In this document: positions 1 to 59,847 of the stretch, piece by piece
Numbering within the stretch: position 1 is the stretch's first letter
Layout: the number at the start of each line of letters is the position of its first letter
Origin: Thermococcus sp.
GTDB lineage: Archaea; Methanobacteriota_B; Thermococci; Thermococcales; Thermococcaceae
Assembly (NCBI RefSeq): GCF_026988555.1
Contig: NZ_JALSLB010000030.1
Location: 1-59,847, forward strand
Direction of reading: 5' to 3'
DNA: 59,847 nt
The notes under the pieces: generated by a model
What the model was told of the DNA's origin: nothing
Seen by the model: the letters and a program-made list of their open reading frames with translations, nothing else
Database searches by the model: none
Position numbers and translations under genes: made by a program

Positions 1-191
1 GCCCTGACCCTGACGACCTTTCTCTCCTTGATGTCGTAAGCGAGAAGTTCTACATCTTCAACCGGCAGTATCTCTGTGTCTTTGCTCCGTATGACCCTTT
101 CACGGTTCCTCTCGATGAGTGAATCAACCAGATCGCCTATCTTGACCTTCCCCCCGTCCGCCAGGAGGAGTTCGAAGTCGTGATGGTAGCT
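1..191 (-). other. N-terminal part of an intein in MCM (after EALEQQ)
   Basis: In normal archaeal MCM, EALEQQ is followed by Thr-Ile-Ser and the next helicase motif. Here it is followed by SYHHDFELLLADGG and then a sequence of block-A/B intein character, with Ser as the would-be splicing nucleophile. This matches the CDC21/MCM insertion site known from Pyrococcus. The other known site, in the P-loop, is empty here. The endonuclease and C-terminal splicing blocks lie outside the window, so activity cannot be judged. Confidence 0.85.
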
Positions 192-1430
192 CTGCTGCTC
201 TAGGGCCTCGTGTATGGCGCTTCTATCGCGGTCGCTCATCTTGTCGAACTCGTCGATCATGGCAAACCCTCCATCTGCCAGAACCAAAACGCCAGCCTCT
301 AGAACCCAGGACCCCGTTAATTCGTCCCTAACAGCCGCTGCGGTGAGGCCGGCGGCGCTTGAGCTCTTCCCACTCGTGTAGATTGCCCTTGGTGCCAGGT
401 TGGCAACGTAGCGGAGAATTTGGCTCTTCGCCACTCCGGGGTCCCCAACCAACAAAACGTGGCTCTCCCCTCTGAGCTTGGTTCCATCGGGCAGGGTGCG
501 TTGAACCCCCCCAAAGAGTGCGAGCGCTATACCTTTCTTGACGTTCTTCATTCCCCATATGGCGGGGGCTATCGAGTCCACTATGGCGTCAACGACGTCC
601 TTTCTTCTGGCCAGTTCCCTTATCTTCTGCTCGTCTTCGGGGGATATCTCAAGCTCCTCTATCTCCTTGCTGAGCTGTTCGATGTGGTTAACCTCAAGAA
701 CCTTCTTGAAAACCGGCCGTTTGTCCTTCTGTTCAAGTATCACACGGAGTATTCCTGTAACGAGGATCCTGTCGCCGGGCAGAGCCGTGTCAACGAGGTC
801 ATCCAGCAGGATCGCATCAATGAATCGGGGCATCTGACCACCCTTGAGGCTCTCCGGCCGGTCCTGGAGACGAAAGCTTTGGAAGTTTATAAAGCGGCTC
901 TTCTCAACGTCTAAGTTGATGTTCCTGCTTCCACAGGCGTCGCACTTGGCCGGTTTCACGAGGTTGTCGTAGGGCCTCTGAAGGCGGACCATCTCGTTGC
1001 CACAGTCCTTGCACACGAACACCGCTTTCTCCACGAATGGTTTAACCTCGCTCACGCGCGTGATTATGCCCTCAACTTGGATCAGTCTGTTTATGTGCTC
1101 GCTTCCCAGTTCCTTCACGAGGAGGCTGTGGGGTAGGTTGTAGAAGCGGGCGTGGACCTTGAACTCCTCCCCCTTGAGCAACGGCGGCTCACGGAGAACT
1201 ATCTGTACTGCATCCTCCGCTGCCAGTATGGCCTCTTCTGGATTGACAAGGAGCTCATCCGCCAGCTCTGGGTCGTAGGAGTTCAAATGGGACCAGTCTA
1301 TGGGGAGGGAGCGCCTGGGGATTACTGTTAGGAGGTCTTTGAGTTTGTTGAGATAAACGGGGCTACCCTCATCATCGACGTACTCGCGAAGGAACCTCGC
1401 AAAACGTTCGATCATCTCTTCCCTATCCAT
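1..1430 (-). CDS. mcm: Replicative DNA helicase MCM, 5' part, interrupted by an intein
   Basis: Hexameric 3'-5' helicase of the archaeal replication fork; the gene runs off the left edge of the window. Seen in the reading frame: N-terminal domain with a C-x2-C ... C-x2-C zinc finger near residues 139-170, intact Walker A (GDPGVAKS, about residue 328), and Walker B with MIDEFD (about residue 391). After the conserved EALEQQ the extein stops being MCM-like and an intein-type sequence starts at Ser414 (position 191). The start lies in an ATGATGG overlap with the stop of GINS23; ATG at 1433 or 1430 are both possible, and 1430 is used. GINS23 is directly upstream, as in other Thermococcales. Identity is very secure; the end is not visible. 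Confidence 0.96.
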   Translation of the reverse strand, partial: MDREEMIERFARFLREYVDDEGSPVYLNKLKDLLTVIPRRSLPIDWSHLNSYDPELADELLVNPEEAILAAEDAVQIVLREPPLLKGEEFKVHARFYNLPHSLLVKELGSEHINRLIQVEGIITRVSEVKPFVEKAVFVCKDCGNEMVRLQRPYDNLVKPAKCDACGSRNINLDVEKSRFINFQSFRLQDRPESLKGGQMPRFIDAILLDDLVDTALPGDRILVTGILRVILEQKDKRPVFKKVLEVNHIEQLSKEIEELEISPEDEQKIRELARRKDVVDAIVDSIAPAIWGMKNVKKGIALALFGGVQRTLPDGTKLRGESHVLLVGDPGVAKSQILRYVANLAPRAIYTSGKSSSAAGLTAAAVRDELTGSWVLEAGVLVLADGGFAMIDEFDKMSDRDRSAIHEALEQQSYHHDFELLLADGGKVKIGDLVDSLIERNRERVIRSKDTEILPVEDVELLAYDIKERKVVRVR

Positions 1431-1924
1431 CATCCATCACCAAGCCACTCGTCTCTTACCTTTGACAGCTGAAGGTACACACGTCTTTCCTCCGGGGAAA
1501 GGCGGGACAGTATTTCCAGGCTGTTTGGCCGGAGCATAACCGAGTTCAGAATCTTCTTAAAACGGATCACCTTGAGATACTCCATCTTTTTCTTGAGGTT
1601 GGCCAGCTTTGTGAGCTTGACGTTGATGGTCTCTATGCCATCCCCTGCGTTCAGACGGACGTAGTTCTCGAGGTAGTATATGTAAAACGCGGCTCTCTCA
1701 TACAGTCCTGAGGGGAGGGGGGTAAGGGGCTCGCTGTTTCTCTCCTCGGCTATCATCCTGTCTATCTCCCCTATCACCTTGTCCGCCTCGTCAACGACTT
1801 CAACCACTCCGTTCTCCCACAGCTCCTTCGCCTTCCAGTCCTCGATAAGCACGATGTCTCCGACGCTCCAATCGCCGAAGGGCCTCAGTATCTTCACGGC
1901 TATGAGTGCTCTCCCTGTGAACAT
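1430..1924 (-). CDS. gins23: DNA replication factor GINS, GINS23-type subunit
   Basis: 164 residues, the usual size of archaeal GINS23 (Gins51-partner subunit). It is part of the CMG-like complex that stimulates MCM. The N-terminal beta-rich part (about 1-50) and the following helical part with LPSGLYERAAFYIYYLENYV are typical of the family. It sits immediately upstream of mcm with overlapping stop and start (TGA inside ATGATGG), so the two are co-transcribed and probably translationally coupled. A GGTGG ribosome binding site lies just before the ATG. Assignment rests on family resemblance plus the conserved gins23-mcm order. Confidence 0.85.
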   Translation of the reverse strand: MFTGRALIAVKILRPFGDWSVGDIVLIEDWKAKELWENGVVEVVDEADKVIGEIDRMIAEERNSEPLTPLPSGLYERAAFYIYYLENYVRLNAGDGIETINVKLTKLANLKKKMEYLKVIRFKKILNSVMLRPNSLEILSRLSPEERRVYLQLSKVRDEWLGDG

Positions 1925-2039
1925 GCCACCACCCTCTCGAATAACTCACTCGGCTTATGGACTTAAAGACCTTTGGGCACCCGGATGCTGGATGGGTTAA
2001 GCCTATAAGCCCTTGCGCCCCATCCAGTGTGGTGGGAAC

Positions 2040-2552
2040 ATGAGGATAGGGATAATGAGCGATACCCATGATAACCTCCCCGCGATAAGGAAAGCGGTTG
2101 AGTTCCTGAACTCAAGGAACGTGGATCTGGTCATCCATGCGGGGGATTACGTCGCCCCCTTCGTTGCAAACGAACTCAGGAACCTAAACGCCCCGCTCAA
2201 AGGGGTGTTCGGCAACAACGACGGCGAGAGAAAGGGACTTTACGAGGCCCTCGGTATCTACGATGAGATCCTTGAGGTGGAGGCCGATGGGATGAGGATA
2301 GCCGTAACGCACGGAACTGACGAGCGTATAGTTAGGGCCCTCGCACGGAGTAGGCTCTACGATGTGGTGGTCGTGGGACACACGCACCGCTATGAGATAA
2401 GGGAGGAGGGCAGGACGATACTCATCAACCCTGGAGAGGTGTGCGGTTACGTGACGGGCGTCAAGAGCGTTGCACTCCTGGACAGCAGGCGGAGGGAGGT
2501 TCAGATATTCAACATCGATACTGGGGAGCTCCTTGGGGCCATGAGTCTCTAA
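2040..2552 (+). CDS. YfcE/MJ0936-type metallophosphoesterase
   Basis: 170-residue calcineurin-like phosphodiesterase with the full metal-binding set: D8-x-H10, G35-D36, GNN(D) with N60, H91 in THG, and GHTH with H114/H116. Family members hydrolyse phosphodiesters with Mn2+ or Ni2+; the physiological substrate is unknown. The ATG at 2040 is preferred to an earlier in-frame ATG because GGTGGG sits just ahead of it and the protein then begins with the conserved MRIGIMSDTHDN. It is transcribed away from gins23, so the space between 1925 and 2039 holds both promoters. Confidence 0.9.
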   Translation: MRIGIMSDTHDNLPAIRKAVEFLNSRNVDLVIHAGDYVAPFVANELRNLNAPLKGVFGNNDGERKGLYEALGIYDEILEVEADGMRIAVTHGTDERIVRALARSRLYDVVVVGHTHRYEIREEGRTILINPGEVCGYVTGVKSVALLDSRRREVQIFNIDTGELLGAMSL

Positions 2553-2569
2553 AGAGCGCCTAGCGGGTC

Positions 2570-3418
2570 GTGGATGTCTCCAGGTTGAGGGCGGTGTGTA
2601 TGGAGGACGTGCTTGCGCCCCGAGAACGGCACGATGCGGTTGTTTTCATAGGTGTTGACAGAAGGGAAAACGTAGAGTTCATTAAAGTCTACGCCATGGA
2701 TGAGGTGCTGGCCGCCAAGACCCTTCAGGAATTCTTTGAAGCTAAGGGGATATTCCCTTCGGATTTCATCGTGGTTGAGAGAGGTTTTGAAAGTGTGGGG
2801 GACAAAGGAGCCATAACCACGCGGAGTGAGGGTGAACTCTCTGCGAAACTCTCCCGGCTGGGGCTGAAACTCCTTTCCAACGGCGTTCTCTTCACCTCGG
2901 GTGTTGAGGAGGTTTACTCAATGACCCTTGTCAGCCGGAGGCTCTTAGGGGAGTTCTCGGATGAATCCGGTCGTAGGTCGGGGGAAACCGCAAAATTGAA
3001 GCTTTTAGGGCTGGGTGAAAGCACTCTGGTTGAGAACCGCAGAGGCATTGACCTGGGTCCCTACCTTCACGGAAATGCCCTTCTGGTGAGGGAGCCTTCG
3101 GTTGAGAGGGCTGCAGAGCTCCTGGAATCCGGCAGACCGCTCGTCGTGGAGACGGCTGATGCCTCAAAATACTCCTCTCTGGAGTTCTCCGTTGTGATAA
3201 AGCTGTCCCCCCTATCCCCAAGGGAGTTTTCGGAGGAAGTTTCCCGGGAACTTGGATTTGAGGTGCCATACGAGATTTTCACGACTCTTCCCCCCGAGAA
3301 AAGAGGCGTTAGGAACGCCCGAACTGTGGCGAGGTTGGCTAGGAAACTCAGGGAAAAAACTGGAAAGGAGTGGGAGGAGGCTCTGGCTCTAGCCATTCGT
3401 CTCCATCTGGGCATTTAG
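2570..3418 (+). CDS. Uncharacterised protein with AAA-lid-like C-terminus
   Basis: 282 residues from a GTG start, 17 bases after the phosphoesterase stop, so probably in the same transcript. I do not recognise the family. No Walker A or B motif is present. Residues from about 190 to the end (RPLVVETADASKYSS, then a stretch ending EEALALAIRLHLGI) resemble the sensor-1 to helical-lid segment of AAA+ ATPases, which suggests a degenerate AAA+ fold; this is inference. No signal peptide or membrane segment. The 3' end overlaps the stop codon of the convergent gene by four bases. Confidence 0.7.
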   Translation: MDVSRLRAVCMEDVLAPRERHDAVVFIGVDRRENVEFIKVYAMDEVLAAKTLQEFFEAKGIFPSDFIVVERGFESVGDKGAITTRSEGELSAKLSRLGLKLLSNGVLFTSGVEEVYSMTLVSRRLLGEFSDESGRRSGETAKLKLLGLGESTLVENRRGIDLGPYLHGNALLVREPSVERAAELLESGRPLVVETADASKYSSLEFSVVIKLSPLSPREFSEEVSRELGFEVPYEIFTTLPPEKRGVRNARTVARLARKLREKTGKEWEEALALAIRLHLGI

Positions 3419-4035
3419 GATGATAACCCCTGGAAGTACCTCACAACCTCCTCGTGGAACCTTTCGTTGTGCTTTCCGAGTGACGCCAGCAGGAACTCCT
3501 CCAGCTCTCCGTTTTCGCGAACCAGATACGCCAGCAGAAGCGCGTTTTCGACGTTGAGATTCTTCAAAACGTTGGCGGTTGCTCTCATAAACGCGTTTTT
3601 CCTTTCGCTTTTATCTGCTTTACTTCCCTCGGTTTTTCTGTACGACTCCAGGATGGTCTCATACCCCTCCGATACCCTGGACACCCTCTTCCCATACTCC
3701 ACCCAGTCCACTGCCAGTCCCATCTCCACCTCTATGAAATCCCAGGGATTCTCCAGGACTTTTCGCGATTTTTCAGATAGTCTCAAGGGTGGAAACCTCT
3801 CCTTCCATTCCTCGATGTTTTCGATGTCCTCGGCGAGCCGTTCCTTCTCCTCCTCTGGAAGAGCCTCGTAGAGTCCGCGTGCGACCAGGTAACAGCGCGC
3901 CAGGAACTGAAACTCGGGAACCTGTAGGGTCTCGCTCACGACGAGTTTCTGTCCTCCCACCTTCACTGGAAGCTTCTCCAGGATTAGTCCGAGTGGATAG
4001 CTGAGGCTTTTAATACAGAACTCAATGGGATCCAT
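3415..4035 (-). CDS. Uncharacterised helical protein
   Basis: 206 residues, acidic, predicted mostly helical, no cysteine cluster, no membrane segment and no motif I can name. The ATG at 4035 is chosen because GAGGTGAGG precedes it at normal spacing; a start five codons upstream would place that Shine-Dalgarno inside the gene. It faces the rtcA gene across a short promoter region, and its stop overlaps that of the preceding plus-strand gene. Likely a Thermococcales-specific protein; function unknown. Confidence 0.75.
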   Translation of the reverse strand: MDPIEFCIKSLSYPLGLILEKLPVKVGGQKLVVSETLQVPEFQFLARCYLVARGLYEALPEEEKERLAEDIENIEEWKERFPPLRLSEKSRKVLENPWDFIEVEMGLAVDWVEYGKRVSRVSEGYETILESYRKTEGSKADKSERKNAFMRATANVLKNLNVENALLLAYLVRENGELEEFLLASLGKHNERFHEEVVRYFQGLSS

Positions 4036-4054
4036 GCCCTCACCTCCCATCTAG

Positions 4055-6008
<1,954 letters not shown>

Positions 6009-6012
<4 letters not shown>

Positions 6013-6692
6013 GATGTCCCCTCTTTCTGTATCACATCGTTAAGGGAGAACGAAAACCGCTCCTCTATGATGTCGACGTCGGGGGCCTTCAAGACCAGGA
6101 CGTTGATTTTGTCGAGTTCGGGCTCCGCGTCTATGACGGTGGTGGCTATTCTCTCGAGTTCTGGCAGTGGGTTGATGGGAAGCTTCTCCGCTACGTCAAT
6201 GTCCATAAAGTAGAACGCCTTCCGTTTGGTGTTGCCAAGGAAACCCTGGGCTCCCAGGATCATGATGTAAAAATCCCGCAGGTTGTTTATGAAGGCAAAG
6301 ATCCTCTCAAGTCCCAGAACCACGTTCACCGACTTACCGGCTTGGGAGAACACCCCCTCCGTGGCATGGCTGTATTTGGGTAGGTACACCGAGGGCTCTC
6401 CCTCAACGTTTATTCTGCTCGCAACCCGCCCGACCTTTTGAAGGCCACCGGTCTTTACCACGATAGCGTCGTCAAAGGCTCCGCTTACCCCAAATGCCTT
6501 CAGATGCTCGTTTATCACGTGGAGTATGTCCAGGTTATCATCCACTATGAACATGTAACCTCTCTCCTCGGCGTATCTCTTGAGGAGTAATGAAAGCAGA
6601 TCTGGTACGTAACTTGAGGATCGGTGCTCTATCAGGGCTATCTCACCGAATTTTACCCTGTCGAATAAGTTGAACATCTCTGCCACAGACAT
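6009..6692 (-). CDS. DUF257 family protein
   Basis: 227 residues. The N-terminal pattern (FNLFDRVKFGEIALIEHRSSS followed by a segment like LLSLLLKRYAEERGYMFIVDDNLDIL) matches the DUF257 family, known mainly from Pyrococcus and Thermococcus. The fold resembles RecA/KaiC-like proteins that lack the P-loop, and no P-loop is visible here; function is unknown. ATG at 6692 is preferred because TGGTGG lies upstream; a GTG at 6701 is the alternative. A TATA-like TATTTATTG (minus strand, about 6727-6735) fits its promoter. Confidence 0.85.
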
Positions 6693-6801
6693 GTGTACCA
6701 CCAGTTAATAACTAGGTGCTATTCAATAAATACGTTTCGTCATGGATGCCGTGCGCCGTTTGGCTGTGCCCGCTTCCTTTTGGTGGGGTAATTAACGGTA
6801 C

Positions 6802-8049
6802 TCAATGTCTGACAACGTGCACGGAGCAGGAGATGCACGGGTCGAAGGCCCTAACCGTCTCCTCAAGTCTCTGCACCACCTTCCTTTCATCGGCCTTGTC
6901 GTAGAGTTTCTTGGCCTCCCCCAGCAGGCTTGCCTCAATCATTGCGTGGTTCATGGCCGTTGGGGTGATTACGTTTGAGTACTCAACCTTTCCCCCACGG
7001 TCTATCCTGTAGTGATGTACGAGGACCCCCCGCGGTGCCTCCACGTATCCTATGCCCTCCCCTCCTCCGTTTACCTCTACCGGGACGTTCTCTCCCTTAA
7101 TCCCGCGATCCAGCAAGGTCCCAGTTATCTCACGCACCCGCTCCAGGCAGTAAACCAGCTCTATGGCCTGTGCCAGGTTGTTGTAGCTTACGTATCCCGT
7201 CTCAAGCTTTTCCCTGTACCGTTCAAAGAACCCTTTGGCTCCAGGTGTCAGCATGTCCGCTTTTAGGAGGAGCCTTGACAGTGCCCCGACCAGGAAAGGC
7301 TCTCCGTGGTGGAGACTCCGCTTTGCAAAACTGTAAACGAGCGAGCGCTCCTCTATCCCGTCAAAGTACTGGAACTCCTCCTCCCTCGAGATAAGGGAAT
7401 CTCCCTGTAGATACTCGCTGGTTGCAAGGAAATGGCTCGCCACACACCCGTAGGGTTTAACCCCTGCGAAGAGTTCTATGGCCCGTTTTGCGCTCTTGAG
7501 GAGGACGTCACTTTCCCTTCCTATTGCCTCCAGTTCCCCGGCATCGGGATACCTACCGAACCCGCCGGGTTTGATGTTTATGCCGTGTATCTCCCTGCCC
7601 CCGATGAGTTCCCTTATCCTGTTGCCGAACGCTTTAATGGTTATTCCTTCCCTGACTATCTCCCCGTGTTTGGACACCATCCTGATGGCATCTGAATAAC
7701 CGAAGAGGTCGGGAGCGACGAGGAGGTACAGGTGGAGGGCGTGGCTCTCCAGAAGTTCGCCGAGGAGCGCTAGCTCCCTGAGCAGGGATATTTCTTCTGG
7801 AACCTCAACCTCCAGGGCCCTCTCTATCGCCAGGACGGAGGCAACGCTGTGCGAAGAGTAGCATATCGCGCATATCCTCGCCTCAATGTCCGGGACATCG
7901 TAATAGTACCTCCCGCGCGTAAGGAGTTCAAAGAAGCGCGGTCCTTCGAGTATCTTAAGCCTTACTTCCTTAACCTCCCCATTTTCGATTACAACCTCCG
8001 CGGCCCCACTTCCTTCAACCCTGGTGAACTCCTTCAGTTTGATTATCAT
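6802..8049 (-). CDS. shyA: Sulfhydrogenase II, NiFe catalytic (alpha) subunit
   Basis: 415 residues, group 3b cytosolic [NiFe] hydrogenase large subunit, which makes or uses H2 with NAD(P)H. Both nickel-binding pairs are present: RICAIC (Cys60, Cys63) and DPCISC (Cys405, Cys408). After the last His comes the four-residue tail VVRH, comparable to the tetrapeptide that a maturation protease removes from sulfhydrogenase I. Last gene of the shyBCDA operon; its ATG overlaps the stop of shyD, with GAGGTGGGG before it. Subunit order and sequence match the P. furiosus SHII cluster rather than SHI. Confidence 0.95.
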   Translation of the reverse strand: MIIKLKEFTRVEGSGAAEVVIENGEVKEVRLKILEGPRFFELLTRGRYYYDVPDIEARICAICYSSHSVASVLAIERALEVEVPEEISLLRELALLGELLESHALHLYLLVAPDLFGYSDAIRMVSKHGEIVREGITIKAFGNRIRELIGGREIHGINIKPGGFGRYPDAGELEAIGRESDVLLKSAKRAIELFAGVKPYGCVASHFLATSEYLQGDSLISREEEFQYFDGIEERSLVYSFAKRSLHHGEPFLVGALSRLLLKADMLTPGAKGFFERYREKLETGYVSYNNLAQAIELVYCLERVREITGTLLDRGIKGENVPVEVNGGGEGIGYVEAPRGVLVHHYRIDRGGKVEYSNVITPTAMNHAMIEASLLGEAKKLYDKADERKVVQRLEETVRAFDPCISCSVHVVRH

Positions 8050-8783
8050 CGTCCCCACCTCGCGAAGGTTTTGAACTTCTTCCTGATGTACTCATCATTG
8101 TACCCCCTTTCCCGGAGGATGTCGTACTCGCTTGCGGGGTTTACGTCCCCCGGCAGAGGCCCTCTGCACCCTATGCAACCCAGATTGGAGCGTACGCAGG
8201 CCGCGTTGCAGCCCCCGAGTGTTATCGGTCCTAAACATGGGAGGCCCCTCTTTACCAGGACGCATTCGTACTCGTTTAGCTTGCACTCCACACAAACTGG
8301 ATAGTCCGGCCTCACGGGGTTGATGCCCTTTGCAACATCTATAAGTGCCTGATACAGCTCCTCCCTGTTATACGGGCAGCCGGGCATCGCGAGGTCCACG
8401 GCCACGTACTCCACAACGGCCCTTGAGTCCAGAGCTCTCATGGGGTTGCCGTCATAGCCGTAGACCTCTTTCAGCTTCTCTTTGAGGGTCTCACTGAGCC
8501 CCCCCTGCACCCCACCATGGGTTGCGCAGGTTCCGAGCGCTATAAGGTAGTCCGAGCGGTTTCTTGCCTCCCTTAAAAGTTCCAGATCCGAATGGGTTGA
8601 GACGCTTCCCGAGACCAGCCCTACATCGTAGTGAGGCTCCCCTCTGTTGCTCGAGGCCATGCGGAACTCCCCGAGTTCGTAGAGCTCAAGCAGGTCGAAG
8701 AGCCTCTCGTAAAGAAAGAGGATGTTCAAGGAGCAGCCCCCGCATCCCGTAAGTTCAAAAACGCCGAGTTTAAGTTTCTCCAT
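8046..8783 (-). CDS. shyD: Sulfhydrogenase II, NiFe small (delta) subunit
   Basis: 245 residues. Carries the iron-sulfur clusters that take electrons from the NiFe site. Cysteine motifs visible: CGGC near residue 14, GTCATHGG, PGCPYN, CVECKLNEYEC, GLPCLGP, GGCNAAC and CIGC, enough for three [4Fe-4S] clusters. The start lies in an ATGATGG overlap with the end of shyC (ATG at 8786 or 8783). Translation is probably coupled along the operon. Confidence 0.95.
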   Translation of the reverse strand: MEKLKLGVFELTGCGGCSLNILFLYERLFDLLELYELGEFRMASSNRGEPHYDVGLVSGSVSTHSDLELLREARNRSDYLIALGTCATHGGVQGGLSETLKEKLKEVYGYDGNPMRALDSRAVVEYVAVDLAMPGCPYNREELYQALIDVAKGINPVRPDYPVCVECKLNEYECVLVKRGLPCLGPITLGGCNAACVRSNLGCIGCRGPLPGDVNPASEYDILRERGYNDEYIRKKFKTFARWGR

Positions 8784-9658
8784 CATATCAACCCCCTCGT
8801 GGAGAGAGCGTCCCAGTACGTGAACACGGGCCCGTCCCTGCAGACGTACTTCATTGACGTGCTTGTCCCGACCACGCAGTGCCCGCACTTGCCCACACCG
8901 CAGCGCATCCTCCTCTCCAGCGTTATGTATATCCTTCCGGGAGAGAGTTTTCTGTTGAGAAGCTCCCTTATGACAAACCTGTACATGATAGGCGGGCCGC
9001 AGACCAGGGCATAGGTATCCTCCACGTCGAATTCTTCCCCCTTGAAGAGGTCCGTAACGACGCCCCTGCACACTTGAGTCGAGAAGCCCCTCTCAAGATA
9101 CACACAGGAGGGTGTTTCGACCTCGTAGGCCAGTTTGACAGTGCAGTTCATTGAGGGTCCATGTTTGAGAAGGTGGAGCACTTCATCACGGAAGAGTATG
9201 TCTTCGTAGCTTTTCGTGCCATAGAAGAGCCACATGTGCTTGTAATTCCCAGTGTCGATGGCGTACCAGAGGACGGAGCGTAGGGGGGCCATCCCGAGAC
9301 CTCCCGCGACGAGCACAAGGTTTGAACCCTCCATACCCCCCATGGGAAAGCCGTTGCCGTAGGGTCCCCTTATACCCACCACATCCCCCTCATTCATCCC
9401 GTGGATGAACTTCGTCACCCTTCCGACCCGGCGGATGCACAGCTGGAAGTAGCCCTTCCTCGTTGGCGGCGAACATAGGCTCACCGGGAACTCCCCAAAG
9501 CCCTTCAGGTTCACTATAACGAACTGGCCAGGTTTAAACTCAAAGTTACCCATCTCTCGGTCTGTGAATCGAAGCGTGTACAGTTTCTCCCTTGGGGTTA
9601 GTTCCTTGACCTCCAGTATCCTGGCGTTGTGGCTTCTGTACGGGTTTTCTCCCATCAT
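8783..9658 (-). CDS. shyC: Sulfhydrogenase II, FAD/NAD(P)H-binding (gamma) subunit
   Basis: 291 residues of the ferredoxin-NADP reductase fold: FAD domain with KPGQFVIV and GEFPVSLCSPP, nucleotide-binding GGLGMAPLRS, CGPPIMY, and a C-terminal [2Fe-2S] motif RCGVGKCGHC. It transfers electrons between NAD(P)H and the cluster-bearing subunits. The C-terminal part (ending GPVFTYWDALSTRGLI) closely resembles the P. furiosus SHII gamma subunit. Start overlaps the stop of shyB in ATGATGG. Confidence 0.95.
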   Translation of the reverse strand: MMGENPYRSHNARILEVKELTPREKLYTLRFTDREMGNFEFKPGQFVIVNLKGFGEFPVSLCSPPTRKGYFQLCIRRVGRVTKFIHGMNEGDVVGIRGPYGNGFPMGGMEGSNLVLVAGGLGMAPLRSVLWYAIDTGNYKHMWLFYGTKSYEDILFRDEVLHLLKHGPSMNCTVKLAYEVETPSCVYLERGFSTQVCRGVVTDLFKGEEFDVEDTYALVCGPPIMYRFVIRELLNRKLSPGRIYITLERRMRCGVGKCGHCVVGTSTSMKYVCRDGPVFTYWDALSTRGLI

Positions 9659-10671
9659 CTCAGTGACCCCCTTATCTCCTCGAGTACCCGGACGTGCTCT
9701 ATGCCTGCCGGGCAGAACTCATCGCACCTGCCGCACCCGACGCAGTTGAAGCCAGCCTCCGGATCAAAGTAGTTCTTGCAGTAGTACCTGTGTCTGAACC
9801 TGTCAAGTCGGGTCGGTCTGAAGTTATGACCACCGGCCACTAGCCCGTGACTCTCCATGAAACAGGAATCGTAGCGTCTCTCCCGAACTGCATCATAGGA
9901 GCTGGCCCAGCGGTCGCACACCTCATAGCACCTGCACGTCGGGCACACCAGTGTACAGTTTCCGCAGGCCAGGCACCTCTCCGCGTACTTACTCCAGAGG
10001 GGGTTGTCGTATGCCAAGTCAAGAATGTCTGCCAGGCCCTCCCTGTTGAGCTCCCGTTTGAAGGCCCTGGCCCTTTCCTCCTCAAAAGCCTTGAAGCTGG
10101 CGAGATCCTCCTCTGATACCTCGTCAAATAGTCCCTCGTTTATCCAGATTATCTCGTGTCCCCTGACGCTCCCGACCCTTACAAGCCATCCGTCGGGGAG
10201 TTCATGGAGGAAGAGATCGAAGCCGCTCATGGCGAAGTCGGTTCCGAGGCTCCTGCAGAAACAGTACTCGTCAGGGATGCAGCTCATACCTATGATGATG
10301 GACCGCTCTCGTCTGGCCTTGTAGTACGGATCGGCGGGCTCACTCAGGTATACCCTGTCGAGTATCTGGAGTCCGTGGATGTCACAGGAATGGAGACCGA
10401 ACAGGATTAAGGTCCTTTCCTCAACCTCCCCGATCCACTTGCCCCCCTTGGGCCTGAAGAGCTCCTCCTTCGGTTTTATAAAGAACTTCTTGGGGGGGAG
10501 CATTGTTCTGGTGTAGTTGAAATCGGCCTCTCTGGAATTCAATACCCTCTGGAACGAGTGTACTCTGCCTTTTTTAACCGGTGCGTACACATCGCCAAGC
10601 CCAGTGAGGTAATTAAAAAGGTCATCAAAGTTCTCCGAATGCAGTTTCACATACTTCAATGTCATCACCAT
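9655..10671 (-). CDS. shyB: Sulfhydrogenase II, iron-sulfur (beta) subunit
   Basis: 338 residues; first gene of the hydrogenase operon. Two C-terminal 4Fe-4S motifs are visible: CLACGNCTLVCPTCRC and CVGCGRCDEFCPAG. The N-terminal part is the FeS-linked domain shared with anaerobic sulfite reductase subunit A. It wires the gamma flavin subunit to the small subunit. ATG at 10671 is used; an ATG two codons later (10665) is equally possible. A SurR-type site lies about 55 bases upstream of the start. Confidence 0.93.
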   Translation of the reverse strand: MVMTLKYVKLHSENFDDLFNYLTGLGDVYAPVKKGRVHSFQRVLNSREADFNYTRTMLPPKKFFIKPKEELFRPKGGKWIGEVEERTLILFGLHSCDIHGLQILDRVYLSEPADPYYKARRERSIIIGMSCIPDEYCFCRSLGTDFAMSGFDLFLHELPDGWLVRVGSVRGHEIIWINEGLFDEVSEEDLASFKAFEEERARAFKRELNREGLADILDLAYDNPLWSKYAERCLACGNCTLVCPTCRCYEVCDRWASSYDAVRERRYDSCFMESHGLVAGGHNFRPTRLDRFRHRYYCKNYFDPEAGFNCVGCGRCDEFCPAGIEHVRVLEEIRGSLR

Positions 10672-10725
10672 TCCTTTAATGTACTCACATGGTTACTTGG
10701 CTTAAGGGAATTTAAGGATTCTCAG

Positions 10726-10742
10726 AACCTTTGGTTGAAAAC
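10726..10742 (-). promoter_or_regulatory. SurR binding site between shy and nfn operons
   Basis: Read on the minus strand this is GTT-TTC-AAC-CAAAG-GTT, an exact match to the GTTn3AACn5GTT consensus of the Thermococcales redox regulator SurR. It lies upstream of a TTAAATTC TATA-like element (about 10709-10718) for shyB and upstream of the TATA box of the divergent nfn operon, the position expected for activation of either. Confidence 0.82.
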
Positions 10743-10763
10743 TAAGGGTTTAGAAAGTGCTAA

Positions 10764-10776
10764 AGGTTTTATACTC
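10764..10776 (+). promoter_or_regulatory. BRE/TATA promoter of the nfn operon
   Basis: AGGTTTTATACTC is a clear archaeal TATA box. The distance (about 26 bases from its centre to 10796) puts transcription start right at the ribosome binding site AGGTGG, so the leader is very short. Confidence 0.65.
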
Positions 10777-10805
10777 CCTTGACAAAACTTGGTTAGGTGG
10801 TACAT

Positions 10806-11642
10806 GTGTTTATGATTCTGAAAAAGGAAAAGCTCGCTCCGGGGATAAACCTCTTTGAGATAAAGGCACCTAGGATAGCCGTGCATGCGAGACCGGGCCA
10901 ATTTGTCGTGATAAGGCTCCACGAGTGTGGTGAAAGAATCCCGCTAACTATAGCGGACAAGGATGAAAAATCAGGCACGATAACCTTGGTCGTTCAAGAG
11001 GTTGGCAAGACGACCCATGAGCTCGGCACCTATGGAGAGGGTGACGCGATCCTCGATGTTCTCGGCCCCCTGGGTGAGCCTGCTCACATTGACCTCTTTG
11101 GCACCGTTGTGATGGTCGGTGGAGGCGTCGGTGTGGCGGAGATATACCCCGTTGCGCGGGCCATGAAAGATGCGGGCAACGAGGTTATCTCCATCATCGG
11201 TTTTCGGACGGTGGAGCTCGTTTTCTGGGAGGAAAGGCTGGCGGAGGTTAGTGATGAAGTCATCGTGACGACCAACGACGGGAGTTATGGGATGAGGGGC
11301 TTCACCACCAACGCACTCCAAAGGCTCCTTGACACCGGAAGAAGGATTGACTTGGTACATGCGGTTGGGCCTGCCGTAATGATGAAGGCCATAGCGGAGC
11401 TAACGAGCCCCTACAGGATAAGAACGGTGGCAAGCCTGAACCCCATAATGGTGGACGGAAGTGGTATGTGTGGTGCCTGCAGGGTCACGGTAGGGAAAAA
11501 GATGCTCTTCGCATGTGTTGATGGACCGGAATTTGATGCACATCTAGTTGACTGGGACGAGCTGCTGAGCAGGCTCACATACTACAAGGATGTTGAAAGG
11601 ATCAGTTTTGAGAGATGGAAGCGCGAGAGGGGGATGGTTTGA
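10806..11642 (+). CDS. sudB: NADH-dependent reduced ferredoxin:NADP oxidoreductase / sulfide dehydrogenase, small subunit
   Basis: 278 residues: FAD-binding beta barrel with ARPGQFVVIRLHECGERIP, nucleotide domain with VGGGVGVAEIYP, and a C-terminal [2Fe-2S] site SGMCGACRV...FACVDGPEFD. With the next gene it forms the flavin-bifurcating Nfn enzyme (first described in Pyrococcus as sulfide dehydrogenase), linking NADH, NADPH and ferredoxin. GTG at 10806 is chosen because AGGTGG lies five bases ahead; ATG at 10812 is possible. The stop directly abuts the ATG of the large subunit. Confidence 0.93.
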   Translation: MFMILKKEKLAPGINLFEIKAPRIAVHARPGQFVVIRLHECGERIPLTIADKDEKSGTITLVVQEVGKTTHELGTYGEGDAILDVLGPLGEPAHIDLFGTVVMVGGGVGVAEIYPVARAMKDAGNEVISIIGFRTVELVFWEERLAEVSDEVIVTTNDGSYGMRGFTTNALQRLLDTGRRIDLVHAVGPAVMMKAIAELTSPYRIRTVASLNPIMVDGSGMCGACRVTVGKKMLFACVDGPEFDAHLVDWDELLSRLTYYKDVERISFERWKRERGMV

Positions 11643-13067
<1,425 letters not shown>

Positions 13068-13082
13068 CCTCTTCATTTACAC

Positions 13083-13385
13083 CTAAACGATGTACACCTT
13101 CAGGGTGTCTCCGGCTTTCGCATCGAGCTCTCCGTCCAATATCACGTCCACGATGTCACCCTCAACAGCGAAGTCCACCTCCCGGCCCTTCATCATGAGC
13201 CGTCTTATTGGCATCCTCCCTTTCTTTGAAACCCGGTACCCTGGGTACACAAGTCCATCAAGAACCCTGACCCTGAGATGGTTTTTTCCGCCTTCACACT
13301 GTTCCAGAACCTCGATTTGTCCTGTGGGCCTGCCCGGTTCCAGACCTCCCCTTTTCCCTCCGAAGATTCGTCTCAGCAAGCCCAT
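13083..13385 (-). CDS. Small beta-barrel protein, probably tRNA-binding Pbp11 type
   Basis: 100 residues. A basic N-terminus (MGLLRRIFGGKRGG) is followed by a domain whose sequence (a YPGYRVSKKG-like turn, then VEGDIVDVILDGELDAKAGDTLKVYIV) resembles domain 2 of EF-Tu-like barrels. Thermococcales have a small tRNA-binding protein of this layout called Pbp11; the match is from memory of the family and is tentative. ATG at 13385 is preferred over a start 35 codons earlier, because the extra residues would overlap the divergent gene and look non-coding. Confidence 0.6.
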   Translation of the reverse strand: MGLLRRIFGGKRGGLEPGRPTGQIEVLEQCEGGKNHLRVRVLDGLVYPGYRVSKKGRMPIRRLMMKGREVDFAVEGDIVDVILDGELDAKAGDTLKVYIV

Positions 13386-13488
13386 GGTTATCCTCCGGAT
13401 TTTATTGTGGGGTACTTGGTTATAGTCTTTATCCCGGTCTGCGATATAATTATAACCTTTCCTGAGAACCCTGGTGGGGTGATAAAAC

Positions 13489-14070
13489 ATGGGTGTCTAC
13501 ATATTCACACCGGAGGACCTTCTACGGTACGGAACCGTTACGGAGGCGGAGCTTGACGTACTGAGGAACGCCGTCCTGGATGGGAAGGATATTCTCGTCG
13601 TTGGTTCCAGCCGCTCTGGGAAGACGAAGCTGGTTGAGGCATTGGTGCACTTCATACTCGACGACAGGAAAGTGACCGTAGTTACGGCTTACGGGGAGTT
13701 TAAGCCCTTCAGACCCAATATAGTAGTCATCGACACCCAGTTCGACAACCGACCCCTAGAAAAGCGCACCTCTGAGGTGATCTCCAGGATACGGGAGATA
13801 GACCCTGACTATATCGTCATCGACACCATCCACACGGTTGATGTTTCAAGAATCTTCCGTGAGCTCATAGACGACTACGCGTTCATAGTGACCTCCCTTG
13901 CCCTCACGAACGACATAAAGGACGAGGTCAGACACTGGCTCAGGATAAGCGGGGAGACCTTCAACAAGTTCGACATCGTCGTGGAGCTCAGGAGGGACTG
14001 GAGGACGGGAATGAAGAAGATAAACCGCATTTATGAGGTAAAGGACGGAGAGCTGAGGGCCGTCATTTAG
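13489..14070 (+). CDS. Minimal secretion-type (VirB11/CpaF-like) P-loop ATPase
   Basis: 193 residues with Walker A GSSRSGKT (39-46) and a Walker-B-like strand DPDYIVIDTIH. The order of elements resembles the ATPase core of type II/IV secretion ATPases, but the N-terminal domain and much of the C-terminal part are missing, so it is about a third of the usual length. No pilin or secretion partner is near. Shine-Dalgarno GGTGGGGTGAT precedes the ATG. The last eight bases overlap the end of the convergent membrane-protein gene. Confidence 0.75.
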   Translation: MGVYIFTPEDLLRYGTVTEAELDVLRNAVLDGKDILVVGSSRSGKTKLVEALVHFILDDRKVTVVTAYGEFKPFRPNIVVIDTQFDNRPLEKRTSEVISRIREIDPDYIVIDTIHTVDVSRIFRELIDDYAFIVTSLALTNDIKDEVRHWLRISGETFNKFDIVVELRRDWRTGMKKINRIYEVKDGELRAVI

Positions 14071-14845
14071 ACCCTCTCACCTTTTCCTTCAGCTTTCTCC
14101 ATCCACCCATTATCGCGTCTCTGACCTTTCTCTGTTCTTCCCTCGTGAGGTAGCCCTTCCGCCACGCGACGTACATGAGGCCGTTGAACGCGAGCGTGGC
14201 TACCATCGCCAGGAGCAGGGAGTTGACGGCGACGCCTGCTATCGTTTTCTGCGTCCTCCTGAACATTCCGAGGGCAACGTAGTCGTTGGGCGTCATGTGC
14301 CTCATAGGTAGAACCGCCCTCTCCGTCCCGTTCTGTGGGAGCAGTGAGAGCATGTGGTTCCAGGTTACGGTATAAACGTTGATGTGCGTTCCGTTGACGG
14401 TGCAGTTTGGTATTACCCTGTTCTCCTCTTCCCAGAGGCAGCTTCCATTACTGAGGAACCTCCCGTGGACGTTGGTGTGGTCATAGGTCTGGAAATAGAA
14501 GGTGCCGTTGTCCGGGCTCACCTTAACGACCTCTATGTCCTGAGTCGCCCCACCGTAGACGAGACCCCGGAAGAGGCGGTAGAGTTCGTCTATCAGGGAG
14601 TTGCTGAAGTACTCGTCCTCCCAGACGATGTAGTAGTAGAGGTTCCCGCCATAGTCTACCATGTAGAGGATTCCAATGGGCCTGTCATCCGGAGCTGTGT
14701 GGACTATGGGTGTATACTGGTAGACCTTCTCGCTCTCTCCGGGCATGTATCCCTCAAGGGAGTACCCGCTTGAGGTGAGACCGACGAGCCAGAATATGAA
14801 AAAGTTGAGAAGGAGCCATACGGCGAGCCACTTCTTTGGTACCAT
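14063..14845 (-). CDS. Membrane protein with large extracytoplasmic domain
   Basis: 260 residues. One N-terminal membrane segment (about 6-25), then roughly 170 residues rich in Tyr, Asn and Asn-x-Ser/Thr sequons (NGT, NGS, NCT), and a second membrane segment near 200-220, then a basic cytoplasmic tail. The layout suggests an exported, possibly N-glycosylated domain held by two helices. Family not recognised. ATG at 14845 follows GTGGAG. It is followed 26 bases upstream by the aminotransferase gene on the same strand, so they may share a transcript. Confidence 0.72.
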   Translation of the reverse strand: MVPKKWLAVWLLLNFFIFWLVGLTSSGYSLEGYMPGESEKVYQYTPIVHTAPDDRPIGILYMVDYGGNLYYYIVWEDEYFSNSLIDELYRLFRGLVYGGATQDIEVVKVSPDNGTFYFQTYDHTNVHGRFLSNGSCLWEEENRVIPNCTVNGTHINVYTVTWNHMLSLLPQNGTERAVLPMRHMTPNDYVALGMFRRTQKTIAGVAVNSLLLAMVATLAFNGLMYVAWRKGYLTREEQRKVRDAIMGGWRKLKEKVRGSK

Positions 14846-14871
14846 AACTCCACGGGATAAAGGGGAAGAAT

Positions 14872-16026
14872 TCAAGCCTTAAGTTTTTCTATGACCTCGC
14901 GGAGGTTGGCGAGCATGTCCTCGATGTCCTCGAAGGTCATGTAACCCATGTTGCCTATGCGGAAGGTCTTCTCTGCCACGCTTCCGTAGCCCTTGGCCAG
15001 CTCGAAGCCGCGCTCGCGCATTGCGTTGTAGACGTCGACGCCCTTCATTCCCTCAGGGACGACGACTGCTGTGATGGTCGGGCTCTCGTAGCCCTCCTCA
15101 GCCAGAATTCCAAGGCCCATCTCCTTGACGCCTTCGCGGATGGTCTCGCTCCTCTTCCTGTACATGTCGAGCCATTCCTTCTTTCCGCCAATCTTCTCGA
15201 TTATTCTAAGAACAACGTTGAGGCCGAATATCTGCGGGAGCGGTGGGGTTGAGGGCGTTCCCTTCTTCTTTTCGTTGAACCTTTTGTAGAGCGGCAGGTC
15301 AAAGTACCAGCCGCGCTCCGGCATCTTTTCGGCTATCTCAAAGACACGCTCGCTGACCGCCGCAACTGCCAGCCCAGGCGGGACGCCGAAGGCTTTCTGA
15401 CTGCTCGCGAAGACTATGTCAATCCCCCACTTGTCAAATTTGATGTCGGCACCACCCATGGCCGAGACAGCATCGACGAAGAGGAGCTTGTCGTGTTCGT
15501 GGACGACCTTCGCCAGCTCCGGGAGCGGGTTGAGAACGCCGGTCGAGGTCTCGTTGTAGGTTATCGTAACCGCAGCGACGTCGGGGTTCTTTCTCAGGGC
15601 CTCGTCGAGTTCCTCCGGCTTGATTGCGTATCCAGGCTCCTTACTCAAGATGACGGCTTCTCTGCCGTTGGCCTCGACAACCTCGGCGAAGCGCTTTCCA
15701 AATGCTCCAATGACGGTGACCAGAACCTTTTCTCCCCTCGGCGCGGTGTTTCTAACCGCAGCCTCCATGAAGCCGGTTCCGGAGCTCGGGAAGAGGATTA
15801 TTTCCCCGTTGTCAGCCTCAAGAAAAGCCTTGAGCCTGTTAAGGGTGTCAACGTGAACTTCCTTCGCTTCGGCCGAGCGGTGGCTGAACATCTGCACCGA
15901 CATTATAGCTAGAACCTCCGGGAAACAGGCGACCGGACCGGCAGTGAAGAGCCTGTACTTCGGCTTGACGAGCTCGTAAACCTCCCTGTATGCCTCTTCA
16001 TGCGTCATGTTGAACTTTAATTCCAT
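14872..16026 (-). CDS. Class V aminotransferase (alanine-glyoxylate / serine-pyruvate type)
   Basis: 384 residues, a full-length PLP enzyme of the AGXT-like family. Visible: FTAGPVACFPEVL at the N-terminus, SSGTGFMEAA phosphate-binding turn, the PLP-pyridine Asp185 in FVDAVSAMGG, and Lys211 in SSQKAFGVPPG as the Schiff-base lysine. It transfers amino groups from Ala or Ser to glyoxylate or pyruvate, but exact substrates cannot be read from the sequence. GAGGTGG stands ahead of the ATG at 16026. Confidence 0.88.
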   Translation of the reverse strand: MELKFNMTHEEAYREVYELVKPKYRLFTAGPVACFPEVLAIMSVQMFSHRSAEAKEVHVDTLNRLKAFLEADNGEIILFPSSGTGFMEAAVRNTAPRGEKVLVTVIGAFGKRFAEVVEANGREAVILSKEPGYAIKPEELDEALRKNPDVAAVTITYNETSTGVLNPLPELAKVVHEHDKLLFVDAVSAMGGADIKFDKWGIDIVFASSQKAFGVPPGLAVAAVSERVFEIAEKMPERGWYFDLPLYKRFNEKKKGTPSTPPLPQIFGLNVVLRIIEKIGGKKEWLDMYRKRSETIREGVKEMGLGILAEEGYESPTITAVVVPEGMKGVDVYNAMRERGFELAKGYGSVAEKTFRIGNMGYMTFEDIEDMLANLREVIEKLKA

Positions 16027-16146
16027 CGCAACCACCTCGACGGGAGTTCAGGGAAAATCTATAAAAGGCTTCTCCTGGGGCCATCCGACGTTTTCTGAAA
16101 CTTTTTTCTAGTTTTTATGGATTTCACGAAAAGCTTTCAACACCAC

Positions 16147-16160
16147 CAAGACTTTTAAAG
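16147..16160 (+). promoter_or_regulatory. Promoter of the MFS gene
   Basis: ACCAAGACTTTTAAAGC-type BRE/TATA element about 30 bases ahead of the ATG at 16190; GGTGGT ribosome binding site follows. The space 16027-16146 also contains the promoter of the divergent aminotransferase. Confidence 0.55.
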
Positions 16161-16189
16161 CATGGGGTTAACGTTAAGAGGGTGGTCTG

Positions 16190-17353
16190 ATGGAATTCAA
16201 ACGCCTCGCTGGAATCCTGCTCCTGATCCTCTCTGCCTTCACCGGAACGATGGCCTTCCGCCTCGCCACACCCGCGGTGGCATTCTACACGCGTGACATC
16301 CTGAAGGCGTCGATGTTCTCGGTCTCGATAGTTTCCACCTCATTCGTCCTTGCCAGGGCGTTCTCATCTGTCTCCGGGGGCTTGATGCTTGAGCGAGGAA
16401 AGCGGCTTCTCTACCTGGGGGCGCTGGCCATGATGTTCAACGCCCTCGCCGTTCAGCTTTATCCCCTAACATCAAACTGGCTTCAGGTTGCCGGAATAAA
16501 ACTCCTCAACGGCTTTCTGAACGGTCTTAGCTGGCCGATGGCACAGTTTGTCATAGCGGTTACGACGCCGAAGGGAATCAGAGCCAGGGTCACTGCGGTT
16601 TACTTCTTCTTTGGAAGCGTTGCAGCCCTGCTGGGCAACTACGTCTACGCATACACGGTGAACCTTGGCCTATCCGGTCAGATGTGGATCTCCTCAGCGT
16701 TCTTCATGCTCACAGGTTTGATAATGCTGGCCGCCTACTACCTGCTTCGTGCCTGGGTAACACCGAGGAGGAAAAAGGACTCGGACACTGAGAAACTGGT
16801 CCTTGATCCCAAGGGCGTTCTGCTCATAGCTGCCCTCATGGCGGTCATCGTTGCATTCACCTCCGGAGAGATAACCTACGTCTACGTATCCGAGGCTCTG
16901 GGGATTGGTAGGGCCGCCACCGCAAGGCTCATAGGTTGGGCGGGATTTTTGGCCTCTCTGATGAGCTACGGTGTCTCTTGGCTGGCTGACGTTGGCAGTG
17001 AGAGACGGACAGTTATGCTCACGTCAATTCTTGCGGCGATTTCTCCCCTTCTGGCCGCGGTTAAAAGTGCTCCCACGGTTTTTCTTGGCATATTCCTTGC
17101 CCTCTTCGCCTTCCAGAGCTTCCGCCCGATTTCTAGGAAGATCCTGGCCGGCTACCACCGCTCTTCCCTTGCCATAGGGGGGGTAAACGGGGTTCAGAAC
17201 ATTTCAACCTTCTTTGGAGGTATTCTCTTTGGCCTCTCTTATTCCCTTGGGGAGGTTCATTGGCTGTTTACCGTCAATTTGGCTTTTCTGACCTTCATGC
17301 CGGTCTCCATCATCCTCCTGTGGAAGGGTATTGGACTTAGAATGCGTGGTTAG
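16190..17353 (+). CDS. Major facilitator superfamily transporter
   Basis: 387 residues with about twelve hydrophobic helices in two halves, separated by a charged loop near residues 188-205 ([13 protein letters not shown]). The first loop between helices 2 and 3 ([16 protein letters not shown]) matches the MFS signature position G-x-x-x-D/E-R-x-G-R/K. Substrate unknown; no neighbouring metabolic genes give a hint. Stands alone with its own promoter. Confidence 0.85.
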
Positions 17354-17396
17354 CGGTCCATCTGAATCATCGAGTTTCGGACGCCACTTTCCAAAA

Positions 17397-17406
17397 CTTT
17401 TATAAG
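17397..17406 (+). promoter_or_regulatory. TATA box of rpl10e
   Basis: CTTTTATAAG preceded by purines is a strong archaeal TATA box; the transcript would start near 17430 and carry a short leader with GGAGGTGAG before the ATG at 17461. Confidence 0.7.
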
Positions 17407-17460
17407 TCGCTCCACTCGCCTAAGTTTAGGTTTAGCTTATGCTCATTTGGAGGTGAGAGG

Positions 17461-18009
17461 ATGGGACTTAGACCAGCCAAGATCGATAGGGACGTTGATA
17501 AACCCGCTTACACGAGAAGGAAATATATAAGGGGTGCCCCTGGCCCGAAGATAACCATATTCGACATGGGGAACCTTTCAGCCGAGTTTGAGTATGAGGT
17601 CAGCCTTCATGCCGAGCAGGCAATGCAGATAAGGCAGAACGCGCTTGAGGCTGTTCGTGTACAGGTTAACAGGTACCTCCAGAAGAACGTTGGAAGGAGC
17701 AACTACCACTACAAGATAAGGGTTTACCCCTTCCAGGTTCTCCGTGAGAATCCAATGGCCACTGGGAGAAAGGCTGATCGTTACGGAAACGGTATGAGGA
17801 GGCCCTTTGGAAAGCCGATAGGTCTCGCCGCCCGCGTCAAGAAGGACCAGAAGATACTCACGGTGTGGGTCAACGAACCGCACCTCAAGTTTGCCATCGA
17901 CGCGATGCGCAGGGCGGGCATGAAGTTCTCGTACTCCAGCTACTACCGCATCTACGATAAGGACGGCAACGACGTAACCAGTAAGATTCTCTCCACGATG
18001 AAGCGCTGA
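17461..18009 (+). CDS. rpl10e: Large ribosomal subunit protein L10e (uL16)
   Basis: 182 residues, normal length. Archaeal/eukaryal counterpart of bacterial L16; sits between the central protuberance and the tRNA-binding sites of the 50S subunit. Characteristic start [20 protein letters not shown] and the conserved segment [15 protein letters not shown]. Monocistronic with its own strong promoter, away from the main ribosomal cluster, as in relatives. GGAGGTGAG lies before the start. Confidence 0.97.
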
Positions 18010-18300
18010 AATGCAACGCTGAGTCACACGCTGTTATGCGGCGGTGGGAGTTCCGTTACCTCTCCTCTTTTCAGCGCTGGATCCTGGACGTACGTTTGTG
18101 TTCCTGGTTCGTTGCTGGCTGTGGTGGCATTTCTACCTCAGTAGGGGGTTTCTTTCTGCTTCACGGTGGGGGAGTAACTTATCCCAGCTAGTTACCCCCG
18201 TCTACGGTAGTTCAACACTCTCGACGTAATTACGGTCAGCGGTTGATCCAGCATTCATAATAATTATTAAAGATGTCGCCCAACATTGGTCGGTGGGAAG
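18010..18300 (+). other. Non-coding interval with stem-loops after rpl10e
   Basis: No convincing gene. Two inverted repeats are visible. AGCGCTGAAA at 18002-18011 (over the L10e stop) is complementary to 18069-18078. A strong hairpin lies at 18169-18199: GTAACT pairs with AGTTAC and GGGG with CCCC around a bulged A and a 10-base loop. The AT-rich TAATAATTATTAA at about 18258-18270 is the likely TATA region for the RNA ligase. The open frame 18044-18229 has no ribosome binding site. Confidence 0.55.
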
Positions 18301-19443
18301 ATGGTTGGCTCTCGCTTCAGGTCACTGCTCCTCAAGCTCGGCGTTCCTGAGGACAGGCTGGCCGTTCTTGATGGTAAGGGTGGGATTGTGGAGGGCGAAT
18401 TCGAAGGTATCAGATACGTTCGCTTTCGAGATTCCGCCAAGGGTTTTCGGCGCGGAACGGTTGTCTTTGAGAACGGCGATGTCGTCCTTGGATTCCCTCA
18501 CATTAAACGCATAGTCCAGCTTGAGAACGTAATAAGGAGAGTCTTTAAGAACAGGGCATTCTACGTTGAGGAGAAGGTGGACGGCTACAACGTCCGCGTC
18601 GTGAGTGTGAGGGACAGGGTTCTTGCCCTCACAAGGGGCGGCTTTATCTGTCCCTTCACGACGGAGAGGATACTGGACTTCATAAACGAGGAGTTCTTCA
18701 GGGACTACCCCAACCTCGTCCTGGCGGGGGAGATGGCCGGGCCTGAAAGCCCGTACATCGTTGAAGGGCCGCCCTACGTGAAAGAAGACATAGGGTTCTT
18801 CCTCTTTGACATCCAGGAGAAGGGAACGGGAAGGAGCCTCCCTGTGGAGGAGAGGCTTAAGCTTGCCGAGGAGTACGGCATTCGTCACGTTGAAACTTTT
18901 GGCCTCTACGACCGCTCGAAGATTGGGGGGCTGCATGAGTTAATCGAAAGGCTGGGCAGGGAGAGGAGAGAGGGCATCGTCATGAAAACGCCAGACATGA
19001 GGAGAATCGCGAAATACGTAACGCCCTACGCCAACATCAACGACGTCAGGATAGGCTCGCACGTATTCTTCGACCTGCCCCACGGCTACTTCATGGGGCG
19101 GATTAAGCGCCTCGCGTTCTATCTGGCCGAAAAGCACATCAAGGGCAAGGAGTTCGACGAGTACGCGAAGGCCCTCGGAAAGGCCCTCCTCCGGCCGTTC
19201 GTTGAGAGCATCCACGAGGTTGCTAACGGCGGCGAGGTCGAGGAGGTATTCACGGTCAGGGTGAAGAGCATAAGCACTGCCCACAGGATGATGACCCACT
19301 TCGAGAGGCTCGGCGTGAAGATCCACATCGAGGACATCGAGGATTTGAGAAACGGCTACTGGAGGATAACCTTCAAGAGGGTCTATCCGGACGCCACACG
19401 CGAGATGAGAGAGCTTTGGAACGGCAGGGCGTTCGTGGATTGA
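18301..19443 (+). CDS. ATP-dependent RNA ligase, Rnl3 family
   Basis: 380 residues, the usual length of the archaeal Rnl3 family (P. abyssi Pab1020), which adenylates and joins or circularises RNA. Motif I is EKVDGYNVRV with Lys92 as the AMP acceptor; motif III GEMAGPESPY and IV EGIVMKTPD also stand out, followed by a C-terminal helical dimerisation domain. GGTGGG precedes the ATG at 18301; a longer start five codons upstream would put this site inside the gene. Confidence 0.93.
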   Translation: MVGSRFRSLLLKLGVPEDRLAVLDGKGGIVEGEFEGIRYVRFRDSAKGFRRGTVVFENGDVVLGFPHIKRIVQLENVIRRVFKNRAFYVEEKVDGYNVRVVSVRDRVLALTRGGFICPFTTERILDFINEEFFRDYPNLVLAGEMAGPESPYIVEGPPYVKEDIGFFLFDIQEKGTGRSLPVEERLKLAEEYGIRHVETFGLYDRSKIGGLHELIERLGRERREGIVMKTPDMRRIAKYVTPYANINDVRIGSHVFFDLPHGYFMGRIKRLAFYLAEKHIKGKEFDEYAKALGKALLRPFVESIHEVANGGEVEEVFTVRVKSISTAHRMMTHFERLGVKIHIEDIEDLRNGYWRITFKRVYPDATREMRELWNGRAFVD

Positions 19444-19505
19444 AGCGGTAGGTTTCATGAAAATTATCCTGCTAATTTGGGTGGATAAGTAAAATAGAGA
19501 AGCTC

Positions 19506-19548
19506 TAACTTGCACACCCACAAGTTACTCGCACCCCTGCAAGTTAAA
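19506..19548. repeat. 43-bp direct repeat, left copy flanking the ATPase gene
   Basis: Matches the right copy (20627-20669) at 41 of 43 positions (differences at repeat positions 11 and 25). Each copy holds two back-to-back palindromes: ACTTG-N8-CAAGT and ACTTGCA-N4-TGCAAGT. The left copy contains the stop codon of the ATPase gene (19544-19546). Confidence 0.9.
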
Positions 19549-20626
19549 GCTCCCTGAAGACCTTCGCCAACACGGGGTCGGGGATGTGGTAGCTTCCCTT
19601 CTTCTTTTCCACGTAGCCTGCTTTGACGAGGTTCTCAAGCAAAGCTGAAAAGTTCGAGTCGTTTACGGGGCCGAGCTTTAAGGAAAGGTAGTCTCTAATG
19701 TCCTTCCAGCGGGAATAGTTCAACGCTATCGCCTTCAGTATGAAGCGGTAGCGGGGACTGTAGTTGAAGAGCTTCGACAGCTCGTTTCCGGCTATGGCTT
19801 TAGCCTCCCTGAGAACTTCCTCAATAGCTTTATGATGTCTGAGTTTCCTCGTAACGCGGATGTACCCGTAGAGGGAGAGCCAGCCGGGGATACCGTCGAG
19901 CTCTTCAACGGCCCCTTCGATTTCCCGTTCCATAACTTTAAACTCTGTCTCTTCGAAGCCCGTTCTCAGGAATTCTCTGCTCAGCTTCGGATTAAAACGC
20001 TCAAGGGATATGTCGTGGTGGTATCTGCCGAAGAGCGGCGCTTCAGGATCGTTAAACTTCAAGAAGTCGAAGAGAAGACCCACCTCTGAGCCGGTGAGAA
20101 TGAATGTCAGGTTTTTGAGGTTGTCAATGGCGTAAGCCAAAATCCCGTCGTACCTCGTGGCCCCCCCAAAGCGCAGGTACTGAGCCTCGTCGAAGGCAAT
20201 AATTACTCTTCCGGCTTTTCCGCCGTATTCATTGAGCGCCTCCAAGAGCTCCGTTATCGAGAAGTCCTTTGAGGTTATCTCCAGTCTGAGCCCGGAAACG
20301 CTTACCCCCCTGACCCTCTCAAGGAAGAGCTTTGCCTCCTCGACCAGCTTTTTCCTTCCGCTCATTCCTGAGAGGAGCATTTTCCCGATTACGTACCTGT
20401 TGACGGATGAGAACTCGGAGTAGGTTTTTCTCACGTCGACTTTTATTGAAGGGTAGGTGAGCTCGTTGAGTGCAACGTTGAGGAGTGAGCTCTTTCCGAG
20501 CCTCCTGAGGCCGAGAAGGAGGATTAGCCTTTCTCCTCTCCCCACTGCCTCCTTAAGCTCCCTGAGTTCCCTTTCCCTATCAAAGAGTTCTTCCCTCTTC
20601 GTCTTTGGGTACGGTGAAAACAGCAT
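19544..20626 (-). CDS. Archaeal AAA ATPase (PF01637-like) between direct repeats
   Basis: 360 residues. Walker A GLRRLGKS (39-46), Walker B VIIAFDEAQ (Asp146, Glu147), and FILTGSEVG as sensor; the C-terminal 80 residues look like a winged helix (WKDIRDYLSLKLGPVNDSNFSALLENLVKAGYVEKK). This is the large STAND-like archaeal ATPase family, common and variable in Thermococcales; function unknown. The start codon abuts one 43-bp repeat and the stop lies in the other, so the gene exactly fills the unit. The palindromes overlap the expected transcription start, so self-repression is plausible. ATG at 20626 is used. Confidence 0.88.
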   Translation of the reverse strand: MLFSPYPKTKREELFDRERELRELKEAVGRGERLILLLGLRRLGKSSLLNVALNELTYPSIKVDVRKTYSEFSSVNRYVIGKMLLSGMSGRKKLVEEAKLFLERVRGVSVSGLRLEITSKDFSITELLEALNEYGGKAGRVIIAFDEAQYLRFGGATRYDGILAYAIDNLKNLTFILTGSEVGLLFDFLKFNDPEAPLFGRYHHDISLERFNPKLSREFLRTGFEETEFKVMEREIEGAVEELDGIPGWLSLYGYIRVTRKLRHHKAIEEVLREAKAIAGNELSKLFNYSPRYRFILKAIALNYSRWKDIRDYLSLKLGPVNDSNFSALLENLVKAGYVEKKKGSYHIPDPVLAKVFREL

Positions 20627-20669
20627 TAACTTGCACCCCCACAAGTTACTTGCACCCCTGCAAGTTAAA
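20627..20669. repeat. 43-bp direct repeat, right copy, overlapping the ATPase promoter
   Basis: Second copy of the double-palindrome repeat, ending where the ATPase reading frame begins. On the minus strand CCTTTTAACTTGC at its outer edge can serve as TATA box, placing transcription start inside the repeat. Confidence 0.88.
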
Positions 20670-21354
20670 AGGCTTTCCCCGAAACTTTTCTAGCGAAAAG
20701 TTTCATCAAAGTTTGTGATTCCTTTATGAGTGCTCTTTTGAAGTGTTTGCGTTTCTGAAATTCCTTTTGGAGCTTTAGAATTCTCTAATTGGGGAACGTT
20801 TGTTTTTGGGTTTACGTTTTTTTCGCGCTCCGGAGAAGCGCTTTTCGGGGGATAACCCTGTTTTGTGGGCTTTTAGAAGTAAATTTCAACAGGGGAGAGG
20901 GTCTTTTACTGTGCAAACGCTCTCAAACAAAATCGCACTTAGGAAAAGAATCACGAGTCTTGGTCAAACTCAACGGGACTATCATCCCGTGCGTTGAAGC
21001 TCCACTTCAACGTCGCAAAGGCGAACAAGCTTTTAGAAAAAGCTTGATCAAAAGAGCTCCTTTCTTCTAAATTGACAGGGAATAAAAGTGTGCACTACTA
21101 AAGCAGCACCTTTAAACTAGGGTTTAATCCCTAAAACGAGTCATTGAAGAGGTTTCACATCTTTTTTGGCGTCTTTTGGACGCCTTGTAGGGGTGAAACA
21201 CTGAAAAACTGCCAACTTAAGAGTAAACACTTGAAAAACAAGCAATTTTAGAATTGCACGTGATTTTTCCGCCAGCGCTTTGCGAAGCAAAGGGCTGATT
21301 GCAAAAAATTTGTACACCTTCAAACCCAAAAAAGGGTGGAAGGGTTCGAAAGCC
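20670..21354. other. AT-rich non-coding region with an array of stem-loops
   Basis: No credible gene in about 700 bases; all open frames are short, lack ribosome binding sites and use AT-rich codons. Inverted repeats seen: 20681-20704 (10-bp arms), 20825-20841, 20974-20989, 20992-21012 (8-bp arms, loop 5), 21026-21046 (9-bp arms, loop 3), 21118-21132, 21152-21199 (7-bp outer plus 6-bp inner helix), 21242-21257, and 21273-21297 (4 + 6 bp around a G-G mismatch). It separates the ATPase unit from the ribosomal superoperon. Confidence 0.7.
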
Positions 21355-21363
21355 TTTTAAATA
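21355..21363 (+). promoter_or_regulatory. TATA box of the ribosomal superoperon
   Basis: TTTTAAATA preceded by GAAAGCC (BRE-like). Transcription would start near 21388, which is downstream of the longest possible start of the first gene and supports the ATG at 21420. Confidence 0.65.
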
Positions 21364-21419
21364 GTCTCCATAGACCTTCCTCCAGCGTTGGAGTATTCAG
21401 AGCGAAGGATGACAGGAAA

Positions 21420-22190
21420 ATGGGCTGGCACATCTTTATTCCGGATTCGCTCCTTGAAGAGAGTGATGATCCGAAAATTCGGACGTACAAGGTTGGTCAG
21501 GTAGCAAGAGCAGCGGCGATCTTCGGCGTCGAGCACATCTGGATTTACGGGGCCGGCGGCAGGGACGGCAGGTTCATAAAAACCATCCTCGAATACGCTG
21601 AAACACCCCAGTACCTCAGGAAGAGGCTATTTCCGCTGATACCGGAGTTGAGGTACGTTGGCGTCATCCCGCCCTTGAGGACCCCCCACCATAAGCTCAA
21701 GCGAAAGCCCAGAGTTGGGGAGATCCGTGAGGGCTTCGCCTTCAGGAAGGGACGAAGGATTTACGCCGACATTGGACTTGATGACCTTGCGATGGTTGAA
21801 GGAGTCATTGAAGGGCGTGCAACGTTCGAGATCATCTCAACAAGGCCCCTCAAAGTGATACCGACAAAACCAGAGGAGTACTGGGGGTACCGGGTTCACC
21901 TCACCGGTAGCCCTCTAGCAAAAACACTTAAAAAGGCAAGGCTTGACCTGGCAGTTGCAACCTCCAGGAAGGGGCAAGACATTCGGGAGGTGAGGCTTCC
22001 CTCACTTAAGAGGGAGGTCGGATTGGTCTTTGGCTCGCCGAGGAGGGGCGTGATGGAGCTCCTCGGTGGGGAGGATTATAACTTTGATCTAATCCTCAAC
22101 ACAGTTCCAAATCAGCGGACAGCCACCGTCCGCACCGAGGAGGCCATCTTGGCCACACTCGCGGTGTTTAATTTCATAGGGAGGGATTGA
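21420..22190 (+). CDS. SPOUT-fold putative RNA methyltransferase (PF02598 family)
   Basis: 256 residues beginning [15 protein letters not shown], the typical start of the archaeal family found ahead of rpl3. The C-terminal part ([18 protein letters not shown], then [21 protein letters not shown]) is the knotted SAM-binding SPOUT region; residues about 90-150 form an OB-like insertion. Probably methylates rRNA, but the site is unknown. First gene of the superoperon, two bases before rpl3. The promoter position excludes the longer reading frame that begins at 21336. Confidence 0.85.
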
Positions 22191-22191
22191 G

Positions 22192-23232
22192 ATGGGAAAG
22201 ATACACAGACCAAGGAGAGGTTCACTGGCTTACTCGCCCAGAAAGCGGGCTAGGAGTGTAGTCCCAAGAATCAAAACATGGCCGGAGGAGAGTGAGGTTA
22301 GACTGCTTGGCTTCGCAGGATACAAGGCGGGGATGACCCACATCCTCATGATAGACGACAGGCCGGGGCTTACCAGGGGCAAGGAAATCGTTATGCCTGT
22401 TACTATCGTGGAAGTCCCGCCGCTCTTCGTCTACGGTATCAGGGCATACAGACAGGGGTACCTTGGACTGGAGACCGTCACTGAGGTATGGGCACTCAAC
22501 CTCAGCGATGACCTGAAGAGAAGGATAAAAACACTCCCTAAGAACTACAACGAGGAAACGTTCCGTGCAAAGCTTGGGGAGCTTGAGGATCTCGTTAGGA
22601 ATGGAGAGATCGTTGAGGTCAGGGCCCTCGTCCACACCCAGCCGAGACTCATCAAACTCAAGAAGAAGCCCGAGGTCATGGAATACGCGGTTGGCGGAGA
22701 CGATGTTGCCGCCAAGTTTGACTACCTCAAGGGGATCGTTGGCAGGGAGGTCCGTGCGGGGGATGTCCTTCACGAGGGCGAGCTCCTCGACGTCATCGCG
22801 GTAACCAAGGGCAAGGGAACTCAGGGCCCGGTCAAGAGATGGGGAGTTAAGATACAGTTTCACAAGGCCCAGCGTGCAGGTAAGGCTAGGCATATAGGCA
22901 ACCTCGGTCCGTGGCATCCGACCAGGGTCATGTGGACGGTTCCGCTTGCGGGACAGATGGGTTTCCACCACAGAACCGAGTTCAACAAGAGACTCATAGC
23001 GATAGGCGAGAACGGAACCCTTGAGCTCAACGGCAACAAAGTTGAGGTGACTCCAAAGGGAGGCTTCCCTCACTACGGTCTCATAAGAAGCGACTTCCTG
23101 ATGATCCAGGGCACGGTCCCGGGTGCTTTTAAGAGAATCGTCCGGGTCAGACCGGCCATCAGGGCTCCGAAGAAGAGACCTCCCCTTGAGAGACCACAGA
23201 TAACGTACATCAGTAGAGAATCCAAGCAGTGA
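22192..23232 (+). CDS. rpl3: Ribosomal protein L3 (uL3)
   Basis: 346 residues, archaeal/eukaryal long form. Core 50S protein reaching from the surface to the peptidyl transferase centre. Conserved [15 protein letters not shown] loop and [14 protein letters not shown] are visible. Its ATG is preceded by GGGAGG in the end of the methyltransferase gene, so translation is probably coupled. Confidence 0.97.
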
Positions 23233-23242
23233 GGTGAGATAG

Positions 23243-24010
23243 ATGAAAGTTAAGGTATTTTCACTTGAAGGCGAGCCCGTTGAGGAGATAGAGCTTCCAA
23301 AGGTCTTTGCCACCCCCTTCAGGCCCGACCTCATCAGGAGGGCTGTCATTGCCTCATGGACGCACAGGATACAGCCGCAGGGCAGGGACCCGCAGGCCGG
23401 TAAGAGACGCGTCACCGAGAACATTGGAAAGGGCCATGGGATGGCGAGGGTTGAGAGGATAAAGACCTCTCCGAGGTTCGCTGCGTTCGTCCCCTTTGCG
23501 GTTGGTGGAAGAAGGACCCACCCACCAAAGGTCGAGAAGGTTATCTGGGAGGGCATTAACAAGAAGGAGAAGAGACTCGCTGTAATGAGCGCGATAGCCG
23601 CCACCGCAAACTATGACCTCGTCAGGGCTAGGGGGCACATGGTCGACAACGTCCCGCAGGTTCCGCTAGTCGTCACCGACGACCTCGAGAAGGTCTTCAA
23701 GACCGCCCAAACTAGGGAGATATTCAAGAAGCTCGGCGTCTGGGACGACATTGAGAGGGCCAAAAAGAACACCAAGATAAGGGCAGGTAAGGGCAAGATG
23801 CGCGGAAGGCGCTACAAGAAGGCCAAGGGGCCGCTCGTCGTCGTTGCCAAAAACGAGGGAATCGTCCAGGGAGCTAGGAACCACCCGGGCGTTGACGTTA
23901 TCACAGTGGAGAACCTCGGCGTTGAACTGCTCGCTCCGGGTACCCACCCCGGAAGGCTTACCATATGGACAAAGGGTGCGATAGAAAAGCTTAGGGAGAT
24001 TTACGGGTGA
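23243..24010 (+). CDS. rpl4: Ribosomal protein L4 (uL4)
   Basis: 255 residues of the archaeal L4/L1 type. Lines the peptide exit tunnel through the extended loop that includes [21 protein letters not shown]. The C-terminal globular part ends [23 protein letters not shown]. Ten bases after rpl3, with GAGGTGAGA before the ATG. Confidence 0.97.
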
Positions 24011-24016
24011 TGAGAG

Positions 24017-24277
24017 ATGGATCCGTACAGGGTTATCGTTAGGCCGCTCGTCACGGAGAAGGCCGTTTCAATGATAGAACGAGAGAACAAGCTCACCTTC
24101 ATAGTGAACAGGAGGGCCACAAGGGCCGACATCAAGAGGGCCGTGGAAGAGATGTTCGAGGTTAAAGTGGAGAAGGTCAACGTCCTCCTCACCATGAAGG
24201 GCGAAAAGAAGGCTTACGTGAAACTCAAGCCGGAATACGACGCTAGTGAGATAGCCGCAAGGATAGGATTGTTCTGA
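24017..24277 (+). CDS. rpl23: Ribosomal protein L23 (uL23)
   Basis: 86 residues, short archaeal form. Located at the tunnel exit, where SRP (SRP54 also lies in this window) and the translocon dock. Typical [22 protein letters not shown] and the end [20 protein letters not shown]. Confidence 0.97.
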
Positions 24278-24290
24278 TGGGGTGAGTGAG

Positions 24291-25010
24291 ATGGGAAAGA
24301 GTCTGATTCAACAGAGGAGAGGTAAGGGAACGAGCACCTTTAGGGCGCCCTCCCACAGGTACAGGGGAGCGGTTAAGTACGTTCCGCTTAACCTGACGAA
24401 GGAGCAGACCCTTGTTGGTGAAGTCGTAGAGATACTCCACGACCCCGGAAGGACCGCACCGGTTGCCAGGGTGAAGTTTACGAACGGCATGGAGAAGCTC
24501 ATCATAGCTCCAGAAGGGCTCCTCGTTGGTGAGGAGATAGCGGCCGGGCCGAACGCTCCGATAAAAATGGGCAACTCCCTTCCGCTCGCAATGATACCTG
24601 AGGGAAGCTACGTTTACGACATAGAGGGGAGCCCCGGTGATGGTGGCAAGTACGTCCGTGCGGGTGGAACTTACGCACTCATCGTCAGCAGGGAGAAGGA
24701 CAAGGTCATAGTCCAGCTTCCGAGTGGTGAGCTCAGGCAGTTCAACCCTGCCTGCAGGGCAACCATAGGTGTGGTCGCTGGCGGTGGAAGACTTGAGAAG
24801 CCCATAGTTAAGGCAGGAAAGGCTTACTACATCATGAAGGCGAGGAACAGGTTCTGGCCAAAGCCGAGGGGCGTCAAGATGAACGCAGTTAACCACCCAC
24901 ACGGTGGTAAGGAGCATCACATTGGCAGGCCAAGCACCATCGCCAGAAGGGCCGCCCCAGGTCAGAAGGTTGGTCATATCGCCGCGAGAAGAACCGGTAG
25001 GAGGAAGTGA
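24291..25010 (+). CDS. rpl2: Ribosomal protein L2 (uL2)
   Basis: 239 residues. Binds 23S rRNA near the subunit interface and is needed for peptidyl transferase assembly. Contains the universally conserved [17 protein letters not shown] segment with its functional His. ATG at 24291 is selected: GGGGTGAGTGAG precedes it, and a GTG three codons upstream belongs to that ribosome binding region. Confidence 0.97.
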
Positions 25011-25012
25011 AG

Positions 25013-25414
25013 ATGGCGAGGAAGAAAGAGTTTAAGTACAGGGGTTACAGTTTCAATGAACTGCTTAACATGTCACTTGAGGATTTTGCCAAGCTTCTTC
25101 CTGCCAGGCAGAGGAGAAGCCTCAAGCGTGGACTTTCACCTGAGCAGAAGAAACTCCTGAGGAAGATACGGCTTGCTAGAAAAGGGAAGTACAAGAAGCC
25201 GATAAAAACCCACAGCAGGGACATGGTTATCCTCCCAGAGATGGTCGGCATGACCATACACGTCCACAACGGGAAGGAGTTCGTCGCTCTGGACATCAAA
25301 GAGGAAATGATAGGACACTACCTCGGTGAGTTTGCCCTGACCCGGAAGATAGTGCAGCACGGTTCGCCGGGTGTTGGAGCTACAAGGTCCTCAATGTTCG
25401 TGGCTATCAAGTGA
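25013..25414 (+). CDS. rps19: Ribosomal protein S19 (uS19)
   Basis: 133 residues, archaeal form with about 40 extra N-terminal residues compared with bacteria. Sits in the head of the 30S subunit. Conserved [31 protein letters not shown]. The ATG at 25013 is 2 bases after the rpl2 stop, and the ribosome binding site lies in the end of rpl2. Confidence 0.96.
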
Positions 25415-25424
25415 GGTGGTCTAG

Positions 25425-25895
25425 ATGTCCAAGGGAAGGTTTTCCTATTCATTCCAGAACTTTGATCCTGAGAGAATGGCGCGCGCCAGTGGAAGGGATC
25501 TCAGGATGTCCCCAAAGCACACTGTGGAGCTCCTCAGGGAGATCAGGGGCATGATGGTCAACGATGCACTCCGCTACCTCGACGACGTTATAGCGCTCAA
25601 GAGACCGGTTCCAATGAAGCGGTTCAACGACAGCCAGGGGCACAAGCCGGGCAGGGGTTTCGGTCCAGGTCGCTATCCGGTCAAGGTCGCCAAAGCCGTC
25701 AAGAGGATCCTCCTCAACGCCAAGAACAACGCCGAACAGAAGGGGCTTGATGTTGACAGGCTTAAGGTGATCCACGCAGCAGCCCAGAGGGGCCCAGTGC
25801 TCCGCGGCTACATTCCCAAGGCCTATGGAAGGGCCACACCGTTCAACGAACAGACCACCCACGTGGAGATAGTTGTTGAGGAGATTAGGAGGTGA
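25425..25895 (+). CDS. rpl22: Ribosomal protein L22 (uL22)
   Basis: 156 residues, archaeal L22/L17-type. Its long beta hairpin reaches into the exit tunnel near L4. Conserved features: [21 protein letters not shown] and the hairpin region with [41 protein letters not shown] precedes the ATG. Confidence 0.96.
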
Positions 25896-25900
25896 GCCTT

Positions 25901-26524
25901 TTGGCGATCGAGAGATACTTCATCAGGGAGAACGTTAAGGAGATGCTCATTGACGAGTACCTCGAAAAGGAGCTCAGAAGGGCTGGCTACGGTGGAATCG
26001 ACATAAAGAAAACTCCCCTTGGTACAAAGGTGACGATATTCGCGGCCAGTCCCGGATATGTTATCGGCAGGGGTGGAAGGAAGATACGGGAGCTTACCCG
26101 GCTACTCGAGAGGAAGTTCAACCTTGAGAACCCACAGATCGAGGTCGAGGAGATCAAAAATCCCTACCTCAACGCCAAGGTTCAGGCTGTCAGGCTTGCC
26201 CAGGCCCTTGAGAGGGGTATTCACTTCAGGAGGGCTGCCTACTCGGCCATAAGAGCGATCATGAGGAACGGTGCCAGGGGTGTCGAAATCCGTCTGAGCG
26301 GAAAACTCACCGGTGAGAGGGCCAAAAGTGTCCGCTTTTATCAGGGTTACCTCGCTAAGGTCGGCAACCCCGCCGAGACCCTCGTCAGTAAGGGCTACGC
26401 ACAGGCGCGCCTTAAACTCGGCGTCATTGGTGTTAAGGTCTCAATCATGCCGCCCGATGCTAAACTCCCGGACGAAATTGAGGTCATAGAAAAGCCCGTT
26501 GAGGAAGAGGTGAGCGGAGAATGA
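25901..26524 (+). CDS. rps3: Ribosomal protein S3 (uS3)
   Basis: 207 residues with a type II KH domain: [19 protein letters not shown] is the GxxG loop region. Part of the 30S mRNA entry channel. I choose the TTG at 25901, so that the protein starts [12 protein letters not shown] as in relatives and follows GGAGGTGAGCC at normal spacing; GTG at 25892 would overlap the rpl22 stop and bury that site. Ends with the acidic tail [11 protein letters not shown]. Confidence 0.95.
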
Positions 26525-26721
26525 AGCCAAGTGAGATCCGTGAGATGGGCATGGATGAGATCAACGAGAGGCTCAGGGAGCTCCGCCTTGAGCTCGCCAA
26601 GGAGAGGGGTGTGCTCACCATGGGGGCATCGACCGAAAACCCCATGGTCATCCGAAACCTCAGGCGCGATATAGCGCGCCTGCTTACCATACGAAAGGAG
26701 AAGCTTAAGGAGAAAAGGTGA
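26521..26721 (+). CDS. rpl29: Ribosomal protein L29 (uL29)
   Basis: 66 residues, two-helix hairpin protein close to the tunnel exit. Typical [20 protein letters not shown] start and [12 protein letters not shown] near the end. The ATG overlaps the stop of rps3 by four bases (ATGA). Confidence 0.96.
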
Positions 26722-26727
26722 GGTTCG

Positions 26728-27024
26728 GTGCCTAGGATTGTTAACCCTCTGGATGAGATGCTCTTTAAGGAGGTCCTGAAGGAACAGCAGAGGATTAGGG
26801 TGTACATAGAGAAAGCCCGCTACGGGAAGCTCAAGACCATAATCGAGGGGATCGATGAGAAGGAGTTCGATCTCGATGAGATCGCAAAGAAACTGAAGGC
26901 GAAGTTGGCATGCGGTGGAACCGTGAAAAAAGGAAGAATAGAGCTCCAGGGCGATCACAGGGACAGGGTCAGGAAGTTGCTTGGAGAACTTGGATTTTCA
27001 GAGGACTTGGTAGAGGTGGAGTGA
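26728..27024 (+). CDS. Translation initiation factor aIF1 (SUI1 family)
   Basis: 98 residues from a GTG start. SUI1 fold with [20 protein letters not shown] and the conserved [19 protein letters not shown] loop that probes start-codon recognition on the 30S subunit. Placed between rpl29 and the RNase P gene, as in other Euryarchaeota. Confidence 0.95.
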
Positions 27025-27287
27025 ACCATAAAAGGCTCATCTGGAGCGAGCTCATTGGACTGAAAGCAAAGATTATAAGGGCATCCCATCCAGAGCTGGT
27101 TGGCATCGAGGGCTACGTCCTTGATGAGACGAGGAATACCCTCACCCTCGGCGGTGAGCGGGTCTGGGTAATCCCAAAGGACGTGGTGGAACTTGAGTTT
27201 GAAGCTGGCAATAAAAGAATCCGGATTGAAGGGAAGAACCTAATAGGAAGGCCTGAGATGAGATTGAAGAAGAGGTGGAGACGATGA
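27021..27287 (+). CDS. rnp1: RNase P protein component 1 (Rpp29/Pop4)
   Basis: 88 residues. Sm-like barrel protein of the RNase P holoenzyme, which trims tRNA 5' ends. Typical [35 protein letters not shown] and the [13 protein letters not shown] end. Starts with GTG at 27021, overlapping the aIF1 stop (GTGA), and its own TGA overlaps the ATG of rps17. Confidence 0.94.
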
Positions 27288-27619
27288 GAGAGATTGGATT
27301 GAAGATTCAGCCTCCCGCTGAGAAATGTGATGATCCAAACTGCCCGTGGCATGGATATCTAAAGCTCCACGGCAGATACTTTGAGGGAGTTATCGTCAGC
27401 GATAAGGGCAAAAAGACCGTCGTGGTTGAAAGGCAGCACTACCACTATCTCAAGAAGTACGAGAGATATGAACTTAGGAGAAGCAGGATACACGCTCACA
27501 ACCCCGAATGCATAGATGCTAAGGTCGGTGACAGAGTCCTAATAGCTGAGAGCAGACCGATAAGTAAAACCAAGAGTTTCGTGGTAGTTGCCGTGACCAA
27601 AAGGGCTGAGGAGGTGTGA
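27284..27619 (+). CDS. rps17: Ribosomal protein S17 (uS17)
   Basis: 111 residues. OB-fold 30S protein. Conserved [30 protein letters not shown]. The N-terminal extension with [10 protein letters not shown] is usual in archaea. ATG at 27284 overlaps the rnp1 stop; GAGGTGGAGACG is the ribosome binding site. Confidence 0.96.
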
Positions 27620-27622
27620 AGG

Positions 27623-28048
27623 ATGGCCAAGAAGGGTGCTGGAGCCACAAGGGGAATTAGTCCAGTCAGGCCGACCCGTGCCCTCCCAATAGGCGCTTAT
27701 CTCAGGGTCGCAGACAACAGCGGCGCCAAGGTCGTTCAGATCATAGGCGTCGTCGGTTACAAAGGTACCAGGAGGAGGCTGGCCAGCGCGGGTGTTGGGG
27801 ACATGGTTATCGCGGCTGTCAAGAAGGGGCGGCCGGATATCAGGCATCAGGTGGTCAGAGCCGTCGTTGTGAGGCAGAGAAAGGAATACAGAAGGCTCGA
27901 CGGCATGCGTGTCAAGTTCGAGGACAACGCGGCAGCGATAGTCACCCCTGAGGGTGTCCCCAGAGGAACCGAGATAAGGGGCGCCATAGCGAGGGAGGCC
28001 GCCGAGCGCTGGGTCAGGCTCGGCAGCATAGCGAGCATCGTGTTGTGA
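27623..28048 (+). CDS. rpl14: Ribosomal protein L14 (uL14)
   Basis: 141 residues. 50S interface protein and bridge to the 30S subunit. Conserved [24 protein letters not shown] and the C-terminal [18 protein letters not shown]. Three bases after the rps17 stop, with GAGGTGTGAAGG before the ATG. Confidence 0.97.
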
Positions 28049-28058
28049 GGTGAGAATT

Positions 28059-28421
28059 ATGAAGCTTAATACAAAGCAACCGAGAAAGCAGAGGAAGTTC
28101 CTTTACAACGCCCCACTGCATCTTAGGGGCAAGTTCATGAGTGCGGCCCTCAGCAGGGATCTGAGGGAAAGGTACAACGTCAGGAACCTCCCTATTAGGT
28201 CGGGGGACAAGGTCAGGATCGTCCGGGGCGACTTCAAGGGCAAGGAAGGCAAGGTCATGGATATTGACCTCAAAAGGTACAGGATACACGTTGAGGGGGT
28301 TACCCAGAAGAAGGTTGATGGAACCGAGGTGTTCTACCCGGTTCACCCGTCCAACGTCGTTATAATAGACCTCAACCTTGAGGACGAGAAGAGGGAGAAG
28401 ATAATTAATAGGAGGGCTTGA
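28059..28421 (+). CDS. rpl24: Ribosomal protein L24 (uL24)
   Basis: 120 residues. KOW-motif protein ([25 protein letters not shown]) at the tunnel exit; assembly initiator of the 50S subunit. ATG at 28059 follows GAGGTGAGAATT; the upstream in-frame GTG is part of the ribosome binding site. Confidence 0.96.
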
Positions 28422-28423
28422 AA

Positions 28424-29155
28424 ATGGCGAGAAAGGGTGCAAAGAGACACCTTAAGAGGCTTGCTGCCCCAACCCAGTGGTACCTCTCAAGAAAGACCTA
28501 CAAATGGGCCATCCGTCCGAGGCCGGGTCCCCACAGTATGAAGACCTCGATTCCGCTGCTCTATATAATCAGGGACTATCTCGGCTACGCCAAGACTGCA
28601 AGGGAGGCACGGAGGATACTTAACGAAGGCAGGGTCCTGGTTGATGGTATACCAAGGAAGGACTACAAGTTCCCCGTCGGTATAATGGACGTTGTTTCTA
28701 TCCCTGAGACCGGCGAGCACTACAGAATCCTACCGAACAGAATTGGGAAGCTGATACTTCATCCTATAGCTGATAAGGAAGCCAACGTGAAGCCACTCAG
28801 GATAAACAACAAGCGCATGGTTAAGGGGGCCAAGGTTCAGCTAAACCTCCACGATGGAAGCAATCACTTGGTCACCATGAACGATAAGGATAAGTACAGG
28901 ACGGCCTATACCGTTCTCATGAGGGTTCCCGACAGAGAGGTCATCGAGGTCATCCCGTTCGAGGTAGGGGTCTACGTCTTCGTTACCCAGGGTAAGAACG
29001 TCGCCAGGAGAGGCAAGGTCACTGAGGTTAGGAGGTTCCCGATGGGCTGGCCGGACGTTGTCACAATTGAGGACGAGAACGGCGAACTCTTCGACACACT
29101 TAAGGAGTACGCCTTCGTCGTTGGAAAAGAGAAGCCGGAGATTTCCCTTCCGTGA
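28424..29155 (+). CDS. rps4e: Ribosomal protein S4e
   Basis: 243 residues. Archaeal/eukaryal small-subunit protein with an S4 RNA-binding domain ([26 protein letters not shown], about 43-75) followed by a KOW domain ([16 protein letters not shown]). No bacterial counterpart. Two bases after rpl24, with GGAGGGCTTGAAA as ribosome binding site. Confidence 0.97.
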
Positions 29156-29170
29156 GAGAGGTGAGATGAG

Positions 29171-29722
29171 ATGGAAATCAACAGAGAGGCTATCCTTGCA
29201 GACTGGGAAGCTCACCCGATGAGGAAGCCCAGGATTGCAAAGGTCACCATAAACATTGGAGTCGGCGAGAGCGGTGAGAGGCTCACCAAGGCTGAGAAGA
29301 TGCTTGAGGGACTCGTCGGTCAGAAGCCGATAAGGAGACGTGCTAAGCAGACCAACAAAGACTTCGGAATCCGGCGTGGTGAGCCTATAGCGGTCAAGGT
29401 CACACTCAGAAAGGAGAAAGCAGAGAAAATGCTCGATAGGCTCCTTGAGGCTGTTGACAGGAAGCTCAAGGCCGGCAACTTCGACGAGCACGGGAACTTC
29501 TGCTTTGGGATACAGGAGCACATAAACATACCCGGCGTCGAATACGATCCGGAAATAGGCATCTTCGGTATGGACGTCTGCGTTACCCTCGAGAGGCCAG
29601 GATACCGTGTTGCCAAAAGGAAGCGGGGAAGGAAGAAACTTCCGACCAAGCACAAGCTGACTAAGGAGGAGGGTATCGTCTTCGCTGTGGAAGAGCTGAA
29701 TGCTAAGGTGGAGGGATTGTGA
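29171..29722 (+). CDS. rpl5: Ribosomal protein L5 (uL5)
   Basis: 183 residues. 5S rRNA-binding protein of the central protuberance. Features: [23 protein letters not shown], then [21 protein letters not shown], and the archaeal C-terminus [26 protein letters not shown] precedes the ATG. Confidence 0.97.
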
Positions 29723-29723
29723 G

Positions 29724-29894
29724 ATGGCGAAGGCTGACTACAACAAGAAGAAGCCGCGCAAGTTCGGTAAGGGTGCGAGAAGGTGCATGCGTTGCGGCCA
29801 GTACGGCCCGGTTATCAGGATACACGGCCTTATGCTCTGCAGGCACTGCTTTAGAGAGATAGCCCCCAAGCTGGGCTTTAAGAAGTACGAGTGA
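29724..29894 (+). CDS. rps14: Ribosomal protein S14 (uS14), zinc-binding form
   Basis: 56 residues with two CxxC pairs (CMRCG and CRHC) that bind zinc. Located in the 30S head. ATG at 29724 is used: the frame can be opened 24 bases earlier, but that would run into rpl5, and relatives start [15 protein letters not shown]. Confidence 0.95.
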
Positions 29895-29905
29895 GGTGAG
29901 AGAAG

Positions 29906-30298
29906 ATGACTTTACTTGATCCACTGGCTAATGCCCTTTCACACATAACGAACAGCGAGAGGGTCGGAAAGAATGAGGTCTACCTCAAGCCAGCCTCCAA
30001 ACTCATGGGGGAGGTCCTCAGGGTTATGCAGGAGAACGGCTACATAGGCGAATTCGAGTTCATAGACGATGGAAGAGCCGGAATCTACAGGGTACAGCTC
30101 ATAGGAAAGATCAATAAGACAGGTGCTATAAAACCGCGCTTCCCGGTCAAGGCTACGGAGTACGAGACCTGGGAAAAGAGGTTCCTCCCGGCATTCGAGT
30201 TCGGTATCCTCATAGTCTCGACCTCCCAGGGAGTTATGGCCCACAAAGAAGCCATCGAGAAGGGAATCGGCGGTAGGTTGATAGCGTACGTCTACTGA
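29906..30298 (+). CDS. rps8: Ribosomal protein S8 (uS8)
   Basis: 130 residues. Binds 16S rRNA helix 21 early in assembly. Typical [21 protein letters not shown] start and C-terminal [22 protein letters not shown] with the conserved ST(S)QG turn. GAGGTGAGAGAAG precedes the ATG. Confidence 0.97.
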
Positions 30299-30308
30299 GG
30301 TGAGAGGG

Positions 30309-30863
30309 ATGCCGATAGATGCATGGGTAAGAGAAGAGGTTGAGATTCCTGAGGGTGTTGATGTCACCGTTGAGGGAAACGTTGTTAATATCAAGGGGCC
30401 AAAGGGTGAACTTCAGAGGGAGTTCAAGTACCCCGGTGTAAAGGTATTCACAGAGGACGGTAAGGTCGTGGTCTTCAAAGAGTTCCCCAGGAGAAAGGAC
30501 ATAGCCATAGCGAGAACCTTTAAGGCCCATATAGCGAACATGCTCAGGGGCGTCACCGAGGGCTTTACTTACAGGCTCAAGGTAGTCTACAGCCACTTCC
30601 CGATGACCGTTAAGGTTCAGGGTGACGAGGTCGTCATCGAGAACTTCCTCGGTGAGAAGAACCCCCGGAGGGCCAAGATCCTCCCTGGAGTTTCGGTTAA
30701 GGTAACGGGTAGTGAGGTCATCGTTGAGGGCATCGACAGGGAGGCCGTTGGTCAGACCGCTGCAAACATTGAACAGGCAACTAGGATAACCAAATGGGAC
30801 AGGCGCGTCTTTCAGGATGGTATTTACATCGTTGACAAGGCGGGTAAACCTATAAAGTTCTGA
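30309..30863 (+). CDS. rpl6: Ribosomal protein L6 (uL6)
   Basis: 184 residues with two repeated alpha/beta domains, near the GTPase-factor binding site of the 50S subunit. Typical [26 protein letters not shown] and C-terminal [20 protein letters not shown]. The GTG three codons upstream belongs to the GAGGTGAGAGG ribosome binding site. Confidence 0.97.
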
Positions 30864-30873
30864 GGTGTGAGAA

Positions 30874-31254
30874 ATGAACGAGAAAGCGAGACTCCTTAGG
30901 ATAAGGGCCAGGATCAAGAGGAAGAAACCGCGCTTCCTCAGGCAGGAGTGGTGGAGGTTCCCGAAGTTCAAGAACAATCCCAAGTGGCGCAGGCCGAAGG
31001 GAATTGACAGCAAACTCAGGCTTAAGAAGAAAGGCAAAGCTCGCTCCCCCAGCATTGGATGGAGATCTCCAAGGGCCGTTCGTGGACTACATCCGAGCGG
31101 GTATGAAGAGATCCTCGTCCACAACGTTAGGGAGCTTGAGGCCATAGACTCGACCAAGCAGGCCGCCAGGATAGCCGGAACCGTTGGAGCCAGGAGGAGG
31201 GAGACCATACTCGCCAGGGCAAAAGAGCTTGGCGTTAAGGTACTCAACCCGTGA
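30874..31254 (+). CDS. rpl32e: Ribosomal protein L32e
   Basis: 126 residues; archaeal/eukaryal-only 50S protein. Conserved [20 protein letters not shown] and [20 protein letters not shown], then the C-terminal Rossmann-like part [24 protein letters not shown]. Confidence 0.97.
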
Positions 31255-31263
31255 GGTGAGATT

Positions 31264-31710
31264 ATGCTCAAGATGCAGAGGAGAATTGCCGCTGATTTGT
31301 TGAAGTGCGGTGAGAACAGGGTATGGATCGATCCTGAGAAGATGGAGGATGTCGCTGCCGCAATAACCCGTGAGGATATAAAGAGACTCATCCATGATGG
31401 CGTAATCAAGAAGAAGCCTGTTAGAGGACAGAGTACATACAGAGCTAAACTCCGGGCAGAGGCCAGGAAGAAGGGCCGTCACAGGGGGCCGGGAAGCAGG
31501 AAAGGCAAGAAGACAGCCAGGATGGGCAAGAAGGAACGCTGGATGATGACCATCAGGGCCCTCAGGAGGGAGCTTAGGAAACTCAAGGCGGATGGCAAGC
31601 TCGACGAGCACGCATACAGAAGACTCTACATCAGAGCCAAGGGCGGCCAGTTCAAGAACAAGCGACAGCTCTACCTGTTCATGCAGGAGCACGATATACT
31701 GAAGGAGTGA
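31264..31710 (+). CDS. rpl19e: Ribosomal protein L19e
   Basis: 148 residues, very basic and helical; archaeal/eukaryal-only protein that forms an inter-subunit bridge. Conserved [21 protein letters not shown] start and [20 protein letters not shown]-like basic centre. Start at the ATG at 31264 after GAGGTGAGATT; the next ATG three codons later is an alternative. Confidence 0.96.
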
Positions 31711-31720
31711 GGTGAGAGAG

Positions 31721-32326
31721 ATGGCACACGGACCAAGGTATAGGGTTCCATTCAGAAGGAGGAGAGGGGGTAAGACTAACTATCACAAGAGGCTCGCCCT
31801 CCTCAAGTCCGGAAAGCCCAGGCTTGTTGTGAGGAAGACCCTCAACCACCACGTAGCCCAGATAGTGGTTTACGACCCGAAGGGGGACAGAACGATAGTC
31901 TCAGCACACACCAAGGAGCTCATGAGGGACTTCGGCTGGAAGAGCCACGGAGGCAACACACCTTCAGCCTACCTGCTCGGTCTCCTCATAGGCTACAAGG
32001 CCAAGAAGGCCGGAATCGAGGAGGCCATCCTTGACATAGGCCTCCACCCTCCGACCAGGGGTTCGAGCATCTTCGCCGTGCTGAAGGGCGCCGTTGACGC
32101 TGGACTCAACATCCCGCACAGCGAGGAGATATACCCCGAGGACTACAGGATAACCGGTGAACATGTTGCCAACTACGCCAGGGCCCTTAAGGAGAAGGAT
32201 GAAAGCCTCTACCAGAAACAGTTCTCAGGTTATCTCACCAGAGGATTAGAGCCTGAGAAGCTCCCTGAGCACTTTGAGGATGTTAAAGGTAGGATAATCG
32301 AGAAGTTTGAGGGGGCGAGAGAATGA
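31721..32326 (+). CDS. rpl18: Ribosomal protein L18 (uL18)
   Basis: 201 residues, long archaeal/eukaryal L5-type form that binds 5S rRNA. Typical [21 protein letters not shown] start and [32 protein letters not shown] lies before the ATG at 31721. Confidence 0.97.
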
Positions 32327-33030
32327 GCGACCCGAGAGAGATGACCCAGCGCGTTCTTGAGGAGTGGCAGCCGAGGACCAAGCTCGGCAGGCTCGTCAAG
32401 GAGGGCCAGATAACTGACATTCACGAGATATTCCGTAAGGGCTACCAGATCAAGGAGCCTGAGATAGTGGATGTCCTCCTCCCGGAGGTCAACCTCAGGG
32501 AGAACCAGGAGGTTCTCGACATAGCTCTCACCGTCAGGATGACCGACAGCGGCAGGCGCATAAGGTTCCGTGTTCTCGCCGCTGTGGGCAACAGGGACGG
32601 TTACGTCGGCCTCGGAATCGGCCATGGGAAGGAGGTTGGAATAGCCATCAGGAAGGCCATCAACTACGCCAAAATGAACATCATCGAGATCAAGCGCGGC
32701 TGTGGAAGCTGGGAGTGCAGGTGCAGGAGGCCGCACTCGATTCCCTTCGCCGTCGAGGGCAAGGAAGGCAGCGTCCGCGTCAAGCTCATGCCGGGACCGC
32801 GTGGACTTGGACTGGTCATCGGTGACGTCGGCAAGAAGATACTCAGCCTCGCCGGCGTCCAGGACGTCTGGTCCCAGACTCTCGGTGAGACGAGAACCAC
32901 CGTGAACTTCGCCAAGGCGGTCTTCACCGCGCTCTACAACACCAATAGCGTTGCCATTAAGCCGGAGGACATCGAGCGCTATGGCATAATCGTCGGAAGA
33001 GAGATGTCAGCAAACTTCCAGATTGAGTGA
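32323..33030 (+). CDS. rps5: Ribosomal protein S5 (uS5)
   Basis: 235 residues, archaeal/eukaryal S2-type. Double-stranded RNA-binding-like domain with [26 protein letters not shown]; helps decoding accuracy at the mRNA entry. The insertion with [13 protein letters not shown] is usual in this branch. The ATG overlaps the rpl18 stop (ATGA). Confidence 0.97.
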
Positions 33031-33041
33031 GGTGAGAGAAG

Positions 33042-33509
33042 ATGGCAAAGTTCGCACTCATCAGGCTTAGGAGCGGGATAAGGGCGAAGGGTGAGGTCAG
33101 GGACACCCTCGCCATGCTCCGTCTCCACAGGATAAACCACCTCGTCCTCGTCGACGACAACCCGAGCTACAATGGAATGGTCCAGAAGGTCAAGGACTAC
33201 ATCACCTGGGGTGAGATTGACAAGGAAACCCTCGCCGCCCTCATCAGGAAGAGGGGCAGGCTCATCGGCAACAAGCCGGTTACCGATGAGTACGTCAAGG
33301 AGAAGCTTGGTATGAGCATAGATGAGTTCGCCCAAAAGATCGTGGACGGTGAGATGAAGCTTGGGGACCTCCCCAGTGTGAAACCGGTCTTCAGGCTTCA
33401 CCCACCAAGGGGCGGCCTAAAAGGAAGCAAGAAGCGCTCGTTCAAGGAGGGCGGGGCACTTGGTTATCGCGGCGAGAAGATAAACGAGCTCATTGAGAGA
33501 ATGCTCTGA
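33042..33509 (+). CDS. rpl30: Ribosomal protein L30 (uL30)
   Basis: 155 residues, the long archaeal L7-type form (bacterial L30 is about 60). Core fold [31 protein letters not shown], then a helical extension and the conserved [15 protein letters not shown] near the end. Confidence 0.96.
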
Positions 33510-33520
33510 GGTGGCGAGAG

Positions 33521-33967
33521 ATGATAAGGAGAAAGAAGAAGGTTAGGAAGTTCCGCGGGAGTCACACTCATGGATGGGGATGCAAGAAGAAGCACCGCGG
33601 CGGTGGCAGCAAGGGCGGCAAAGGAATGGCAGGAACCGGAAAAAGGAAAGACCAGAAATGGACCTGGGTTATCAAATACGCCCCCGACAGGTTGGGCAAA
33701 AGGGGATTCCACCGGCCAAAGGCCGTTCAGTACCTCCCCCAAGTAATGAATCTCAACGACATAGAAGAGAACCTTCAGCTCTTCCTCGACAGCGGCATTG
33801 CGTACGAGGAGGAGGGAAAACTCATTGTGGACACCACTCAGATGGGGATCGACAAGGTCCTTGGAAGCGGAAGGATCAGCAGGCCCCTTGTGGTGAAGGC
33901 TTACTACGTAACTCCCAAAGCTGAGGAGAAGATTAAGGCCGCTGGTGGCGAGGTTCTCCTCGCCTGA
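33521..33967 (+). CDS. rpl15: Ribosomal protein L15 (uL15)
   Basis: 148 residues, archaeal L27a/L15-type. Gly-rich basic N-terminus ([20 protein letters not shown]) threads into 23S rRNA; the C-terminal domain contains [18 protein letters not shown]. Last r-protein before secY. Confidence 0.96.
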
Positions 33968-34004
33968 TTCCCTTTAATTTTCAAAAAAATCTCGGGTGTT
34001 GCCA

Positions 34005-35453
34005 ATGGGAAGACTAAGGGACCTGACGTTTGCTTTAGAACGGTATTTCCCTGAAGTTGAGCGGCCAAAACGGCGCGTTCCGCTTAAGGAGAAGTTTATG
34101 TGGACGGGCATTGTCCTGCTGTTGTACTTCATACTGGCTGAAATGCCCCTGTATGGGATGCCCAAGAACATCCAGGACTATTTCGCAACGCTTCGTTTTG
34201 TTCTCGCAGGTAGAAGTGGATCCCTGCTGACGTTGGGTATCGGTCCAATAGTCACCGCGAGTATTATAATGCAACTTCTCGTGGGCTCTGAGATAGTCCA
34301 CCTCGACTTGTCGAATCATGAGGACAGGAGGTTTTACCAGGCCGCCCAGAAGCTGTTTGCCGTGTTTATGAGCTTCTTCGAGGCCGGAGTTTACGTCTTC
34401 GCCGGTGCGTTCGGGAGGGTGGATAGCAACCTCAGTGCGTTCCAGACGGTAACCACCCCACAGGGGGCTGCGTTCATAGGTCTAGGACTGGCGATACTGT
34501 TGTTGTTACAACTTGGATTTGCATCAACGATGCTGATTCTCCTCGATGAACTCGTCAGCAAGTGGGGCATCGGAAGTGGTATCAGCCTCTTCATCGCTGC
34601 TGGGGTCTCTCAGCAGGTTATAGTTAAATCACTCAGCCCTATGACGACATCAAGCTACATCGACCCAGTTACGGGGGGACCTGCCATAATCGGCGCCATT
34701 CCAGCGTTCATCCAGCACCTTATACACGGTGATGTGAGCGGGGCCATATACAGGGGGGCCTTGCCGGATATGCTGGATCTCACGGCGACCATAATAGTGT
34801 TCCTTGTGGTGGTGTACCTGGAGAGCATGCGCGTTGAGATACCCCTCAGCTACGGCCGTGTCACCGTTCGTGGAAGGTACCCAATAAGATTCATGTACGT
34901 CAGCAACATCCCGATCATCTTGACCTTTGCACTCTACGCCAACGTCCAGTTATGGGCAAGGCTTCTTTACAGCAGGGGCATAACCTGGCTGGGTACGTTC
35001 GATTCCAGGGGTAATCCTGCCAGCGGAATCGTCACCTACCTCTACCCTACTAGGGATATCTACCACGTCATAGCACAGCCGGGTCATGCCCTGATATACG
35101 CGGTTAGCACTATAATCTGGGCCCTTATCTTCGGCTTCCTGTGGGTGGAACTCACAGGACTTGATGCCAAGAGCATCGCCAGACAGCTTCAGCAGGCAGG
35201 ACTCCAGATACCTGGCTTCAGAAGGGATCCGAGAATCCTGGAGAGGGTGCTCAACAGATACATCCCCTACGTTACCTTCTGGGGATCGTTCACCCTGGCC
35301 ATAGTAGCGGTGCTGGCGGATTTCCTTGGAGCACTTGGTACAGGAACGGGAATACTGCTTACGGTGGGTATACTCTACAGGTTCTACGAGGAGATCGCCA
35401 GGGAGCAGGCAACTGAGATGTTCCCGATGCTAAGGAAGTTCTTCACCAAGTGA
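34005..35453 (+). CDS. secY: Protein translocase subunit SecY (Sec61 alpha)
   Basis: 482 residues with ten membrane helices; forms the protein-conducting channel. Starts [23 protein letters not shown]; the plug helix region and [22 protein letters not shown] (TM2) are clear, as is the cytoplasmic loop before TM7 ([23 protein letters not shown]-like). Position after rpl15 is universal. ATG at 34005 follows CGGGTGTTG; the GTG at 33996 is unlikely. Confidence 0.97.
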
Positions 35454-35525
35454 GCCTTTCTTTCTTTACAAAACCTTTTAAACCCGCTTTTATTAATTCC
35501 TCCAGAGCCTCCTTGGGTGAGTGTA

Positions 35526-36116
35526 ATGCCGTTTGTGGTCATGATAACTGGCATCCCGGGTGTAGGGAAGAGCACAATAACAAAGCTTGCCCTCAAACAG
35601 GTGCGGGTCAAGTTTAGGCTCCTCAACTTCGGGGATTTGATGTTTGAGGAGGCCGTGAAAGCGGGTCTGGTATCCCACAGGGACGAGATGAGGAAGCTGA
35701 ACCCGGACCTGCAGAGACGTCTTCAGATGAAAGTCGCGGAGAAGATCGTGGAGATATCACAGAAGGAACCCGTGCTCATCGACACTCACGCCACGATAAG
35801 AACACCCGTTGGTTACCTGCTTGGATTCCCCAGGGAGGTTATAGAGGTTATAAACCCGAACTTCATAGTTATAATTGAGGCGACCCCAAGTGAGATACTT
35901 GGAAGGCGCCTCCGCGACCTGAAGCGCGACAGGGACGTGGAGACCGAGGAGCAGATACAGCGGCACCAGGATCTCAACAGGGCTGCCGCGGTGAGTTATG
36001 CCATGCATTCAAATGCACTGATTAAGGTGATCGAGAACCATGAGGACAAGGGCCTTGAGGAGGCCGTTTATGAACTTGTTGAGGTACTGAATTTGGCGGT
36101 GGGGGAATATGCTTGA
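35526..36116 (+). CDS. adkA: Adenylate kinase, archaeal type
   Basis: 196 residues. Converts ATP + AMP to two ADP. P-loop GIPGVGKST and the conserved [33 protein letters not shown] are typical of the trimeric archaeal AdkA, which is unlike bacterial Adk. Own promoter just upstream (CTTTTAAACC near 35472, then TTTTATTAATT). GGGTGAGTG is the ribosome binding site, so the ATG at 35526 is chosen. Confidence 0.95.
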
Positions 36117-36636
36117 GGGAATATACGTCTTCCTTGATAAGGTCTTCGGACCAATGATACTTCACTATCAGCCCATATGGGTTGTTACGGTAGCAGGAGC
36201 AATACTGGGAGCATTTTTTACTCTGTTGAACTACATCCTTGTGGATCAGGAGAAGGTCAAGCTCCTTCAGAAGAAGAGCAAGGAGTTCCAGCAGAAGTAT
36301 CGTAAAGCACAGCTTGAAAAAGATGAGAAAAAACTCAGAAAAATGCAGCAGGAGCAGATGGAACTCATGAAGCTTCAGAGTGAGGTCATGAAGGATACTA
36401 TGCTTAAGGTTAGCCTCCTTACCCTACCCATATTCTGGGTGTTCTTTGGCTGGTTGAGAAGGTGGTACGTCGAGACCAGCGTGGTGAAGTCACCGTTTAA
36501 CTTCTTCCTCTTCGACTGGTTCCACAGGCTCTACCACTCTGCCCTACCGGCCAGTGAGCTTGGATATGTGGGATGGTACATAATGACCTCAATGGTGGTT
36601 GGATACATCCTGAGGAAGCTCCTGGACATGGGTTAA
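36109..36636 (+). CDS. DUF106 membrane insertase-like protein (EMC3/TMCO1/YidC superfamily)
   Basis: 175 residues with three membrane helices (about 20-42, 98-118 and 150-170) and a charged coiled-coil hairpin ([19 protein letters not shown] ... ) between the first two, the layout of the Oxa1/YidC/EMC3/Get1 superfamily. Archaeal members bind ribosomes and are thought to insert membrane proteins. Its place beside secY and ribosomal genes supports that. Start overlaps the end of adkA by eight bases. Confidence 0.9.
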
Positions 36637-36679
36637 ATTTAAAAACACTCCACGAAAAGGCATTGCGAGGTGAGAGAAA

Positions 36680-36952
36680 ATGAAACCCATGTACAAGTCA
36701 AGATCATGGAAACGGAAGTACGTTAGGACACCCGGTGGGAGAACCGTCATACACTTCGAGCGCAAGAAGCCGAAGGTTGCACACTGTGCGATGTGCGGCA
36801 GACCCCTTAACGGTTATCCACGTGGCAGACCCGGGGACATTAGGAAGCTTCCAAAGACTGCAAAGAGACCTGAGCGCCCATATCCGAACCTCTGTCCCAG
36901 CTGCATGAGGAAAGTTCTGAAGGCCCAGGTCAGAGCAGGCATTGTCCTTTGA
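36680..36952 (+). CDS. rpl34e: Ribosomal protein L34e
   Basis: 90 residues; archaeal/eukaryal-only 50S protein. Zinc site from CAMCG (about 35-39) and CPSC near the end. N-terminal [21 protein letters not shown] is typical. TTTAAAAACACTCC at about 36637-36650 may provide an extra promoter. GCGAGGTGAGAG precedes the ATG. Confidence 0.95.
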
Positions 36953-36974
36953 GTTTCCCGCAGAAGTGATCGGC

Positions 36975-37556
36975 ATGCCAAAGAACTGCTTGGTAATAAC
37001 CGTCAGTGGATTGGCGGGTTCTGGGACAACCACCCTCTGTCGGAACCTCGCCAGGCACTATGGATTCAAGCATATCTACGCCGGCTTAATCTTCCGGCAG
37101 ATGGCCCGGGAGATGGGCATGACCCTGAGGGAGTTCCAGGAGTATGCCGAACTTCATCCCGAGATCGATCGTGAGGTTGACAGGAGGCAGGTGGAGGCAG
37201 CCAAGGAGTGCAACGTTGTCATCGAGGGCAGGTTGGCCGGTTGGATGGTTAAGGATGCTGACCTCAAGATATGGCTCGATGCCCCGATGCGTGTTCGTGC
37301 AGAGCGCGTTGCTAGAAGGGAGGGCACTACGGTAGAGGAAGCCTTTATGTCCATCGCCGAGAGGGAGAAGGGCAACAGGAAAAGGTATTTAAACCTCTAC
37401 GGGATTGATGTTGAGGATCTCTCGATATATGATCTGATAATTGATACTTCAAAATGGGGACCCGGTGGCGTCTTCGCGATTGTGAAGGCCGCCATCGACC
37501 ACCTAAGCCCCGATGGCGACACGGGGTCGGGAAGGGACCCGCGCAAGAAAAAATGA
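36975..37556 (+). CDS. cmk: Cytidylate kinase
   Basis: 193 residues; phosphorylates CMP/dCMP. P-loop is GLAGSGTTT, where Thr replaces the usual Lys, as in other archaeal CMKs. LID region and EGRLAGWMVKDADLKIWLDAP are highly conserved. ATG at 36975 begins MPKNCLVITVSG as in relatives; the earlier frame start overlaps rpl34e. The C-terminal extension after DHLSPDG is short and basic. Confidence 0.94.
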   Translation: MPKNCLVITVSGLAGSGTTTLCRNLARHYGFKHIYAGLIFRQMAREMGMTLREFQEYAELHPEIDREVDRRQVEAAKECNVVIEGRLAGWMVKDADLKIWLDAPMRVRAERVARREGTTVEEAFMSIAEREKGNRKRYLNLYGIDVEDLSIYDLIIDTSKWGPGGVFAIVKAAIDHLSPDGDTGSGRDPRKKK

Positions 37557-37569
37557 GGAGGTGGGATGA

Positions 37570-37821
37570 ATGCCAGCCATGGAAGTTGGAAGGCTTGCCG
37601 TTATAATTGCCGGAAGAAGGGCCGGGGAGAAGGTCGTCGTCGTTGACGTCATCGACAGGAACTTCGTCCTCGTTACCGGCGCTGGCCTCAACAAGGTCAA
37701 GCGCAGGAGGATGAACGTCAAGCACCTCGAGCCCCTTCCGGAGAAGGTCAGCATCGAGCGCGGCGCAGACGACGAGGCCGTCAAGGCCGCCCTTGAGCAG
37801 GCTGGAATCAGCCTTGAGTGA
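37570..37821 (+). CDS. rpl14e: Ribosomal protein L14e
   Basis: 83 residues, KOW-type archaeal/eukaryal 50S protein. [34 protein letters not shown] is typical. Fourteen bases after cmk, with GAGGTGGGATG before the start. Ends just before a hairpin terminator. Confidence 0.95.
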
Positions 37822-37827
37822 ATTGCA

Positions 37828-37843
37828 GAGGCCTCTCGGCCTC
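37828..37843 (+). terminator. Hairpin with T-rich tail after rpl14e
   Basis: GAGGCC-TCTC-GGCCTC followed by TTCTTACTTCCC: a six-base-pair GC-rich stem with pyrimidine tail. It marks the end of the superoperon transcript; the SDR promoter (CGCTTTTAAGTATAATC, about 37858-37873) follows. Confidence 0.6.
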
Positions 37844-37898
37844 TTCTTACTTCCCAACGCTTTTAAGTATAATCCCTGAAACCCTTACTGGTGATTCA

Positions 37899-38609
37899 AT
37901 GAAAACCGCCTTACTTACCGGTGCCACAGGCGGCATTGGAGAGCTTCTCGTTGAGGGACTCGTCGAGAGGAACTACCGTGTTGTTGGAGTGGCGAGGAAC
38001 AGGGAAAAACTCCGTGAACTTCAGGAAAAACTGCCGGCTTTTGAGTACATAGTTACAGACTTGACCGGGGAGGACTTTCCAAGCACGATTCTGAAGGGGC
38101 TTGAGAGGCTCGGTGCGCAAAAGATTGACCTTCTCATAAACAACGCCGGCCTTGCGGTGAGAAAGCCACTTCTTGAGCATTCAGGCGGGGAGCTGGAGAA
38201 CCTGTTTCGGGTGAACGCACTCGCCCCGGTGGAACTTACAAATGCGGTTCTCCCGATGCTTCCGAAGGGTTCGACTGTGGTGTTCATAATCAGCGGCGTT
38301 GCTTTTATCAACGTGCCGGAGATTCCCTCCTACTGTGCCTCTAAGGGTGCACTCCACTACTTGGCAGTGAACCTCGAAAAGGAGCTCCTGGATAGGGGAA
38401 TCCATATTATGAGGGTGTATCCCAAGCAGGTCAAGACCGGATTCTGGAACGGAAAGGTTCCGAAGGGCTCGATAGAGCCGGAAGATGTTGCACGGGCAGT
38501 GTTCAAGGGGCTCGAAAAGGGTAAGAGGGAAGTTTTTGTGCCGGGCTACCTGAAACTCGTCAAATATCTCCCCAACTGGCCGGTCTTTACCTATCGGTTT
38601 AAATACTAA
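37899..38609 (+). CDS. Short-chain dehydrogenase/reductase
   Basis: 236 residues. Rossmann-type NAD(P) site TGATGGIG (8-15), NNAG in LINNAGLAV, and catalytic Tyr-x3-Lys in SYCASKGALH with upstream Ser in IISGVAF. Substrate unknown. It lies between rpl14e and cbf5 with its own promoter, so it appears to be an insertion into the otherwise translational cluster. ATG at 37899 follows GGTGATTCA; the longer frame would start inside rpl14e. Confidence 0.88.
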   Translation: MKTALLTGATGGIGELLVEGLVERNYRVVGVARNREKLRELQEKLPAFEYIVTDLTGEDFPSTILKGLERLGAQKIDLLINNAGLAVRKPLLEHSGGELENLFRVNALAPVELTNAVLPMLPKGSTVVFIISGVAFINVPEIPSYCASKGALHYLAVNLEKELLDRGIHIMRVYPKQVKTGFWNGKVPKGSIEPEDVARAVFKGLEKGKREVFVPGYLKLVKYLPNWPVFTYRFKY

Positions 38610-38669
38610 GCTCAGGTTTATAAGGCACTATCCCGAACTTAGGGCGATAACGCTCACCGGGTGATGCTC

Positions 38670-39674
38670 ATGGCGAGGGATGAAGTGAGGAGAATCCTTC
38701 CGGCTGACATAAAGCGAGAAGTCCTTGTCAAGGACGAGAAGGCCGAGACCAATCCGAAGTGGGGCTTTCCGCCCGAGAAGAGACCGATGGAGATGCACAT
38801 GCGGTTTGGCATAATAAACCTCGACAAGCCGCCGGGGCCGACGAGCCACGAGGTCGTTGCCTGGATCAAGAGGCTCTTCGACCTGAACAAGGCCGGCCAC
38901 GGCGGAACCCTCGACCCCAAGGTCAGCGGTGTTCTGCCGGTTGCCCTCGAGAGGGCCACGAGGGTCGTCCAGGCTCTCCTGCCGGCAGGTAAGGAGTACG
39001 TGGCCCTGATGCACCTCCACGGCGACGTTCCGGAGGGAAGAATTAGGGCGGTTATGAAGGAGTTTGAAGGGGAGATAATCCAGAGGCCCCCGCTCAGGAG
39101 CGCGGTCAAGAGAAGGCTCAGGACGAGAAAGGTTTACTACATCGAGATACTCGAGATAGACGGCAAGGACGTGCTCTTCCGCGTTGGAGTTGAGGCCGGA
39201 ACCTACATAAGGTCGCTTATCCACCACATTGGTCTCGCCCTCGGAGTCGGTGCCCACATGGCCGAGCTGAGGAGAACGAGGAGCGGCCCCTTCAAAGAGG
39301 ATGAAACTTTGGTGACGCTCCACGACCTCATCGACTACTACCACTTCTGGAAGGACGACGGGATAGAGGAATACTTCAGGAAGGCTATCCAGCCCATGGA
39401 AAAAGCGGTGGAGCACCTCCCCAAGGTTTGGATTAGAGATTCGGCCGTTGCGGCGGTAACCTACGGCGCCGACCTTGCCGTTCCGGGAATAGTGAAGCTC
39501 AACAAGGGCATCAAGAAGGGTGACCTGGTTGCCGTCATGACACTCAAGGATGAACTCGTTGCCCTCGGTAAGGCCACCATTACGAGCGGCGAGATGCTCC
39601 AGAGGAGCAAGGGAATAGCGGTTGGTGTTGACAAGGTCTTCATGCCGAGGGATTGGTACCCGAAGCTGTGGTAG
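38670..39674 (+). CDS. cbf5: tRNA/rRNA pseudouridine synthase Cbf5
   Basis: 334 residues. TruB-type catalytic domain with GHGGTLDPKVSGVLP (catalytic Asp82) and a C-terminal PUA domain (SAVAAVTYGADLAVPGIVKLN). Catalytic subunit of H/ACA RNPs and also makes Psi55 in tRNA. CACCGGGTGAT precedes the ATG at 38670; ATG at 38664 is an alternative. Confidence 0.96.
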   Translation: MARDEVRRILPADIKREVLVKDEKAETNPKWGFPPEKRPMEMHMRFGIINLDKPPGPTSHEVVAWIKRLFDLNKAGHGGTLDPKVSGVLPVALERATRVVQALLPAGKEYVALMHLHGDVPEGRIRAVMKEFEGEIIQRPPLRSAVKRRLRTRKVYYIEILEIDGKDVLFRVGVEAGTYIRSLIHHIGLALGVGAHMAELRRTRSGPFKEDETLVTLHDLIDYYHFWKDDGIEEYFRKAIQPMEKAVEHLPKVWIRDSAVAAVTYGADLAVPGIVKLNKGIKKGDLVAVMTLKDELVALGKATITSGEMLQRSKGIAVGVDKVFMPRDWYPKLW

Positions 39675-40088
39675 CGGCCCTTGCTGACGCATGTTGAGGC
39701 AAAGCCTCAACACCTCAGGAAGCTTTGCTTCTCAAGGAGTGCCGGCTGAGGATTTAATGCTTTTTTGGCTTGATTTTCTGTCTTTGGTGAGTTTAGTACA
39801 CGGTTTCCTAAGAACAGTTTTGGCTGGAACGTCGATATTGAGTGCAGGTTTTTGTTGGTATCAAACTCTCGTTGGAGTTGTCATCAATCAGTGCATGATT
39901 TCTTCTGCCTGAATAGTAAGGCACTCTTTGATCAGTTCTCTAAAAATTGTGTTTATTCTGTCCCCCTGTATCTGCTTAGATCTGTTCTGGAAGGTCAATG
40001 CTCTGTGTGAGTATTTTATAACTTATTTATAGAAAAATTTTTAAGTAATTGATTTTTATATCTATTAATGATCTCCGAAGGTGTCCAC
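39675..40088. other. AT-rich interval with hairpins after cbf5
   Basis: No credible gene in about 400 bases. Just after cbf5 are a perfect hairpin at 39692-39712 (TGTTGAGGC / GCCTCAACA, loop AAA), a nested structure at 39713-39751 (CCTCA / TGAGG enclosing GAAGC-TTT-GCTTC), then a strongly AT-rich stretch. TTATTTATAGAAAA and TTTTTATATCTATT near 40022-40060 are possible TATA boxes for the next, decayed gene. Confidence 0.6.
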
Positions 40089-40963
40089 ATGAGGGGCCGG
40101 AGTAGAAAGGCTGGTGCAGTATTTTTGCTTGCCATAGTCCTGAGTCTGGGCTTCAACGTTACCTATGGGGCAAGAAATACAGCCTCATTGAAGCCCGAAG
40201 AAGCATACTGGGCAGAGGAACTTCGGAGAGACCCTCCTCCGGTGAAGGTCAATGAAACCGTGATGGCAATGGTTGAGGAGCGAGATACTTGAGGAGTTCA
40301 ACGGGGAACTGTGTACCATGAGTGATGAAGAAATGCTTCGCGAGGGTCTCACAAAGGACGATATCAAAAGCCAGAGCGTTCTGCAGATTGCCTGATGAGG
40401 AGAAGTTAAAAGTCATCAGAAACAGACTCTTGCTTAGCGTGTACCTCACCAACGCACGTTGCTCGGCCCTTAAGCAAACGGAAATGAGGCCTATACTAAC
40501 CGCTTCTTCGGGGGGTACATACTCATGCAGAGATGGATTGGTCTACGCATGGGGCATTCCCACCAAAGAAAAGCTCGGAATCTCTCACTGTTCATGGAGA
40601 AAGTAGGGGTCTCCTTCATCTTGCAGTAAAGAAAAGGGTGTAGCGTGCCTCTGGGGATGCACGAACGTTGATCCAAAACTTGGATGGCCAGGTAACTATA
40701 AGAGCTTTCCTGACTTGGACAGCTTTGTTCAGGAGGTGACAAGCAAAGGTTACCACAAGACCGACAGGTATGCTGCCTATGGCATATACGGCAGGGACTT
40801 CACAAGGGGAATTGGATACGGATACCTCTACGAGGCTAGATACAGTCCAAAAACTCGCATGGGTTATGTCGAGGGCCCCGAGTCCAACCCTGAAAAGAAC
40901 TGGTACGGTTTCCTGCACAATTTCTGGCCGACACTTGTGAAACGCTGGCACGATAAATGCTGA
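40089..40963 (+). pseudogene. Decayed secreted-protein gene (two frameshifts and a stop)
   Basis: Begins with a good signal peptide (SRKAGAVFLLAIVLSLGFNVTYGA) after a GGTG ribosome binding site. Reading continues only if the frame is changed near 40280 (before the TGA at 40290-40292) and again near 40390 (before the TGA at 40393-40395); an in-frame TAG follows at 40604-40606. After it the same frame runs on to 40963 with protein-like sequence rich in Cys, Trp and Tyr (CLWGCTNVDP, GYGYLYEARYSP). Family not recognised. Sequencing errors could mimic part of this. Confidence 0.65.
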
Positions 40964-40973
40964 GGTGATTCGC

Positions 40974-41642
40974 GTGAAGCGCTCCAAGACTCTCTACTCT
41001 GTCTTTCCCCTTGTTTTTCTGTTGGTTGCAGGTGGGGCTTATTACCTCCACGCACAGGGCTCCAGCAGTATCGCAGAACCTCAGATAAAGTTCAACGCAA
41101 CGAGTCTTGACTTTACAGGTCCAAACATGACCCTTGTATACAAAGCCGTGGAATACTCTGGGAAGACGCTGATTCAGAACTCAACGAGAACTTTCATCAT
41201 AACCAGGGAGGGGAACACTACTACAATCCTCGAGAGGTTTAAAATCGAGTGGCAGACGCCCGATTACTCTATCTCCAAAGGAGAAAACCGAGCCGAGATA
41301 GTCGGCTCAAACCCCATTGTATATCAATCTGATGGTTCAATCTTTGTTGAGGGGGAACGGGCTGAAGTCGAACTGTTTAGGGTTGGATGTCCCTACTCTC
41401 CAGTATTCGAGCGACTAAAGGCTGAAAAGGGCTACACTCTAAGGCTGTGCTGTGCCAATCTCACTGTGGAGGATGTGAGGACTATAAATGGGAGGGAATG
41501 TATTATAGTGAAAGCGGAAACTAAGGATGCCACCCTCAAACTTGCCATCGACTCTAAGACGCGCCTGCTCCTTTGGGATTACGGGGTTTCCAAAGACGTG
41601 ACGAGGTCATGGTGGGAAGACTGGCTGGCCTCTTCCAAGTAA
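40974..41642 (+). CDS. Membrane-anchored exported protein, unknown function
   Basis: 222 residues: a basic start and one hydrophobic segment (TLYSVFPLVFLLVAGGAYYL), then an extracytoplasmic domain with several Asn-x-Ser/Thr sequons and a few Cys. Resembles the general pattern of thermococcal secreted beta-rich proteins; no family named. GAGGTGATT supports the GTG at 40974 as start. It directly follows the decayed secreted gene, and the two probably belonged to one unit. Confidence 0.72.
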   Translation: MKRSKTLYSVFPLVFLLVAGGAYYLHAQGSSSIAEPQIKFNATSLDFTGPNMTLVYKAVEYSGKTLIQNSTRTFIITREGNTTTILERFKIEWQTPDYSISKGENRAEIVGSNPIVYQSDGSIFVEGERAEVELFRVGCPYSPVFERLKAEKGYTLRLCCANLTVEDVRTINGRECIIVKAETKDATLKLAIDSKTRLLLWDYGVSKDVTRSWWEDWLASSK

Positions 41643-41652
41643 ACTCCCCCAT

Positions 41653-41661
41653 CTTTATAAA
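41653..41661 (+). promoter_or_regulatory. TATA box of the methyltransferase gene (leaderless)
   Basis: CTTTATAAA ends about 22 bases before the ATG at 41683, so transcription should begin at or next to the start codon; no Shine-Dalgarno is present. Confidence 0.6.
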
Positions 41662-41682
41662 CCCCTCAACGAACCACCGCAC

Positions 41683-42270
41683 ATGAGCCACTACTACTCC
41701 GAAGAGCCGGACGTCCCGCTGAGGACGAAGACGATAGAGGTCTGCATTAGAGGTCAGTGTTTCAAGTTCATCACCGCCAGCGGGGTCTTTTCCTTCGGCA
41801 AGCTCGACCGGGGAACGGAGTTGCTCATAGAGAGCATGATACTCGATGATAAATGGCGTGTCCTTGACCTTGGCTGCGGCTACGGGGCGATTGGGATAGT
41901 GGCTTCTCGCTTCGTGAGCCATGTCGTCATGGCCGATGTGAACAGGAGAGCGGTAAGCATAGCGAGGAAAAACTTAAAAATCAACGGCGTTAGAAACGCC
42001 GAGGTCAAGTGGGGAAATCTCTATGAACCCGTTAGGGGCGAGAAGTTCGACGCGATTATCACTAACCCCCCGGTGCACGCGGGAAAGAAAGTGCTGAGGG
42101 AAATAGTTATAAACGCTCCCCGGCATCTCAACGATGGAGGCCTGCTTCAATTGGTCATTAAGACGAAGCAGGGGGCAAAGTATATTAAGGCTCTAATGGA
42201 GGACCACTTCACCGAAGTGAGAGAACTGGCGAAGGGGAGCGGCTATCGCGTGTATGCCGGGATCGCCTAG
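41683..42270 (+). CDS. Class I SAM-dependent methyltransferase (RsmC/MJ0882-like)
   Basis: 195 residues. SAM site LDLGCGYGAIGI (61-72), acidic loop MADVNRRAV, and NPPV (128-131) followed by HAGK, the catalytic motif of N-methyltransferases in the methyltransferase-small (MTS) family. Probably acts on rRNA or tRNA guanine; target unproven. The last four codons and the stop lie inside the tRNA-Ser gene that follows. Confidence 0.88.
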   Translation: MSHYYSEEPDVPLRTKTIEVCIRGQCFKFITASGVFSFGKLDRGTELLIESMILDDKWRVLDLGCGYGAIGIVASRFVSHVVMADVNRRAVSIARKNLKINGVRNAEVKWGNLYEPVRGEKFDAIITNPPVHAGKKVLREIVINAPRHLNDGGLLQLVIKTKQGAKYIKALMEDHFTEVRELAKGSGYRVYAGIA

Positions 42271-42342
42271 CCTGGGATGGCGCGGGCCTTGAGAGCCCGT
42301 GTCCTCTTGGACACCGGGGTTCAAATCCCCGTCCCGGCGCCA
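42256..42342 (+). tRNA. tRNA-Ser (anticodon TGA)
   Basis: Acceptor GCCGGGA pairs with TCCCGGC; anticodon stem CGGGC/GCCCG with loop CTTGAGA (anticodon TGA); long variable arm TGTCC-TCTT-GGACA typical of class II tRNA-Ser; T arm CGGGG-TTCAAAT-CCCCG. CCA is encoded. The first 15 bases overlap the end of the methyltransferase gene. Confidence 0.96.
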
Positions 42343-42381
42343 AAATCCTCTACAAAGGATTGAGATGGAGGTGTATTCATA

Positions 42382-42831
42382 ATGACGGACAACTTCAGAC
42401 ACATCGTCCGTGTGGCAGGTGTCGACCTGAAAGGAGATAGGCAGTTAAGATGGGCCCTTACGGGGATTAAGGGGATAGGAATAAACTTTGCTACGATGGT
42501 TCTGCGGGTCGCGGGCATAGACCCCTACATGAAGGCAGGTTACCTCAATGAGGAGCAGGTCAGGAAGATTGAGGAAGTCCTTGAAGACCCTGTTTCCCAT
42601 GGTATTCCTGGATGGGCGGTCAACAGGCCAAAGGACTATGGGACCGGCAAGGATATGCACTTACTCACCGCCAAGCTCGTAATGGCCTGGCGTGAGGACG
42701 TCAACAGGCTCAGGAGAATCAGGGCTTACCGCGGCATCAGACTTGAGCGCGGTCTGCCTGTGAGGGGTCAGAGAACAAGGTCAAACTTCAGGCACGGTGC
42801 AACGCTCGGTGTCAGCAGAAGGAAGAAGTGA
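42382..42831 (+). CDS. rps13: Ribosomal protein S13 (uS13)
   Basis: 149 residues. 30S head protein touching tRNA and the 50S subunit. Typical [24 protein letters not shown] and C-terminal [21 protein letters not shown]. First protein gene of the second ribosomal cluster; GATGGAGGTG precedes the ATG. Confidence 0.97.
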
Positions 42832-42841
42832 GGTGGTGTAA

Positions 42842-43384
42842 ATGGGAGACCCTAAGAGGCAGAGGAAGAGATACGAAACTCCCTCTCACCCTTGGATTAA
42901 AGAGAGGCTTGACAGTGAGCGCGTACTCATGAGGAAGTACGCCCTTAAAAACAAGAAGGAACTGTGGAGGCACGAGACCCAGCTTAAGGAGTTCAGGAGG
43001 AGAGCTAGGCGCCTCCTTGCCGCCCGCGGCAGGCAGGCAGAGGTTGAGAAGGTTCAGCTCCTCCAGAGACTCAACAGGCTGGGCCTTTTGCCGGCGGATG
43101 CCGTCCTGGACGATGTCCTCTCCCTTGGACTTGAGGACATCCTCGACAGGCGCCTCCAGACAGTTGTCTTCAAGAAGGGTCTTGCAAGGACGATCAGACA
43201 GGCCAGACAGCTCATAGTTCATGGGCATATAGAAGTCAACGGACAGGTAATCCGTTCTCCAGGATACCTTATCCTCAAGGAGGAGGAGAGCACAATAACC
43301 TATTCGAGGAACTCCCCCTTTGCTAAGGAGAGCCATCCTGAGAGGGTCGTCATTGAACAGGCTAAGCAGGGTGAGGCCTCATGA
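42842..43384 (+). CDS. rps4: Ribosomal protein S4 (uS4)
   Basis: 180 residues, archaeal/eukaryal S9-type. S4 RNA-binding domain near residues 100-160 ([20 protein letters not shown], then [17 protein letters not shown]). Nucleates 16S rRNA 5'-domain folding. GAGGTGGTGTAA precedes the ATG. Confidence 0.97.
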
Positions 43385-43800
43385 GTGAGGAAGTTCAGCA
43401 GGTTAACCTTAAGAAGAAAGAGAAGTGGGGAGTTGCCCACATCTACTCCTCCTACAACAACACCATTATCCACATCACTGACCTCACGGGGGCCGAGACC
43501 ATCAGCAGGTGGAGCGGTGGTATGGTCGTCAAGGCCGACAGGGACGAGCCATCACCGTATGCGGCCATGATTGCCGCCAGAAGGGCCGCGGAGGAGGTCA
43601 TGGAGAAAGGGTTCACCGGTGTTCACATAAAGGTCCGCGCCCCCGGTGGGAGCAGGAGTAAAAGCCCGGGTCCGGGTGCCCAGGCTGCCATCCGTGCCCT
43701 TGCTAGGGCCGGCCTCAGGATAGGAAGGGTTGAGGACGCTACTCCCATCCCGCACGATGGAACCAGGCCCAAGGGCGGGAGAAGGGGCAGGCGCGTCTGA
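43381..43800 (+). CDS. rps11: Ribosomal protein S11 (uS11)
   Basis: 139 residues. Platform protein lining the mRNA exit. Conserved [28 protein letters not shown] and C-terminal [21 protein letters not shown] overlaps the rps4 stop (ATGA). A T6 run at 43813-43818 follows. Confidence 0.97.
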
Positions 43801-43828
43801 CCCCACAACTTCTTTTTTGGTGATGCCT

Positions 43829-44611
43829 ATGGAGCCAAAATTCCAGGTTCTTGAAAAAAGGGAGGATTCAATTAAGTTCCTCGTTGAGGGGATTGACGTT
43901 CCCTTTGCCAACGCCATGAGAAGGACCATACTATCGGAGGTTCCTACCTTCGCCATCGATGAAGTGGAGTTCTTTGAGAACGATTCGGCACTCTTCGACG
44001 AGATAATCGCACACAGACTTGCCATGATCCCTCTGACGACTCCCCTCGACAGGTTCTCCCTGGACTCCCTTGAGCTGGATGACTATACGGTTACCCTCTC
44101 CCTCGAGGCTGAGGGGTCGGGGATAGTGTACTCCGGTGACATCAAAAGCGACGATGAGGGTGTTAAACCTGCCAACCCAGATATCCCCATAGTCAAGCTC
44201 GCCAATGGGCAGAGGGTTTCGTTCAACGCATACGCAAAGCTTGGCCGCGGGAAGGACCACGCTAAGTGGCAGCCGGGTTTTGTGTATTACAAATATCTGA
44301 CCAAGGTTCACGTCAGTAAAGAAGTCCCGGACTGGGAGGAGCTTAAGACTTTAGCTGAAAAACGTGGTCTGATCGTTGAGGAAACCGAAGAGGAGCTCAT
44401 TATAACAACCACCCGGCCGTTCTACCTCCCCCGCAAGTTTGACGGATTTAAGAAGGATAAGATTACAGAAGAGGTAGTGCCGGATACATTCGTCTTCACA
44501 GTGGAAACCAATGGAGAACTCCCCGTTGAGGAAATTGTGGCTACAGCGCTCAAGATTCTTATGCGGAAGAGCGATAGATTTATAAACGAACTCCATAAAT
44601 TAGCCGAGTGA
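43829..44611 (+). CDS. rpoD: RNA polymerase subunit D (Rpo3)
   Basis: 260 residues; archaeal alpha-like subunit that heterodimerises with L to start RNA polymerase assembly. Conserved [25 protein letters not shown] and [13 protein letters not shown]. The predicted protein has no cysteine, so it lacks the [4Fe-4S] cluster found in some archaeal D subunits. The start at 43829 follows GGTGATG; a frame open from 43730 would overlap rps11. The stop is one base from the next tRNA. Confidence 0.96.
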
Positions 44612-44612
44612 C

Positions 44613-44700
44613 GCGGGGGTTGCCGAGCCTGGTCAAAGGCGCGGGATTCAGGGTCCCGTCCCGCAGGGGTTCCGGGGTTCAAATCCCCGCCCCCGCACCA
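44613..44700 (+). tRNA. tRNA-Leu (anticodon CAG)
   Basis: Acceptor GCGGGGG pairs with CCCCCGC; anticodon loop TTCAGGG gives CAG; long variable arm (GTCCCGCAGGGGTTC region) fits class II leucine tRNA; T arm CGGGG-TTCAAAT-CCCCG; CCA encoded. Sits between rpoD and rpl18e, so it is likely cut out of the same transcript. Confidence 0.95.
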
Positions 44701-44751
44701 GATTCACGTTCACCCGTCCCTCGGTGCGAGAATTGTGAAGGAGGAATGTTC

Positions 44752-45117
44752 ATGGTTAAGAGGACTGGTCCAACTGACATAAACTTGAGGAGAGTCATCC
44801 GCTACCTCAGGAAGAAATCCAACGAGGAAGGCGTGAGGGTATGGAAGGACATCGCCTGGCGCCTTGAGAGGCCAAGGAGGCAAAGGGCTGAAGTGAACAT
44901 CAGCAGGATCAACCGCTACACCAAGGAGGGGGACACTATTATCGTCCCGGGAAGCGTAATTGGTGCAGGAAAGCTCGAGCACAAGGTCACCGTCGCTGCC
45001 TGGAAGTTCAGTGAGGGGGCAAGGCAGAAGATAACGGAGGCCGGTGGGGAGGCTATAACCATTGAGGAACTCCTTGAGAGAAACCCGAAGGGTAGTGGAG
45101 TAATCATAATGGAGTGA
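44752..45117 (+). CDS. rpl18e: Ribosomal protein L18e
   Basis: 121 residues; archaeal/eukaryal form related to bacterial L15 C-terminus. Typical [27 protein letters not shown] and [36 protein letters not shown] precedes the ATG at 44752; an ATG at 44746 would be too close to it. Confidence 0.96.
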
Positions 45118-45123
45118 TGGGCC

Positions 45124-45552
45124 ATGAGGATAATTAACGCTGAAGGACTCATACTCGGAAGGCTCGCCTCAAAGGTTGCCAAGATGCTCCTCGAGGGCGA
45201 GGAAATTGTCATAGTTAACGCCGACAAGGCCATCATCACCGGTAACAGGAAGGATGTCTTTGCCAAGTACAAACGGAAAACCGGACTGAGGACCAGGACC
45301 AACCCGAGGAAGGGTCCGTTCTACCCGAAGAGGAGCGACGAGATAGTCAGGAGAACCGTCAGGGGCATGCTCCCCTGGAAGACCGACCGCGGAAGGAAGG
45401 CTTTCAAGAGGCTCAAGGTCTATGTCGGCGTTCCGAAGGAGTTCGAGGGAAAAGAGCTTGAGACCATAATCGAGGCCCACATGTCGAGGCTCGCAACTCC
45501 GAAGTACGTTACCGTTGGCGAGGTTGCCAAGTTCCTCGGTGGAAAGTTCTGA
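45124..45552 (+). CDS. rpl13: Ribosomal protein L13 (uL13)
   Basis: 142 residues, archaeal L13a-type. Starts [20 protein letters not shown]; contains [21 protein letters not shown]. Six bases after rpl18e; GGAGTGATGGGCC covers the ribosome binding site. Confidence 0.97.
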
Positions 45553-45563
45553 GGTGAGAGGAA

Positions 45564-45971
45564 ATGAAGGTCATCCAGACTGCTGGTAAGAGGAAGACGG
45601 CCATCGCGAGGGCCACCATCCGGGAAGGAAAGGGTCGCGTCAGGATCAACCACAAGCCAGTTGAGATCATCGAGCCGGAAATCGCGCGCTTCACCATCAT
45701 GGAGCCCCTCGTAATTGCCGGTGAGGAGGTAGTGAGCAAGGTTGACATTGACGTCAAGGTCGAGGGAGGGGGTTTCATGGGACAGGCCGAGGCTGCACGC
45801 GTCGCCATAGCTAGGGCCCTCGTGGAGTGGACCAACGACATGAACCTCAAGGAAAAGTTTATGAAGTACGACAGGACTATGCTCGTTGGTGACAGCAGGA
45901 GAACCGAGCCCCACAAGCCCAACCGCTCAACCAAGGGTCCGAGGGCCAAGAGGCAGAAGTCCTACCGCTGA
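45564..45971 (+). CDS. rps9: Ribosomal protein S9 (uS9)
   Basis: 135 residues. 30S head protein whose C-terminal tail ([12 protein letters not shown]) reaches the P-site tRNA. Conserved [36 protein letters not shown] before the ATG. Confidence 0.97.
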
Positions 45972-46009
45972 GGGCTTTCCTTTAATATTCATTGGAGAAG
46001 GTGATACGG

Positions 46010-46207
46010 GTGATAGTCCCCGTCAGGTGCTTCACGTGTGGAAAGGTCATCGGAGACAAATACTACGAGTTCAAGGCCCGCGTCGAGAAGGGTGAGGACC
46101 CCGAGAAGGTGCTCGACGACCTTGGGATCGAGAGGTACTGCTGCAGGAGGATGCTCCTCAGCCACGTTGAGCTCATAGACCAGGTAATGGTCTACAGGGT
46201 GTATTAA
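46010..46207 (+). CDS. rpoN: RNA polymerase subunit N (Rpo10)
   Basis: 65 residues. Small zinc subunit with CFTCG near the N-terminus and YCCRRM near residue 44. GTG at 46010 gives [21 protein letters not shown], the family's invariable start; the frame could open at 45992, but this would add six non-conserved residues over the ribosome binding site GGTGATA. Confidence 0.96.
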
Positions 46208-46223
46208 AAACCACATTTCTCGG

Positions 46224-46301
46224 GGGGCCGTGGGGTAGCTTGGTCTATCCTCCCGGCTTGGGGTGCCGGAGACCCGGGTTCAAATCCCGGCGGCCCCACC
46301 A
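46224..46301 (+). tRNA. tRNA-Pro (anticodon GGG)
   Basis: Acceptor GGGGCCG pairs with CGGCCCC; anticodon stem CCGGC/GCCGG with loop TTGGGGT (anticodon GGG); T arm CCGGG-TTCAAAT-CCCGG; CCA encoded. Lies between rpoN and rpoK. Confidence 0.96.
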
Positions 46302-46323
46302 AAATTTGCAAAGGGTGGTTGGG

Positions 46324-46497
46324 ATGTTCAGGTACACGAGGTTTGAAAGGGCAAGGATTGTGGGGGCGAGGGCCCTTCAGATAGCGATGGGTGCTCCGAT
46401 ACTCATCGACGTTCCCGAGGGAGTGACCCCGCTCGACGCCGCGCTGCTTGAGTTTGAGAAGGGCATAATACCGCTCACCGTAATAAGGCCGAGCTGA
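46324..46497 (+). CDS. rpoK: RNA polymerase subunit K (Rpo6, omega-like)
   Basis: 57 residues, normal for the archaeal subunit equivalent to Rpb6/omega; helps assembly of the large subunits. Conserved [31 protein letters not shown] precedes the ATG at 46324; the longer frame would start inside tRNA-Pro. Confidence 0.95.
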
Positions 46498-46503
46498 TGG
46501 GCC

Positions 46504-47529
46504 ATGACGATCATAGAAAACGTAGTTGGCAGAGTAACAGTGCTCAAGGGGGGCAGGTATTCCGTCGAGGTAGACGTCATAACGAGCTCGGGCTTTGGAA
46601 GATTTGCATCCCCAATAGACGAGAACCCGAGCCTGTACATAGCCGAGGCTCACCGCGCCGTGAGCGAAGTTGACGAGATAATCGGGCCTGAACTGATAGG
46701 CTTCGATGCCAGCGAGCAGGAACTCATAGACAGCTACCTCTGGGAGATAGACGGCACCGAGGACTTCAGCCATATCGGGGCCAACACGGCTTTGGCCGTC
46801 TCGATAGCGGTCGCCAAAGCCGCAGCGAGCGTCAAGAGGATGCCCCTGTACAGCTACATCGGCGGAACCTTCACCACCGAGTTGCCCGTCCCCATACTGG
46901 AAATGGCGAGTGGTGAGGCCTTCGATTACTATATCATGGTCAGGGATTTGATGGAGATAACTGACGTGGTTGATGCGGTCTCCGGTGTGCTCGAAACTGC
47001 GAGGGAGCTCTCGTTGAAAGGCCTCTCAGAGGCAACTGAGGGAACTGGGGACAAACTTGGTCTGGAGGTCTCACTTGGCCTAGTTCAAAAGAAGCCCATT
47101 GAGATGGAGGAGCTCCTCTCCATGGTTGAGGACAACAACGTGTCCTACATAAAGCCCATGGGTGAGGAGGATCTGTTCCTCGAACTCATAGCCGGGACCC
47201 ACGGTGTGTTCGTGGATGGGGAGCGCCTGTTCCGTGAGAAAGATATACTGGATAGGCGCTACTACAACGCACTGTCAATAAAACCCATAAACCTCGGCAC
47301 GCTCACCGACCTATATAACCTGGTGAACGATGCCAAGTCGGAGAGAATCACACCCATCTTGGCGGAAGCCAGGTATGAGTCCTCCGACGAGGCACTGCCG
47401 CATCTTGCGGTTGGTCTTAGCTGCCCGGCGATGGTCCTGAGAAGGGATTCCATCGCCAAGCTGAATGAGTTGATCCGCATCGCCGAAGATCTGGGCGAAA
47501 GGGGACGGATAATAACGTTTGAAGGATAA
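46504..47529 (+). CDS. Enolase-like protein lacking catalytic residues
   Basis: 341 residues, compared with about 430 for real enolases. The fold is recognisable: FGRFASPIDENPSLYIAEAHRAV, GANTALAVSIAVAKAAA and IKPINLGTLTDLYNLV match enolase. But the NGGxHAGN...QEF region is MASGEAFDYYIMVRD, and the SHRSGET substrate loop is ARYESSDEALPH, so catalysis is very unlikely. It occupies the conserved rpoK-eno-rps2 position. In Pyrococcus and Thermococcus a separate full-length enolase exists elsewhere. Role unknown. Confidence 0.88.
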   Translation: MTIIENVVGRVTVLKGGRYSVEVDVITSSGFGRFASPIDENPSLYIAEAHRAVSEVDEIIGPELIGFDASEQELIDSYLWEIDGTEDFSHIGANTALAVSIAVAKAAASVKRMPLYSYIGGTFTTELPVPILEMASGEAFDYYIMVRDLMEITDVVDAVSGVLETARELSLKGLSEATEGTGDKLGLEVSLGLVQKKPIEMEELLSMVEDNNVSYIKPMGEEDLFLELIAGTHGVFVDGERLFREKDILDRRYYNALSIKPINLGTLTDLYNLVNDAKSERITPILAEARYESSDEALPHLAVGLSCPAMVLRRDSIAKLNELIRIAEDLGERGRIITFEG

Positions 47530-47547
47530 GAAAGGAGGTTGAGAAAA

Positions 47548-48153
47548 ATGGAGGAATATCTCGTTCCACTTGACCAGTACCTTGCTGCGGGTGTCCATAT
47601 AGGGACCCAGCAGAAGACTCAGGACATGAAGAAGTTCATCTACCGCGTTAGGCAGGATGGTCTCTATGTCCTCGACGTCAGGAAGACCGACGAGAGGCTC
47701 CGCGTTGCGGGTAAGTTCCTCGCCAAATTTGATCCAGAGGGCATCCTCGCCGTGAGCGTCAGGCTCTACGGCCAGAAGCCGGTTAAGAAGTTCGGAGAGG
47801 TCACGGGTGCAAGGACCGTGCCCGGCCGCTTCCTTCCTGGGACCATGACCAATCCCCAGGTCAAGGACTTCCTGGAACCGGACGTCCTCATAGTCACCGA
47901 TCCCCGGGCGGACCACCAAGCCATGAAGGAGGCCATAGAGATAGGCATACCCATAGTGGCCTTTGTGGACACCGAGAACTTCCTCAGCTACGTTGACCTC
48001 GCCATACCGACCAACAACAAGGGTAGGAAAGCCCTGGCTCTCCTGTACTGGATCCTTGCCAGAGATGTCCTGTACAACCGGAAGGAGATTGAGGGCAGGG
48101 AGGACTTCAAGGTTCCCATAGAGGACTTTGAGATGAGGATCATCAGGGGTTAA
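47548..48153 (+). CDS. rps2: Ribosomal protein S2 (uS2)
   Basis: 201 residues, archaeal/eukaryal SA-type. [20 protein letters not shown] and [26 protein letters not shown] are diagnostic. AAAGGAGGTTGAG precedes the ATG at 47548. Confidence 0.97.
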
Positions 48154-48162
48154 GGGAAACCT

Positions 48163-48172
48163 TTTTATCTTA
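48163..48172 (+). promoter_or_regulatory. Promoter of tRNA-Leu(TAA)
   Basis: CTTTTTATCT at about 25-30 bases upstream of the tRNA 5' end, preceded by GGGAAAC; a standard BRE/TATA pair. Confidence 0.55.
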
Positions 48173-48197
48173 TCCCCGCTCCCCTATTCTGGGGCAT

Positions 48198-48285
48198 GCG
48201 GGGGTGCCCGAGCCTGGCCAAAGGGGGCGGACTTAAGATCCGCTGCCGAAGGGCTACGCGGGTTCGAATCCCGTCCCCCGCACCA
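48198..48285 (+). tRNA. tRNA-Leu (anticodon TAA)
   Basis: Acceptor GCGGGGG pairs with CCCCCGC; anticodon stem GCGGA/TCCGC with loop CTTAAGA (anticodon TAA); long variable arm; T arm GCGGG-TTCGAAT-CCCGT; CCA encoded. Confidence 0.95.
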
Positions 48286-48344
48286 AAGCTTTAAAAATAC
48301 AGGGTCTGATGTGTGTCTGAGTTCAGGATCATGAGGTGATTCAG

Positions 48345-48503
48345 ATGGCGAGATTTCCGGAAGCAGAGGCTAGAATATTTAGGAAGTACGTTTGCATGCG
48401 CTGCGGTGCCACTAACCCGTGGAAAGCAAAGAAATGCCGGAGGTGCGGTTATAAGGGACTTCGCCCGAAGGCAAGAGAACCGCGTGGTGGAATGGGACGC
48501 TGA
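48345..48503 (+). CDS. rpl40e: Ribosomal protein L40e
   Basis: 52 residues: [18 protein letters not shown], then [19 protein letters not shown]. Zinc site from CMRC and CRRC pairs. Archaeal stand-alone form of the protein that eukaryotes fuse to ubiquitin. GAGGTGATTCAG precedes the ATG. Forms the last member of this translational cluster, right after tRNA-Leu. Confidence 0.94.
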
Positions 48504-48511
48504 AGTCTCCC

Positions 48512-48517
48512 TTTTTT
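48512..48517 (+). terminator. Oligo-T terminator after rpl40e
   Basis: CCC-TTTTTT-ATATT nine bases after the stop codon; oligo-T tracts of this length terminate archaeal RNA polymerase without a hairpin. Confidence 0.5.
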
Positions 48518-48548
48518 ATATTAAGTTTTGATCAGAATTTGATGCCGA

Positions 48549-48875
48549 TCATCCTTTCAGTTTTTTGAGGGTTTCTTCAAGGAAGCCGAGGCCATCCTCT
48601 AGTAGCCGTTCCCCCGCGGGTGTCAGTTTGTAGTACTTCCTGGAAGGTTTCCCGGTTCCGCTTTCCTGCCACTCCGTCGTCACGTACCCATCCTTTTCAA
48701 GTTTGTAGAGGACAACGTAGGAGCTTACTGTGGCAGGTTCAAAGTCAAAAGCTTCTTTGATGCGCTGTTTCAGTTCGTACGCGTACATGGGGCGCTCTTT
48801 GAGCAGGCGGAGGATGTAAACCCAGAGCACCTCCTTCGTGATTTTACTCTTTAGCCTGTCCATCGGGCTCGTCAT
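48549..48875 (-). CDS. PadR family transcriptional regulator
   Basis: 108 residues: winged helix with LLKERPMYAYELKQRIKEAF, VSSYVVLYKLEKDGYVTTEW and GKPSRKYYKLTPAGERLL, then a short C-terminal helix for dimerisation. Ligand unknown. Divergent from the FUN14-family gene across a 109-base AT-rich region with TATA boxes for both, so that gene is an obvious candidate target. ATG at 48875 follows GAGTGAGTGAG. Confidence 0.9.
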   Translation of the reverse strand: MTSPMDRLKSKITKEVLWVYILRLLKERPMYAYELKQRIKEAFDFEPATVSSYVVLYKLEKDGYVTTEWQESGTGKPSRKYYKLTPAGERLLEDGLGFLEETLKKLKG

Positions 48876-48984
48876 CTCACTCACTCCTCATTTTATTTGT
48901 TCTAAATATTTTAACCCAATATAATTTAAAAGTTTTGGGAAAATGTTTTATCCTCTTAAATCCAAAGTACTATCGGGTGGTCGA

Positions 48985-49284
48985 ATGAACTTTGACATGA
49001 GCGGCATGGCGGGAGATATCGGGATTGGAGGTGTTGCTGGATTCCTCACAGGGTTTGCACTCAAGAAGTTCATAAAACTCGCTACGGCACTGATAGGTGC
49101 CTACCTCCTCAGCCTCTTCTGGCTCCAGCAAAAGGGCGTCATAACCATCAACACGGACAAGCTCTTCAACTTGGCGGGCGGTCTGAGCAATCAGATAATC
49201 AGTCTTGGGCAGAAGATCATAGGAATACTTCCGGGCACTGGAGCGTTCCTCGGAGGTTTCTATCTGGGATTCCACAAAGGTTAA
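48985..49284 (+). CDS. FUN14 family membrane protein
   Basis: 99 residues with two or three short hydrophobic, Gly-rich segments (GIGGVAGFLTGFALKKFIKLATALIGAYLL split around a lysine pair, and GTGAFLGGFYLGFHKG at the end), the usual pattern of archaeal FUN14 proteins. Eukaryal FUNDC1 is a mitochondrial outer-membrane protein; the archaeal role is unknown. GGTGGTCGA precedes the ATG at 48985. Confidence 0.85.
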   Translation: MNFDMSGMAGDIGIGGVAGFLTGFALKKFIKLATALIGAYLLSLFWLQQKGVITINTDKLFNLAGGLSNQIISLGQKIIGILPGTGAFLGGFYLGFHKG

Positions 49285-49309
49285 ATTCTTCCCTTCCTTT
49301 TCCTAATCC

Positions 49310-50632
49310 ATGGGCTATGAGCGACGTGTTTTACTGAGGCATTCATTGGCTTCTATGGTGGCCCTAGGTTTAACGGGCCTCAGCAGGTTTGTGTACAGCG
49401 TCGTTGTGTCGAGGCGTTTTGGTGTTGAAGAACTCGGCCGTGCAAATTCCCTCCTATCACAGGCGTTTCTCCTGGCAATACCCCTAAGCTTCTTCGCAGT
49501 GGCCCTTGGGAAGTACTCCTCTGAATTCCTTGGTAGGGGAAGATGGCAATCCATCCGGGCCATAACGGGGCCTTCATTCATCCTTCCACTCCTGGGGTTG
49601 CTTCTTATCCCCGTAAACCTGTATCTTGCGTTGATCGCGGTGTTCAGGGCCCTCCAACTAACGTTTCGATCCTTTCTCTATGGGGTGCACAGGGGGGAGC
49701 ATTATGCATACATTATCCTAATAGCTTTTTCGGGCTTTTTAGCGGGCTTCCTTGTTCACAGCCTCTACGCCCCATACCTGCTTTTCTTGGGGTTGATATC
49801 TCTCATCGCCTTCTCGTATCTTGCTGTGTTCAACCTGCTTGGAACACCACATCGTGAAGAACTGCGTCTCCTTGTGTCCTACTCCTTCTTTGCGTTCCTA
49901 GGCACACTATCTGGGGTGTTCTTGATTCAGGGACCGTACTTCTTGGGTGAACGCCTTGGGGGCGCTGAAGTGGGGGGGGAAGTGTCTGCGGCTCTTTCCG
50001 CGGCGTTTCTATTGAGTTACCTGCCCCAGGTTCTCCAGTCCGCCATAATGCCGCTGTTTTCTTACAAATACGGACGCGATGAGAAGGACTACGTAAAACG
50101 ACTTTCCGAGGAAACCACGGTCTTCCTAATAACAACAACCGCTCTGCTTGTGTTCCTCCTGATGCTCGTGGGTGGGGAGTTGCTCGGTCTCTTCTTTGGC
50201 TTTAACGTGGGGACCCCTTTCTACTTGGCCCTTATCGCCATGGAACTCTATATAGCCTACAACCCAAGTATAGTTGCGCTCAACTCAACGGCCTACGTGA
50301 GAACGGGTACGATGATTTCCCTCGTGGGGGCTGCTGTCTCCCTTGTCTCTTGGCTTCTACTGATACCGACCCAGGGTGCCATCGGTGTTATGGTGGGTCT
50401 GATACTCGGATACGGTGCCATCCTACTCGGGACCGCCACCTATGCAGTGCGTCTTCTTTCAGTTTCCCCTTCTGTGTACCGGCCCCTCTTGATCGCCGTT
50501 TTCCTCCAGTTGCCGGTTTTCCTCTCGAAGATTCTCCTCTTGGTGGGTGCCTGTGTGTTCGTTGTTTATGAACAAGGAATAATCGGGGAGATGATTTCGG
50601 TCTTCAGGTCCTTCCGTGGTAGAGGATCCTGA
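49310..50632 (+). CDS. Polysaccharide flippase-like membrane protein (MOP superfamily)
   Basis: 440 residues with about 12 membrane helices. The start (LASMVALGLTGLSRFVYSVVVSRRFGVEELG) is the typical first helix and loop of Wzx-type flippases, which move lipid-linked sugars across the membrane. A role in N-glycan or exopolysaccharide export is likely but unproven. No clear ribosome binding site; GGGCTATGAGCG context suggests a leaderless or weakly initiated start. The 3' end overlaps the convergent gene by 29 bases. Confidence 0.82.
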   Translation: MGYERRVLLRHSLASMVALGLTGLSRFVYSVVVSRRFGVEELGRANSLLSQAFLLAIPLSFFAVALGKYSSEFLGRGRWQSIRAITGPSFILPLLGLLLIPVNLYLALIAVFRALQLTFRSFLYGVHRGEHYAYIILIAFSGFLAGFLVHSLYAPYLLFLGLISLIAFSYLAVFNLLGTPHREELRLLVSYSFFAFLGTLSGVFLIQGPYFLGERLGGAEVGGEVSAALSAAFLLSYLPQVLQSAIMPLFSYKYGRDEKDYVKRLSEETTVFLITTTALLVFLLMLVGGELLGLFFGFNVGTPFYLALIAMELYIAYNPSIVALNSTAYVRTGTMISLVGAAVSLVSWLLLIPTQGAIGVMVGLILGYGAILLGTATYAVRLLSVSPSVYRPLLIAVFLQLPVFLSKILLLVGACVFVVYEQGIIGEMISVFRSFRGRGS

Positions 50633-51359
50633 TCAGGTCTTCCGGCAACCCTTCATTTTTTATACGATCTTCCACGAGTTTTTTATCATACTCCACCTTA
50701 ATGAACTTGGTGTGGAGGGTTTCCGTGTCCACCAAGGCAAACGTTGCTCTGTGGGCTTTTCCCGGGGGGAGTCCTGTGCTTCCCGGACAGATCACACGTC
50801 CGTAGCGGGTCATGGCGTTAACGGGGTATTTTGGGGAGGCCACCAGAAGCATCTCGTAGTCCTTAATCGGCCGCATTAAGGCCTCATAGTAACTGGATGG
50901 TTGTTCTGGGAGAACCCTTCCTCCAAACGGATTCAATGGGCTTCCGTAAACCCCGAATATCTCGTTCTTTCCTATCCTGTCTACGAGGTATATCTGAGTG
51001 TCCCTTATGAACTCCCTGCCCTCATGCCCCAGTTCCTCCCAAGTGTGCTTCAGTGAGGCCTTAATATGAGGCTCCACGTCAAGGCGGTCAATGTAGTCCG
51101 TACCCTCGCCGTGAGGGTCACTGGCGGCTATGAACTGATCTAGCTCACCCCGGATTACTTTCACCTGATTGCTCTTTAGGAGGCTTCTGAGAGTGTCAAC
51201 TACCTCCCGGGGGTATGGGAACAGTCCCACTAGGTTCCCTAGAATGTAGTACCTGTCTACTCGATATCCTTCTTCCTTCAGTCTCTCCAGCTTCTCAAGG
51301 GCTGCGGCCAGGGCAGGGAAGTTTCCGGCTATGTTGGCAAGAACCGCCGCGTACACCAT
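50604..51359 (-). CDS. Metallophosphoesterase-fold protein without metal ligands
   Basis: 251 residues in the fold of the archaeal DevT/YfcE-like phosphatases. The landmark motifs are recognisable but altered: DxHGN is NIAGN (N9, A11), GD is G41-N42, GNHD is GELD (E72), the later His is Tyr138 in GVYGSP, and GHTHIP is ASPKYP. The non-catalytic CPGSTGLPPG is intact. So the fold is probably kept but dinuclear metal binding lost. ATG at 51359 follows GAGGTGGGGAGC. Confidence 0.85.
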   Translation of the reverse strand: MVYAAVLANIAGNFPALAAALEKLERLKEEGYRVDRYYILGNLVGLFPYPREVVDTLRSLLKSNQVKVIRGELDQFIAASDPHGEGTDYIDRLDVEPHIKASLKHTWEELGHEGREFIRDTQIYLVDRIGKNEIFGVYGSPLNPFGGRVLPEQPSSYYEALMRPIKDYEMLLVASPKYPVNAMTRYGRVICPGSTGLPPGKAHRATFALVDTETLHTKFIKVEYDKKLVEDRIKNEGLPEDLIRILYHGRT

Positions 51360-51689
51360 GCTCCCCACCTCTTCCTATTTTCTTACTAAAATTAACTAAA
51401 AGGTTCAAAATATTTAAAGGTTTCGGAGGCCTTGGGCCGTCCATCAAGACGTCGAGAATTGCATGCTACTTAAAAGAAATGATTTAATAATGGGCTGCAC
51501 AAAGATTGCCGGTTTGGAAGGTTTTTGCTTAACTCAGTGCCCGACGGTGCCTTGGATGGGCGAGACATCCCCCGGAGGGGACTTTTGGTGGGACAGTCCT
51601 AAAATTCGCCCATGCGGGCTGCGTATCGCAAAACAGTCACCAGAAGGTCAGAATTACCCTTGAAACTTTACACCAGAAAAGTTTACTGA
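51360..51689. other. Non-coding interval with possible structured RNA
   Basis: No supportable gene. TATA-like CTTAAAAGAAA (about 51469-51479) and TTTAATAATG (51483-51492) could drive plus-strand transcription. Nested inverted repeats between 51521 and 51634 could fold into one branched structure; see findings. A degenerate AAACTTT/AAAGTTT palindrome (51663-51684) lies just after the tRNA-Arg 3' end. Confidence 0.55.
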
Positions 51690-51767
51690 TGGCGGACCGG
51701 CGGGGATTCGAACCCCGGACCTGCGGCTTAGGAGGCCGCCGCCCTATCCTAGCTAGGCTACCGGTCC
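51690..51767 (-). tRNA. tRNA-Arg (anticodon CCT)
   Basis: Acceptor GGACCGG pairs with CCGGTCC; anticodon stem GCGGC/GCCGC with loop CTCCTAA (anticodon CCT); T arm CGGGG-TTCGAAT-CCCCG; CCA encoded. The promoter (TTTAAATATC, minus strand, about 51795-51804) overlaps that of the divergent lrp gene. Confidence 0.95.
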
Positions 51768-51834
51768 ACTGCCCGCTATCCCCCTCAGGGGAATGATATT
51801 TAAACTTTACGGTGGAGTTTCCATGGTGGTGTGT

Positions 51835-52287
51835 ATGGTCGATGCTCTTGATCTGAGGATCCTCAGTCTGCTTCAGGAAAACGCTCGTCTTTCCTATCGA
51901 GAAATTGCCCGTGAGCTCAAGGTTGCGGTCGGCACCGTCTACAACAGGATAAAGCGGATGGAGGAAGAGGGTGTTATAAAGGGGTTCGCGCCCCTGTTGG
52001 ACTACGAGAAGCTGGGATTTGGTCTAACCGCCGTTATTGGAATCAAGGCAAACGGCCGTAAGATAATCGAGATCGAGCGTGAGGTGGCTAAGGAGGACAG
52101 CGTCCTGCTGGTTTACGATATTACTGGGGAGTACGACATCTTCGTGGTCGCTAAGTTCAAGGACAGGGCCGATATGAACCGCTTCGTTAAGTGGCTGCTC
52201 TCCCTCGACGGTGTGGAAAAAACGAACACGAGCGTTGCGATGCAGGTCGTTAAGGAGGAACCCAGAGTACGGCTACTGGAGGACTAA
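51835..52287 (+). CDS. Lrp/AsnC family transcriptional regulator
   Basis: 150 residues: N-terminal HTH (LDLRILSLLQENARLSYREIARELKVAVGTVYNRIKRMEEEGVI) and C-terminal RAM domain (VYDITGEYDIFVVAKFKDRADMNRF). Ligand and targets unknown. ATG at 51835 follows GGTGGTGTGT; an ATG at 51823 is possible. A CCCC-TCA-GGGG palindrome at 51781-51791 lies in the shared promoter region and could be an operator. The 3' end overlaps the convergent gene by 15 bases. Confidence 0.92.
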   Translation: MVDALDLRILSLLQENARLSYREIARELKVAVGTVYNRIKRMEEEGVIKGFAPLLDYEKLGFGLTAVIGIKANGRKIIEIEREVAKEDSVLLVYDITGEYDIFVVAKFKDRADMNRFVKWLLSLDGVEKTNTSVAMQVVKEEPRVRLLED

Positions 52288-52599
52288 AACCTCTTCTAGG
52301 AAGCGTCTAGCGAACTCGTCGAAGCTCTCTGCTGGGAGCATCACGTCTTTTCCGTTTACCTTTCCATCAAACACCCATGTCTTCTCCGCTATCTCCAGGA
52401 TTCTTGTGAAGCTTGGGTTTGCGTCCACCACCGAGTTTACTAGCCTACTGAACTCCTCTTCGCTGGCGTTTCTGATGACCCCCTCGATCACCACGACTTT
52501 GCCGCAGTCCTCCTCAGAACAGCGGAATTTGAAGGGGATCCCGGGCTCGGCCTCAACTGGTATCGTGAGCCCGGCGGCGTTGTAGATGAAGAACTTCAT
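52273..52599 (-). CDS. Uncharacterised 108-residue protein
   Basis: 108 residues: beta-rich N-terminal half with CSEEDCGKVVVIEG, helical C-terminal half ending FDEFARRFLEEVLVLQ. Function not recognised. Its ATG is six bases downstream of the stop of the HTH-phosphoribosyltransferase gene, so both are in one operon. GAGTGATTGAG is the ribosome binding site. Confidence 0.75.
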   Translation of the reverse strand: MKFFIYNAAGLTIPVEAEPGIPFKFRCSEEDCGKVVVIEGVIRNASEEEFSRLVNSVVDANPSFTRILEIAEKTWVFDGKVNGKDVMLPAESFDEFARRFLEEVLVLQ

Positions 52600-52604
52600 C
52601 TCAA

Positions 52605-53321
52605 TCACTCCAGCCGTATGAGGCTGTCCACAGGGATGCTGTACTCATGCTTTATCCTGTCGATTACGTCACCAACGCTCACAAGGAAGAACATCCCCAC
52701 TGGTTTGGCGCCTGCTTGTCTGCACATATCTAGAAGGGCTTTTTGGGTTTCCCCACTTCTTATGACGTCGTCCACTATCAGGACGTTTTCTCCCCGTTTG
52801 AGGGCCCACTGCGGCAGGTAGAGGGTTGTAACACTCCCCAACGCGCTCGGGATGTAGCTGACCTCGTAGAATTTTTTGACCCCTACCTCCTTTTTCTTCT
52901 TGGCATAGACTAGGTCCACCCCAAGCTCTTTCGCCACATGAACGCCTATGGGGATTCCGTCGGTGGCCGCCGTAAGAACCTTGTCAACGTTTTTGTCGGC
53001 GAATTTACCTGCCACCTCCTCGGCTATCAGCGTCATCAGGGCCGTGTCGCTGATGACCGGCATGTTGTCGAAGAGCCCGTGTTCGTCGAATTTGATCCTC
53101 TTCCGTACCTCTTCTTCGATGTTTATGTATGGGGCCAGGAGACCCAACAGTTCCCGCGTCCTCTCCGTGCTTGGGAGAACCTTTCCGCGCACGTACCTGT
53201 TGAGGACGGTGATTGGGAGTCCGGTTATTTTGGAGAGCTCCTCGTAAGTGTAGTTCTTTTTGAGCAGTCTGAGTATCCTTACAAGCCTCAACTTTTCCTG
53301 CACTGCTTTCAGCTGGCTCAT
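52605..53321 (-). CDS. HTH-phosphoribosyltransferase regulator (GfcR/PyrE-like)
   Basis: 238 residues: N-terminal HTH (YEELSKITGLPITVLNRYVRGKVLPSTERT, about 25-55) fused to a type I phosphoribosyltransferase domain with the PRPP loop VLIVDDVIRSGET. This is the architecture of the archaeal GfcR family, first studied in haloarchaea as a sugar-catabolism regulator and often annotated orotate phosphoribosyltransferase. In Thermococcales its targets are unknown. Enzymatic PyrE activity is less likely because of the HTH fusion. Confidence 0.88.
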   Translation of the reverse strand: MSQLKAVQEKLRLVRILRLLKKNYTYEELSKITGLPITVLNRYVRGKVLPSTERTRELLGLLAPYINIEEEVRKRIKFDEHGLFDNMPVISDTALMTLIAEEVAGKFADKNVDKVLTAATDGIPIGVHVAKELGVDLVYAKKKKEVGVKKFYEVSYIPSALGSVTTLYLPQWALKRGENVLIVDDVIRSGETQKALLDMCRQAGAKPVGMFFLVSVGDVIDRIKHEYSIPVDSLIRLE

Positions 53322-53376
53322 TCTTTACACCTCCGATGCCAGAAGTTTAACAAAAAAATGTATAAATACGTTTCGG

Positions 53377-53877
53377 TCACCGTCCTTGGTTCACAATATC
53401 CCTATGATACCTTCCCAGCAGATCACCGTATTCCCTCATAAGGAACTCCTTGGTCACGGGCTCTCCGTCTGGATGACCAACACCGGGACAGAATGTGTCC
53501 TCCTTAATGTAAACTTCCATGAGATTCCTGTTTTTTGTAAATATGAATGGATAAAGCCTGCACGCGAGTGGACGGTGATCGTATATCCTACACTTCTTTG
53601 TCTCTGGGTCTAGGAAGACGCAGGAATCGTCCAGGGAGCGCTTTTTAAGGGCATATCCAAGGAATCTATCGCCGCGGTAGAAGGCTTTTTCGTAGTCCAC
53701 GAATTCCCATGCGTTGTATCCCAGGTCCTCTATAGTCTCCACATCCTCGTCCCGTAGGGGTATCTCCAGGTTGCTGCAGCACAGGCCACAGTTCTCAACG
53801 CACTTGAACTTGAAGGTGGGGTCGTACTCCACCTTCAGGGTGTCCAGGTGAACGATGGCCACCCACCTGTTCTCCAA
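53377..53877 (-). CDS. YkgJ-family cysteine cluster protein
   Basis: 166 residues with CVENCGLCC near residue 26, CVFLDPETKKCRIYDHRPLACRLYP, and a later Cys (FCPG), the eight-cysteine pattern of putative zinc/iron-chelating UPF0153/YkgJ proteins. Function unknown. Start is a TTG at 53877 after GGGGGTGAGTGG. Third gene in the SRP54-RAM-YkgJ minus-strand run. Confidence 0.85.
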   Translation of the reverse strand: MENRWVAIVHLDTLKVEYDPTFKFKCVENCGLCCSNLEIPLRDEDVETIEDLGYNAWEFVDYEKAFYRGDRFLGYALKKRSLDDSCVFLDPETKKCRIYDHRPLACRLYPFIFTKNRNLMEVYIKEDTFCPGVGHPDGEPVTKEFLMREYGDLLGRYHRDIVNQGR

Positions 53878-53881
53878 CCAC

Positions 53882-54121
53882 TCACCCCCGGTAGGAGCTG
53901 GCTATGAGGGTCTCCGTCATCTCGATGTTCCCGATCCTCCTCAGGACTTCATCGTGGAACTGATCCAGTAGGTGGATATCCGGAACCTCCACCCTCAGCA
54001 GCAGGTCGTATTCTCCGTAAACCCGATATATCTCTTTAATGTCCTCCCTCTTCTTAAGCTCCCTGTAGACCTTTTCCTCGGTCCCCGGCTTAACAACCAC
54101 TAGCACAAAAGCTTCTATCAT
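53882..54121 (-). CDS. Stand-alone RAM (Lrp/AsnC ligand-binding) domain protein
   Basis: 79 residues, equal to the C-terminal domain of Lrp proteins without the [23 protein letters not shown] and [22 protein letters not shown]. Such proteins form oligomers and bind amino acids; their partner here is unknown. The ATG overlaps the stop of srp54, so expression is tied to SRP54. Confidence 0.9.
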
Positions 54122-55464
54122 ATACCGAACCCCCCAAGGTTAAATTTACGGGCCATCTTGGCCAGTTTTCTTTTATCCATGCTTTTAAACATCTTCTTCA
54201 TTTGATGGTACTGGTTCAGGAGTTCCCGAACTTCTCTTGTTGTGGTCCCTGAGCCCCTGGCTATGCGTTTAATCCGCGAGTAACTTATTATATCTGGCTT
54301 CTCAAGCTCTTCCTCGGTCATGGAGTCCATTATTATCCTGTAGCGCTTAAGCTTCTCCTCTCCAACTTTAACCATGTCGTCGGGTAGACTGTAGCCCATT
54401 CCTGGGATCATCTGCAGTATCTGTTTAAGGGGGCCCATTTTCCCCATGGCTTCCAGCTGGGTGTACATGTCCTTCAGGTTGAATTTGCCCCTCAGGAATT
54501 TCTCAACGTCCTCCTCCTTGAGTTCCTGCTGTTTCTGTAGCTCTTCAAATTTCTCCAGCAACCCCTGAATGTCTCCTAGCCCAAGCAGTCTGGAAACGAA
54601 GCGCTTGGGGTCAAAGGGTTCTATGTCATCTATCCTTTCCCCAACGCCTATGAATTTTATGGGGGCCCCGGTGGCGGCGACCGCTGAGAGGGCCCCTCCA
54701 CCCTTGGCCGAGCCGTCCAGCTTCGTCACTATTATCGAGCCTATTGGGGTAGCCTCTTTAAATGCCAGTGCCTGATTGTACGCCTGCTGGCCCAGGGTCC
54801 CGTCTATTACCAGGATAACCTCATGGGGTTTTACTGAGGAGGATATCTGCGTCATTTCCTCGATTAGTCCCTTCTCCTCTTTGTGACGTCCAGCGGAGTC
54901 CACGATTATTACGTCAACTCTCTTCTCTTTGAAGTGTTTGACCCCCTCCCTGGCTAGCTTCACCGCGTCTTTTTCCGAGGGATCGCCGAAAACTTCCACT
55001 CCAAACGGCTCCACGAGCTGTTTAAGCTGGTGGTACGCTCCCGGACGCCACGTGTCGGAGCATACAAGGCCGACCCGGTAACCCCTTTTCTGGAAATAGC
55101 GGGCGAGTTTGGCGATGCTCGTTGTCTTGCCGGATCCCTGGATACCCACTGTCAGGAGGATGGTTGGTCTCTCCCTGATCTCAATCGGCTTTGCTTCGGT
55201 TCCGAGGAATTTGGTGAGTTCTTCGTATACTATCTTGATTATGTGCTCCTTCTTTGAGACGCCCGCGGGGGGTTCCTCCTCCAACGCACGCTTTTCTATT
55301 GTCTTGGTCAACTGGAGGACGAGCTTAACGTTAACATCAGCCTGTATAAGTGCTCTCTGAATATCGCGCACTACCTCTTTTACAGTTGCCTCATCCACGG
55401 TACGGGAACGGGCAAGCTTCCTAAGTGCACTGTTGAGTGCTTTTCCCAGCTTCTCCAGGGCCAT
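54118..55464 (-). CDS. srp54: Signal recognition particle protein SRP54
   Basis: 448 residues: N domain (1-about 90), G domain with G1 [21 protein letters not shown]3 VDSAGRH and [14 protein letters not shown], then Met-rich M domain with [10 protein letters not shown] and the RNA-binding [11 protein letters not shown]. Recognises signal sequences on ribosomes and docks with FtsY, feeding SecY. ATG at 55464 follows GGTGGGAGAG; the longer frame contains non-conserved sequence and the TATA box (GTTTATAAAT, about 55495-55504). Confidence 0.97.
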
Positions 55465-55642
55465 CTCTCCCACCGTACCTGAATGGTTTCTATTGTTTAT
55501 AAATGGTTGGGACGGGGTGGTATCTATTTTCCCCAGACAGACGTGCTCCACATTAGATAGACAATTGACGATATCATGTTTAACGAATGTCTATCAGAAA
55601 ACCTTTTATACAATAAAGTTGTAGGATATCATGGTGATATCT

Positions 55643-55852
55643 ATGACTACGGTAATTAAACGTGACACCCGGAAGTTTATGAAGGAATTGCGGGTCCATT
55701 ACGGCGATGTTTGGAAAATGCCCTCCAGCAGGTATCTCTCCAAGCCGGATTTCATTGTCGTTGACCCCCGCACTGGTAAAAAGACCAAGGTTAGTTTCGT
55801 ATCACTCGACGATGGAGAGGTCGTCGGAGTGGTTTACGACGAGCTTGGATGA
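55643..55852 (+). CDS. Small uncharacterised protein
   Basis: 69 residues, basic N-terminal helix (VIKRDTRKFMKELRVHYGD) and beta-rich C-terminus (DFIVVDPRTGKKTKVSFVSLDDGEVVGVVYDEL). No family recognised. Good signals: TATA box CCTTTTATACA (about 55600-55611) and GGTGATATCT ahead of the ATG, so it is very likely expressed. Confidence 0.72.
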   Translation: MTTVIKRDTRKFMKELRVHYGDVWKMPSSRYLSKPDFIVVDPRTGKKTKVSFVSLDDGEVVGVVYDELG

Positions 55853-55982
55853 CTTTTTCGTCTTTTGCCTTAATTCATTCCGCAACGAGCCTGTACCTGA
55901 TTTTGCCATGTTGTTTCCGTTCTACTGCGCTGTCGAGAAACTATTAAATACTTGAACTCCTTAAATCCTACGGTGAAAATAG

Positions 55983-57287
55983 ATGCCCCGCGATATTTAC
56001 CGGGAGGCCCTTGATCTCGCTTCTAACATCCGAGACCGGTACCTCCGTGCGGTAACGTACGCAAAGATCGGTTATTATTTTTACCGGCTGAAAAACCCCC
56101 GGTACAAGGAAGCGTTTAAACGATCGTTTAACGCCCTGGAGACCATAGAAAACCCTCCTCTGATGGTGCGGGCGATGATAGAACTGGGCACCTACCTCGC
56201 CAATGTGGGGGCATCCAGTGCGAGTAAAGTTTTCCAGCAGGCGGATGAGATCATCTCCGATTTCCCCCAGCCCCTGAAGGATGAACTCATAGAGGTTCTC
56301 GTGCTTCGTCTTCTGGAGCTTGAGATGGTGGACGATGCCCTCTTCTACGTGGTTGATATAGAGGACAACGTGAAGCGCAACGATCTTCTCCTCAAAATAC
56401 TCCGGGTCTATTTAAAAGCCGGGAAAATGCGTAAGGCCCGCCTGATTCTTGAGCAACTAAAGGACGAACCCTGGCACTCCATAGGCTCCATCGAGACCAT
56501 TAAGGAACATCTGAAGAGAGAGGAGTTCGGCAGTGCAATACGAGTCCTTCAGGGCCTTAAGAGCGAGTACTGGCTGGGGGACGCGATGAAGGAAGTGGCC
56601 TCCTACCTTAAAACTACGGATGTTCCAAGGGCGACGTACGAGAAGTTCGTTGAGATAGCCCTCGGGATGTCGACGGAGAACGGATTCGGCATCCTGAAAT
56701 CCCTCCTAGTGGGCCTTGCCGCACAGGGCGAACTGGAGTTTGTTATCGGTGTTTTGAGCAGGTTGTCAGCCGAGCAGAGGTTGGAGATTGCTAGAGGTAT
56801 TGTTCTTACGGTCCTTGATAACGAGACCGTTCTTGAGAACCTCGTCGGCTCTCTCCAGGGACCGGAACGTGAGGAGCTTTCCCGTTTCATCCTCGACAAC
56901 CTGCTGGAGTCTACCCCCGATGTCAAGTACCGGTCGCTCGTTGAGAGTATTGGGGAAGTCACGAACGACGACACGCTCCTCGTTAAGGTGGTCAGGTACT
57001 TGAGCAAACTGGGTGATTTTGATGATGCGGCAAAGTTCGCCGATAGGGTGAGAGGGAACTACCTCAGGTCGCTGGCGTTTGGGAGCATCGCCACTGAGAG
57101 GCTCCAGCGGAGGGATATCGACGGTGCAATAGATGCGGCACTGGAGGTTAGGGACTCCAGGTGGGGTTCGTGGCTTCTCAGTGAGATCCTGACGAAGATA
57201 CTTGAATTGCAGGTTGAAGGCCGGATCAAGGAGGAGGACATGGAACGTAAAGCCGAAAACCAGCGCGCTTTCTGGGAGAAGGGCTAA
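55983..57287 (+). CDS. Helical-repeat (TPR-like) protein
   Basis: 434 residues, almost entirely amphipathic helices in pairs, e.g. EALDLASNIRDRYLRAVTYAKIGYYFYR, repeated near the C-terminus as AKFADRVRGNYLRSLAFGSIA and AIDAALEVRDSRWGSWLLSEI. This two-helix unit (A..A..I.D..LR..A...IA) is typical of the large thermococcal repeat proteins of unknown function; an adaptor role is plausible. GGTGAAAATAG precedes the ATG. Confidence 0.78.
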   Translation: MPRDIYREALDLASNIRDRYLRAVTYAKIGYYFYRLKNPRYKEAFKRSFNALETIENPPLMVRAMIELGTYLANVGASSASKVFQQADEIISDFPQPLKDELIEVLVLRLLELEMVDDALFYVVDIEDNVKRNDLLLKILRVYLKAGKMRKARLILEQLKDEPWHSIGSIETIKEHLKREEFGSAIRVLQGLKSEYWLGDAMKEVASYLKTTDVPRATYEKFVEIALGMSTENGFGILKSLLVGLAAQGELEFVIGVLSRLSAEQRLEIARGIVLTVLDNETVLENLVGSLQGPEREELSRFILDNLLESTPDVKYRSLVESIGEVTNDDTLLVKVVRYLSKLGDFDDAAKFADRVRGNYLRSLAFGSIATERLQRRDIDGAIDAALEVRDSRWGSWLLSEILTKILELQVEGRIKEEDMERKAENQRAFWEKG

Positions 57288-57328
57288 CGTTTTAAGCTTC
57301 CCTTCGTTTTTTCTCTCCAGGTGATACC

Positions 57329-58132
57329 ATGCCGAGGATAGCGATTATCGGAGGTTCCGGAGTCTACGACCCGAAGCTTCTCCAGAACATCAGGGAGGAG
57401 TTCGTGAGCACTCCCTACGGAAAGGTCCGGGTGAAGTTAGGTGAATACGGTGGCGAGGAAATAGCGTTCCTGGCCAGACACGGTGAGGGGCACAGCGTTC
57501 CACCCCACAAGATCAACTACCGCGCCAACATATGGGCCCTTTACGAGCTGGGTGTTGAGAGGATTCTCTCAACTTCGGCGGTAGGCTCGCTCAACGAGGC
57601 AATGAAGCCGGGCGACTTCGTTATCCTTGACCAGCTTATTGACTTCACCAAGACGAGGCACTACACATTCTATGACGGCGATGAGAGCCTGCATGACAGA
57701 AAGTTCGTTGCCCACGTGGACTTCACGGACCCGTACTGTCCCGAGCTGAGAAAGGCACTGATAACGGCCGCGAGGGAGCTTGGGTTTGAATACCATCCAA
57801 CGGGAACCTACGCCTGCATGGAGGGCCCGCGCTTTGAGACGAGGGCTGAGATAAGGGCTCTCAGGATACTCGGCGCCGACGTGGTTGGCATGACCCAGTG
57901 CCCGGAAGCCGCCTTGGCTAGGGAGCTGGAGATGTGTTACTCCAGCGTGGCCATAGTCACCAACTTCGCCGCCGGCATAAGCAGGGAGAAGCTCACCCAC
58001 ACCGAGGTCGTTGAGCTGATGGCCCAGAAGAGCGAGGAGATAAAGTACATCCTCATGAAGTCCATCAGGTACATACCGAAGGAGCGTCGCTGTGGCTGTA
58101 AGGATGCCCTAAAGGGCGCGACCGGAGACTGA
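57329..58132 (+). CDS. MTAP/PNP family nucleoside phosphorylase
   Basis: 267 residues. Phosphorolytic enzyme with IIGGSGVYD, the phosphate-site FLARHGEGH, RANIWALYELGVERIL, and EGPRFETRAEIR. Where true 5'-methylthioadenosine phosphorylases have TDYD, this one has TNFAAG, the pattern of 6-oxopurine (guanosine/inosine or methylthioinosine) phosphorylases. It is commonly labelled MTAP, but the substrate may be different. Two Cys (RCGCKD) near the C-terminus may form a disulfide of the CxC type. GTGATACC precedes the ATG. Confidence 0.88.
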   Translation: MPRIAIIGGSGVYDPKLLQNIREEFVSTPYGKVRVKLGEYGGEEIAFLARHGEGHSVPPHKINYRANIWALYELGVERILSTSAVGSLNEAMKPGDFVILDQLIDFTKTRHYTFYDGDESLHDRKFVAHVDFTDPYCPELRKALITAARELGFEYHPTGTYACMEGPRFETRAEIRALRILGADVVGMTQCPEAALARELEMCYSSVAIVTNFAAGISREKLTHTEVVELMAQKSEEIKYILMKSIRYIPKERRCGCKDALKGATGD

Positions 58133-58171
58133 TGTCCTTTCCTGTTCTTTTATCCTCTTAAAAGTGCTTAC

Positions 58172-58188
58172 GTTTTGAACTCGAGGTT
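58172..58188 (+). promoter_or_regulatory. SurR binding site upstream of the NSR-like gene
   Basis: GTT-TTG-AAC-TCGAG-GTT, exact match to GTTn3AACn5GTT. It ends about ten bases before the TATA-like GTTTAATAG (about 58198-58206), the place from which SurR activates or represses transcription. Confidence 0.82.
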
Positions 58189-58238
58189 AAAGAAAGCGTT
58201 TAATAGTAGGCCGCCCTAATTCTCCATGGTGATGGAAA

Positions 58239-59576
58239 GTGAAGTACGACGTTGTTATTATCGGAGCAAGTGCCGGGGGCCTTACCACGGCTATAGCCGC
58301 GAAGAGGTTTTATCCCGACAAGAGCGTCCTTGTCATTAAGAGGGAAGATGTCGGAATGATTCCCTGCGGCATCCCTTATGTCTTTGGAACCTTCGAGAGC
58401 GTTGACGACGACATTCTCCCGGCCGAGAAATTCTTGGAGCCGCTTGGAGTGGATGTACTGACCGACGAGGTCACCGAGATCGACGCAAGGGCAAAGCTTG
58501 TGAGGACCGCCTCGGGGAAGGAGATTGCCTGGGAAAAGCTCGTCATTGCGACCGGTTCAAAACCCGTGAAGCCGGAGTTCCCTGGCTCGGAGCTGGAGGG
58601 AGTTTATACCGTTCCGAAAGACTACCGTTACCTGAAGGGGTTCCGCGAGAGGGTTAAAACTGCGGAGAGAATAGTCATCGTTGGAGGCGGCTTCATAGCC
58701 CTGGAAGTCGGTGACGAGATACGGAAGCTCGGAAAAGACGTGACCCTCTTGGTTAGAAGCAGACTGTTGAGGAACTCATTCGATCCGGAGTTCAGCAAAA
58801 TGGTTGAGGAACGGCTGAGGGACAGGGGTATAAATGTGGTCTACGGGGAAGTTGAAAGGCTTCTTGGCAATGAACACGTCGAGAAGGTCAGGCTCGTTGA
58901 TGGGAGGGAGCTCCCCGCGGATCTCGTGATTTTCTCCATCGGCTACCGCCCGAACGTTGAGCTGGCCGTTAATGCTGGCCTCAGGGTTACGCGCTACGGC
59001 ATCTGGACAGATGAGTACATGAGAACCTCTTACCCAGACATCTTTGCCGTTGGAGACTGCGTCGAACACAGGGACTTCTTCACAGGAAAACCCTACGGTC
59101 TCATGCTGGCTTCAACGGCAACCTTCGAGGCCAGAATAGCGGGTGCAAACCTCTTCAAGCTCCAGATCGTCAGGGAGAACAGAAGGACGATAGGCGTCTA
59201 TTCCACTCACGTTGCAGGACTTACACTGGCCGCCGCTGGCCTGACGGAAGAAGCTGCTAAGAAAGAAGGCTTTGAGGTCATAGTTGGCTACGGTAAGGGC
59301 CCGGATAGGCATCCGGCAAAGTTCCCCGACACCTCTATGGTAACGGTAAAGCTCATCTTCTCCCGCGACAGGGGAGCAATACTTGGTGCCCAGATAGCCG
59401 GTGGAAAGAGTGTTGGCGAGATGATAAACATTCTCGCCCTCGCGATACAGAAGAGACTCACCGCGAGCGAGCTTTACACACTCCAGATAGCGACCCACCC
59501 CCTCCTAACGGCTTCTCCGGTCGGCTATCAGATACTCCAGGCGGCTGAGGATGCGTTGGCAAAGCTGAGAGCCTGA
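58239..59576 (+). CDS. NAD(P)H sulfur oxidoreductase / CoA-disulfide reductase
   Basis: 445 residues, FAD pyridine-nucleotide oxidoreductase. FAD site IIGASAGGLTTAIAAK (8-23), single redox Cys43 in PCGIPYVFG, NAD(P) site IVIVGGGFIALEVGDEI, and second FAD motif DIFAVGDCVE. This is the CoA-dependent NSR/CoADR/NADH oxidase family; in Pyrococcus NSR reduces sulfur with NADPH. GTG start at 58239 follows GGTGATGG. The SurR site upstream supports a sulfur role. Confidence 0.92.
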   Translation: MKYDVVIIGASAGGLTTAIAAKRFYPDKSVLVIKREDVGMIPCGIPYVFGTFESVDDDILPAEKFLEPLGVDVLTDEVTEIDARAKLVRTASGKEIAWEKLVIATGSKPVKPEFPGSELEGVYTVPKDYRYLKGFRERVKTAERIVIVGGGFIALEVGDEIRKLGKDVTLLVRSRLLRNSFDPEFSKMVEERLRDRGINVVYGEVERLLGNEHVEKVRLVDGRELPADLVIFSIGYRPNVELAVNAGLRVTRYGIWTDEYMRTSYPDIFAVGDCVEHRDFFTGKPYGLMLASTATFEARIAGANLFKLQIVRENRRTIGVYSTHVAGLTLAAAGLTEEAAKKEGFEVIVGYGKGPDRHPAKFPDTSMVTVKLIFSRDRGAILGAQIAGGKSVGEMINILALAIQKRLTASELYTLQIATHPLLTASPVGYQILQAAEDALAKLRA

Positions 59577-59601
59577 GGGGCTTTGTGCGATTTCCAGCTT
59601 C

Positions 59602-59608
59602 TTTTTTT
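59602..59608 (+). terminator. Oligo-T terminator after the NSR-like gene
   Basis: A run of seven T, followed by GTTTTGG, 25 bases after the stop codon. Typical intrinsic archaeal terminator. Confidence 0.5.
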
Positions 59609-59694
59609 GTTTTGGCCTTTTGGAAAAAGTTGGTCGAAAATATTCTTCTCTCCGAAAGGTAAAAAGTAAGTTGTGCAGTACAGAGACATTTGAT

Positions 59695-59718
59695 CAAACT
59701 TTTCTCCAGAAAAGTTTG
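59695..59718. repeat. Perfect palindrome next to the tRNA-Gly 3' end
   Basis: CAAACTTTTCT-CC-AGAAAAGTTTG, 11-base arms. It starts two bases after the CCA end of tRNA-Gly, so it probably ends the tRNA transcript; its T-rich arm on the minus strand would act as the pause. A sister palindrome with the same core (GAAACTTTTC / GAAAAGTTTC) is at 20681-20704. Confidence 0.75.
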
Positions 59719-59720
59719 TG

Positions 59721-59798
59721 TGGTGCGGTGGCCGGGATTTGAACCCGGGCCAGCGGCGTGGCAGGCCGCTGTCCTAGACCAGGCTAGACTACCACCGC
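59721..59798 (-). tRNA. tRNA-Gly (anticodon GCC)
   Basis: Acceptor GCGGTGG pairs with CCACCGC; anticodon stem GCGGC/GCCGC with loop CTGCCAC (anticodon GCC); T arm CCGGG-TTCAAAT-CCCGG; CCA encoded. TATA box TTTATAAAGC (minus strand, about 59832-59841). Confidence 0.95.
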
Positions 59799-59847
59799 AG
59801 TTCAGGCCCGTAGAATACTCACCTTCGGGCGCTTTATAAATCTTTCG

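Follow-up and report, generated by a model that had tools for sequence, protein, structure and literature searches.

Why should one gene lie exactly between two copies of the same 43-bp repeat? The question is raised by a contig of Thermococcus sp. (NZ_JALSLB010000030.1, positions 1 to 59,847; the whole stretch of 59,847 nucleotides is the window hereafter). A sequence-only reading had described there an ATPase gene framed by direct repeats, with the stop codon inside one copy, the start codon abutting the other, a TATA element at the outer edge of the start-side copy and two palindromes per copy, and all of this, coordinates included, was confirmed (Table 1). The copies match at 41 of 43 positions, with 92% identity over a 48-nt extension, and lie at a distance of 1121 bp. 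Each comprises two overlapping 22-bp palindromes offset by 19 bp, with the consensus TAACTTGCANNNNTGCAAGTTA, and the TATA-like sequence CCTTTTAAC overlaps the right copy at its outer end. The 43-mer has only two BLAST matches in the whole genome, both at this locus (E 1.8e-25 and 1.2e-13), and the palindrome pattern occurs five times in the window against 0.1 expected, every time within the two copies. The automatic ORF call begins at TTG 20644; the downstream ATG is preferred because of its conservation in relatives and the position of the operator.

Table 1. Repeat copies, palindromes, promoter element and gene in the window
Feature	Position	Strand	Remarks
Left (3') copy	19506-19548		contains TAA stop 19546-19544; 41/43 to 5' copy; apparent variable recombination boundary
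Right (5') copy	20627-20669	-	adjoins ATG; promoter-proximal tandem palindrome, putative self-operator
Palindrome next to start codon, within 5' copy	20627-20648		palindrome analysis
Palindrome on TATA side, within 5' copy	20646-20667		palindrome analysis
TATA/BRE-like element GGGGAAAGCCTTTTAACT	20663-20680	-	read from sequence
PF01637 ATPase gene, 360 aa	19544-20626	-	ATG 20626-20624; profile and structure matches

A hairpin, GAAACTTTT-CTAGC-GAAAAGTTTC, is found at 20681-20704, 12 bp beyond the 5' copy. Relatives carry hairpins of altered sequence, AACCTTTGC..GCAAAGGTT, at about the same position, and such a difference in sequence at a similar place suggests a conserved structure there.

The gene product is a PF01637 ATPase of the 2QEN/2FNA type, with a STAND/Orc-like AAA+ domain and a C-terminal winged helix. 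Its match to ATPase_2 (PF01637) has an E value of 1.1e-20 and 74.9 bits, the curated cut-off being 33.2, and the winged helix matches the MCM_C winged helix profile (2.6e-8). By profile comparison the protein is related to PABY2304 (2QEN; E 2e-139) and SSO1545 (2FNA; E 8e-93), with which it has fold and family in common. The AlphaFold model (pLDDT 92.8, pTM 0.89) retrieves 2qen (TM 0.89) and 2fna (TM 0.88) with Foldseek, followed by Orc1/Cdc6 and CED-4; TnsC is also among the matches. Among the PADLOC models there is a weak match to the candidate defence system PDC-S27 (2.4e-9). Orthologues with at least 67% identity are present in 25 of 94 Thermococcaceae genomes, and each genome holds about 10 to 49 PF01637 matches.

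The repeat at the start codon is not peculiar to the window. Among genomes taken one per species, 110 short-class PF01637 genes of Thermococcaceae were examined; each has a tandem palindrome next to its start codon, and in 104 the upstream palindrome scores at least 7, compared with 7.8% of shuffles. The layout is common to the family and the arm sequence is not, also in genes without a 3' copy: about nine arm sequences are found among the short-class elements, one protein subfamily for each, and other arm classes present a similar aaacccttataac-type TATA/BRE-like element in much the same position. At the ligase/L3 hot spot, which lies between the RNA ligase gene and the L3 operon, the 5' copies of the 14 Thermococcus orthologues all keep 39 to 42 of 42 consensus positions. 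Every orthologue read with an intact frame has the double palindrome at its start codon, including those of other genera and at other loci, which retain the 5' copy without the 3' copy; in two of three broken-frame orthologues (G059, G011) the element is shortened. In a wider PF01637 set, 58 of 100 genes have an upstream palindrome, against 6.5% of shuffles and 18 of 262 control genes, and palindromes stand at the start codon in 31 of 62 members of the ~460-aa class. Outside Thermococcaceae, 30 relatives were sampled (29 from the Staphylothermus order and one from a Methanoculleus bin, 29 being scorable upstream). Of the 29 scorable genes, mostly from that order (Thermoproteota), 14 score at least 7, against 5.7% of shuffles, and the frame of two repeats with a G run recurs in nearly all of them. 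Bins of Staphylothermus, Thermotogales and Methanoculleus (L310, L328, L331) also contain members of the family, each with a double palindrome of its own; the latter two are near-identical, so that one bin may have been mis-sorted.

These comparisons support the assignment, already made in the sequence-only reading, of the start-side repeat as a promoter-operator region: the palindromes span the interval from TATA to ATG, which is the position of a repressor site, and the layout is family-wide. The ATPase itself is predicted to be the probable ligand of its 5' element, and autorepression through the C-terminal winged helix appears likely. Covariation between recognition helix and operator was considered as proof of self-binding and rejected. 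The classes are distinct by eye, yet operator distance tracks the general distance between the proteins (r 0.62), and with this allowed for no contribution of the helix is left (partial r -0.05).

The two copies are not of one kind: the 5' copy is universal and of operator type, the 3' copy is optional and decays. Only 40 of the 110 short-class genes have a 3' copy, distributed over four arm classes: ACTTGCA (10/21), ACTTACCCC (15/21), CACCAGT (10/13) and ACTTACGG (5/18). None was detected in the remaining short classes or among the Thermoproteota genes read; a GGACAT-type class at three other Thermococci loci has a 3' copy apparent by eye and is probably a fifth. The initial null for these copies was inflated by same-class pairs and was replaced by a cross-class null, which gives 4% at threshold, due to related classes. 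In the window's class the 3' copies range from perfect to halved, decayed or absent, whereas the 5' copies are nearly invariant. The 3' copy looks like a variable recombination boundary.

If the gene could be lost between its repeats, as had been suggested, one would expect sites at which one repeat remains and the gene is missing. They exist at two loci, in each case at the same place as the occupied site and with matching flanks. At the ligase/L3 hot spot several genomes hold a single copy and no gene; both flanks of the empty site match the window in G014, the empty site of G071 matches G037, and G068 and G001 have the gene-downstream flank in common with G032. At the helicase/peptidase locus, between convergent genes, 12 genomes hold one copy without the ATPase and six hold the gene between two copies, with nearly base-for-base agreement of the empty G013 with G040/G017 and of G045/G034 with G023. 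The genome of the window has an empty CACCAGT-class site of its own at this locus (L294, G000:C42:11043-11075). In further genomes the repeat is decayed or missing there, and occupied and empty genomes do not always agree in the right flank (G023, G034, G061). The solitary helicase/peptidase copies keep the ATPase TATA with no gene starting there and therefore look like loss scars, and their position between convergent genes suits loss. Their use as operators of neighbouring genes was rejected, since both neighbours end at the repeat; a solitary ACTTACGG-class copy located ~40 bp before another gene may serve as the operator of that gene. The repeats were thus found at ATPase genes or at apparent former ATPase sites, in line with the tie between the two that had been proposed. 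The ATPase loss in G039 resembles an internal deletion and not a repeat-mediated event, and single-gene trees of the site states call for several changes of state in which gain and loss are not separable.

Elements of the ACTTACCCC type that are probably solitary copies, and perhaps mark further empty sites, were also noted away from the listed orthologues (G015:C1:841825, G023:C1:1990542, G016:C56:4633). The ligase/L3 hot spot has other entrants (L044, L051, L067, L074, L075, L080): a ~460-aa PF01637-like ATPase, a nucleotidyltransferase-like gene and c10. The c10 product is variable apart from a conserved C-terminus, and in some genomes the stop codon of c10 falls within the repeat.

Occupied sites also bear signs of exchange. 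The identity of the ATPase is above that of both neighbour genes in 8 of 55 pairs and below both in 45; for G021 and G031 it reaches 91.8%, against 79.0 and 79.5 for the neighbours, and for G023 and G025 the ATPase tree is at odds with the neighbour-gene tree. These comparisons point to a probable exchange of the gene among species. Between the window and G037 a block of 91.5% identity begins within the 3' repeat and ends 43 bp beyond the 5' repeat. For two further pairs the homology on the downstream side begins at the 3' repeat or about 10 bp before it, and in other cassette pairs the homologous blocks extend further. Such boundaries, located at the repeats or close to them on one or both sides, would fit recombination there as the means by which cassettes pass from one species to another. 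At L278 (G025:C1:1268200-1275200) the order is radical SAM gene, operator, c3 gene, ATPase, operator, second c3 gene. This tandem duplication might stem from integration at a solitary operator.

Taking these results together, we propose, with a probability of roughly two thirds, a gene cassette that controls itself through its 5' operator and is lost or exchanged by recombination between its copies. In the model, the ATPase would bind through its winged helix, presumably in the form of two dimers or a higher oligomer, to the double palindrome that covers the region from TATA box to start codon, and would close its own promoter. As the frame is common and the arm sequence particular to each subfamily, each ATPase would regulate itself only. 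Where, as in some Thermococcaceae subfamilies, the gene's own operator is repeated at the stop codon, homologous recombination of the two copies would delete the gene and leave one operator with its TATA box, and the reverse event, or exchange through the shared repeats and flanks, would place a cassette from another species at the same site. Private operators, 3' copies, empty sites and species-discordant cassettes are seen in the sequences themselves; binding and autorepression, like the route of recombination and its direction, are inferred. The description as a cassette with built-in self-control is largely upheld, in the sense of recurrent loss and exchange by recombination, with the 5' copy alone as its universal part.

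Both copies might instead be functional operators, bridged by an oligomer that loops the gene or, at the stop codon, blocks convergent read-through, the empty sites then being incidental. AAA+/STAND proteins form oligomers, and 3' copies are kept by most ACTTACCCC- and CACCAGT-class genes, often between convergent genes; with 3' copies that vary from intact to absent beside almost unchanged 5' copies at the hot spot, and none at all in several classes and in Thermoproteota, we regard this as unlikely. A more active role for the protein, in which archaeal PF01637 ATPases would be self-addressed units, each recognising its own private double palindrome alone, which would be an off switch and, if it stands at both ends, also a docking and excision site, with the ATPase actively taking part in recombination, seems to us quite improbable. 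The unit might also be a mobile element that is active, its ATPase aiding excision or insertion at the repeats as does the ATPase partner of a transposase. This reading could draw on the self-framed cassettes of several lineages, the empty sites, the likely transfer between species and the TnsC match. Yet the ATPase is the sole gene between the repeats and the unit has no nuclease, integrase or transposase; no relatives were found in plasmid, phage and viral collections, where the 90 viral-contig matches to the short palindrome are probably due to chance; and homologous recombination is enough. We judge such an element very improbable, and of the movable or losable unit previously suggested, loss and exchange are borne out by empty sites and discordant cassettes, whereas autonomous mobility is not. 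That the repeats are replication-origin-like boxes, as beside archaeal orc1/cdc6 genes, would agree with Orc1/Cdc6 as the next nearest fold after the family itself and with the G runs within the repeats; it is hard to reconcile with a family of so many members in each genome, whose start codons and promoters carry private sequences, and can be given hardly any weight.

To our knowledge, no operator, regulation or cassette arrangement has been reported for the PF01637 family, and none was found in the open-access literature. The ATPase domain of mycobacterial IniR has been likened to SSO1545 (PMC5760070). The STAND regulators IniR and MalT resemble the window ATPase in combining an ATPase domain with a DNA-binding end; they differ in having a sensor domain and in controlling other operons, the site of the window ATPase being the start of its own gene. 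Orc1/Cdc6 proteins share with it the AAA+ domain, the winged helix and a structural match. Their binding sites lie near their own gene; PF01637 differs in that a genome holds many paralogues and the promoter of each carries a private sequence. Restriction-modification controller proteins belong to small mobile units and bind tandem palindromic operators at their own promoter. They are of another protein family, and, unlike in the window cassette, their operator is usually not repeated behind the gene.

The wider finding is a whole ATPase family with private operators, probably self-bound, some of them copied behind the gene. Where such a 3' copy is present, it would make the ATPase gene easy to lose and to swap. 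For PF01637, whose structures were solved long ago, the operators at the start codon would provide the first directly testable clue to the role of the family. Hyperthermophile genetics may gain from them a large number of DNA-protein pairs, possibly orthogonal, and they may serve as a model of a gene family that diversifies its own switch. The repeat-framed versions would show that a single gene can enter and leave fixed sites in the chromosome by minimal means, with no recombinase of its own.
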